Shown here: positions 1 to 36,918 of the stretch, one piece after another
Numbering within the stretch: the stretch's first letter is position 1
How the letters are laid out: each line of letters opens with the position of its first letter
DNA from: an uncultured Lachnospiraceae bacterium
Lineage (GTDB): Bacteria > Bacillota > Clostridia > Lachnospirales > Lachnospiraceae
Reading direction: 5' to 3'
Assembly: GCA_947626365.1 (NCBI GenBank)
Contig: CANQRW010000033.1
Coordinates: forward strand, 1-36,918
Length of the DNA stretch: 36,918 nucleotides
Notes under the pieces: model-generated
Told to the model about the DNA's origin: nothing
Database searches by the model: none
The model's input: only the letters and a program-made list of their open reading frames with translations
Program-made: the position numbers and the translations under genes

Positions 1-731
1 TTGTATTCCTCAGAAAGACGGATAAATCCCAAATCATAATTTCCTTTGAGCAGTTCCTGGGCCAGTTTGCCCTGAGGAGCAGGAAGCTGTACGCTAAAAT
101 TTGTAACCGCTGCCCCAATGGTATGATACATATCGGAGCGGATACAATTATCCAGGGCGTTGCGGCTCAGACCTTTATCAATCGTACGCTGAATATAGAA
201 TAGAGCTTCTTCAACGCTTTTACATTTTGTTATGATCAAAATGTGATGTCCCCACGGAACATAGCTAAAGAAAAGCGGAAAAGGAATTTCTCCAACAGGC
301 TGTTGGAGTTTTTCTTCCTGCAGCGGTGTTCCAATCTGCTGAAGCCGGGGAAAATTTGCCCGCGTAATTTCTCCGACAAGCTGTTGGATTTTTTCATCGC
401 ACAGCGAAGCCGAATAGAATTGATACCATTTTTTCATGTACCAGAGATTCGAGGTACTGAATCCCTTAACATTGGGAAATTCTGCCTGCAGATCAAGACT
501 GACCTGTTCAACGATTCCCTTCCCCCATTTTTCTTCAGCACGTCTGATGACGAGATCCCGGCCGAGCCGCCAATTAAAAAGAAGCTGTTCGGAATTCACT
601 TTGACAGCGGCTTTTAGCTGCGCATTGCGAAAACGCTGTTTGATTTCATACAGCCACTGAACATACTCGCTGTCAAGGTTTACATTCTGGGAACGTACAA
701 CCGTAAGAGTTTCATTTGACGGATTCGTCAT
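1..731 (-). CDS. DUF1016 (YhcG-like) PDDEXK nuclease family protein, 3' end outside window
   Basis: The frame is open from an ATG at 731 to the window edge, about 243 residues with no stop. The translation resembles the DUF1016 N-terminal domain: an early YVQWLYEIKQRFRNAQLKAA helix, then LLFNWRLGRDLV, and later PWGHHILIITK followed by YIQRTIDKGLSRNAL. In this family a PDDEXK nuclease fold follows, which would lie beyond the left edge. The start has an AAGGAGG at 741-747, 9 nt upstream, and the gene overlaps the 3' end of hsdS by 20 nt, so it is translated from the R-M transcript. Members often sit inside type I R-M loci, but their biochemical role is poorly defined. The region between the two DUF1016 blocks contains a doubled LQQxVGEI segment. 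The family call is confident; nuclease activity cannot be judged from this part. Confidence 0.8.
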   Translation of the reverse strand, partial: MTNPSNETLTVVRSQNVNLDSEYVQWLYEIKQRFRNAQLKAAVKVNSEQLLFNWRLGRDLVIRRAEEKWGKGIVEQVSLDLQAEFPNVKGFSTSNLWYMKKWYQFYSASLCDEKIQQLVGEITRANFPRLQQIGTPLQEEKLQQPVGEIPFPLFFSYVPWGHHILIITKCKSVEEALFYIQRTIDKGLSRNALDNCIRSDMYHTIGAAVTNFSVQLPAPQGKLAQELLKGNYDLGFIRLSEEY

Positions 732-2004
732 CAGAGCACACCTCCTTCTTACCTGTGACATACTCGAAAATGAGGGACTTTTTGTATTCCTCGATTGTAG
801 CAAGCTGCTCGCGCTTTTGGGTAATGATTTCGTCAATATCGGCACATTTGGCGTCGAGATAATCAGCTATAGCTTGTTGCTCGCTAATGGGAGGATACGG
901 GATATATGTGTCCCCGAAATCTGCAAAGGCAATATTTTTCCCATCTCTGAGCGTCATAGTGTAAGAGTTCATCTTTTCTATGAATCCGCTCTCTTTGAAA
1001 AGATATTTGTAATACCCATCCGCTATATCAACTATAGGGTAGAATACCTGATAGGCCGGAGAAACTACACCCTCATACTCTGAATACTCAAAGCCTCCCT
1101 GAAAACTACGCAGACTAATGCAATAGTCACCCTTATGTATCGTCTTTAAGAGCATCAGATCTGCCTTTTCGTTGAGCTTGACTGCACTCATTCCGGAAAG
1201 CTCTTCATAAAGTGATTGCGGAATAACACCATATTTTTGCGTCGGAGATAATAGTTGCAGCTCTATTATATTTCCACGCAGATTTCGTTGCTCAAACAGA
1301 TATTTTCCTTTTTTCATTTCCCACGATGAAGGAATTGCTCCGCCCCATTCCTCACCGCTGTCCTTCATCTCCGCATTGGGATTCAACCCCTTTGTGACTG
1401 CCTCGGTGATGACGGAACGCTTGTATTGTTCAAGCGTGTCAGTCTGCGCCTGAATATCAGCAGTCAGCGCGTCAATTTCAGCACACTTAGCGTCGAGAAA
1501 AGAGGCAATAAGGCACTGCTCGGAAAGAGGCGGCTCAATTAAACGCAGTTTTGATAATTCTCCGTAATTCAAGCTCTGCCTAACACCATTTCCCATATTG
1601 TATAATACTTTTACGACGTCGTAGGCGTACAATAAATAGTAAAAATAATTTGAATTGATTTGCTTTTTTGGACGAATAGTAACATACGCCGATGTAATTA
1701 TGCCTTGCTCTTTGACTAAGCCTGTTCTTAGACTTCTTTTATCATTTTGAAGATCAGTCAGCCTGAGAACAATGTCACCCTCTGATACAATATTGTATCC
1801 ATTAAAGTTTTTAGGAAGTAGTCCCTCAGAAGTATTTATATCTTTTCGGACTATTTTACCATAGCTCAGAGAAAGCAAATTAGATTCGTCTCCAGAATAA
1901 TTTCTTTGCTTGTGTTCGGTGAAATAGTAATATACTGGGTGACTATTCCACGACATAGGAACGCTTCCAATCCACTCAATCCCGCTATCTTTCATCTCCC
2001 GCAT
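712..2004 (-). CDS. hsdS: Type I restriction-modification system specificity subunit S
   Basis: A 430-residue HsdS, a usual length for a two-TRD subunit. The two halves repeat the same plan: each opens with MKDSGxEWxGxxPxSW (residues 4-19 and 213-228), followed by a target recognition domain, and closes with a conserved helix region, SEQxxIAxxLDAKCAxID (161-178 and 374-391), running into a coiled-coil spacer (about 180-205 and 392-415). Each TRD reads one half of a bipartite DNA target; the spacer helices set the gap and bind two HsdM. TRD1 (about 1500-1950) is visibly richer in A+T than hsdM, as expected when recognition domains are exchanged between strains. The start lies 11 nt after hsdM with a GAGGTG ribosome site, so the two are co-translated. 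The recognition sequence cannot be derived from the sequence alone. Confidence 0.95.
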   Translation of the reverse strand: MREMKDSGIEWIGSVPMSWNSHPVYYYFTEHKQRNYSGDESNLLSLSYGKIVRKDINTSEGLLPKNFNGYNIVSEGDIVLRLTDLQNDKRSLRTGLVKEQGIITSAYVTIRPKKQINSNYFYYLLYAYDVVKVLYNMGNGVRQSLNYGELSKLRLIEPPLSEQCLIASFLDAKCAEIDALTADIQAQTDTLEQYKRSVITEAVTKGLNPNAEMKDSGEEWGGAIPSSWEMKKGKYLFEQRNLRGNIIELQLLSPTQKYGVIPQSLYEELSGMSAVKLNEKADLMLLKTIHKGDYCISLRSFQGGFEYSEYEGVVSPAYQVFYPIVDIADGYYKYLFKESGFIEKMNSYTMTLRDGKNIAFADFGDTYIPYPPISEQQAIADYLDAKCADIDEIITQKREQLATIEEYKKSLIFEYVTGKKEVCSDDESVK

Positions 2005-2015
2005 CGTCCGTCACC

Positions 2016-4118
2016 TCACTCAAACAGCTTCGCCACCCGTTCAGACACAGAAAGCTCCAGCTCCATAAACCGGGCTTCCAGCTCCTCGCTGGGCGTGGGC
2101 TGCTGGTACTTGTAAAAATAGCGGGTAAACGGTATCTCCGCACCGGTCTTGATCACAGGCTTTTTGGTGGCAAGATTTTCCTCGAAAAACGCCTTGGCAT
2201 CCGGAATATGCGGCAGCACCTCCCGCGCCATGTATGTATCGATGTCCTCCTCGAATTTAACGATTTCGGTGTCCTTCGTCTCCTTGTCATAGATGATCTC
2301 GCCCTTGTGGTCACGCTGAATTTCTGCCTGTTTGTCCATTACCGAAAGCCCGTCCGCGATGCGCTCTAACAGCTTTTTGTCAGCAGTAACCTGTGCCAAC
2401 ACATTTGTCAAAATAGGCATAAAGGCATTGGGAGAGTAGAAGATTTCCTCCGATACGGCAGCCTCCAACGCGACGACGATAGCGTCATACACGGGCTTGT
2501 TGTTTATGTAGCTCTCCAGCTTCTTCTTATTCTTGCCGGTCAGCTCCTCGGCGTTTTCCAGCTCGGCGACCTTTGCTTCATCATAGAGCGCCGACAGGCT
2601 CCCCTTGGAGAGCATGGCAACAATGCGCTCCTGTGTAATGGCATAGTTTCGCTGGAGGGGTTGCATTACTGTGTATTCGCGGTAGATAAACTCCTCATTT
2701 TTATAAATTTTGCACATCTCATTTTCCTCGAAGTCAGCGTAAAGTCTTGTGATGATTGAGCGATCCCCCGGGGAAATTTCGTTGCGCTTGTTACCCAGCG
2801 CCTTGCGGAGCTTGTGATAAATCTGGCTGGCGTCGATAAGCTGAACCTTGCCTTTGCGCTCCTGACGCTTGTTCTTCGACAGCACCCAAATGTAGGTGGC
2901 GATACCTGTGTTGTAGAAAAGATCTGTGGGCAGGGCGATGATGGCTTCAATCAGATCCTGCTCCAGCATCCAGCGGCGTATCTGGCTTTCGCCGGATGCC
3001 GTGCCGCCATTAAAGAGCGGGCTGCCGTTTTCGATAATGGCGCAGCGGCCGAGGCAGTCATCCATTTTGTTGATTGCGGATTGCAGGAACAGCATCTGCA
3101 TATCGCCAGAACCAGGCAGTCCTGCACCCCAGCGACCATCAAAACCTTTTTTATACTCTTCGTTGACCGCTTCCTCTATGCCCTCGGGCGCATCCTTGCC
3201 GCCCCATGCCTGTCCAAACGGCGGATTTTCCAAAACAAACCGCATCTTCGTGTTTCTAAAACAGTCTGCTTTCATGGTGTCCTGATAACAGATGTTCTCC
3301 TCGTTCTGCACCTTGATAAGCATTTCCGCAAGGCACATGGCATAAGATTCCGGATTAATCTCCTGCCCGAACAGCCGCACGTCTGCGGTGGGATTGTACC
3401 GCTTGATGAAGTTGTATCCCGTGGAGAGCATACCGCCCGTGCCGCACGCCTGATCCAGTATGGTGATAACTTTCCCATCGTCGAAGATATCGTCGCAACC
3501 TTCGGCCAGTAAAATGTTGACCATGAGCTTGATGATGTCCCGCCCTGTGTAGTGGTCGCCAGCCTCAGCATTTTCAGAAAATTTACGGATCAGTTCCTCG
3601 AAAATATATCCCATCTTCACGTTGTCGATGGTGCGCGGGTCGAGATCAATCTCGGAGAACGCCTTGACAACAGAAAGCAGCCGATTGTTCTTGTCCATCT
3701 TGTCGATCTGCTTATAAAAATCAAGACCACGCTCATTGGAGATAAGGATCTCCTGCACGTTAGGGGAGAAACCTTGAATATAACTTTTGAAATTCGCGGC
3801 AAGATGATCCGGGTCATTCACCAACTCAGCCAAGTCATAGTGACTTGTATTGTAAAGATGAAAACCGGAGATTCGATACATCGCCTTAGCGGGGAAAGTC
3901 GGGTTCTTTTCATACTGCTCCACAACTGCTTTTTTCGTGGGAGCAAGGGCGCACTCGAAGCGCCGGATGATCGTCATGGGGATGATAACGTCCTTATATT
4001 TGTCGCTCTGATACGTTCCGCGCAGCTTGTTTGCGATAGACCAGATAAAGTTTACTTCTGTGGTAACATCCACCGGGGAATCGTCCCACATCGCGTCAAT
4101 GATTGTTCTGTCAGCCAT
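2016..4118 (-). CDS. hsdM: Type I restriction-modification system DNA methyltransferase subunit M
   Basis: A 700-residue N6-adenine methyltransferase subunit. It has an HsdM N-terminal helical domain (about 20-150), an SAM-binding motif I DQACGTGG (223-230) and the catalytic motif IV NPPF (298-301), which defines the gamma-class N6-adenine enzymes. The C-terminal 200 residues are helical and probably contact HsdS; the length is at the long end for the family. Two HsdM with one HsdS form the modification enzyme. The gene follows the small HTH gene by 6 nt and precedes hsdS by 11 nt, so the three form one transcript. No hsdR is visible; it would have to lie to the left of the window, beyond the DUF1016 gene. 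Confidence 0.96.
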   Translation of the reverse strand: MADRTIIDAMWDDSPVDVTTEVNFIWSIANKLRGTYQSDKYKDVIIPMTIIRRFECALAPTKKAVVEQYEKNPTFPAKAMYRISGFHLYNTSHYDLAELVNDPDHLAANFKSYIQGFSPNVQEILISNERGLDFYKQIDKMDKNNRLLSVVKAFSEIDLDPRTIDNVKMGYIFEELIRKFSENAEAGDHYTGRDIIKLMVNILLAEGCDDIFDDGKVITILDQACGTGGMLSTGYNFIKRYNPTADVRLFGQEINPESYAMCLAEMLIKVQNEENICYQDTMKADCFRNTKMRFVLENPPFGQAWGGKDAPEGIEEAVNEEYKKGFDGRWGAGLPGSGDMQMLFLQSAINKMDDCLGRCAIIENGSPLFNGGTASGESQIRRWMLEQDLIEAIIALPTDLFYNTGIATYIWVLSKNKRQERKGKVQLIDASQIYHKLRKALGNKRNEISPGDRSIITRLYADFEENEMCKIYKNEEFIYREYTVMQPLQRNYAITQERIVAMLSKGSLSALYDEAKVAELENAEELTGKNKKKLESYINNKPVYDAIVVALEAAVSEEIFYSPNAFMPILTNVLAQVTADKKLLERIADGLSVMDKQAEIQRDHKGEIIYDKETKDTEIVKFEEDIDTYMAREVLPHIPDAKAFFEENLATKKPVIKTGAEIPFTRYFYKYQQPTPSEELEARFMELELSVSERVAKLFE

Positions 4119-4124
4119 TGCTTT

Positions 4125-4346
4125 TTACCTCGATTTTTTTTCGTTGCCGCTGTCAGAGGCGGGGCGTTTGATATACTTTCCGCTCTTGATCCTTGCGTCT
4201 TTCGGCTTCGGTTCATCGTCCGGTATCGCCCACGAGTAATCAATCCTGACTGCGCCGGGGACGCGACCCTCCGCGCATAAAATCTGTATACGCCGGGTTG
4301 AAATTCCCCAGCGTTCCGCTGTCTGACGAATGGACAGATACTTCAT
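4125..4346 (-). CDS. Small excisionase-like helix-turn-helix protein leading the R-M operon
   Basis: A 73-residue protein beginning MKYLSIRQTAERWGISTRRIQ, a MerR/excisionase-type winged HTH (residues 1-40: AERWGISTRRIQILCAEGRVPGA), with a lysine/arginine-rich tail (IKSGKYIKRPASDSGNEKKSR). The ATG at 4346 is preferred because AGGAGG lies at 4358-4363; a longer in-frame ATG at 4379 falls at the predicted transcription start and would have no leader. The gene is first in the operon, 6 nt before hsdM. Small HTH genes of this kind commonly precede hsdM in Firmicutes, and a role in controlling methylase and nuclease expression is plausible but unproven. Confidence 0.75.
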   Translation of the reverse strand: MKYLSIRQTAERWGISTRRIQILCAEGRVPGAVRIDYSWAIPDDEPKPKDARIKSGKYIKRPASDSGNEKKSR

Positions 4347-4385
4347 TATTATTCTCGCCTCCTGACGATAAATTTCCATTCATAA

Positions 4386-4414
4386 ATTATACTCGATATT
4401 GCGAATAAAATCAA
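4386..4414 (-). promoter_or_regulatory. Sigma-A promoter of the R-M operon
   Basis: On the minus strand, TTGATT (4409-4414) is followed after 17 nt by a perfect TATAAT (4386-4391). Transcription would start near 4379, giving a 33-nt leader before the HTH gene. Confidence 0.7.
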
Positions 4415-4553
4415 GATAATCCTCGCGTTTTTACCAAATATCCATCAAATACCCCGAGTTTATGTATGTACAAAATCCAATTATTATCATATACTGATAA
4501 CAGCGGATTTATCTATAGCGGATTGCCTGAAGAGGAAAAGGAGGAATTGTACA

Positions 4554-5561
4554 ATGACTAAACGCGAACGATTTCTGAATGTTCTTGCCAACAAGCCGGT
4601 AGACCGGGTTCCTGTAGCCTTCTTCCATCATTTCTGCGATATGAATGAATGGTTCCGAGGCGTTGAGAATCCGGCTGCTTTTGAAAAAAATGTGGAAGGC
4701 CACCGCAAATCCAGGGCCGTGTTCGATCCCGACGTAATCAAGATTATGAACGATTCCCTGATGATCATGCCGGTAGACACATCTTTCGTTAAAAAGGCTG
4801 CTGACCTGAGAAAGATTCAGGCCCCTGCCATGGATTCCCCTTATGTGCAGAAAACCCGTGAACTGACGGTCCGGGCCATGGAAATCTACGCCGGCTCCGA
4901 CGCTCCCATTTATGCCACCGGTTTCTCACCGGCTATGATCCTTCGCACCAGCCTCAGCGGCCTTCTCCCCGTTTCGGGCAAGAAACCCCTTCTGGTACAA
5001 TTTCTGGAGGAGGATCCGGATTCCGTCATGGCAGGTCTGGACATCCTGGCCGAACGGGTTATGGAGATCAATGAAATGCTCATTAAGGAGTGCGGTGCAG
5101 ACGGCATCTATTTCAGCGTCAACAACCAGGCCCACTATGTTCCCGACGATCTGTACCACAAGTACATATCTCCTTCCGAGAAGAAAGTTATGAACCACGC
5201 CAATACCTTAAGTTCCATCAACCTGCTGCATATCTGCGGCTATCATGGCAAAGCCAATAATCTGGAGCTGTTCACCGACTATGAGGCGGCAGGCTACAAC
5301 TGGGCCGTTCACGCCGAGGGAATCTCTCTGTCCGAGGGCAAAAAGATGTTCGGCGGCAAAGCTGTATTCGGCGGTTTTGAACAGGACACCGTCATTTATA
5401 CCGGAACCCGGGAGGAAGTGGAAGAATATACTTACAAGATTCTGGATGATGCCGGACAGATTGGCGTTATGATCGGCGCGGACTGCACCGTTCCCACCGA
5501 CATCGACGATAACCGTCTGGAATGGGTCCGGCAGGCAGCCATCAAGTATGCCAACCGATAA
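4554..5561 (+). CDS. Uroporphyrinogen decarboxylase (URO-D) superfamily protein, MtaA-like
   Basis: A 335-residue URO-D-fold protein (opening MTKRERFLNVLANKPVDRVP, then a TIM-barrel pattern to the end). It is not a haem-pathway HemE: the substrate-binding arginine motif of HemE is not seen. It carries HICG (H226, C228) and, 83 residues later, GADC (C311), matching the H-x-C-x(n)-C zinc site of the MtaA/CmuA methylcobamide:thiol methyltransferases. The likely chemistry is therefore zinc-dependent methyl transfer involving a corrinoid protein, though no corrinoid protein or partner methyltransferase gene is adjacent. The gene stands alone between the R-M promoter and a terminator, with an AAGGAGG 9-10 nt before its ATG. 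The family call is firm; substrate and partner are unknown. Confidence 0.8.
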   Translation: MTKRERFLNVLANKPVDRVPVAFFHHFCDMNEWFRGVENPAAFEKNVEGHRKSRAVFDPDVIKIMNDSLMIMPVDTSFVKKAADLRKIQAPAMDSPYVQKTRELTVRAMEIYAGSDAPIYATGFSPAMILRTSLSGLLPVSGKKPLLVQFLEEDPDSVMAGLDILAERVMEINEMLIKECGADGIYFSVNNQAHYVPDDLYHKYISPSEKKVMNHANTLSSINLLHICGYHGKANNLELFTDYEAAGYNWAVHAEGISLSEGKKMFGGKAVFGGFEQDTVIYTGTREEVEEYTYKILDDAGQIGVMIGADCTVPTDIDDNRLEWVRQAAIKYANR

Positions 5562-5604
5562 ATATCATGGCCTCCGGCGCATATGCCGCTAGTTATATTG
5601 TCAC

Positions 5605-5640
5605 TGTGGCGGCTCCGGTCTTATTACCGCAGCCGCCACA
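5605..5640. terminator. Bidirectional terminator hairpin between the URO-D gene and galT
   Basis: The arms TGTGGCGGCT (5605-5614) and AGCCGCCACA (5631-5640) are perfect complements, and CGGT/ACCG (5616-5619, 5626-5629) extends the stem inside. It lies between two converging stop codons. There is no clear T-run on either side, so the hairpin call is stronger than the terminator call. Confidence 0.65.
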
Positions 5641-5665
5641 ATGGTCCTGTTCGCTATACTTTGTC

Positions 5666-7174
5666 TCACACTCTCTCAAATCCCACGCTGGTCATAAATC
5701 GGTCGAAGGCTTCTCTTCCTTCCTTCGTGTACTTGTACACGCCGGCGTCCTCCAGAACCTTCTCAAACACCAGTCCTACCTCATGCTTTAAGATTTCCTG
5801 GACATTCTCCGCCGTGACGCTCTCATACCGGGGAAGGAAATCCGCCACCCAGTCGGCATGCTTGGCGATAGTCTCGTTGGACGCGATATCCCTGCCCTCC
5901 ACGATATATTCACCCAGAAGAGCCAGCTCCTCCTTCAGCCTGGCCGGAAGAACCGCCAGACCCATTACCTCGATCAGGCCAATGTTCTCCTTCTTAATGT
6001 GGTGCAGTTCCTGATGGGGATGGTACACGCCAAGAGGGAACTCCTCCGTGGTAATGTTGTTGCGCAGCACCAGATCCAGTTCGTACTTTCCGTTGGCTTT
6101 TCTGGCAATGGGCGTGATGGTGTTGTGGGGTTCCCCGTCCGTTTCCGCAAAGACAAACGCCGCCTCGTCGGTGTAGCCTCTCCAGGCGTCCAGAATCTTC
6201 GTCGCCAGATCCACCAGCCGTTCTGTCTCCTCCGCCCTCAGCCGGATCACAGACATGGGCCACTTGACAATACCGGCCTCCACATCCTCAAAGCCTTTCA
6301 TCCGGTACTGTTCCTCCACAGGCGCCTTCGCCATGGCAAAGGTGTAGTGGCCGCCCTGAAAATGGTCGTGGCTTAAGATGGAGCCGCCTACAATGGGAAG
6401 ATCCGCGTTGGACCCCAGGAAATAGTGGGGGAACATCTTCACGAAATCAAAAAGCTTGATAAAGGTGGCCCGCTCAATCTTCATGGGCACATGACGGCCG
6501 TTGAACACGATGCAGTGCTCATTGTAATAGACGTAAGGGGAATACTGGAAGCCCCACGGACTGTCATTGATGGTAATGGGAATGATCCGGTGATTATTCC
6601 TGGCCGGATGATTGACGCGTCCCGCGTAGCCCACGTTCTCCATGCAGAGAAGGCACTTGGGATAACCGCTCTGTTTAGCCAGCTTGGCCGCGGCAATGGC
6701 TTTGGGATCCTTCTCCGGCTTGGATAGATTCACCGTCACATCCAAAGTGCCGTACTTGGTCTCCGCCGTCCATTTCATATCCCTGCAGACCCGGTAACGG
6801 CGGATATAATCCGTATCCTGGCTCAGCTTGTAGAAATAGTCCGTCGCCTCCACCGGAGAATTCTCATAATGTTTCCAGAAGGTCTCCACCACCTGGCCGG
6901 GTCTGGGCACCAGACAGTTTATCAGCTTCGTGTCAAACAGGTCGCGGTAAGTAACTGTGTTCTCCTTCAGAAGGCCGGCCTCATACGCGTAATCCAGAAG
7001 TTCCTTAAGAACCTCCTCCAGCACAATCGGCTCCCCGGAAAGCGCCGGCTCCTCATATTCATCCATCCCCAACGCCTCCAGGATCTGATTCGTGGCGTAA
7101 ATCTTATCCACCTCGCCGATCAGTCCCGTATCCAGGCCGTACTGCACCAGTTTTCCAATTGCCTCATAAACCAT
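5666..7174 (-). CDS. galT: UDP-glucose--hexose-1-phosphate uridylyltransferase (class II GalT)
   Basis: A 502-residue enzyme of the Leloir pathway: it moves UMP from UDP-glucose to galactose-1-phosphate, giving UDP-galactose and glucose-1-phosphate in the cytoplasm. Length and sequence match the Firmicute class II GalT, which is longer than the E. coli enzyme. The motif SHDHFQGG (268-275) follows the conserved SNADLPIVGGSILS and contains the histidine expected to carry the uridylyl group. YPKCLLCMENVGYAGR (171-186) is another family block. The start has TAAGGAGG upstream. The gene follows the EetB-like gene by 112 nt on the same strand; galK lies 15 kb away, so the gal genes are split here. 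No GalR operator was recognised. Confidence 0.96.
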   Translation of the reverse strand: MVYEAIGKLVQYGLDTGLIGEVDKIYATNQILEALGMDEYEEPALSGEPIVLEEVLKELLDYAYEAGLLKENTVTYRDLFDTKLINCLVPRPGQVVETFWKHYENSPVEATDYFYKLSQDTDYIRRYRVCRDMKWTAETKYGTLDVTVNLSKPEKDPKAIAAAKLAKQSGYPKCLLCMENVGYAGRVNHPARNNHRIIPITINDSPWGFQYSPYVYYNEHCIVFNGRHVPMKIERATFIKLFDFVKMFPHYFLGSNADLPIVGGSILSHDHFQGGHYTFAMAKAPVEEQYRMKGFEDVEAGIVKWPMSVIRLRAEETERLVDLATKILDAWRGYTDEAAFVFAETDGEPHNTITPIARKANGKYELDLVLRNNITTEEFPLGVYHPHQELHHIKKENIGLIEVMGLAVLPARLKEELALLGEYIVEGRDIASNETIAKHADWVADFLPRYESVTAENVQEILKHEVGLVFEKVLEDAGVYKYTKEGREAFDRFMTSVGFERV

Positions 7175-7286
7175 GTTCTGTTCCTCCTTATGCCCGTTTT
7201 TTATATCTGATTTCCTTATGTCCGATATCCCTGAGTCCGATCTCCGGACGTTTTCTGCCGCGCCTTTATCTGGGACGCTGCCAGTT

Positions 7287-7805
7287 TCATTGCGGGATTC
7301 TCTCTGTATATCCCTGGATCCGCTCTGTCACCAGGCCGCCCAGAAGCCCGATCAGGGCTCCCGCTATGGTTCCCGCCACAAGCAGCACCGGAAGGTAGGC
7401 AAATACCCCCGCGGTCCGCGTCACCAGCGCCGCCACCGCCAGCTGACCTATATTGTGCCCTACGCCTCCGACAATGCTGACTCCCACCTGGCCAAGGCCG
7501 GTAAACCGCTTCACCAGGATCATCAGGGCCAGGCTCAGCGCCCCTCCTGCCAGTCCGTAGACCATGCTGAACGCATTGCCGAAGGTCAGCCCCGCCAGCA
7601 CAATCCTTATGAGAGACACCGCCGCCGTCCCCCCGGCTCCCACGGTATACAGGCCAACCATGGTAACCAGATTGGCCAGCCCCAGCTTCACGCCGGGAAC
7701 CGGAATGGGTACGGGCAGAACCGCTTCCAGATAACTGAAAATAAACGCCAGCCCGATGAGCATGCCGTAGGCAGCCACCCAGCGGGCAGTCTTGTGGGAA
7801 TTCAT
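7287..7805 (-). CDS. Gx transporter family membrane protein (EetB-like; Pfam heptaprenyl diphosphate synthase component I)
   Basis: A 172-residue integral membrane protein with about five hydrophobic segments, rich in glycine pairs (VGLYTVGAGGTAA, GGVGHNIGQLAV, GLLGGLVTERIQGY). This is the family once labelled heptaprenyl diphosphate synthase component I and now called Gx transporter; it is related to ECF-type S components. In Listeria a member, EetB, works with the NusG-domain-II protein EetA in flavin-based extracellular electron transfer (recalled from the literature). Here the EetA-like gene is nearby and divergent. The ATG at 7805 is chosen because AGAGAGG ends 6 nt before it; an in-frame TTG at 7811 would leave no spacing. 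The true substrate is unknown. Confidence 0.8.
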   Translation of the reverse strand: MNSHKTARWVAAYGMLIGLAFIFSYLEAVLPVPIPVPGVKLGLANLVTMVGLYTVGAGGTAAVSLIRIVLAGLTFGNAFSMVYGLAGGALSLALMILVKRFTGLGQVGVSIVGGVGHNIGQLAVAALVTRTAGVFAYLPVLLVAGTIAGALIGLLGGLVTERIQGYTERIPQ

Positions 7806-7829
7806 AGGCAACCTCTCTTTTCTGAGGAA

Positions 7830-7858
7830 ATTTTATCACATCCCGGGCTTCTCTTCAA
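7830..7858 (-). promoter_or_regulatory. Promoter of the EetB-like gene, with its -35 inside direct repeat copy 1
   Basis: On the minus strand, TTGAAG (7853-7858) and TAAAAT (7830-7835) are separated by exactly 17 nt. The -35 lies inside the repeat that recurs at 8872-8890, while the -10 lies outside it. Confidence 0.65.
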
Positions 7859-7877
7859 TCTCTTTTCAGTTATTCTG
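7843..7877. repeat. Direct repeat copy 1 flanking the toxin-antitoxin cassette
   Basis: The 19-nt core CTTCTCTTCAATCTCTTTT (7848-7866) is identical to 8872-8890. With flanks (CCGG to the left, GTTAT-CTG to the right) the similarity covers about 35 nt. The two copies are 1024 bp apart and bracket the HTH and RelB/YoeB genes. Confidence 0.8.
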
Positions 7878-8121
7878 AATGTTTCATCTCCAGTTTCAGC
7901 CTCATTCCCACTCCATTCGCCAGGCGTTTCAGCATTGCCAGGCTGGGGTTCCTGCTGCCATTTTCGATTCGGCTGATATCGGCCTGTGTAATTCCGGTTT
8001 TTTCAGACAGTTCCTTCTGGGTAATCCCTTTCTGCTTTCTGGCCTCGATCAATGCCTGAATGATATCGTACTTAGGCTCCAGGGCATCATACTCCTTCCG
8101 TACTTTCGGATCCTTCAGCAC
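7870..8121 (-). CDS. HigA-like helix-turn-helix antitoxin/regulator without an adjacent toxin
   Basis: An 83-residue XRE-family protein. After an N-terminal LKDPKVRKEYDALEPKYDII, typical of HigA-type antitoxins, comes the HTH (about 30-60: GITQKELSEKTGITQADISRIENGSRNPS), ending in GMRLKLEMKHSE. In the family such genes follow a RelE/HigB-type toxin; none is found upstream here, and the next gene to the right is the divergent relB. The start is a GTG at 8121 with AAGGA just before it. Relatives have a few extra residues (SEFKERV can be read in frame from 8139), but no ATG precedes them before an in-frame TAA, so the original start may be lost. Two palindromes at 8138-8150 and 8170-8182 are likely its operators. 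The stop codon falls inside the flanking repeat. Confidence 0.75.
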   Translation of the reverse strand: MLKDPKVRKEYDALEPKYDIIQALIEARKQKGITQKELSEKTGITQADISRIENGSRNPSLAMLKRLANGVGMRLKLEMKHSE

Positions 8122-8137
8122 TCTTTCCTTGAATTCG

Positions 8138-8182
8138 GAATTTTAAATTCTCGGCTTGCTATTTACCTGGAATTTTAAATTC
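8138..8182. promoter_or_regulatory. Paired palindromic operators upstream of the HTH gene
   Basis: GAATTTTAAATTC, a palindrome around a central T, occurs at 8138-8150 and 8170-8182, with the flanking G and T also conserved. Centres are 32 bp apart, about three helical turns, so bound dimers would sit on the same DNA face. The arrangement suits autoregulation by the HTH protein, or control of the divergent relB promoter starting at 8206. Confidence 0.65.
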
Positions 8183-8205
8183 TGAAAGGATAATAATGAA
8201 AATGC

Positions 8206-8234
8206 TTTACTTTTTCATTACAATGTCATATACT
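8206..8234 (+). promoter_or_regulatory. Promoter of the relB/yoeB operon
   Basis: TTTACT (8206-8211) and TATACT (8229-8234) are 17 nt apart, followed by GAAAGGAG before the ATG at 8257. It is divergent from the HTH gene. Confidence 0.6.
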
Positions 8235-8256
8235 ATAGCCGAAAGGAGTGTTTCGT

Positions 8257-8526
8257 ATGGCACAGACAGTTAATGTGAACTTCCGCATGGATGCGGATTT
8301 GAAAAAGAGCATGGAGCAGACATGCTCTGATCTGGGGATGTCCATGAGTACGGCATTTACCATTTTCGCAAAAAAGGTAAGTCGTGAGAAGCGTATTCCG
8401 TTCGAGATATCGGCGGACCCTTTCTATTCGGAAAGCAATATCCGCTATCTGGAACGGAAAAAAAGGGAGATTGACGAGGGCAGAGCGCATTTTGCGGAGC
8501 ACGACTTGATAGAGGTGGATGACTGA
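8257..8526 (+). CDS. relB: RelB/DinJ-family antitoxin
   Basis: The protein opens MAQTVNVNFRMDADLKKSME, a ribbon-helix-helix start, followed by the conserved block MSMSTAFTIFAKKVSREKRIPFEI and a charged tail that should wrap the toxin. RelB/DinJ proteins neutralise the RNase and repress the operon through the N-terminal dimer. The start is the ATG after GAAAGGAGTGTTTCGT. The stop TGA overlaps the toxin ATG by one base, the usual translational coupling of antitoxin before toxin. Confidence 0.88.
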   Translation: MAQTVNVNFRMDADLKKSMEQTCSDLGMSMSTAFTIFAKKVSREKRIPFEISADPFYSESNIRYLERKKREIDEGRAHFAEHDLIEVDD

Positions 8527-8786
8527 TGCGGTTATCATGGGAAGATGAAGCCTGGGCAGATTACCTCTATTGGCAGGGACAGGATAAAAAGACCTTAAAG
8601 CGCATCAATATGCTGATAAAGGATATACAGAGAAGTCCATATGAGGGCTTAGGAAAACCGGAGCCGCTAAAGGAAAATCTAAGCGGCATGTGGAGCAGAC
8701 GCATAGACGAGGCCAACAGGATCGTCTATTATGAGAAATATGACGGCATTATTATAGTATCATGCCGGGGCCATTATGATGATTGA
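8526..8786 (+). CDS. yoeB: Txe/YoeB-family mRNA interferase toxin
   Basis: An 86-residue YoeB/Txe toxin, nearly the size of the E. coli protein, which cuts mRNA at the ribosomal A site. The catalytic residues E46 (KPEPLK), R65 (EANRIVYY) and H83 (GHYDD) fall at the same numbers as E46, R65 and H83 of E. coli YoeB, so the toxin looks intact. It starts within the stop codon of the RelB gene. A stem-loop (GTGGTAA 8816-8822 with TTACCAC 8835-8841) lies just downstream. Confidence 0.9.
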   Translation: MRLSWEDEAWADYLYWQGQDKKTLKRINMLIKDIQRSPYEGLGKPEPLKENLSGMWSRRIDEANRIVYYEKYDGIIIVSCRGHYDD

Positions 8787-8815
8787 GTTTTCTGCTTGTA
8801 TGGACTCCTGTTTTG

Positions 8816-8841
8816 GTGGTAACATTGGTTATCATTACCAC
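8816..8841. terminator. Stem-loop after the toxin gene
   Basis: GTGGTAA and TTACCAC form a 7-bp stem that can be extended by TTTT (8811-8814) against AAAA. The T-run is on the 5' side only, so function as an intrinsic terminator is uncertain. Confidence 0.4.
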
Positions 8842-8866
8842 AAAAATAGAAAGACTGAACGGTAAG

Positions 8867-8902
8867 CCGGACTTCTCTTCAATCTCTTTTTATGTTATAC
8901 TG
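8867..8902. repeat. Direct repeat copy 2 flanking the toxin-antitoxin cassette
   Basis: The core at 8872-8890 is identical to 7848-7866, with similar bases on both sides. This copy supplies the upstream part of the promoter of the EetA-like gene. Confidence 0.8.
8873..8901 (+). promoter_or_regulatory. Promoter of the EetA-like gene, with its -35 inside direct repeat copy 2
   Basis: A good -10 TATACT (8896-8901) stands 17 nt after a weak -35 TTCTCT (8873-8878). The -35 region is part of the repeat; the intact -10 is unique to this copy. Confidence 0.55.
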
Positions 8903-8981
8903 CACATTGATGAAACTGGCATGCCGGATCTGCCGGTATGCCAGTCTGATTTTGTATCTGTACGGAAGGAGCCCCGCGTTC

Positions 8982-9347
8982 ATGAAAACATCCGGGAAAC
9001 CGCTGATCAAAAAATGGGACCTGATCCTGGTCGTCCTCATCCTTCTGGCGGCCCTGATTCTCTATGGGTTTAACCGGTACTCCCACCGCGGGTCTGCCGC
9101 TTACGCGGCAATCTCTGTAGACGGTGAGACGGTAGCGCAGCTGGACCTGGATCAGGACACAGATTACATGGTTTCCGGCTATGGCGGCGGCAGCAACCAC
9201 GTGATTATCCAGGATGGGGAAGTCTGGGTGGATGAAGCCAGCTGTCCGGATAAGATCTGCATCCACCAGGGACATATCAGCAGCGACGGGCAGATGATCA
9301 TCTGTCTGCCTAACCGGATGATAGTAGAAATAAAGAGCGGAGACTAA
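8982..9347 (+). CDS. NusG domain II-containing membrane protein (EetA-like)
   Basis: A 121-residue protein with one N-terminal membrane anchor (about 13-30, WDLILVVLILLAALILYGF) and an extracytoplasmic NusG_II domain. The hallmark CPDKIC (C88, C93) followed by HQG and the end strand ICLPNRMIVEI are present. The ATG at 8982 is chosen because GGAAGGAG (8964-8971) lies 10 nt before it; an upstream in-frame ATG at 8892 lies inside the promoter. In Listeria the homologous EetA pairs with EetB in flavin-linked extracellular electron transfer. Here the partner family gene is at 7287 and the Rnf operon converges from the right, suggesting a redox-related membrane role, which is inferred. Confidence 0.8.
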   Translation: MKTSGKPLIKKWDLILVVLILLAALILYGFNRYSHRGSAAYAAISVDGETVAQLDLDQDTDYMVSGYGGGSNHVIIQDGEVWVDEASCPDKICIHQGHISSDGQMIICLPNRMIVEIKSGD

Positions 9348-9421
9348 CAGGATAAAAATCCTTTGTATCCACGCCGTTACACTGGCTGCCGGCGATAAAT
9401 CCGCTGAGTGCGAAATAGTTA

Positions 9422-9457
9422 AAGGACCTGCGGATCGTCGCCGATTCGCAGGTCCTT
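9422..9457. terminator. Strong hairpin after the EetA-like gene
   Basis: AAGGACCTGCG (9422-9432) pairs perfectly with CGCAGGTCCTT (9447-9457), and ATCG/CGAT continue the stem inside. It lies 75 nt after the stop, in a convergent intergenic region. Confidence 0.75.
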
Positions 9458-9463
9458 CTGTCG

Positions 9464-9514
9464 TTACGTCAGTATGCGAAAAACGCGCCAGTGACGCATT
9501 TTTTGCATTACGTC
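9464..9514. repeat. Dispersed palindromic repeat, copy A
   Basis: The core ATGCGAAAAACGCG (9474-9487) pairs with CGCATTTTTTGCAT across the loop CCAGTGA, with one mismatch and one wobble. TTACGTC stands on both sides (9464-9470, 9508-9514). The same core, loop and flanks recur at 35786-35880 in the opposite orientation. Between the convergent EetA-like gene and rnfB it can act as a two-way intrinsic terminator, because the stem contains A and T runs. Confidence 0.8.
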
Positions 9515-9559
9515 GTTTTCTTTCGATAATTCTGACATTCTATGATTCTGTTCCGTGTC

Positions 9560-9587
9560 CCGGTCTCTCGGTCAATCTCCTGACCGG
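9560..9587 (-). terminator. Hairpin immediately after rnfB
   Basis: CCGGTC (9560-9565) or CGGTC (9569-9573) can pair with GACCGG (9582-9587). It is the first stem-loop downstream of rnfB, with copy A of the palindromic repeat behind it. Confidence 0.45.
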
Positions 9588-9613
9588 ACTCCGTTCCCCG
9601 TCCCACCGGCTCA

Positions 9614-10399
9614 TCAGCTGATGATCTTGGACGGGCACTTGGCGGCGCACTTGCCGCAGCCTGTACATTTCTCATAGTCGATGACGGCCAGGTTGTTGTC
9701 CATGTGGATGGCGTCGAACTCGCACTGTCTGGTACACAGGGTGCAGCCGATACAGCCGTTCTCGCACTTGGCCTTTACGTCCTTGCCCTTGTCATGGCTG
9801 GAGCACTGAACCCGATGCTTGGCGTCGTAGGGAACCAGCTCGATCAGGTGGTTGGGGCATGTAGCCACGCACTTGCCGCAGGCCACGCATTTCTCCGGAT
9901 CCACCACGGCTACGCCGTCCACCACATGGATGGCGTCAAAGGCGCAGGCCTTCACGCAGGAGCCGTAACCCATACAGCCGTAAGCGCAGGCCTTCTCGCC
10001 GGCTCCGGGAACCACGGAGATCATCCGGCAGTCGTCGGCTCCGAAATAATTGTACTGAACCCTGGTCTTGTCGCAGGTGCCCTTACACTTGACGAAAGCA
10101 ACCTTCTTCACGGCGCTTCCTGCGTCTACGCCCATGATGGCGGCAATCTTATCCGCCACGGCGGGACCGCCTACGGGGCAGGCGTTCACAGCCGCCTTGC
10201 CCTTGGCGATGGCGTCGGCCAGACCGTCGCAGCCCGGATATCCGCAGCCGCCGCAGTTGTTGCCCGGCAGCTCCGCCCGGACCAGCATTTCTTTCTCATC
10301 CACTTCTACTTTAAACTTCTCACTGGCAATGCCGAGGAGTACGCCGATGATGATACCGATGGCGCCTATGATCACGGCAGCCAAAATAAGTCCTGTCAT
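9614..10399 (-). CDS. rnfB: Electron transport complex subunit RnfB (polyferredoxin)
   Basis: A 261-residue iron-sulfur subunit. An N-terminal membrane helix (about 3-24) is followed by the 4Fe-4S motif CGGCGYPGC...C (C49, C52, C57, C74), then four ferredoxin-like Cys groups near 138-152, 171-181 (CVACGKCVATCP), 212-226 and 245-255 (CTGCGKCAAKCP). It is thought to take electrons from reduced ferredoxin and pass them into the membrane complex. It is the last gene of rnfCDGEAB, the usual order, 18 nt after rnfA. Two hairpins and repeat copy A follow. Confidence 0.97.
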   Translation of the reverse strand: MTGLILAAVIIGAIGIIIGVLLGIASEKFKVEVDEKEMLVRAELPGNNCGGCGYPGCDGLADAIAKGKAAVNACPVGGPAVADKIAAIMGVDAGSAVKKVAFVKCKGTCDKTRVQYNYFGADDCRMISVVPGAGEKACAYGCMGYGSCVKACAFDAIHVVDGVAVVDPEKCVACGKCVATCPNHLIELVPYDAKHRVQCSSHDKGKDVKAKCENGCIGCTLCTRQCEFDAIHMDNNLAVIDYEKCTGCGKCAAKCPSKIIS

Positions 10400-10417
10400 A
10401 TCACGCTACCTCCTTCC

Positions 10418-11002
10418 TCAGATCAGTCCCGCGAATCCCATGAAGGCGATCGCCATCAGACCGGAGGTGATCAGCACAATCGGGGATCCCTGGAACGTGA
10501 ACGGGATATCATTGTCCGCGATACTCTCGCGGATACTGGACAGCAGCACGATGGCGATGGTGAAGCCTACGGCGGTGCCGATGCCATTGAAGACGCTCTC
10601 GATGATTCCGTAGCCGGACTGCACGTTGGTCAGGGCAGCGCCCAGAACCGCGCAGTTGGTGGTGATCAGGGGAAGGAACACGCCCAGCGCCTGATACAGG
10701 GAGGGAATGCTCTTCTTTAAGAACATCTCAACAAACTGAACCAAAGCCGCGATAACCAGGATAAAGGCAATAGTTTGCAGATAGGTTACATCCAGGGGTA
10801 CCAGCACAAACTTGTAGATCAGGCTGGTCACAAAGCTGGACAGGGTGATAACGAAGATAACCGCCACGCCCATGCCTACCGCCGTGTCCGTCTTCTTGGA
10901 AACTCCAAGGAACGGGCAGAGGCCCTGGAACTGGCTCAAAATAATATTATTTACCAGGGCGGAGCCCACGATAATCAACAATAACGATTTAATTGCATCC
11001 AT
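10418..11002 (-). CDS. rnfA: Electron transport complex subunit RnfA
   Basis: A 194-residue polytopic membrane protein with six predicted helices, normal length. It belongs to the RnfA/NqrE family and carries the NxILSQFQGLCPFLGVSKK segment near the N-terminus (19-38), with a conserved Cys that in relatives helps hold a membrane-embedded 2Fe-2S cluster between RnfA and RnfE. A second copy of that pattern, TTNCAVLGAAL, lies around residue 115. AAGGAGG precedes the ATG; 14 nt separate it from rnfE. Confidence 0.96.
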   Translation of the reverse strand: MDAIKSLLLIIVGSALVNNIILSQFQGLCPFLGVSKKTDTAVGMGVAVIFVITLSSFVTSLIYKFVLVPLDVTYLQTIAFILVIAALVQFVEMFLKKSIPSLYQALGVFLPLITTNCAVLGAALTNVQSGYGIIESVFNGIGTAVGFTIAIVLLSSIRESIADNDIPFTFQGSPIVLITSGLMAIAFMGFAGLI

Positions 11003-11016
11003 GCTCTTCCCCCTCC

Positions 11017-11808
11017 TTATTCATCTTTCTTATCCAGCTTGGCGCTGAGTTCCGCCTGTTTCCTGGCCAGCTCAGCCTGCTTGGCCTTCAGAGCATCCTC
11101 TTCCGCCTGCAGTCTTCTGGTCTCAAGAGTCGCGTGGTTGGCCATACACGCGGAGCCGGAGCAGTGCATGCAGTCGCCGCCGCAGGCCAGTACGGAACCA
11201 TTGCCTTCCACATTGGTGGCCGACGGCATCTTGAACTTGTTCTGCAGGGCCGTAAGACCAGCCAGGACGAAGAATGCGCCGGGGGCCAGACCGAAGATGG
11301 AGATGTGGAAATCCTCGGGGATAATGCCGATACCGAAAGCGGAACCGGAACCCAGAAGTTCACGGACCAGGCCGATACAGGTCAGGGCCAGGGCAAATCC
11401 AAGTCCCATACCGATACCGTCGAAGGCGGATTCCAGGGGACCGTTCTTCGCCGCGTAAGCCTCGGCACGGCCCAGGATAATGCAGTTTACCACGATCAGC
11501 GGAATGAAGATACCCAAGGCATCGTTCAGAGTCGGTATGTAAGCCTGCAGAAGCAGCTGAACGATGGTAACCAGGGAAGCTACGATAACGATGTAAGCCG
11601 GAATACGGACCCGGTCCGGAATGATATTCCGCAGGGCGGAGATGATCAGGTTGGAGAAGATCAGCACCGCCGTAGTGGTCAGTCCCATGCCCAGACCGTT
11701 GATGGCTGATGTGGTGGTAGCCAGTGTGGGGCACATGCCCAGCATCAGGACAAAGGTCGGGTTTTCTTTGATAATGCCGTTATATAAACGTTCTGCACAT
11801 TTACTCAT
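11017..11808 (-). CDS. rnfE: Electron transport complex subunit RnfE with cysteine-rich, coiled-coil C-terminal extension
   Basis: A 263-residue protein. Residues 1-195 are a normal six-helix RnfE/NqrD membrane domain, including NPTFVLMLGMCPTLA (conserved Cys near 26) and IVVNCIILGRAEA. The remaining about 65 residues are extra: a Cys cluster CGGDCMHCSGSAC (C209, C213, C216, C221; C-x3-C-x2-C-x4-C) and a highly charged helix with AEEDALKAKQAELARKQAEL heptad character. RnfE usually stops soon after the last helix. The tail may bind a metal or Fe-S centre on the cytoplasmic side, but this is inference. The ATG at 11808 is chosen since AGGAGG (11820-11825) overlaps the alternative GTG at 11820. 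Confidence 0.95.
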   Translation of the reverse strand: MSKCAERLYNGIIKENPTFVLMLGMCPTLATTTSAINGLGMGLTTTAVLIFSNLIISALRNIIPDRVRIPAYIVIVASLVTIVQLLLQAYIPTLNDALGIFIPLIVVNCIILGRAEAYAAKNGPLESAFDGIGMGLGFALALTCIGLVRELLGSGSAFGIGIIPEDFHISIFGLAPGAFFVLAGLTALQNKFKMPSATNVEGNGSVLACGGDCMHCSGSACMANHATLETRRLQAEEDALKAKQAELARKQAELSAKLDKKDE

Positions 11809-11823
11809 AATCAATCCCACCTC

Positions 11824-12435
11824 CTACTGGGCCAGGCAGCTGTTAACGAAATACAGGCTTCCGTTAACCGCGCCGGTCACTGCTCTGCTTGTGATGGTAG
11901 CACCGCTGATAGCGTCGATCTCGCTGTCAGAGGTGGAACCGGTCTTCGTCACAGTAAACTCATCTACCGTCCTGCCGGCAAACTGGGCCATCCACTCAGG
12001 CTCGGAAGCCCTCATGCCCAGGCCGGGAGTCTCCGCCAGAGTCAGGAAAGCGATTCCCTTCACTTCACCCTCGGTGCTGATTCCCACGGATACGGTTACA
12101 TCCCCGCCGTAACCGTCGCCGGAAGTGGCGGTCACTACATGGCCGATGGGATTACCGGAGGCGTCAACGCCGGTAACGCACTCATCGATGGTCACATTGC
12201 CGAAGCCCAGGCCGGGAATGTCCGCCGCTGCCTTCTCCATGGCTGCCGAGTAATCATCTTCCTGGAAACCGGATGCATCGGCCAGAACGGTACGGTAGGC
12301 CTCCTCCTTGGCTGCCTGCTGAGCCGCAGCGATGGGCTCCTTCGTCACTGTATAGACGCCGCCCAGGCAGGCGCCTGCCACCAGGGTGATGGCAAACAGG
12401 ATCAAAGCGTCTTTCATAAAGCTTACGGATTTCAT
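11824..12435 (-). CDS. rnfG: Electron transport complex subunit RnfG (FMN-binding)
   Basis: A 203-residue protein with one N-terminal membrane helix (about 8-28) and an extracytoplasmic FMN-binding domain. SGATIT (177-182) matches the flavinylation motif where ApbE attaches FMN to a threonine by a phosphoester bond. TLAETPGLGMRASEPEW is the family block before it. Its ATG overlaps the rnfD stop by 4 nt (ATGA), and the rnfE ribosome site overlaps its own stop, showing tight coupling. No apbE gene is in this window. Confidence 0.96.
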   Translation of the reverse strand: MKSVSFMKDALILFAITLVAGACLGGVYTVTKEPIAAAQQAAKEEAYRTVLADASGFQEDDYSAAMEKAAADIPGLGFGNVTIDECVTGVDASGNPIGHVVTATSGDGYGGDVTVSVGISTEGEVKGIAFLTLAETPGLGMRASEPEWMAQFAGRTVDEFTVTKTGSTSDSEIDAISGATITSRAVTGAVNGSLYFVNSCLAQ

Positions 12436-13367
12436 GCTTTCTTACCCTCCTTTCCAAATGCCGCCGGAAGGGTAAACCGCTCGATCAGCGGCACAAACAG
12501 GTTGCTGATGATGATGGCGTAGGATACGCCCTCAGCAGAGCCGCCGAAGAGACGGAACAATCCGGTCAGAACACCCAGCAGGACGCCGAACACGATCTGT
12601 CCGTTGGGGGTAATGGGGCTGGTCACATAGTCGGTCGCCATGAAGAAAGCGCCGAAGATCAGGCCGCCGCCGCACAGATGGGCCAGAACCTTGTTCAGGT
12701 CCATTCCGCCGAAGATAAACACAAAGATCGCAAATGTAAGAATGTACGCTCCCGGGATCCGGATGCTGATGACCTTCTTATACAGCAGGTACGCCGCGCC
12801 GATGAGAAGGGCGATGGTGGAAACCTCGCCGATGGTTCCCGGGATCCGTCCGATGAACATGGCGGAAATTTCATTGGGCCCCATGACGGTTCCGCTCTTC
12901 ATAAGAGCCAGGGGCGTCGCTCCGGACACGCCGTCCAGGGTAAAGGAGGACATCTTGCTGGCAAAAGAGATCAGCAGGAAACATCTTGCCGCCAATGCCG
13001 GGTTCATAAAGTTCTGTCCCAGGCCGCCGTACAGCTGCTTCACCACCACGATGGCGAAGACGCCGCCCAGGAAGGGAATCCACAGGGGAATCTCCGGAGG
13101 CATGTTCAGGCCCAGGATCATGCCGGTCACCACCGCGGACAGATCGCCGATGGTAATGGGCTTATGCAGCACCTTCTCATACACGTACTCGCTGAGCACA
13201 CAGCTGAGAACGGTAACCAGAAGGACCAGAAGGGCTTTCACGCCGAACTGCCAGACACCGTACAGTGATGTGGGAATCATGGCGATAACCACGTCCAGCA
13301 TCAGATTGCGGGTCGTCACGTCACTCCTTGTATGGGGTGAGGAAGATACGTTTAATAATTTATTCAT
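12432..13367 (-). CDS. rnfD: Electron transport complex subunit RnfD
   Basis: A 311-residue polytopic membrane subunit of the RnfD/NqrB family with about nine to ten helices. The segment DGVSGATPLA contains the SGAT (about 148-151) where FMN is covalently linked to threonine in this family. It carries electrons across the membrane together with RnfG. The ATG at 13367 has AGGAGG (13375-13380) 7 nt away; an upstream GTG at 13373 would collide with it. It lies 12 nt after rnfC and overlaps rnfG. Confidence 0.96.
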   Translation of the reverse strand: MNKLLNVSSSPHTRSDVTTRNLMLDVVIAMIPTSLYGVWQFGVKALLVLLVTVLSCVLSEYVYEKVLHKPITIGDLSAVVTGMILGLNMPPEIPLWIPFLGGVFAIVVVKQLYGGLGQNFMNPALAARCFLLISFASKMSSFTLDGVSGATPLALMKSGTVMGPNEISAMFIGRIPGTIGEVSTIALLIGAAYLLYKKVISIRIPGAYILTFAIFVFIFGGMDLNKVLAHLCGGGLIFGAFFMATDYVTSPITPNGQIVFGVLLGVLTGLFRLFGGSAEGVSYAIIISNLFVPLIERFTLPAAFGKEGKKA

Positions 13368-13379
13368 GTTCACCCCTCC

Positions 13380-14702
13380 TTATCCTTTTCTGCGGGCAGC
13401 CGCCACGGCTTTCCGCATCTCTTTAAACGACTGGGTCAGCGGCTTTCTGGCCGGACATATGTAGGAACAGCAGCCGCACTCGCAGCACTCCATGCCGTCC
13501 AGCTTGACAAAAGCGTCCATGTCATGCTTCAGCGCCGCCCGGTACATCTTCTGGGGAACGATATGGCTGGGACATACGGACACGCAGCGTCCGCAGCGGA
13601 TGCAGGCGCTGGGCTCCATGGCCGCCACATCATCCTTGCTTAAACAGGTCAGGGAGGAAGAGGTCTTCGCCACCGGAATGTTCAGATCAAACAGGGCCTG
13701 ACCCATCATGGGACCGCCGGAAATGATCTTCTCCGGATCCTTCTTAAATCCGCCTGCCGCGTCCACCAGCTCCTGATAGCAGGTACCCAGACGCACGCTG
13801 TAGTTTTTCGTGTTGGCGATGGCGTCGCCGGTAATGGTCACCGTCTTGGTCATCAGAGGCGTGCTTTTGCAGACCGCCATATAAATGGCTGCCGCCGTGT
13901 CCACATTGTCCACGATGCAGCCTACGTCCGCGGGAAGCATGGAGGAATTGATCTTCCGCCCCGTCACCGCGTAGATCAGGGTACGCTCACCGCCCTGAGG
14001 GTATTTGGTCTTCAGGGGACAAACCTCGATTCTGGACTCGCCCTTTACCAGTTCCGTCATCTTCTTGATGGCTTCCGGCTTATTGTCCTCGATGCCGATG
14101 ACGCCCTTGGCGCCGTCAAACAGCTTCAGGATCACCTTCAGACCGCCGATGACCTTCTCCGGTTCCTCGATCATCCTGCGGTAGTCGGAGGTCAGATAAG
14201 GCTCGCACTCCGCACCGTTGATAATGATATAGTCGATCTTCTCCGGATTCTTGGGAGCCAGCTTCACATGAGTAGGAAAGCCGGCGCCGCCCAGGCCCAC
14301 GATTCCTGCCTCCTTCACCATACCAAGGATATCTTCCTTGGAAAGAGAATCCAGGTCACGCTCCGTACCCAAACCTTCCACCGTCTTGTACTGACCGTCA
14401 TTCTCCACGATAATGGAGTCAACCATACTGCCGCCTGCCGTCCTGCGCTTCTCAATCCCCTTCACCGTACCCGAAACGGATGCGATGACGTGGGCTGAGA
14501 CGAAGCCGCCCGCTTCGGCTATCTTCTGGCCGGCCAGGATCTGATCGCCCTTTTTTACCAGAGCCTTGGCCGGAGCGCCGATGTGCTGGGATAACGGAAA
14601 AACCAGTTCTCCCTTTGGCATCAGGACTTCCATCGGCTGATTTTCTGACAGTTCTTTTCCCTCATAGGGATGAATTCCGCCAACAAATGTAGCCAATCCC
14701 AT
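13380..14702 (-). CDS. rnfC: Electron transport complex subunit RnfC
   Basis: A 440-residue peripheral subunit that exchanges electrons with NAD. It has an N-terminal barrel-sandwich region (about 30-100), a glycine-rich nucleotide site GLGGAGFPTHVKL (about 135-147), an SLBB-like region and two 4Fe-4S motifs, C367-x2-C370-x2-C373-x3-C377 and C406-x2-C409-x2-C412-x3-C416. It is first in rnfCDGEAB. Rnf couples reduced ferredoxin oxidation and NAD reduction to Na+ or H+ export. AGAGGG lies before the ATG, and a good promoter lies 77 nt upstream. Confidence 0.97.
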   Translation of the reverse strand: MGLATFVGGIHPYEGKELSENQPMEVLMPKGELVFPLSQHIGAPAKALVKKGDQILAGQKIAEAGGFVSAHVIASVSGTVKGIEKRRTAGGSMVDSIIVENDGQYKTVEGLGTERDLDSLSKEDILGMVKEAGIVGLGGAGFPTHVKLAPKNPEKIDYIIINGAECEPYLTSDYRRMIEEPEKVIGGLKVILKLFDGAKGVIGIEDNKPEAIKKMTELVKGESRIEVCPLKTKYPQGGERTLIYAVTGRKINSSMLPADVGCIVDNVDTAAAIYMAVCKSTPLMTKTVTITGDAIANTKNYSVRLGTCYQELVDAAGGFKKDPEKIISGGPMMGQALFDLNIPVAKTSSSLTCLSKDDVAAMEPSACIRCGRCVSVCPSHIVPQKMYRAALKHDMDAFVKLDGMECCECGCCSYICPARKPLTQSFKEMRKAVAAARRKG

Positions 14703-14778
14703 ACCACATAACCCTCTTTCTTTCTAAATTTGTTAAAAAATACACAAACAGGCCCATAGAAAAACCTGCGCTATTGCC

Positions 14779-14807
14779 AGTATAGCACAAAAATCACCCG
14801 GACTCAA
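14779..14807 (-). promoter_or_regulatory. Sigma-A promoter of the rnf operon
   Basis: On the minus strand, TTGAGT (14802-14807) and TATACT (14779-14784) are 17 nt apart, in the 160-bp gap between the debranching enzyme and rnfC. Confidence 0.75.
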
Positions 14808-14862
14808 TTACAAAAATCGATACAATATACATAAATCCTGCATAATTTACGCAGCAAAACCG

Positions 14863-16995
14863 CTATCCCGCGCTGAACACCGCCACTGACCTGGGCCGCA
14901 GCACAAAACTGCCGTCGATCCGTGGTTCCTGACCTTCCGGATAACAATACCGGCCCTGCCCATCTCCATAAGTATTGACACAGAGATACCAGCTCTGGGG
15001 GCCGTTCAGAGACGGAAGGGTGATCGCCACATCCTCCCAGTAGGTGTTAACGGAAAGATAGACCAGATCGTCCTTCCCCGCTTCCTTGTCATACCCGGCA
15101 AAACTCATGGAAAAGGTTCTGGTATCCCGGGGAAGGTTGGTCTCCTCGGCATTCACATCATGGGCATGCATCGGCTCCATGCCGCAGACCGCGTCCGGAA
15201 GCTGCCTGCGGATTACCGTATGCTTCATCCGGAAGGCGATCATAAATTTGAAAAACTCAAATAACTCCCGGTTCTTTTCCAGCAGGCCCCAGTCCAGCCA
15301 GGAAATGATATTGTCCTGGCAGTAAGCGTTGTTGTTGCCGAACTGGGTATTGCCAAACTCATCTCCCGCCAAAAACATAGGCGTGCCCCGGCTGCACATG
15401 AGAACAGCGCAGGCATTGCGGATCATCCGGTAGCGGAGACGCAGCACCTCCGGATCGTCGGTATCGCCTTCCTCCCCGCAGTTCCAGCTGCGGTTGTCAT
15501 TGCTGCCGTCCGTATTGTTCCAGCCGTTGGCTTCATTATGCTTCTCATTGTAGGAGTACAGGTCATACAGTGTGAAACCGTCGTGGCAGGTAAGGAAATT
15601 GATGCTGGAATTATATCCTACATAGCTGCTGCTCTCTCCCAGGTAATAATTACCGTACAGATCGCCGGAACCTCCGATACTCCAGGCCGCGTTCCAGGCC
15701 TCCCAGTTATCGCCCTTGAGAAACCCCCGGACGGAATCCCGGTAGCGGCCGTTCCACTCCGCCCACCGCTTGTTGGCCGGGAAATGTCCCACCTGGTAAA
15801 GTCCTCCCGCATCCCAGGCCTCCGCGATCAGCTTCACATTGCCCAGAACCGGGTCATAAGCCAGAGCCTCCAAAAGGGGCGGCTCGCTCATGGGGGAGCC
15901 GTCTTCCTTCCGTCCCAGGATACTGGCCAGATCGAAGCGGAACCCGTCTACCCGGTAATTGATGGTCCAGTACCGGAGGCAGTCCACGATCATCTGACGC
16001 ACAATGGGATGGTTACAGTTCAGTGTATTCCCGCAGCCGCTGAAATTATAATAATTTCCGTCGGGCGTCATCATATAATAAACCTTATTATCGATTCCCT
16101 TAAAATTGATAACCGGACCTCTCTCGTTGCCCTCCGCCGTGTGATTGAAGACCACGTCCAGGATTACCTCGATACCGTTGTCATGGAGGGCTTTGATCAG
16201 GTCCTTCAGCTCCGCGCCCTCCTGATTGTACTCCGGCGTAGAGGCATAGCTGGTATTGGGCGCAAAGAAACAGACGGAATTATAGCCCCAGTATTCCAGA
16301 AGCTTCTGCCCGCCTGCCTCCCGGGCATTGATGGTCTCGTCAAATTCAAAAACCGGCATCAGTTCCACCGCGTTGACGCCCAGCTCCTTCAGATAGGGAA
16401 TCTTCTCCTTCAGGCCGTGAAAAGTCCCCGGCCTCTCTACCCCGGAGGACCGGTGCTGGGTAAATCCTCTCACATGAAGCTCATAGATGACCAGATCGCT
16501 CAGTTCCCTGTTGGACTGAGGCTTGCTGCCCCATTCATAATTGTCCTTCACCACTCTGGCGCGATAGCCGAACTTATTTTTCCGGATTCCCCAGAGGCCC
16601 TGATCCGTCACAGCCCTGGCATAAGGGTCCAGAAGAATATTTTCCTTATTAAACAGAAGTCCTTTCCCGGGATCCCAGGGACCGTCGATCCGGTAAGCGT
16701 ATTCAAATTCATCCAGCTTCAGATTGAACACGATCATGGAATACACGTCGCCGATCTTGTACTCCTTGGGAAAGGGAATCACGGCGTAAGGTTCCTGCTC
16801 CCCGCGGTGAAACAGCAGGAGTTCGCAGGATGTTCCCCTGTGGGTGTGAATGGTGAAATTCACTCCTACCTCCAGGCTTGTCGCGCCGTTTAAATCAAAC
16901 ATTCCGGGACGGATCCAATAGCCCGCAATCTTATCCATGGGGCGGACCGATACCGGATAATCCACTTTTTCATAACGATGAAAATGACCCTTCAT
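14863..16995 (-). CDS. glgX: Glycogen debranching enzyme / isoamylase-type GH13 protein
   Basis: A 710-residue alpha-1,6-glucosidase of the isoamylase/GlgX type acting on glycogen or starch branches in the cytoplasm (no signal peptide). An N-terminal CBM48-like domain (about 15-110) precedes the GH13 barrel: YELHVRGFT (171-179), VVFNHTAEGN (281-290), nucleophile D355 in GFRFD, acid/base E392 in AEAWDAGG and H471-D472 in TCHDGFTLYDL. A C-terminal beta domain closes the protein. The ATG at 16995 has AAGGAGG before it; longer frames reach 17052 but lack a ribosome site. It stands alone, divergent from carB; glgA is 16 kb away. It could also be annotated as a pullulanase. Confidence 0.88.
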   Translation of the reverse strand: MKGHFHRYEKVDYPVSVRPMDKIAGYWIRPGMFDLNGATSLEVGVNFTIHTHRGTSCELLLFHRGEQEPYAVIPFPKEYKIGDVYSMIVFNLKLDEFEYAYRIDGPWDPGKGLLFNKENILLDPYARAVTDQGLWGIRKNKFGYRARVVKDNYEWGSKPQSNRELSDLVIYELHVRGFTQHRSSGVERPGTFHGLKEKIPYLKELGVNAVELMPVFEFDETINAREAGGQKLLEYWGYNSVCFFAPNTSYASTPEYNQEGAELKDLIKALHDNGIEVILDVVFNHTAEGNERGPVINFKGIDNKVYYMMTPDGNYYNFSGCGNTLNCNHPIVRQMIVDCLRYWTINYRVDGFRFDLASILGRKEDGSPMSEPPLLEALAYDPVLGNVKLIAEAWDAGGLYQVGHFPANKRWAEWNGRYRDSVRGFLKGDNWEAWNAAWSIGGSGDLYGNYYLGESSSYVGYNSSINFLTCHDGFTLYDLYSYNEKHNEANGWNNTDGSNDNRSWNCGEEGDTDDPEVLRLRYRMIRNACAVLMCSRGTPMFLAGDEFGNTQFGNNNAYCQDNIISWLDWGLLEKNRELFEFFKFMIAFRMKHTVIRRQLPDAVCGMEPMHAHDVNAEETNLPRDTRTFSMSFAGYDKEAGKDDLVYLSVNTYWEDVAITLPSLNGPQSWYLCVNTYGDGQGRYCYPEGQEPRIDGSFVLRPRSVAVFSAG

Positions 16996-17080
16996 AACTG
17001 CCTCCTTATTCTGTCTTCGATTATACGTGACTTTCCTATGTCCGTCAAACAACTTTTTTCCCGGAGCTTCCGGAAACTTC

Positions 17081-17108
17081 TTGCAGGATTTCCAATTTTA
17101 TATATAAT
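17081..17108 (+). promoter_or_regulatory. Promoter of carB
   Basis: TTGCAG (17081-17086) and a perfect TATAAT (17103-17108) are 16 nt apart. The leader of about 60 nt shows only a small CTGT/ACAG stem and no recognisable PyrR attenuator. Confidence 0.6.
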
Positions 17109-17174
17109 AGTACTCAGCAAACATTCTGTCGCTGTACAGAAAATTGTTTCAAACCATAAGGAGGATCATAACTA

Positions 17175-20100
17175 ATGCCAAAACGAACCGACATCCACAA
17201 GGTACTTATCATCGGGTCCGGCCCCATTATCATCGGTCAGGCCTGTGAATTTGATTATTCCGGGACCCAGGCCTGCAAGGCTCTGAGAAAACTGGGATAT
17301 GAGATTGTGCTTGTCAATTCCAATCCGGCCACCATCATGACAGACCCTGAGATGGCCGATGCAACTTATATTGAGCCGCTGAATGTGGAACGGCTCGAGA
17401 TGATCATCGCCAAGGAGCGCCCCGACGCCCTGCTGCCCAACCTGGGCGGCCAGTCCGGCTTAAACCTGAGTTCCGAGCTTTACAAGGCAGGTATTCTGGA
17501 CAAGTATAACGTCAAGGTGATCGGCGTCCAGGTAGACGCCATCGAGCGGGGCGAGGACCGGATCGAGTTTAAGAACACCATGAACGCCCTGGGAATCGAG
17601 ATGGCCAGAAGCCAGGTATCCTATTCCGTAGAGGAAGCCCTGGCTATCGCCGACGAGCTGGGCTATCCCGTGGTTCTCCGTCCCGCCTATACCATGGGCG
17701 GCGCCGGCGGCGGCCTGGTCTACAACCGCGAGGAACTGAAGACGGTCTGCGCCAGAGGCCTTCAGGCCAGCCTGGTGGGACAGGTGCTGGTGGAGGAATC
17801 CGTCCTGGGCTGGGAAGAACTGGAGCTGGAAGTGGTCCGCGACGCCGAAGGCAACATGATCACCGTCTGCTTTATCGAAAACATCGATCCCATGGGAACC
17901 CATACCGGCGATTCCTTCTGCTCCGCTCCCATGCTGACCATCTCCGAGGAGACCCAGAAGCGGCTTCAGGAATACGCCTACCGCATCGTGGATTCCGTTC
18001 AGGTCATCGGCGGCACCAACGTGCAGTTTGCCCATGACCCGGTAACGGACCGTGTGGTGGTCATCGAGATCAATCCCCGCACCTCCCGCTCCTCCGCGCT
18101 GGCCTCCAAAGCTACCGGCTTCCCCATCGCGCTGGTCTCTTCCATGCTGGCCGCCGGACTGACCTTAAAGGATATCCCCTGCGGCAAGTACGGAACTCTG
18201 GATAAATATGTGCCGGACGGGGATTATGTAGTCATCAAATTTGCCCGCTGGGCTTTCGAGAAATTCAAGGGCGTAGAGGACAAGCTGGGAACTCAGATGC
18301 GGGCCGTAGGCGAAGTCATGAGCATCGGCAAGACCTTCAAGGAAGCCTTCCAGAAGGCCATCCGCAGCCTGGAAACCGGCCGCTACGGCCTGGGCCACGC
18401 TAAGAATTTTGACAGTCTTCCCGTAGAAGAGCTTCTGAAGCGGCTGATCAACTCCTCCAGCGAGCGGTATTTCCTGATCTATGAAGCCCTGCGGAAAGGC
18501 GTCTCCGTAGACGAACTGTACCGGATCACCAAAGTAAAACACTATTTCCTGAACCAGATGAAGGAGCTGGTGGAGGAGGAAGAGACCCTCATGCAGTCCA
18601 AAGGCAGCCTGCCGGCGGACGAGGCTCTGATTGCCGCCAAGAAGGACGGCTTCTCCGACAAATATTTAAGCCAGATCCTGGAGATTCCCGAGGAGGACGT
18701 GCGCAGCCGCCGTCTGGCCCTGGGCGTGGAGGAGGCCTGGGAGGGCGTCCATGTCAGCGGCACCCAGGACAGCGCCTACTACTACTCCACTTATAACGCG
18801 CCTGACAAAAATCCGGTCAGCAGCGACAAACCCAAGATCATGATCCTGGGCGGAGGCCCCAACCGGATCGGCCAGGGTATCGAGTTCGACTACTGCTGCG
18901 TCCACGCGTCCCTGGCTCTGAAGAAGCTGGGCTTCGAGACCATTATCGTCAACTGCAATCCGGAGACCGTGTCCACTGACTACGACACCTCCGACAAGCT
19001 GTACTTCGAGCCTCTGACTCTGGAGGACGTGCTGAGCATTTACAATAAGGAAAAGCCCCTGGGCGTCATCGCCCAGTTCGGCGGCCAGACGCCTCTGAAC
19101 CTGGCTTCCGATCTGGAGAAATACGGCGTAAAGATTCTGGGCACTTCCCCGTCGGTCATCGACCTGGCCGAGGACCGGGACCTGTTCCGGGCCATGATGG
19201 ACAAGCTGGAGATTCCCATGCCGGAATCCGGCATGGCCACCACCGTGGCGGAAGCCCTGGAAATCGCCAAAAAGATCGGCTACCCGGTCATGGTCCGTCC
19301 CTCCTACGTGCTGGGCGGCCGCGGCATGGAAGTTGTGTACGACGATGAGAGCATGAAGGGCTACATGGAGGCCGCCGTAGGCGTCACTCCCGACCGGCCT
19401 ATCCTGATCGACCGGTTCCTGAATCACGCCACCGAGTGCGAGGCCGACGCCATCAGCGACGGCGAACATGCCTTTGTCCCTGCCGTCATGGAGCACATTG
19501 AGCTGGCCGGAATCCATTCCGGCGACTCGGCCTGCATCATACCGTCCGTACACATTTCCGACGAGAATTTAAGGACTATCAAGGAATATACAAAAAAGAT
19601 CGCTGTGGAGATGAATGTAAGAGGCCTCATGAACATGCAGTACGCCATCGAAAACGGCAAAGTGTACGTGCTGGAGGCCAACCCGAGAGCTTCCCGCACG
19701 GTGCCCCTGGTATCCAAGGTCTGCAACATCCGCATGGTGCCCCTGGCTACGGAGATCATCACCTCCGAGCTGACCGGGCGGCCTTCGCCGGTACCGGCGC
19801 TGAAGGAGCAGGATATCCCCTACTACGGAGTCAAGGAAGCCGTGTTCCCCTTCAACATGTTCCCGGAGGTAGACCCGCTGCTTGGTCCGGAGATGCGTTC
19901 CACCGGCGAGGTGCTGGGACTTTCCACCTACTACGGCGAGGCCTTCTACAAGGCCCAGGAAGCCACCCAGACCCGGCTTCCCCAGTCGGGAACCGTCCTT
20001 ATCTCCGTCAACCGGAAGGACAAACCGGAGGTGGCGGAGATCGCGGAGGACTTCGCACTGGCAGGCTTTAAGATCCTGGCTACGGGCCATACCTGCGACC

Positions 20101-20399
20101 TGATCCGCCAGGCCGGCATCCCGGTTGAGCGGGTGAACAAACTCCATGAGGGCCGGCCCAACATTCTGGATCTGGTGACCAACGGGACCATCCAGATGAT
20201 GGTCAACTCCCCCGCCGGCAAGGACAGCGTCCACGACGACAGCTACCTGCGCAAAGCCGCCATCAAGGCCAAGATCCCTTACTTCACCACCATGGCCGCG
20301 GCCCGCGCCGCCGCTAAGGGCATCCTGTATGTGAAATCCCACAGCCAGGAAGAAGTGAAGTCCCTGCAGCAGCTCCACGGGGAGATTAAGGATAAATAA
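17175..20399 (+). CDS. carB: Carbamoyl-phosphate synthase large subunit
   Basis: A 1074-residue enzyme of normal length that makes carbamoyl phosphate from bicarbonate, ammonia (from the glutaminase subunit CarA) and two ATP, feeding pyrimidine and arginine synthesis. The two homologous halves are clear: each opens with a GSGP/GGGPxxIGQGxEFDY-like block (GSGPIIIGQACEFDYSGTQA near 15; GGGPNRIGQGIEFDYC near 560) and contains an ATP-grasp domain with RPSYVLGGRGMEV or RPAYTMGGAGGGL. The C-terminal methylglyoxal-synthase-like allosteric domain occupies about 935-1070. No carA or other pyr or arg gene is adjacent, so carB is transcribed alone. AAGGAGG precedes the ATG. Confidence 0.97.
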   Translation: MPKRTDIHKVLIIGSGPIIIGQACEFDYSGTQACKALRKLGYEIVLVNSNPATIMTDPEMADATYIEPLNVERLEMIIAKERPDALLPNLGGQSGLNLSSELYKAGILDKYNVKVIGVQVDAIERGEDRIEFKNTMNALGIEMARSQVSYSVEEALAIADELGYPVVLRPAYTMGGAGGGLVYNREELKTVCARGLQASLVGQVLVEESVLGWEELELEVVRDAEGNMITVCFIENIDPMGTHTGDSFCSAPMLTISEETQKRLQEYAYRIVDSVQVIGGTNVQFAHDPVTDRVVVIEINPRTSRSSALASKATGFPIALVSSMLAAGLTLKDIPCGKYGTLDKYVPDGDYVVIKFARWAFEKFKGVEDKLGTQMRAVGEVMSIGKTFKEAFQKAIRSLETGRYGLGHAKNFDSLPVEELLKRLINSSSERYFLIYEALRKGVSVDELYRITKVKHYFLNQMKELVEEEETLMQSKGSLPADEALIAAKKDGFSDKYLSQILEIPEEDVRSRRLALGVEEAWEGVHVSGTQDSAYYYSTYNAPDKNPVSSDKPKIMILGGGPNRIGQGIEFDYCCVHASLALKKLGFETIIVNCNPETVSTDYDTSDKLYFEPLTLEDVLSIYNKEKPLGVIAQFGGQTPLNLASDLEKYGVKILGTSPSVIDLAEDRDLFRAMMDKLEIPMPESGMATTVAEALEIAKKIGYPVMVRPSYVLGGRGMEVVYDDESMKGYMEAAVGVTPDRPILIDRFLNHATECEADAISDGEHAFVPAVMEHIELAGIHSGDSACIIPSVHISDENLRTIKEYTKKIAVEMNVRGLMNMQYAIENGKVYVLEANPRASRTVPLVSKVCNIRMVPLATEIITSELTGRPSPVPALKEQDIPYYGVKEAVFPFNMFPEVDPLLGPEMRSTGEVLGLSTYYGEAFYKAQEATQTRLPQSGTVLISVNRKDKPEVAEIAEDFALAGFKILATGHTCDLIRQAGIPVERVNKLHEGRPNILDLVTNGTIQMMVNSPAGKDSVHDDSYLRKAAIKAKIPYFTTMAAARAAAKGILYVKSHSQEEVKSLQQLHGEIKDK

Positions 20400-20409
20400 A
20401 TGTTACAAA

Positions 20410-20430
20410 ACTGACGTAATACAAAAAACG
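20410..20430. repeat. Half copy of the dispersed palindromic repeat
   Basis: ACTGACGTAATACAAAAAA (20410-20428) matches 35828-35846 exactly; the rest of the repeat is replaced by a different long hairpin starting at 20430. Confidence 0.65.
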
Positions 20431-20491
20431 GGGCTGTCACAGAATAATACAGTGAAACAATGATTCACTGCTTCAATTCTGCAGCAGCCCC
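20430..20491. terminator. Long nested hairpin between convergent carB and the GH3 gene
   Basis: Three nested stems share one axis: GGGGCTG (20430-20436)/CAGCCCC (20485-20491), CAGAAT (20440-20445)/ATTCTG (20476-20481) and CAGTGAA (20450-20456)/TTCACTG (20464-20470). An A-run lies just before it (20423-20428), giving a T-run for the minus-strand transcript. It probably terminates both genes. Confidence 0.7.
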
Positions 20492-20531
20492 TCGTATTTC
20501 TATGCAAGCGGCAATGGCGCTTTTGTATCGA

Positions 20532-22247
20532 TCACAGCTTCGTATCCCATCTCTCGCACCAGACGTTTTCGTCCGGCACTCCCTTAAAGGCGCTCTTGCC
20601 TACCAGCTTCTCCACCAGGGCGTGAACCACCTCAGGGCTGGAAGCATAAGCATTGATGTAGCAGTGGCTCATGGTCAGATCGATCAGGCAGTTGGCCAGA
20701 TTCAGGCTGATGAAAACCGTAGGCACCTGGGACACATACCAGGGCTGATCCGTGGGAAGGGTCCATTTCACCCGCATACTGTTCTGCTGAGCGAATCCCA
20801 CCTGGTTGCTGATAACCAGGACGGCGTCGCACTCTTTTTTGAACTCTTCCATGCTGCCCTTGCCTTTGGCAGCCACCTCCGGCTCATCGGCATAAGTAAC
20901 CGCAAATCCTTCTTTCTCCAGTTCTTCCCGGATCAGATTCTTAAGAGGCGCATCGTCCGGCTTTTCCAGTTTTCCGGCTACCACATGCCCTTCACCCTGC
21001 AGATAGACTATGCGGAGCTTTTTGGATTTGGCCGGATCAAGGGGAAGATACCCCTGGGTGTCCTTTACCAGGGTAATAGCCTTATCGGCACATGCGGCCG
21101 CGATGGCCTTATGTTCTTCGCAGCCTACAACCTTGATTCCCTCCTTCGGCGGCATCAGGGTACCGGCCGCCTGCTTTTTGTGAAGGCCGATGGCCGCTTT
21201 CACGCCCAGAATGCGCATCAGGGCGTCCTGCATCCTCTCCTGGGTAATGAGTCCGGACCGGTAGCCTTCCATCATATACCCGAAGTCCTCTTCCATATCA
21301 TTGAAAAACAGGAACATATCGCAGCCGGCGGCTATGGCCCTGGGAACCACCAGGCTTCTGGGGCCGGAAGCAAACATACCGATCATGTGAGAGGCGTCGG
21401 TAACCACCAGGCCGTTAAAGCCCAGCTTCTCCTTCAGAAGGCCGCTGATCAGCTCTTTGCACTGGGTAGCCGGGAGAATATCCTTATCCTCAACCGGGCC
21501 GTCGGCCAGGGCACGCTGCCACGCGGGCTGGGCGATATGGCCGGCCATAACCGTCATGACGCCGTCGTCGATCAGTTCCTTGTAAACCTTTCCGAAGGTA
21601 TTCATCCAGGTTTCACAGTCCATATCATTAAGTCCCATCATCAGATGCTGGTCGTTCTCTTCCAGGCCGTCCCCGGGGAAATGCTTGATACAGGTAGCCA
21701 CATCGCACTCCCGCTCTCCGCGGAAGAATGCTTTCGCGTAGCGGATCGTCTCATCCACATCATGGTTGAAGGAACGCAGCTGGACAATGGTATTTCTCCA
21801 GTTGTACAGAAGGTCCACAATGGGGGCGAAATTCCAGTTGGAGCCTATGGCCATGGCCTCGATGCCGCCCACCTTCGCCGCCTGATAGGCGCACTCCGGA
21901 TCCCGGCTGGCCGCGGTGGCCGCTCCGCAGGATACGTAGGTGCCTCCGCCCACTCCTCCGTTGCCGCCTGCCTCGCAGTTGGATGCGATCAAAAGGGGAA
22001 TCCTGCTTTCTTTCTGGAAGCAGTTGTTCTGTTCCCACAGCCGGTCCGCCGGCATATTGCGGTAGCGCAGGGCCCCGGGATGATAGGTCTCCACCACATG
22101 TTTGATATCTTCCGGCTTATCGCTGGATACCATATTGACGAAGAGTTGGCCTACTTTCTCTTCATCCGTCATACCGGCAATGGTGTCCATGACCCATTTG
22201 ACCCCCTCATCGTCCAGATAATAGGGTTTTGCTTTTAAATCGACCAT
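20532..22247 (-). CDS. Glycoside hydrolase family 3 protein
   Basis: A 571-residue cytoplasmic GH3 enzyme (no signal peptide). The N-terminal barrel (about 15-330) has KHFPGDG (188-194), the family's substrate-binding Lys-His, and the likely nucleophile D284 in VVTDAS. It continues through a C-terminal alpha/beta domain (about 370-565). Beta-N-acetylglucosaminidases and beta-glucosidases both occur in GH3; the NagZ-type catalytic histidine loop (PGHGxxxxDSH) is altered here (PGDGLEENDQH), so specificity is open. AAGGAGG lies before the ATG at 22247. It follows galK by 74 nt and is probably co-transcribed, suggesting it releases a galactose- or hexosamine-containing sugar. Confidence 0.85.
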   Translation of the reverse strand: MVDLKAKPYYLDDEGVKWVMDTIAGMTDEEKVGQLFVNMVSSDKPEDIKHVVETYHPGALRYRNMPADRLWEQNNCFQKESRIPLLIASNCEAGGNGGVGGGTYVSCGAATAASRDPECAYQAAKVGGIEAMAIGSNWNFAPIVDLLYNWRNTIVQLRSFNHDVDETIRYAKAFFRGERECDVATCIKHFPGDGLEENDQHLMMGLNDMDCETWMNTFGKVYKELIDDGVMTVMAGHIAQPAWQRALADGPVEDKDILPATQCKELISGLLKEKLGFNGLVVTDASHMIGMFASGPRSLVVPRAIAAGCDMFLFFNDMEEDFGYMMEGYRSGLITQERMQDALMRILGVKAAIGLHKKQAAGTLMPPKEGIKVVGCEEHKAIAAACADKAITLVKDTQGYLPLDPAKSKKLRIVYLQGEGHVVAGKLEKPDDAPLKNLIREELEKEGFAVTYADEPEVAAKGKGSMEEFKKECDAVLVISNQVGFAQQNSMRVKWTLPTDQPWYVSQVPTVFISLNLANCLIDLTMSHCYINAYASSPEVVHALVEKLVGKSAFKGVPDENVWCERWDTKL

Positions 22248-22321
22248 CTCGTATCCTCCTTCTCCTTTATTTTGCAAGCCGCTTTCAGGCAGTGCCGCTT
22301 ATTGCCCCAGGCGGCCCGTTT

Positions 22322-23611
22322 TCATATCAGGCTGTTGACGCAGATCGCCCCGTAAGGGCGGATGCTCATCCGGTAGGCGCTGCCCCGACCGATGCGCTTC
22401 TCCATCATCTCCACATATTCGTCTGCCAAATCGTTTGGCAGCATGGCCATGATAACTCCCGCGAATCCGCCGCCGTGAACCCTGCAGGCCCCACGGCCTT
22501 TCCCGGCGATGAACAGCTCCGTAAGAGCCAGAGCGATGGTGATTCCCTGCTCCTGAACGTCCGCGGTGGTATAGCAGTTCTGAAGCCATTTCCAGGAAGA
22601 ATTGCCGGAAGCGGTGATCCCCTTCAGGAAATCGTCAAAGCGGCCCTCCTTCAGAGCGGCAACCTCGGCATCCACCCTCTTGTTCTCCTCAAAGAAGTGA
22701 AGCGCCCGCAGGACCGAACGGTCTCCGGCATACTCCCGGACAGCCGCCAGATTGTCAAGCACCTGCTCTTCCGTGATCTGGGCGCAGACCTCCCTGCCGA
22801 AAAATTCCGCCACTTTCTTCATCTCATTGGGGACGGAAGAATAGTCGGCGCTCAGGTCCGCGTGGCCCTTGCCCGTGTTGACGATGATCAGGCTGTGGTT
22901 CTGAGAGGCGAAATCAAAATCGATCTTCTCCACCGCCGGCTTCAGCGGATCCTCAAAATCAATGGTGATCAGGCCGCCTACAGCGCAGGCCATCTGATCC
23001 AGCAGGCCGGAAGCCTTGTCCCAGTAATGGTTCTCCGAATATTTGCCGATATGGGCGTAGGCCACCGTATTCATGCGGCCGTCATTGAAAAATGTGTTCA
23101 GCATGGAGCACAGAAGCATCTCATAAGCCGCCGAGGAACTGACCCCGGCAGAACTGATCACATTGCTGGTGATATAGGCGTCAAAACCGCCGATATCATA
23201 TCCGGAATCCACAAAGCCCTTCAGCAGTCCTTTGGTCAGATCCTCTGTACCCGCCTTCTTCCCGCTGGGCTCCAGCCGGTTCAAATCAATGGTAAACTCC
23301 TGATGAAACGTCTCACTGATAATATTCACCTTATCCGTATGATTGACGGCAGCCACGCCCACACAGTCCAGGTTGATACTGCCTGCCAGCACTTTGCCGT
23401 AATTGTGGTCCGTATGGTTGCCGCTGATCTCCGTCCGTCCCGGGGAGCTGAACAGAAGGATGTCCTCCTGGCCGAACTTCTCTTCAAAGCATTTAATCAG
23501 AGCCTCATAGCGCTCCTTCGCAGCCTCCGTCTGGTCCTCCCCGTACAGCTTCGCAAACAGCCTGTTCGCCGGTTCCGTCTCCAAAAGCCTAAGTGTCTCG
23601 GTGATCGTCAT
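22322..23611 (-). CDS. galK: Galactokinase
   Basis: A 429-residue GHMP-family kinase that phosphorylates galactose at C1 with ATP, the first Leloir step. GRTEISGNHTDHN (58-70) is the galactokinase signature, with Asn in place of the usual Glu of GEHTDYN, as in other Clostridia. The phosphate-binding loop ISSAGVSSSA lies at 152-161, and GGGFAG near the C-terminus is GHMP motif 3. The ATG at 23611 has GGAGGAAGG before it; the upstream in-frame extension lacks one. It is first in an operon with the GH3 gene. Confidence 0.96.
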   Translation of the reverse strand: MTITETLRLLETEPANRLFAKLYGEDQTEAAKERYEALIKCFEEKFGQEDILLFSSPGRTEISGNHTDHNYGKVLAGSINLDCVGVAAVNHTDKVNIISETFHQEFTIDLNRLEPSGKKAGTEDLTKGLLKGFVDSGYDIGGFDAYITSNVISSAGVSSSAAYEMLLCSMLNTFFNDGRMNTVAYAHIGKYSENHYWDKASGLLDQMACAVGGLITIDFEDPLKPAVEKIDFDFASQNHSLIIVNTGKGHADLSADYSSVPNEMKKVAEFFGREVCAQITEEQVLDNLAAVREYAGDRSVLRALHFFEENKRVDAEVAALKEGRFDDFLKGITASGNSSWKWLQNCYTTADVQEQGITIALALTELFIAGKGRGACRVHGGGFAGVIMAMLPNDLADEYVEMMEKRIGRGSAYRMSIRPYGAICVNSLI

Positions 23612-23732
23612 AGCCTTCCTCCTGCTTTTCATGCATTATTTGTCATGCCTCATATATCATTCTGTCCGGAATACAGGAAATTCGCCGCAGGCGATTTACC
23701 CGCATATTTCCGCAAGATAAGCTTACGTTCTG

Positions 23733-23761
23733 ATTATAGCAAATTCCCAGCTTTTATGGAA
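23733..23761 (-). promoter_or_regulatory. Extended -10 promoter of galK
   Basis: On the minus strand, TGC-TATAAT (-10 at 23733-23738) is an extended -10; a weak TTCCAT -35 (23756-23761) is 17 nt away. The leader of about 120 nt contains a near-palindrome AAATTCGCC-gca-GGCGATTT. Confidence 0.6.
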
Positions 23762-23861
23762 TAGAGAAATCGAAACTCTTTACAGAGATTTAACCTGAAT
23801 TTCACGAAGATATGACAGCGGCTGCTTGGGACGTCCTTTCCTGTCTTTCGATGCGGTACAG

Positions 23862-23901
23862 GAAATGAGCCTGCACCTGACAATAGGCACAGGCTCATTT
23901 C
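23862..23901 (-). terminator. Terminator of the permease-amidohydrolase operon
   Basis: GAAATGAGCCTG (23862-23873) pairs perfectly with CAGGCTCATTTC (23890-23901), with CCT/AGG inside the loop. It lies 25 nt after the amidohydrolase stop. Confidence 0.75.
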
Positions 23902-23925
23902 TTGGAGTTATAGTTGGCTATCTGG

Positions 23926-25080
23926 TCAATATATTCCGGCTGTACAATCACGGATAGGTTCAGGGAAAGACCCATACGCATTTTGTCCCAGGATAACGCC
24001 GCAGGGCCGGATCATCCGGGTGCCGCTGAATATAACGCCGTCCGCGTCTGTAAAGGTGTAAGCGCCCTCCTCCAGGGAAAACAAAGTGATATCCGCCCTG
24101 TCTCCTTCCTTAAGGACAGCCGCCTTATCTGTCAGCCGCAGCATCTCAGCCGCGTCTGCCGTTACTTTTCTTATTACGGTACGAAGGTCAAGGCCGCAGG
24201 CCATCGTTTTGCTCATGGTCATGGGAAGGCTTTCCACGACTGCCAGGCTTCCGCTGTGAAGGTCCGTGGAGATGGCGTCCGGCAGGAATCCCTGTTCAAA
24301 GGCAGCTTTTGCCACCGAACTGGAAAAATTGCTCTTTCCGTGGGACAGATCGAACCGCACGCCCCTTTTTCTGGCTTTCCGCGCCGCTTCTTTCACGTTT
24401 CCGCTTTCATCTAACAGGCCGGGCAGCTTGTTGGCGTAAGTATGGGCGAAAACATCCCCTTCCTTCATAAAGGAAAGAATCTCTTCCAAGGTCATCTGGC
24501 TGCAGCGGCTGGCGTGAACCGTCAGGGGCCTGCCTGTGCGCCGGCTCAGCCGGCTGATCAGTTCCATGGCTTTTGGTGCGTCGCTGCACACTCTGGGGTC
24601 GATCCTCAGCTTTACCCCGATAATCTCCTCCGGATACCTGCGGATCATCTCCTCGCAGGCGTCCAGATCCACCTTTGACAGATCAGTCAGCTCCCCATAT
24701 CCTTTTACCGCTCCCATAGGAGCCAGATTGAGATAGGATTTCAGCGCTATCTTTTTTCCGTAAACGCTGGTTTTCAGATAGTCCTCAAAGTTTCCGGGAC
24801 CGGCAGTTCCGGCTTCCAGCACGAACGTAACGCCGTCCTTCAGATACCGGTCGGGGTCGATACCAATGCTGCCTTCTCCCACGTAAGCATGTACATGGGC
24901 GTCAATCCACCCTGCGGATGCGTATTTTCCTTCCGCCTCAATCACTGTCGCTCCGGCCTTTTCAGGAATCTCCGGCGCGATCTTTGCAATCTTTCCGTCT
25001 TGGATCAGAATATCCGCCTTTCGATCGTTTTCAGATTCCACGTCCAGGATCAATGCATGTCTGATCAGATAATCTGCCAT
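23926..25080 (-). CDS. Amidohydrolase/deacetylase family metallohydrolase
   Basis: A 384-residue cytoplasmic amidohydrolase-superfamily enzyme with a two-metal pattern: DAHVH (H62, H64), a likely carboxylated lysine K157 in VKLRID, H189 in TVHAS, H213 in AHTYANKLPG and D273 in STDLHS. This arrangement fits the EF_0837/AHA_3915-type deacetylase or dihydroorotase-like branch, which cleaves amide or N-acyl bonds. The ATG at 25080 has AAAGGGG before it. It follows the permease by 103 nt on the same strand, with a LysR regulator divergent, so it probably hydrolyses the compound the permease imports. That substrate is unknown. Confidence 0.82.
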   Translation of the reverse strand: MADYLIRHALILDVESENDRKADILIQDGKIAKIAPEIPEKAGATVIEAEGKYASAGWIDAHVHAYVGEGSIGIDPDRYLKDGVTFVLEAGTAGPGNFEDYLKTSVYGKKIALKSYLNLAPMGAVKGYGELTDLSKVDLDACEEMIRRYPEEIIGVKLRIDPRVCSDAPKAMELISRLSRRTGRPLTVHASRCSQMTLEEILSFMKEGDVFAHTYANKLPGLLDESGNVKEAARKARKRGVRFDLSHGKSNFSSSVAKAAFEQGFLPDAISTDLHSGSLAVVESLPMTMSKTMACGLDLRTVIRKVTADAAEMLRLTDKAAVLKEGDRADITLFSLEEGAYTFTDADGVIFSGTRMIRPCGVILGQNAYGSFPEPIRDCTAGIY

Positions 25081-25183
25081 ATCCGTACCCCTTTCCATAT
25101 ATCACGTTCTTTGTCTATCGGCTCCACAGCCCAGCGATTACAATACTCACAGTTCCGTCACACAACTGCCGCGCTTCGCAGCT

Positions 25184-26287
25184 CTACAGCCACACAATGG
25201 GAATCACAACCATGCCCACCACAAAATACACGATCTGCATCATGAAACCGGCCTTAAGGAAATCTTTGTAGCGGTATTGGCCGGGCTCCATCACGTAGGT
25301 CAGCACCGCCGTCACCAAAAGAAGCACCGCAATGATGACCAGAGGGCTGCTGTTGCTGCCGCATACATTCAGGATTCCGCTGGCGATCACCTCGCCCAGG
25401 CCGCTGTTGGACACTCCGTTGGCCACGGTGGTCATACCTGCGATCAGGAATACGGAAGTCCAGGAAATGCTGTCGAACATCTGCTTCTGGGTGATGGTTC
25501 CGGTTACCAGAAGAACTACAACGCCTGCGGAAGAAATCATGTACAGAGGCAGATTGTCGGGAGATATTACCATCATAACAAAAATCGCGATCAGAACAAT
25601 ACCGGAAATCCACATTTTTACAGGAGATTTCTCCGATGTATCCTCGGCGGCCTCGCTCATCTGAGATTCAACCTTGTTATTGGGAAGCATTTTCGTCCCG
25701 AATACCATCAGCATGATGATTCCAACGATTGCCAGAGGCACGCCTACATAGGCCGGCTCCAGAAATCCCCAGGCCCGAAAGCCTGCGTCCTCCAGAAGGC
25801 CGGAGGAAGCGGTTCCCATACCGGAGGCTGCCACCGTCAGCATGGAGCCGAAGCAGATGCCGTATGCCAGAGGAAGATAGGTTTTCGACACGGACACCTT
25901 CGCTGTGATACACAGGCTGGTGATAATCGGAAACAGTGTGACCAGCGTCGCCGTGCCGCTGCAGACCGAGGAAAGCAGCGTGCCGCTGAGAACGGCGATC
26001 AGTATCATACTTCTCTCACTGCCGCCGGTGAATTTGTAAAGGACATTGCCTATTTTCTGCGCAAGCCCCGTGTAAAACAGGGAAGAACCGACGATCATCA
26101 TACTGATCATCAGGATCATGGATGTAGACGCAAAGGATGTAAATACCTCTTTGTGAGGAACAAAACCCAGAAGACCTACCACTACCGCGCCTACCAGAGA
26201 CGTTACCGCCAGAGGCAGTTTCTCGCTCAGGAACAAAGCTATGATCACGACGAGAACGATACCCATAATAATAACCTGTGAATTCAT
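25184..26287 (-). CDS. SLC13/DASS-type permease, apparently shortened by an internal deletion
   Basis: A 367-residue polytopic membrane protein. The first half is complete: scaffold helices, SGTATLVTLFPIITS (110-124) as the first binding hairpin, and GSMLTVAASGMGTASSG (147-163). Relatives are about 420 residues and have a second hairpin with an SNT-like motif followed by a helix and a GTPPN loop. Here VLLLVTAVLTYV (321-332) runs straight into MEPGQYRYKDFLKAG, the block normally found after that loop, so some 55 residues seem missing around 25289-25300 without a frameshift. The protein may be non-functional or work differently. AAAGGGG lies before the ATG. It is divergent from the LysR gene. 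Confidence 0.8.
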   Translation of the reverse strand: MNSQVIIMGIVLVVIIALFLSEKLPLAVTSLVGAVVVGLLGFVPHKEVFTSFASTSMILMISMMIVGSSLFYTGLAQKIGNVLYKFTGGSERSMILIAVLSGTLLSSVCSGTATLVTLFPIITSLCITAKVSVSKTYLPLAYGICFGSMLTVAASGMGTASSGLLEDAGFRAWGFLEPAYVGVPLAIVGIIMLMVFGTKMLPNNKVESQMSEAAEDTSEKSPVKMWISGIVLIAIFVMMVISPDNLPLYMISSAGVVVLLVTGTITQKQMFDSISWTSVFLIAGMTTVANGVSNSGLGEVIASGILNVCGSNSSPLVIIAVLLLVTAVLTYVMEPGQYRYKDFLKAGFMMQIVYFVVGMVVIPIVWL

Positions 26288-26366
26288 AATGGACCCCTTT
26301 CACTTTTGTGTTTGCGTTTGTCGGCAAAACCCCTGGCCAGCGGTTTCATCTGTTTGCTATGGTCTT

Positions 26367-26395
26367 ATTGTATCACCATTTGTTTATAATATCAA
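26367..26395 (-). promoter_or_regulatory. Promoter of the permease operon
   Basis: On the minus strand, TTGATA (26390-26395) and TACAAT (26367-26372) are 17 nt apart. The inverted repeat TTATA-N12-TATAA (26384-26405) overlaps the -35 and is a candidate LysR-type site. Confidence 0.65.
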
Positions 26396-26438
26396 ATTCA
26401 TATAATTCAAAATATATTAACTAAAAGTTATAAATATC

Positions 26439-26467
26439 TGGACTTTTTCGGAAAAAAGCGATAGAAT
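26439..26467 (+). promoter_or_regulatory. Promoter of the LysR gene
   Basis: TGGACT (26439-26444) and TAGAAT (26462-26467) are 17 nt apart. The leader to 26572 is GC-rich, with two CCGCGG palindromes that can pair with each other or within local stems. Confidence 0.5.
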
Positions 26468-26572
26468 ATGAGCGATAGGGGTTGTGCCGCGGCCATGGCG
26501 GCAGCTAAAAAGCCGCGGGTACAGCGACAATGAAAGAATACAGCTACAGCTGCAATAAGAAGGAGGTTTCCC

Positions 26573-27493
26573 ATGAACGTCAGGGATTTTGAATATATCG
26601 CGGAACTGGGACGGTCGGAAAGCATATTAAAGGCGTCTAAAAACCTGTACATTTCCCAGCCGGCGCTGAGCAAATTTCTTCAGAAAACAGAGGCGGAAAT
26701 CGGCACTCCCCTGTTTCAGCACGTAGGGCACCGGTTGGTTCCCACCTACGCCGGGGAGCAATGCATCAAGACCTCGGAGGAAATCCTGTTTCTCCACAAG
26801 CAGCTGGAAAATACCCTGGCGGATATCACCAGCCAGGAAAGCGGACTGATCCGGTTCGGGCTTCCCTTAAGCCGCAGCAGCTACTTTATATCCGGTCTGT
26901 TTCCCCTGTTTCACCGGGAATATCCCCATATCTGCGTCAATATCTATGAGGACAGCACCGTGATCCTGCAGAAAATGCTTCGTGACGGCGAGTTGGACAT
27001 GATCTTTGTCAATGTCGTGGAAGAGTACGGCGAACTGAACTATATCCCTGTTTCTCAGGAAGAGATGGTCCTTGCCGCCCCCGCCGCTTTCCATCTGAAG
27101 GAGAAAGCGGTTCCTGACAGCGCCTATCAATATCCCTGCCTGAATCCGGAAGACTGGAAGGATCTTCCTTTCCTGACCCTGAGCACAGACCAGATGTCCC
27201 GCTTCTTCGCGGACCGGTATTTCAGCCAGCACAAGATAACTCCCAATACCATTATGATCATCCGCAACCTGTCCCAGGTTCTCTACAGCGTCCGGCGAGG
27301 ACTGGGCGTTACCATCTGCCCTTCCATGCCTCTGGAAAAAATGACCGGTGCCAGCGAAGTGGAATATTTCTCTCTCCGCTCAGACACCGGTCCGGTGATA
27401 AGGCAGACGGCCGTGGCTTACCGAAAAGACGCCTACCTGCCTGTTCCCGCCAAAATACTGATTCAGATCATCAAAGAGTATTACGGAAAATAA
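26573..27493 (+). CDS. LysR-family transcriptional regulator
   Basis: A 306-residue LysR regulator of normal length. The N-terminal winged HTH (1-60) has the family pattern, SESILKASKNLYISQPALSKFLQKTEAEIG, then the linker helix and an effector domain (about 90-300) ending in the typical LSQVLYSVRRGLGVTICP block. It is divergent from the permease-amidohydrolase pair with 285 bp between, so it most likely controls them in response to their substrate. AAGGAGG precedes the ATG. Its stop is 8 bp from the convergent htpG stop, with no terminator between. Confidence 0.9.
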   Translation: MNVRDFEYIAELGRSESILKASKNLYISQPALSKFLQKTEAEIGTPLFQHVGHRLVPTYAGEQCIKTSEEILFLHKQLENTLADITSQESGLIRFGLPLSRSSYFISGLFPLFHREYPHICVNIYEDSTVILQKMLRDGELDMIFVNVVEEYGELNYIPVSQEEMVLAAPAAFHLKEKAVPDSAYQYPCLNPEDWKDLPFLTLSTDQMSRFFADRYFSQHKITPNTIMIIRNLSQVLYSVRRGLGVTICPSMPLEKMTGASEVEYFSLRSDTGPVIRQTAVAYRKDAYLPVPAKILIQIIKEYYGK

Positions 27494-27501
27494 TGTTCAG
27501 G

Positions 27502-29511
27502 TCAGTTCCCTCCCACCAGGCTCAGCATGATCTCATTGCTGCGGGCCAAAAATTCCGTCATCCGCTCCGGAGTCAGGCTTCCGTGGCTTAAGGCCGCCAT
27601 ATCGTAAAGCTGCCTGCAGACCTTCTCCGTCAGCTCCCCTTCGCCGTGGTTCAGCACGTACTGTACCAGCTTATGGTTAGCGTTGAGGATCAGGGTCTCT
27701 CCCATGCCGCCGAACATGTCGGGATCCATGCCGTACATATTGTACATCCGCATCATATCCTGCATCCTGCGGTTCTCCTCAGAGACCGTGATCATGGAGG
27801 CCACCTGGTCGTCCTTCAGCTTCTCCACCTTGATCTCCAGCTTATCGTTGGCCAGGGCCTTCTTGAAGGTCTCCGTCAGCTTGTCGCTGTCGGCCTTGAA
27901 GCTTTCCTTGTCCTCCTCGCCGACCTCCTGTTTGAAATTGGAACTTACCTCGGCGTCGATGCGAAGGAATTTCAGGCCCTCGTTCTTCTGCTCCAGCCGG
28001 CTGATAAAGGGACTGTCAATATTGTGGCCCAGCATCACGGCGTTTAAGCCTTCCTTGCGGAACATGTTGATGTACTGGCCCTGCTCCTTCTCGTCGGTCA
28101 CATAGTAGATAATATTCTCATGCTTCTCCTTGGCGTCCTCTTTGCAGTCGGTGAGGGTCAGATATTTGCCGTTTAAGTCCTTGAAGAGAATGTAATCGTT
28201 CATCTTCTCCTCAAATTTTTCGTCCTTTAAGCAGCCGAACTTGATAAAGGGGCTGATATCGTCCCAGTATTTCTCATAGCTTTCCCGGTCAGTTTTGCAC
28301 ATGCCGGACAGCTTGTCCGCCACCTTTTTGGTGATGTAGTCGGAAATCTTCTTCACGAAGCCGTCGTTCTGCAGGGCGCTTCTGGACACGTTCAGAGGCA
28401 GGTCCGGACAATCGATAACGCCCTTCAGAAGCATCAAAAACTCCGGGATCACTTCCTTGATATTGTCGGCGATAAATACCTGGCTGTTATACAGTTTGAT
28501 GGTTCCCTCGATGCTGTCGTACTCGGTGTTGATCTTGGGGAAGTACAGGATGCCCTTCAGGTTGAAGGGATAATCCATGTTCAGGTGGATCCAGAACAGG
28601 GGCTCCTTGTAGTCCAGAAATACCTTCCGGTAGAACTCCTTATACTGCTCCTCGGTACACTCATTGGGATGCTTGTTCCACAGAGGATTCACGTCGTTCA
28701 GGGGAACCGGCCGTTTGAGGATCTTGTACTTCTCCTTGGCCGGAGACACTTCCACGACTTCCTTCTCACCGTTTTCGTTCTCCTTCTCCTCGGTCTTGGC
28801 TTCCTCCACGATGGTCTCGATGATGGTATCCTTGTCTGTCAGCTCATCCTTCTCGATGGTCTCATACTGAGGCTCCGCCGCGGCATTATTCAGGAAAATG
28901 GGCACCGGCATGAAGCCGCAGTATTTCTCGATAACTTCACGGGCACGATACTCGTTGGAGAACTCCACGCTGTCCTCGTTCAGATACAAGGTCACCGTGG
29001 TTCCGATGGTATCCCGGTCTCCCTCGCCCATGGCGTACTCGGTGCCGCCCTCCGACTCCCAGTGAACCGGCTTGGCCCCTTCTTTATAGGAAAGGCTGTC
29101 GATGGTCACACGGTCCGCCACCATGAAGGCGGAGTAGAATCCCAGGCCGAAATGACCGATGATCTGATCCTCATTGGCCTTATCCTTATATTTCTCCAGG
29201 AAATCCTGAGCGCCGGAGAAAGCGATCTGGTTGATGTACTCGTCTACCTCCTCCTCGGTCATGCCCAGGCCGTTATCAGACACGGCGATGGACTTGTCCG
29301 TGGAGTTGACCGTCACCTGGATCTTATACTCCATATCCTCCGGTTTCTCAAACTCTCCCATCAGCTCCAGCTTCTTCAGCTTGGTGATGGCGTCGCAGCC
29401 ATTGCTGACCAGCTCACGGTAGAAGATATCGTGATCGGAATACAGCCATTTCTTGATCACCGGAAATATATTCTCGCTGCTGATTGACAAACTGCCTTTT
29501 TTTGCTGCCAT
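27502..29511 (-). CDS. htpG: Molecular chaperone HtpG (Hsp90)
   Basis: A 669-residue Hsp90. The N-terminal ATPase domain shows ELVSNGCDAITK, SDNGLGMTEEEV and IGHFGLGFYSAFMV; the middle and C-terminal dimerisation domains follow. A charged segment rich in Glu/Lys sits between the first two domains (about residues 230-260), longer than in E. coli. The ATG at 29511 is preferred: GAGAG lies 9 nt upstream, and the protein then begins MAAKKGSLSISSEN; in-frame extensions to 29628 are not Hsp90-like. A CIRCE element adjoins its promoter. Confidence 0.95.
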   Translation of the reverse strand: MAAKKGSLSISSENIFPVIKKWLYSDHDIFYRELVSNGCDAITKLKKLELMGEFEKPEDMEYKIQVTVNSTDKSIAVSDNGLGMTEEEVDEYINQIAFSGAQDFLEKYKDKANEDQIIGHFGLGFYSAFMVADRVTIDSLSYKEGAKPVHWESEGGTEYAMGEGDRDTIGTTVTLYLNEDSVEFSNEYRAREVIEKYCGFMPVPIFLNNAAAEPQYETIEKDELTDKDTIIETIVEEAKTEEKENENGEKEVVEVSPAKEKYKILKRPVPLNDVNPLWNKHPNECTEEQYKEFYRKVFLDYKEPLFWIHLNMDYPFNLKGILYFPKINTEYDSIEGTIKLYNSQVFIADNIKEVIPEFLMLLKGVIDCPDLPLNVSRSALQNDGFVKKISDYITKKVADKLSGMCKTDRESYEKYWDDISPFIKFGCLKDEKFEEKMNDYILFKDLNGKYLTLTDCKEDAKEKHENIIYYVTDEKEQGQYINMFRKEGLNAVMLGHNIDSPFISRLEQKNEGLKFLRIDAEVSSNFKQEVGEEDKESFKADSDKLTETFKKALANDKLEIKVEKLKDDQVASMITVSEENRRMQDMMRMYNMYGMDPDMFGGMGETLILNANHKLVQYVLNHGEGELTEKVCRQLYDMAALSHGSLTPERMTEFLARSNEIMLSLVGGN

Positions 29512-29633
29512 AAAAATCATCTCTCTTTCTTTTTTATCATGTCTTTGAGACACGCGTTTTCTTTTCTCACTGCCTGCTGCGGAGATTCCCGCAGGGATAT
29601 CCGCCGTCCTGCAGTTATTTTCTTTCAAACATT

Positions 29634-29662
29634 AGTGTAGTACGAAAGAAGCCATTTGTCAA
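29634..29662 (-). promoter_or_regulatory. Promoter of htpG
   Basis: On the minus strand, a perfect TTGACA (29657-29662) and TACACT (29634-29639) are 17 nt apart, giving a leader of about 115 nt. Confidence 0.75.
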
Positions 29663-29669
29663 CAAAAAT

Positions 29670-29696
29670 TTAGCACTCATTCCAAGTGAGTGCTAG
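29670..29696. promoter_or_regulatory. CIRCE element (HrcA operator) at htpG
   Basis: TTAGCACTC-N9-GAGTGCTAG matches the CIRCE consensus TTAGCACTC-N9-GAGTGCTAA with only the last base different. It lies 7 bp upstream of the htpG -35 and after the converging-in-tandem metallophosphoesterase stop. Confidence 0.9.
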
Positions 29697-29741
29697 TAAT
29701 TATCGCGTAATTTCCTGTAAGTGCCAATAATTCCCCTGCCC

Positions 29742-30500
29742 CTACAACCCAAGCCTTCTCATGATCCCGTCCACGTCTACGCCGGGATGGGTCACGTAAA
29801 GGCGGCAGATCTGCTCCGCCAGTTCCCGGGAAACGCCTGCCCGCCTGGCAATCTCCTCCAGGGAACGTCCACGGTCCATATCCTTTATGATCCCGGGTAT
29901 CCGCCGACGGATATCCGCAGGAATTCCATTCGCTGACACCTCACCTGCAGAAATTCCATTGGCCGGCGCCTCATCCACAGCGGTTCCGAACGCCGGCAGC
30001 AGGCTGCCCTTCCCTCGTCCTGAGCCGGCCGCCGGAATCTCAATCCGGCTCACCCGAAGCTCCTGGTTCTCTCCGATCTCCATCAGCGCCATAGTCACAG
30101 GCAGCCGGAACCTTCGGGGACCGCAGCTTCCCGGATTCAGCCAGAGCCGGCTCCTTCCGCCGTCAATCTCGCGCCTTTCCTCGTACATATGGGAGTGCCC
30201 GCAGACGATCACGTCCGCGTCATCCACGCTCTCTTCTATCTTCCGGCGGTTGTGTATCATATAAAACCGAACTCCGCCGAATTCTGCCCACAGGGTCTCC
30301 GGAAGACTCCCGGCACGGCCATCGTCGATATTTCCGCGGACAGCCCAGACAGGCCCGATGTCCCTCAGCCTGTCCAGAATCTCCCCGGAACCCACATCGC
30401 CTCCGTGAAGAATCGCGTCGCAGCCTTCAAGGGCCTGAAGAACCTCCGGCCTCAAAAGACCGTGGGTATCTGAAATAATGCCGATTCTGTATCCAGCCAC
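29742..30500 (-). CDS. YfcE/MJ0936-type metallophosphoesterase with C-terminal helix-turn-helix
   Basis: A 252-residue protein. Residues 1-155 form a calcineurin-like phosphoesterase with metal ligands D11-x-H13, D35 (GGDV), N57 (GNID), H83 and H102-x-H104 (GHSH), as in the YfcE family of about 160-180 residues. The usual HGH of the family is HNR here, keeping only the first histidine. A loose Ala/Gly linker with a repeated ANGIxA unit (about 180-196) leads to an added HTH-like domain (about 210-252, SLEEIARRAGVSRELAEQI). The start is GTG at 30500 with GGGAGG before it. It follows DUF5721 by 12 nt. The substrate and the role of the HTH are unknown. Confidence 0.85.
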   Translation of the reverse strand: MAGYRIGIISDTHGLLRPEVLQALEGCDAILHGGDVGSGEILDRLRDIGPVWAVRGNIDDGRAGSLPETLWAEFGGVRFYMIHNRRKIEESVDDADVIVCGHSHMYEERREIDGGRSRLWLNPGSCGPRRFRLPVTMALMEIGENQELRVSRIEIPAAGSGRGKGSLLPAFGTAVDEAPANGISAGEVSANGIPADIRRRIPGIIKDMDRGRSLEEIARRAGVSRELAEQICRLYVTHPGVDVDGIMRRLGL

Positions 30501-30512
30501 TTCGCCCTCCCG

Positions 30513-31010
30513 TCACTCCTTCACGCAGGGAATTCCCTTTTTCCTGAAAAAATTCTCCGCCGCCTCGTCCCAGGCTCTTTCCAGAGATCTGTCCAGCGTA
30601 AAGAAATCCACAGACGTCCCGGTAACGCAGTACAGATTTCCTTCCTCATACCGGACATTCAGATACAGGCCTCTCACCTGTTCCGCCTTCCACGGCAGGC
30701 CTCCGTCTGCCAGAAAGCGCTCCACGCCCGCCGGCGGCAGCTGAAATACGATATGAAAGCTTTCCGGCAGCTTTCTTCCCCTGATCAGGGAAAAACAGAA
30801 GGACTTCAGGGCGCTCCACGCCGCGTATTCCTCAATCTGTTCCGTCTCCAGCTCCTGCTCCGTATAGTAACCTTGCCTTGTACGACCGTCAACTGAAAAG
30901 GTACTAAAGGTTACAAAGACCGCTTCCCTCACCAGAAACCGGTCGAACATCCCGCCGATAAACAGTTCTGACGTAAATTTTTTCTGATCTTCTATCTTAA
31001 GGGCAATCAT
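30513..31010 (-). CDS. DUF5721 family protein
   Basis: A 165-residue protein beginning MIALKIEDQKKFTSELFIGGMFDRF, a start typical of DUF5721 in Lachnospiraceae. It has no signal peptide or membrane helix and no known catalytic motif; the family has no assigned function. The ATG at 31010 has GGAGGG before it; an in-frame extension to 31109 overlaps the 0A-box palindrome and is unlikely to be translated. It is first in an operon with the metallophosphoesterase and divergent from the orphan Spo0A-like gene. Confidence 0.75.
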   Translation of the reverse strand: MIALKIEDQKKFTSELFIGGMFDRFLVREAVFVTFSTFSVDGRTRQGYYTEQELETEQIEEYAAWSALKSFCFSLIRGRKLPESFHIVFQLPPAGVERFLADGGLPWKAEQVRGLYLNVRYEEGNLYCVTGTSVDFFTLDRSLERAWDEAAENFFRKKGIPCVKE

Positions 31011-31067
31011 AGGCTTCCCTCCGCAGTATTGGCTTTTCATCCCGCTTTTGCTGCATGTATGCCGTTT

Positions 31068-31086
31068 TTCGACAATATTTGTCGAA
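31068..31086. promoter_or_regulatory. Head-to-head pair of 0A boxes in the divergent promoter region
   Basis: TTCGACAA-TAT-TTGTCGAA is an 8-bp-arm inverted repeat made of two TGTCGAA boxes, the Spo0A binding sequence. It lies between the DUF5721 gene and the orphan Spo0A-domain gene, 74 nt before the latter. Confidence 0.75.
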
Positions 31087-31113
31087 CATTTCCCGTTGCT
31101 TTCACACATGCAA

Positions 31114-31149
31114 CCTTTTACGATTAATTATGAGAAACTGTGTAAAAGG
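31114..31149 (+). promoter_or_regulatory. Possible ribosome-site hairpin before the orphan Spo0A-like gene
   Basis: CCTTTTAC (31114-31121) is the exact complement of GTAAAAGG (31142-31149), which contains the Shine-Dalgarno bases for the ATG at 31160. A 20-nt loop separates the arms. Confidence 0.4.
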
Positions 31150-31159
31150 GGCGCAATAG

Positions 31160-31657
31160 ATGGATTATGAGAACACGATCAAAAACATCTTAAGGCAGCT
31201 GGGCGTAGGCCAGAGTTATCAGGGGTACGAATATGTTATCTACGGGACCATCCTTGTACTGCAGGATAAGAAACGCCTGGAATTCATCACGAAATCTCTA
31301 TATCCTGACATCGCCAGCAGATACCACACCTCCTGGAGATGCGTGGAGCGGAATATCCGCACTGTCATCAATGTAGCCTGGAAGGAGGGAAATCCTGATT
31401 TTCTCTTTGAAGTCTTTGGAGACAAGTCCGCGCAGAAACCCCGCAACGCGCAATTTTTCGAGCTGATGTACGAATACATGTCCAGTCTCTACGGCGAGAC
31501 TGCCGCCACCTTACAGGATTTTGATCTCAGCGGCTGTCCGGACAACTGCATCTGCCTGGAAACCGGCCGTCCCTGCAAGCGGCTGCTGATTCTCCAGCAG
31601 CAGATTGAAGAGCTGAAACGCAGATATGAAACCCCGGAACTCCCGGAATCGTTCTAA
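31160..31657 (+). CDS. Stand-alone Spo0A C-terminal-domain protein with cysteine-rich tail
   Basis: A 165-residue protein. Residues 5-115 match the Spo0A effector domain: NTIKNILRQLGVGQSYQGYEY aligns with the Spo0[46 protein letters not shown] with [29 protein letters not shown], and FGDKSAQKPRNAQFFELM with the [21 protein letters not shown] end. There is no receiver domain. A tail with four cysteines, C126-x3-C130-x-C132-x6-C139, and a short amphipathic helix (about 141-157) follows, absent from Spo0A. It may be a metal- or redox-sensing DNA-binding protein that reads 0A-like boxes; this is inference. It is divergent from DUF5721, and its stop interlocks with that of the convergent lipoprotein gene. 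Confidence 0.85.
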   Translation: MDYENTIKNILRQLGVGQSYQGYEYVIYGTILVLQDKKRLEFITKSLYPDIASRYHTSWRCVERNIRTVINVAWKEGNPDFLFEVFGDKSAQKPRNAQFFELMYEYMSSLYGETAATLQDFDLSGCPDNCICLETGRPCKRLLILQQQIEELKRRYETPELPESF

Positions 31658-32619
31658 TATCCTGAATTCCCGAACTCTTCCTGATACAAAGCAAAGAAAT
31701 TGCCTGTCGTGGACTCATCATCCGCGGAAAAATGAATGCTGTCCCATATCCCCTCAGGAAATTCAACCTGCTTCTCCGTCTGGAACTGGGAATAAATCTG
31801 ATGAAAGACCTGGTTCTTGCGCTCCTCGTAGATCTGATCCTTTCTCTGCTGAGTGGCTTCCATATCGTAATCGCTGACACACTGGAAAATATAGAACCAT
31901 CCGTCCCCGCCCGGCGTCACCGGGCTGATCTCGCCCGGTGCCATGGCAAAAGCCACATCTTCCGCCGCTTTGGGAAGCTGTCCTCTGCCCAGCTCAAGTT
32001 CAATCTCTTCTCCCTCGCTGGTCTCTTTCGCCACGGAAAGAAAATCGCTGCCTTCCTGGCTGACCCGGCGGTAAACCGCCTCCGCCGCCTCCGGGCTGGA
32101 TATCTGAATCATGCGGACCGAGATCACCTTGGCTTCGCTGTCGCTGACCTCCAGATCCACATTCTTCGTCAGCTCACCTACCACCTTATTGGCAATATAA
32201 TACTCCTGATACATCAGCTGCACATCGTCCTTGGTGATCCCCATGGAGGAAATGTCCTTGTCTGTCAGTCCGCTGTAATATCGTTCCGTGAGAGAACGGA
32301 GCCTGTCCTTCTCCGCGCTGGTCAGGGAAATCCCCTGATCCGCCGCCAGCAGGTTCATAGTCTTCAGGTTAATAAGAAACCCCTTCACCTGCTCCAGCAG
32401 GTACGTCTCGAAGGATTCTCCGTTTTCCATGGTTACGGACCAGATCCGGTCTGTATAGGCCTGCTGATACCGGTTCCTCTCCGTCATTGCCACAATCATG
32501 ACCTGAGCCCTGGTATAGACGCTGTCCTCCTCCCCGTCTTTCGGGGAAAGAATGGATCCGCAGCCTCCCAGACACAAAACAAGGCAGAGGCAGACGACCG
32601 CTGTTATCCATTTCCTCAT
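31654..32619 (-). CDS. PrsA/SurA-like peptidyl-prolyl isomerase lipoprotein
   Basis: A 321-residue exported lipoprotein: signal peptide MRKWITAVVCLCLVLCLGGC with lipobox LGGC (C20). A SurA_N-like helical region (about 35-160) is followed by a parvulin-type rotamase region (about 165-265: VRMIQISSPEAAEAVYRRV, ELGRGQLPKAAEDVAFAMAPGEISPVTPGGDGWFYIF), then a helical end. It should help fold proteins outside the membrane. The ATG at 32619 has GGGAGA upstream. Its 3' end overlaps the orphan Spo0A-like gene by 4 bp (interlocked stops). A terminator separates it from the gene upstream, so it has its own promoter. Confidence 0.82.
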   Translation of the reverse strand: MRKWITAVVCLCLVLCLGGCGSILSPKDGEEDSVYTRAQVMIVAMTERNRYQQAYTDRIWSVTMENGESFETYLLEQVKGFLINLKTMNLLAADQGISLTSAEKDRLRSLTERYYSGLTDKDISSMGITKDDVQLMYQEYYIANKVVGELTKNVDLEVSDSEAKVISVRMIQISSPEAAEAVYRRVSQEGSDFLSVAKETSEGEEIELELGRGQLPKAAEDVAFAMAPGEISPVTPGGDGWFYIFQCVSDYDMEATQQRKDQIYEERKNQVFHQIYSQFQTEKQVEFPEGIWDSIHFSADDESTTGNFFALYQEEFGNSGY

Positions 32620-32646
32620 AAAAATCTCCCAACCGCAGACAGTTGA

Positions 32647-32687
32647 AAAGCATCTGCCCACAAGCCTTCTTCATAAGCAGATGCTTT
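32647..32687 (-). terminator. Terminator after the DUF212 gene
   Basis: AAAGCATCTGC (32647-32657) pairs perfectly with GCAGATGCTTT (32677-32687). For the minus-strand transcript the stem ends in TTTTC, just after the DUF212 stop. Confidence 0.75.
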
Positions 32688-32693
32688 CACTCG

Positions 32694-33152
32694 TTATTGT
32701 ACCATCTCCATAATAACCGCCACCAGAATCCCCAGCACAGCTCCCGCGAACACCTGCAGGGGCGTATGGCCCACGAATTCTTTCAGCTTCTCCTGAATCT
32801 CCTGGTTATCCAGCCTAAACCAGTCCTGCTCAATGATCAGGTTCAGAAGCTTGGCCTGCTTGCCCGTCTCCTGACGGACGCCGGTGGCGTCGTACATGAC
32901 CACCGAAGCCAGCACAAAGGAAACAGCAAACTCAAAGGACGACAGTCCGTACTGCAGCGCCGTGGAAGCCGCCAGAGCGCATACGATAGAAGAATGAGAA
33001 CTCGGCATTCCTCCGGAACCAACCAGTCTCTCTGCCCGAAACGTCTTATTAAATCCAAAATCGATCAGCGTCTTGAACACCTGGGCCAGCGCCCATGCGA
33101 TAAGCGAGCAGATCAAAATCCGGTTATCCATCAGTTCCTGCCAAAAACTCAT
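32694..33152 (-). CDS. Divergent PAP2 family (DUF212) membrane protein
   Basis: A 152-residue membrane protein with about four hydrophobic helices. GSGGMPSSHSS (46-56) and VMYDATGVR are the family signatures, related to the acid phosphatase/vanadium haloperoxidase fold. The true substrate is unknown; a role in lipid phosphate turnover is often suggested. It follows glgA by 31 nt and ends at a terminator, so it is likely the second gene of a glgA transcript. AGGAGAG precedes the ATG. Confidence 0.85.
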   Translation of the reverse strand: MSFWQELMDNRILICSLIAWALAQVFKTLIDFGFNKTFRAERLVGSGGMPSSHSSIVCALAASTALQYGLSSFEFAVSFVLASVVMYDATGVRQETGKQAKLLNLIIEQDWFRLDNQEIQEKLKEFVGHTPLQVFAGAVLGILVAVIMEMVQ

Positions 33153-33183
33153 CTTTCTCTCCTGTCTGTTCTTATAAAGCCGT

Positions 33184-34626
33184 TCAGCCGATCAGCCAAT
33201 CATACAGCTCCTGATATTTAAGCGCCGAAGCGTGCCATGAGAAATCCTTGGCCATGGCCCTGTCCACAATCTTGTTCCAGTCACGCTTCCTATCATAGTA
33301 AATCTTCTCCGCATAGCGGATGGTATCCAGCATCTCGTGAGCATTGTAATTGGCAAAGGAGAATCCTGTGCCGGTGCCCTCGAATTCATTGTAAGGCTCC
33401 ACCGTATCCTTCAGGCCGCCGGTCTCCCGGACGATGGGCAGCGTCCCATACCGCAGAGACATCAGCTGGCTCAGGCCGCAGGGCTCAAACAGCGACGGCA
33501 TGAGAAACGCGTCGCAGGCGGCGTAAATCTTATGGGACAGCGGGTTGGAGTAATAAATATTGGCGGAAACCCTGCCCGGATACTTCCAGGCGAAATGGCG
33601 GAACATATTCTCATAGCGCTCCTCGCCGGTACCCAGAACCACCAGCTGCACCGCATCCTGACACAGTTCATCCATCACATACTGAATCAGGTCGAAGCCT
33701 TTCTGGTCGGTCAGCCTGGACACCACGCCGATCATCATCAGCTTGTCATTCTCCTCCAGCCCCAGTTCCTTCTGGAGAGCCCGCTTGTTCTTGATCTTCT
33801 CCCTGCGGAAATTCTCCGCCGAGTAATTCTTCTCGATAAACGTATCCGTGGCTGGGTCAAACTCATCGTAGTCGATGCCGTTGACGATTCCCCGCAAGCT
33901 GTTAGACCTGGCTCTCATCAGTCCGTCCAGTCCTTCGCCGTAGAACGGCACTTTGATCTCCTCTGCATAGGTGTCGCTGACGGTGGTAATGGCATCCGCG
34001 AACACGATACCGCCCTTCAGCAGGTTGCCGTTCTTGTAAGCCTCCAGTTTGTCCGGCGTGAAATAATAATCAGACAGGCCGGTCAGGTACTGGATCGTCT
34101 TCACATCCCACACGCCCTGGAATTTCAGATTGTGAATGGTAATGATGGACTTCATATTCTGGAAGAACTCTCCTCCGCGGAAACGGTCCTTAAGATATAC
34201 CGGAATCAGGCCGGTCTGCCAGTCATGGCAGTGCACCACATCAGGCTGAAAACCGATCACCGGAAGCGCGGACAGAGCCGCGTTGCAGAAAAACGCGAAT
34301 TTCTCAATATCAAACAGCCAGTCGCCATAAGGTTTGTCGCCGTTGAAATACCACTCATTATCGATAAAATAATAGGTGATCCCCTCATACTCGTACTGAA
34401 GGATTCCGACATAACGGCTCTGCCCCAGATAATCCATATAAAAATGGTCTACATAATTTAACTGATCTCTCCACTCCTGCTTCATGCACATGTACTTGGG
34501 AATCATAACACGCACATCGTAACATTCCTTGTCAAAACACTTGGGCAGGGAACCTGCCACATCGGCGAGACCGCCGGTCTTAATAAAGGGAACTGCCTCT
34601 GACGCTACAAATAAGATCTTCTTCAT
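33184..34626 (-). CDS. glgA: Glycogen synthase (ADP-glucose, GT5)
   Basis: A 480-residue GT5 enzyme of normal length that extends alpha-1,4-glucan from ADP-glucose in the cytoplasm. KTGGLADV (16-23) is the nucleotide-sugar signature; VVHCHDWQTGLIPVYLK, VNGIDYDEFDP, GVVSRLTDQKGFDLI and the C-terminal SLFEPCGLSQLMSLRYGTLPIVRETGGLKDTV follow as in GlgA. With the debranching enzyme at 14863 it supports glycogen storage; glgC, glgB and glgP are not in the window. AGGAGG lies before the ATG. Confidence 0.96.
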   Translation of the reverse strand: MKKILFVASEAVPFIKTGGLADVAGSLPKCFDKECYDVRVMIPKYMCMKQEWRDQLNYVDHFYMDYLGQSRYVGILQYEYEGITYYFIDNEWYFNGDKPYGDWLFDIEKFAFFCNAALSALPVIGFQPDVVHCHDWQTGLIPVYLKDRFRGGEFFQNMKSIITIHNLKFQGVWDVKTIQYLTGLSDYYFTPDKLEAYKNGNLLKGGIVFADAITTVSDTYAEEIKVPFYGEGLDGLMRARSNSLRGIVNGIDYDEFDPATDTFIEKNYSAENFRREKIKNKRALQKELGLEENDKLMMIGVVSRLTDQKGFDLIQYVMDELCQDAVQLVVLGTGEERYENMFRHFAWKYPGRVSANIYYSNPLSHKIYAACDAFLMPSLFEPCGLSQLMSLRYGTLPIVRETGGLKDTVEPYNEFEGTGTGFSFANYNAHEMLDTIRYAEKIYYDRKRDWNKIVDRAMAKDFSWHASALKYQELYDWLIG

Positions 34627-34646
34627 AAGATATCCTCCTCACTCGA

Positions 34647-34689
34647 AAAGTATAAAATCCCCCTATAAATTATAGTATACAATACTTTT
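34647..34689. promoter_or_regulatory. Palindrome-rich promoter region of glgA
   Basis: TATACT and TATAAT candidates (minus strand) lie within overlapping palindromes: CTATAA-A-TTATAG (34663-34675), AGTAT-ACA-ATACT (34674-34686) and AAAAGTAT/ATACTTTT (34647-34654, 34682-34689). No good -35 is evident. It is likely a regulated promoter. Confidence 0.45.
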
Positions 34690-34755
34690 TCAAAATAAGG
34701 AAGTACATTCTTAAAGTTTTGCGCGAACTTGGCAGTTTACGGTGTCGATAAGTCG

Positions 34756-35565
34756 TCACAAGCGCTTGTAATCCAGTCGAATTTTATCGGACAGCAGCGC
34801 GATGAATTCCGAGTTGGTAGGCTTTCCCTTGCCGTTGCTGACCGTATAGCCGAATATCTCGTTGATCGTATCCATCTTGCCGCGGCTCCACGCCACCTCT
34901 ATCGCATGGCGGATGGCCCTCTCCACACGGCTGGGCGTCGTCTGATGCTTCTTGGCTATGTTGGGATAAAGCACTTTGGTCACAGATGCCAGCATCTCCT
35001 GATCCATCACCGAGGACGTGATGGCATCCCTGAGATACTGGTATCCCTTAATATGCGCCGGCACCCCGATTTCATGCAAAATCTGCGTCACATCATTTTC
35101 CAGGTTCTGTTCTATATATTCAATCTGGCTTTCGTAAGGCTTTATCTTTCTGGCGCGGTTCAGGCCTCCGTTCCTCGGCCTGGAAGAATAACCAGCCAGG
35201 CGGCGGATCTTGTCCAGCACCATCTCCTTCTTGAAAGGCTTCATAATAAAGTAGTTCGCGCCAAGTCCAAAAGCATCTTCCGTCACATTCTCACTCCCTG
35301 CCGCCGAGACCATGATAAATGCCGGATTCTTATCCATATGGCCTTCATTTTTCACTTTCTCCATAACGGAAAGGCCGTCTATCCCCGGTAAAATCACATC
35401 CAGAAGAACGATATCCGGTTTTGTGCTTACAATCATGTCATAGGCTTCATCTCCGCTGCCTGCCCGTCCTACCACATGAAGGTCATCCTCTGTTTCCAGC
35501 ATGGTGTTCAAATAGTCTAATGTCTTCGGATTATCTTCTGCAATCGCAATATTCAGGGTTGTCAT
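34756..35565 (-). CDS. spo0A: Sporulation master regulator Spo0A
   Basis: A 269-residue response regulator of normal length. The receiver domain (1-125) has the acidic pair near D11, phospho-acceptor D56 in [12 protein letters not shown]87 and K109 (MKPFKK). The effector domain (about 150-269) carries the DNA-recognition helix [18 protein letters not shown]. When phosphorylated it starts sporulation by binding TGTCGAA boxes. AAGGAGG precedes the ATG at 35565; the in-frame extension to 35625 would start in the promoter. spoIVB, its usual upstream neighbour, is not present: a DUF362 gene lies upstream instead. Three 0A boxes stand in its own upstream region. Confidence 0.97.
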
Positions 35566-35595
35566 TTTCTGTCCTCCTTTTTTGTTGGTATTTCG

Positions 35596-35625
35596 ATTAT
35601 AGACTTCCGATTTTGCAGGTTGCAA
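35596..35625 (-). promoter_or_regulatory. Promoter of spo0A
   Basis: On the minus strand, TTGCAA (35620-35625) and a perfect TATAAT (35596-35601) are 18 nt apart, about 25 nt before the ribosome site. Confidence 0.6.
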
Positions 35626-35643
35626 TTGGATTCAATCGCAAGT

Positions 35644-35717
35644 TTCGACATTAGTAAGTTGATATATAGCCCTACAAAATATGGCAAAATTCGACACAAA
35701 ACTGCGGATTTTCGACA
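35644..35717 (-). promoter_or_regulatory. Three 0A boxes upstream of spo0A
   Basis: TGTCGAA (minus strand) occurs at 35644-35650, 35690-35696 and 35711-35717, all in the same orientation and upstream of the -35. This fits autoregulation by phosphorylated Spo0A. Confidence 0.75.
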
Positions 35718-35785
35718 AAAACCTAACGGTCGGAGAAAATATAACGTTGCAAATAAAGTCCGTAAACGGAGCATATGGGGCTTCC

Positions 35786-35880
35786 TGACGCAATACAAAA
35801 AACGCGTCACTGGCGCGTTTTTTGCATACTGACGTAATACAAAAAAGCGTCACTGGCGCGTTTTTTGCATACTGACGTAA
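35786..35880. repeat. Dispersed palindromic repeat, two tandem copies (B and C)
   Basis: Units of 44 bp (35786-35829) and 43 bp (35830-35872), closed by TGACGTAA (35873-35880). Each has an A6 run, GCGTCACTGGCGCG and a T6 run: a stem of about 13 bp with the same loop (TCACTGG on this strand) as copy A. The units differ at only two or three positions. Confidence 0.85.
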
Positions 35881-35912
35881 GGCGAATCCTGCGGCCTGGC
35901 CGCATCAGAAAA

Positions 35913-35945
35913 GGACCTGCCCGGCCATAGCAGCCTGGCAGGTCC
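35913..35945 (-). terminator. Terminator hairpin after the DUF362 gene
   Basis: GGACCTGCC (35913-35921) pairs perfectly with GGCAGGTCC (35937-35945). A further palindrome TGCGGCC-T-GGCCGCA lies at 35890-35904, then repeat copies C and B. Confidence 0.65.
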
Positions 35946-35963
35946 CCTATACGGTTCTGTCCG

Positions 35964-36839
35964 TTATTCTGTCTCGATCAGCTCATATTCGCGGGAACCG
36001 ATGCCCAGTTCCGCGGCGGCTTCGATGGTATGAATGCCGTGGCGGCTCTCGATCCTCTCAAGCAGATGGTCCCGGCCCGGATCATCTTTGGCGGCGTAGA
36101 CCAGATCCAGACACGCCTGGTCGATTGCTACCGGATCCAGGGAAGCCAGGATTCCGATATCCTTCATGCAGGGATCCTCAGCCACCGCGCAGCAGTCGCA
36201 GTCCACGGACATATTCTTCATGACGTTAATATAGGCGGCATTGCCCTTAAAATAATTTACCACAGAGGAAGCGGCGTCAGCCATCGCTTCCAGAAATCTG
36301 TCCACATCGGTAGACCAGAAAGCATCCTCATCCCCTGCTCCGTGAATATAAGCCTTTCCGTAGGAAGAACCGATGCCGATCGACAGCTGTTTCAGCGCCC
36401 CGCCGTAGCCTCCCATGGGATGGCCCTTAAAATGGGATAATACCAGCAGGGAATCATAATTGGCCAGATTCTTTCCCACATAATTCTTCTTAATCTGCCT
36501 GCCGCCGGGAATCTCCAGAACCATGTCCGGCCCTTCCGCATCCAACAGATCTACTTTGAAATAATCGCTCCATCCATGCTGCTTTAAGGTCTTCAGATGC
36601 TTTTTGGTCGTCTCGCGGGCGCCCTCATAAGCGGTATTGCACTCTGTCACCGTAGCATCCAGGCTATCGATCACAGGCTTCCAGAAATCGGGACGCAGGA
36701 AATTCTGGTTCCCAACCTCGCCGGAATGGACCTTTGCGGCCACTCTGCCCGGCAGTTCGATTCCCAGAAGCTTGTACATCTCCAGCACCTTCTCAGGCGT
36801 GATCGTTCTCGAAAAATACACTTTTGACTTCAAATTCAT
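35964..36839 (-). CDS. DUF362 domain-containing protein
   Basis: A 291-residue protein of the DUF362 family (YVGKNLANYDSLLVLSHFKGHPMGGYGGALKQLSIGI is its core, about 120-157). A Cys group in CDCCAVAEDPCMKDIG (about 220-235) is the probable Fe-S or metal site, followed by SLDPVAIDQACLDLV. The function of the family is unknown; some members have extra ferredoxin domains, which this one lacks. The start is uncertain: the only ribosome site (AAAGGAG near 36864-36870) is 24 nt before the ATG at 36839, with a 6-bp stem-loop between; a CTG at 36854 would have normal spacing. The gene ends in a hairpin and is upstream of spo0A on the same strand. Confidence 0.8.
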   Translation of the reverse strand: MNLKSKVYFSRTITPEKVLEMYKLLGIELPGRVAAKVHSGEVGNQNFLRPDFWKPVIDSLDATVTECNTAYEGARETTKKHLKTLKQHGWSDYFKVDLLDAEGPDMVLEIPGGRQIKKNYVGKNLANYDSLLVLSHFKGHPMGGYGGALKQLSIGIGSSYGKAYIHGAGDEDAFWSTDVDRFLEAMADAASSVVNYFKGNAAYINVMKNMSVDCDCCAVAEDPCMKDIGILASLDPVAIDQACLDLVYAAKDDPGRDHLLERIESRHGIHTIEAAAELGIGSREYELIETE

Positions 36840-36918
36840 TAGTCGAGTAGACAGTCTCGACACTCCTTTCTCATTTTTATTTTGTGAAAGGCTTGCCTAC
36901 TGCCCCTCACAGAACCGT

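Follow-up and report, generated by a model that had tools for sequence, protein, structure and literature searches.

The 36,918-nucleotide stretch of DNA from an uncultured Lachnospiraceae bacterium analyzed here (the window) contains a gene which encodes a free-standing Spo0A-type effector-domain protein without a receiver. This protein, the orphan, ends in a tail composed of four cysteine residues and a predicted helix, and belongs to a group of similarly tailed proteins. On the basis of sequence comparisons, it has been proposed that the orphan is a reader of 0A boxes which acts back on its own gene and modulates Spo0A, and that its tail would gate it in response to metal or redox state, a reading to which we give about an even chance. 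Lachnospiraceae are rich in gut spore-formers, and in the usual account of how sporulation begins, it is phosphorylated Spo0A which reads the 0A boxes. If the proposal is correct, the host would encode a self-feeding competitor for these boxes, switched by a non-phosphate cue and thus acting as a second input into sporulation.

An effector domain without a receiver

31160–31657, + strand: the orphan, a Spo0A effector domain lacking a receiver and ending in a cysteine tail (165 residues, coding sequence with stop)
31178–31477, + strand: Spo0A_C effector domain, residues 7–106 (Pfam PF08769; fold match to 1LQ1 and 1FC3; found at the same place in the own-genome search)
31334–31387, + strand: predicted helix 59–76 with the recognition sequence RCVERNIRT (AlphaFold2 secondary structure; invariant residues in 10 orphans)
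34756–35565, − strand: full-length spo0A, receiver and effector domain (TIGR02875, 308.4 bits, passing the required 200)

The open reading frame starts with an ATG immediately 3′ of an in-frame TAG, and its product matches the Pfam family Spo0A_C (PF08769) over profile positions 1–103 of 104, with 107 bits against a cut-off of 25 (E 5.8e-31). No receiver (Response_reg) match was found in the orphan by the Pfam scan and, as only its effector part aligns, it remains below the cut-off of the Spo0A equivalog TIGR02875, with 75.1 bits where 200 are needed. The lack of a receiver, which a sequence-only reading of this DNA had claimed, is thus borne out, and the true spo0A gene which it had placed 3 kb away was found 3.1 kb from the orphan gene. 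A truncated spo0A pseudogene has been considered and rejected, the frame being open and dN low.

AlphaFold2 models of six sequences are confident over the effector domain, with block means of 87–97 for residues 1–110. In Foldseek searches, the orphan fold is closest to 1LQ1 and 1FC3 (TM by target 0.84–0.94), and no structure beyond these two was retrieved under E 0.001. The same sequence-only reading had proposed that the effector domain is kept together with its recognition-helix pattern, for which it quoted the strings of both the orphan and Spo0A correctly. Alignment supports this claim for the fold and for the VER-IR recognition core, V62, E63, R64, I66, R67, T68 and V69 being invariant in 10 of 10 aligned orphans, but not for the flanks of this core, where Spo0A residues S210, R211, A215 and H218, in what we take to be their numbering, are replaced by R, C, N and T in the window orphan. 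Since these flanks differ from Spo0A, the exact DNA specificity of the orphan may differ too. In Spo0A, E213, R214 and R217 presumably make specific DNA contacts, while residues 227–240 plus A257, D258 and L260 are assumed here to be important in activation by RNA polymerase. The orphan positions aligned to this second set are largely changed (alignment read by eye), so that the orphan would lean towards a competitor or a repressor.

A clade of tailed orphans in Lachnospiraceae

In a tree of 114 effector domains, which has few columns and long branches (above all that of L021 from G288) and whose bootstrap had yet to converge fully, the tailed orphans form one 10-row group with a support of 99/98. 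It contains the window orphan, those of L001 (MAG Lapin-001, apparently the same contig as in G309) and L036 (G315), and those of G305, G253 (two), G255 (three) and G288. An eleventh tailed orphan, in G333 (L174), was found after the tree had been made and is not part of it. A recent duplication of the neighbouring spo0A has been rejected as the origin of the gene, as the tree places the orphan among the tailed proteins and at a large distance from the Spo0A rows of its genus.

The genome to which the window belongs (G000; 3.5 Mb, 144 contigs, 98% complete) has just two Spo0A_C matches, the orphan and spo0A, and contains a SpoIVA gene, which makes a spore programme likely. Among the 26 genomes of the genus, this genome, G309 and G315 carry the four-cysteine protein (3/26) and G305 a diverged orphan at another place (1/26), i.e., an orphan is present in four; 21 genomes have a single spo0A-kind match and one has none. 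The tailed form occurs in one of the two genomes of the genus of G253, and G255 is the one genome of its genus in the sample. At the family level, 198 of 299 genomes match the window protein at 1e-5, spo0A itself being counted, and many have short extra copies. The count of tailed orphans covers the loci whose tails were read, and the 47 of 397 genomes which match the orphan profile may include more. A receiver-less effector domain is not unusual in itself, being common in Lachnospiraceae and known from phages.

Several other arrangements of the domain have been observed in the family. In seven Lachnospiraceae genera (L072, L074, L078, L082, L084, L085 and L088), the best Spo0A match (159–161 bits) is a receiver-less protein of ~170–180 residues, whose effector domain begins at position 1501 in gene orientation after a short N-terminal stretch (e.g., MEQL...KEFQIMITVP); these proteins form one supported group in the tree. 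Four loci, L019, L023, L025 and L032 (G151, G259, G070 and G106), have two Spo0A effector domains ~0.9 kb apart on one strand; these are tandem spo0A paralogues, whose second copies form a group of their own in the tree. In G085, whose genome is a single contig (C1), nine places match Spo0A_C, and short orphans account for several of them.

The cysteine-helix tail

31502–31654, + strand: C-terminal extension past the end of Spo0A, residues 115–165, 51 residues (alignments; no Pfam match)
31535–31576, + strand: cysteine motif C126-x3-C130-x-C132-x6-C139 (from the sequence; kept in L001 and L036)
31577–31630, + strand: predicted helix 140–157 after the cysteines (AlphaFold2, block pLDDT about 70)

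The orphan has cysteine residues at positions 61, 126, 130, 132 and 139, the last four with exactly the spacing which had been read at first sight, and the helix expected after them is predicted by AlphaFold2 at residues 140–157; confidence is low in the linker, with residues 114–126 below 50. No Pfam family matches the window tail, and the best hit among PDB sequences, a squash trypsin inhibitor at E 1.1, was taken as chance. The tail has also been tried as a separate domain and rejected: with profile A2 in 299 family genomes, only the window tail was strong (3.5e-28), the remaining matches, in 52 further genomes, having E values from 3.8e-4 up to 0.1, and no Spo0A protein was found around the three best of them (L097, L098 and L099).

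All four tail cysteines, together with the unchanged block NCICLETGRPC, are present in the close orthologues L001 and L036, a recurrence which, judging from the alignment, appears to be more than chance. The three proteins are 72–75% identical, and at this level four kept cysteines would be modest evidence taken alone. As dS was saturated in most comparisons, only dN was used to compare the parts of the protein, in the pairs window–L001, window–L036 and L001–L036, in this order. For the cysteine segment (residues 125–155, borders chosen with the alignment already in view), dN is 0.18, 0.09 and 0.23, compared to 0.13, 0.15 and 0.13 for the DNA-binding domain. The values are higher in the 12-codon linker (0.48, 0.39 and 0.26) and in the tail end of 6–10 codons (0.62, 1.03 and 0.81). 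The dN of the cysteine segment is 0.6 to 1.7 times that of the DNA-binding domain and higher in two of the three pairs, and in the L001–L036 pair this segment is hardly slower than the linker (0.23 vs. 0.26). Collectively, these values suggest that the cysteine-helix segment is constrained nearly as tightly as the DNA-binding domain.

Tail cysteines are present in 8 of the 11 tailed orphans read. Beyond residue 112, there are two in G305, two in each of the G253 copies, three in G288, none in the three copies of G255 and, by a count made by eye, five in G333 (L174). Recurrence of the four-cysteine tail in homologues thus holds for L001 and L036, but the motif is confined to three of the 26 genus genomes, and the other tailed relatives carry 0, 2, 3 or 5 tail cysteines with spacings differing from that of the window orphan. 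Since the three G255 tailed orphans are devoid of tail cysteine, a tail of this clade can do without these residues. In G305, a 135-residue CxxC protein (L060, 9970–10377, − strand) has a C-terminal stretch, VEWMHQTIWDQLRK, which by eye resembles the tail end IKWMHDLIWNLINK of the G253 orphans (L057, 6762–7274), a likeness which hints at a shared tail module.

It is quite possible, at somewhat short of an even chance, that the tail is a structural zinc knuckle followed by a dimerization helix and that it senses nothing, in which case the orphan would bind 0A boxes constitutively and be active in proportion to its abundance. Consistent with this view, a helix is modelled after the cysteines, the G255 relatives keep long cysteine-free tails which look helical by eye and, according to the available part of the source, the isolated effector domain of Bacillus subtilis Spo0A binds legitimate targets (PMC3485338). 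Nothing speaks directly against it, and sensing is the one step in which it departs from the explanation that we prefer. In the latter, the cysteine-helix tail would serve as a small element, of metal (Zn) or redox type, controlling subunit pairing; this gate is the weakest step of the proposal.

0A boxes and geometry of the putative promoter

31068–31074, − strand: 0A box, upstream half of an inverted pair (conserved in L001, L036 and L060)
31080–31086, + strand: 0A box, downstream half of this pair (TTTTACGAT follows after exactly 29 bp)
31096–31101, + strand: putative −35 element TTGCTT, 17 bp before TACGAT (read from the sequence; TTGC conserved in alignment A4)
31116–31124, + strand: TTTTACGAT, conserved element including the putative −10 TACGAT (alignment and pattern searches; candidate promoter element)
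35644–35717, − strand: three 0A cores (35644, 35690 and 35711) upstream of spo0A (core search)

Upstream of the orphan gene, positions 31068–31086 form a perfect inverted pair, TTCGACA-N5-TGTCGAA, which is the only perfect copy in its own genome, one further place having one mismatch. All 14 core bases are identical in the window, L001 and L036, and both cores are perfect also in L060, which is a different locus. In 9 of the 11 tailed orphans, unrelated loci included, a box-like core is followed after exactly 29 bp by a TTTTACGAT-type element. When these 11 orphans were searched for the two parts with the gap between them left free at 20–39 bp, the 29-bp gap gave the best match in 8 of 11 and tied with a 39-bp match in L174, while L054 and L055 (both G255) had no core-plus-TTTTACGAT-type match within this range. 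The pattern scored 16 in the window (16 of 16 bases), L001, L036, L060 and L057, 15 in L174, 14 in L006 and L056, and 13 in L021. Among 500 random 250-mers with free spacing, a score of 14 was attained by one and a score of 13 by 19 others; the weaker patterns thus weigh mainly by the shared 29-bp gap. In the own genome, box-N29-TTTTACGAT has 22 places, once without mismatch and the other 21 at three mismatches; a reversed control pattern has 30, so the three-mismatch places are not in excess.

This property extends beyond the tailed clade. Of 74 orphans, 28 have an exact 0A core in the 200 bp preceding the gene, whereas among 1083 native tiles of 200 bp cut from these loci, 21 contain one; the orphan loci are a selection from match lists which does not list all orphans, and as they are related and not independent events, the Fisher value of 2e-23 overstates independence. 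Three of 77 upstream regions had been dropped (spo0A itself, a fragment and one cut by a contig end), and shuffles for the 77 gave a mean of 2.0 and, among 200, a largest value of 6. By class, the exact core precedes 7 of 10 tailed orphans, 19 of 48 other short ones and 2 of 16 short ones which branch on the Spo0A side, and it is lacking upstream of 46 of the 74. Across the window, the single core is not enriched (8 places vs. 4.6 expected, with 10 of 100 shuffles reaching 8). On these counts, 0A cores are over-represented before receiver-less orphan genes.

The box pair may be read by Spo0A~P only. The gene would then be a plain member of the Spo0A regulon, switched on by Spo0A~P through the box pair, with the orphan acting elsewhere, a possibility that we consider rather unlikely. 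It agrees with the three 0A cores upstream of spo0A itself, with the differing residues which flank the recognition core in the orphan and in Spo0A, and with the location of the box just upstream of the −35-like element, which is an activator's position. However, box-N29-TTTTACGAT and the perfect palindrome are each single in the genome and accompany the gene at different loci and in different genera, which fits a dedicated, self-read site better.

Genomic site and probable mobile origin

30513–31010, − strand: divergent DUF5721 gene, neighbour in the relatives checked (PF18988; synteny)
31654–32619, − strand: convergent PrsA-like rotamase lipoprotein gene, conserved neighbour (PF13145, 31.2 bits vs. 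27; synteny)

The orphan has the same neighbours in L001, which ends inside DUF5721, and in G315 (L059) as in the window. In five of five sister loci (L061–L065), the place between the PrsA-like gene and DUF5721 is taken by an M18 aminopeptidase-kind gene, an assignment which comes from a Pfam run on the L061 gene (12379–13695), those of L062–L065 being in the same slot. The own genome contains only a 27% relative of this gene, elsewhere, and no 0A core was found between DUF5721 and the M18-type gene in the sister loci. Of the seven other tailed loci read, three (L054, L056 and L057) have a serine recombinase gene at most 1 kb away from the orphan, as a raw count, and no mobile genes were apparent around the window orphan from the reading of open reading frames and Pfam on seven proteins. 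Judging from these recombinases, from the integrase next to the homologue in phage Aster and from the published phage homologues, the orphan gene has probably been acquired from a mobile pool of receiver-less Spo0A genes and then fixed at a conserved chromosomal site. Elsewhere in the window (712–4118, − strand), open reading frames resemble, by eye, specificity and methylase subunits of type I restriction-modification systems.

Among viral contigs, the window protein has no match and the orphan alignment matches three loci, none of them tailed. The window protein matches 16 records of a phage collection, and four records match in a plasmid collection; PADLOC gave no match among three orphans. 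Three of the phage records (H1, H2 and H4; L213, L211 and L212) are unverified faecal phage scaffolds encoding full-length Spo0A with its receiver, and are thus probably bacterial DNA. Another, H16, is Faecalibacterium phage Aster (PP479941.1; L214, 1794–2312), in which a hypothetical protein, as annotated, proved to be a weak homologue without receiver (27.6% identity, E 5e-6), encoded beside the integrase; a TTCGACA core is located 100 bp before the matched stretch, yet inside the gene as annotated.

That the gene is a mere leftover of a mobile element, of a phage-carried kind which perhaps steers host dormancy, with no present role in its host, appears quite improbable: phage homologues without receiver (described in the accessible part of PMC10294663), recombinases beside three of seven other tailed loci, the patchy presence in the genus (4/26) and the M18-type gene at the orphan site of all five sister loci speak for it, but the gene is intact in three species with a low dN in both the domain and the cysteine segment, its promoter is conserved and, by the reading of open reading frames and Pfam on seven proteins, its surroundings in the window are free of apparent mobile genes.

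Proposed role of the orphan

In the preferred reading, the orphan most likely binds 0A boxes, the inverted pair before its own gene being the first of them, and would compete with or modulate Spo0A at common boxes, by which the transition state or the entry into sporulation would be adjusted. Having no receiver, it would not be switchable there by phosphorylation, and its output would be set by expression from a promoter whose 0A-type box lies 29 bp upstream of TTTTACGAT, and by the cysteine-helix tail. A broader proposal, which we regard as unlikely, is that a mobile family of receiver-less Spo0A proteins, with a self-read promoter and a cysteine-gated tail, moves between Lachnospiraceae on recombinase elements and that, in the present lineage, it has been domesticated next to spo0A, giving the 0A network a second input under metal or redox control. 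The excess of 0A cores before orphan genes makes it testable whether bare effector domains steer dormancy in phages and their hosts.

Comparison with known systems

Similarly to Spo0A (TIGR02875; 1FC3 and 1LQ1), the orphan has the effector fold, the VER-IR core and 0A boxes at its gene. In contrast to Spo0A, it lacks the receiver, scores 75 instead of 200 bits, has changed residues around the core and carries a 51-residue cysteine-helix tail. Within TGTCGAA, Spo0A makes specific contacts on G2, C4 and G5, according to the part of the source at hand (PMC3485338).

A receiver-less Spo0A is not new, since such proteins have been published for gut phages and are common in Lachnospiraceae. In the available text of the phage study, 29 virome sequences align to the effector domain (Schwartz et al., 2023, PMC10294663), and the mobile elements of gut Firmicutes are described as showing an enrichment for PF08769 (PMC6907783). 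Like the gut-phage homologues, the orphan consists of an effector domain as its only Spo0A part and is likely free of phosphorelay control. The phage proteins are truncated, with a cysteine tail and own-promoter boxes unmentioned in the accessible part of PMC10294663, whereas the window gene occupies a conserved chromosomal locus. The PHROG family phrog_24603 (function unknown, 111 positions) represents the same effector domain, matching orphan residues 4–109 with E 7e-26 as well as six of six other orphans scanned, and its profile stops at the start of the orphan tail.

The short Spo0A_C orphans of Lachnospiraceae (105–159 residues, most 108–131) are also receiver-less and have, in part, an upstream 0A core. 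They differ in standing outside the tailed clade in the tree and in being nearly all without a long tail, the exception being L136, whose extension of ~45 residues is devoid of cysteines. In the literature covered, which was seen in part and mostly leaves out subscription papers, cysteine-tailed receiver-less Spo0A proteins, the tailed clade and 0A boxes before orphan genes were not found. What is new here is the clade of tailed orphans, the slowly evolving cysteine-helix segment, the shared box-29 bp-TTTTACGAT geometry and the excess of 0A cores before orphan genes.
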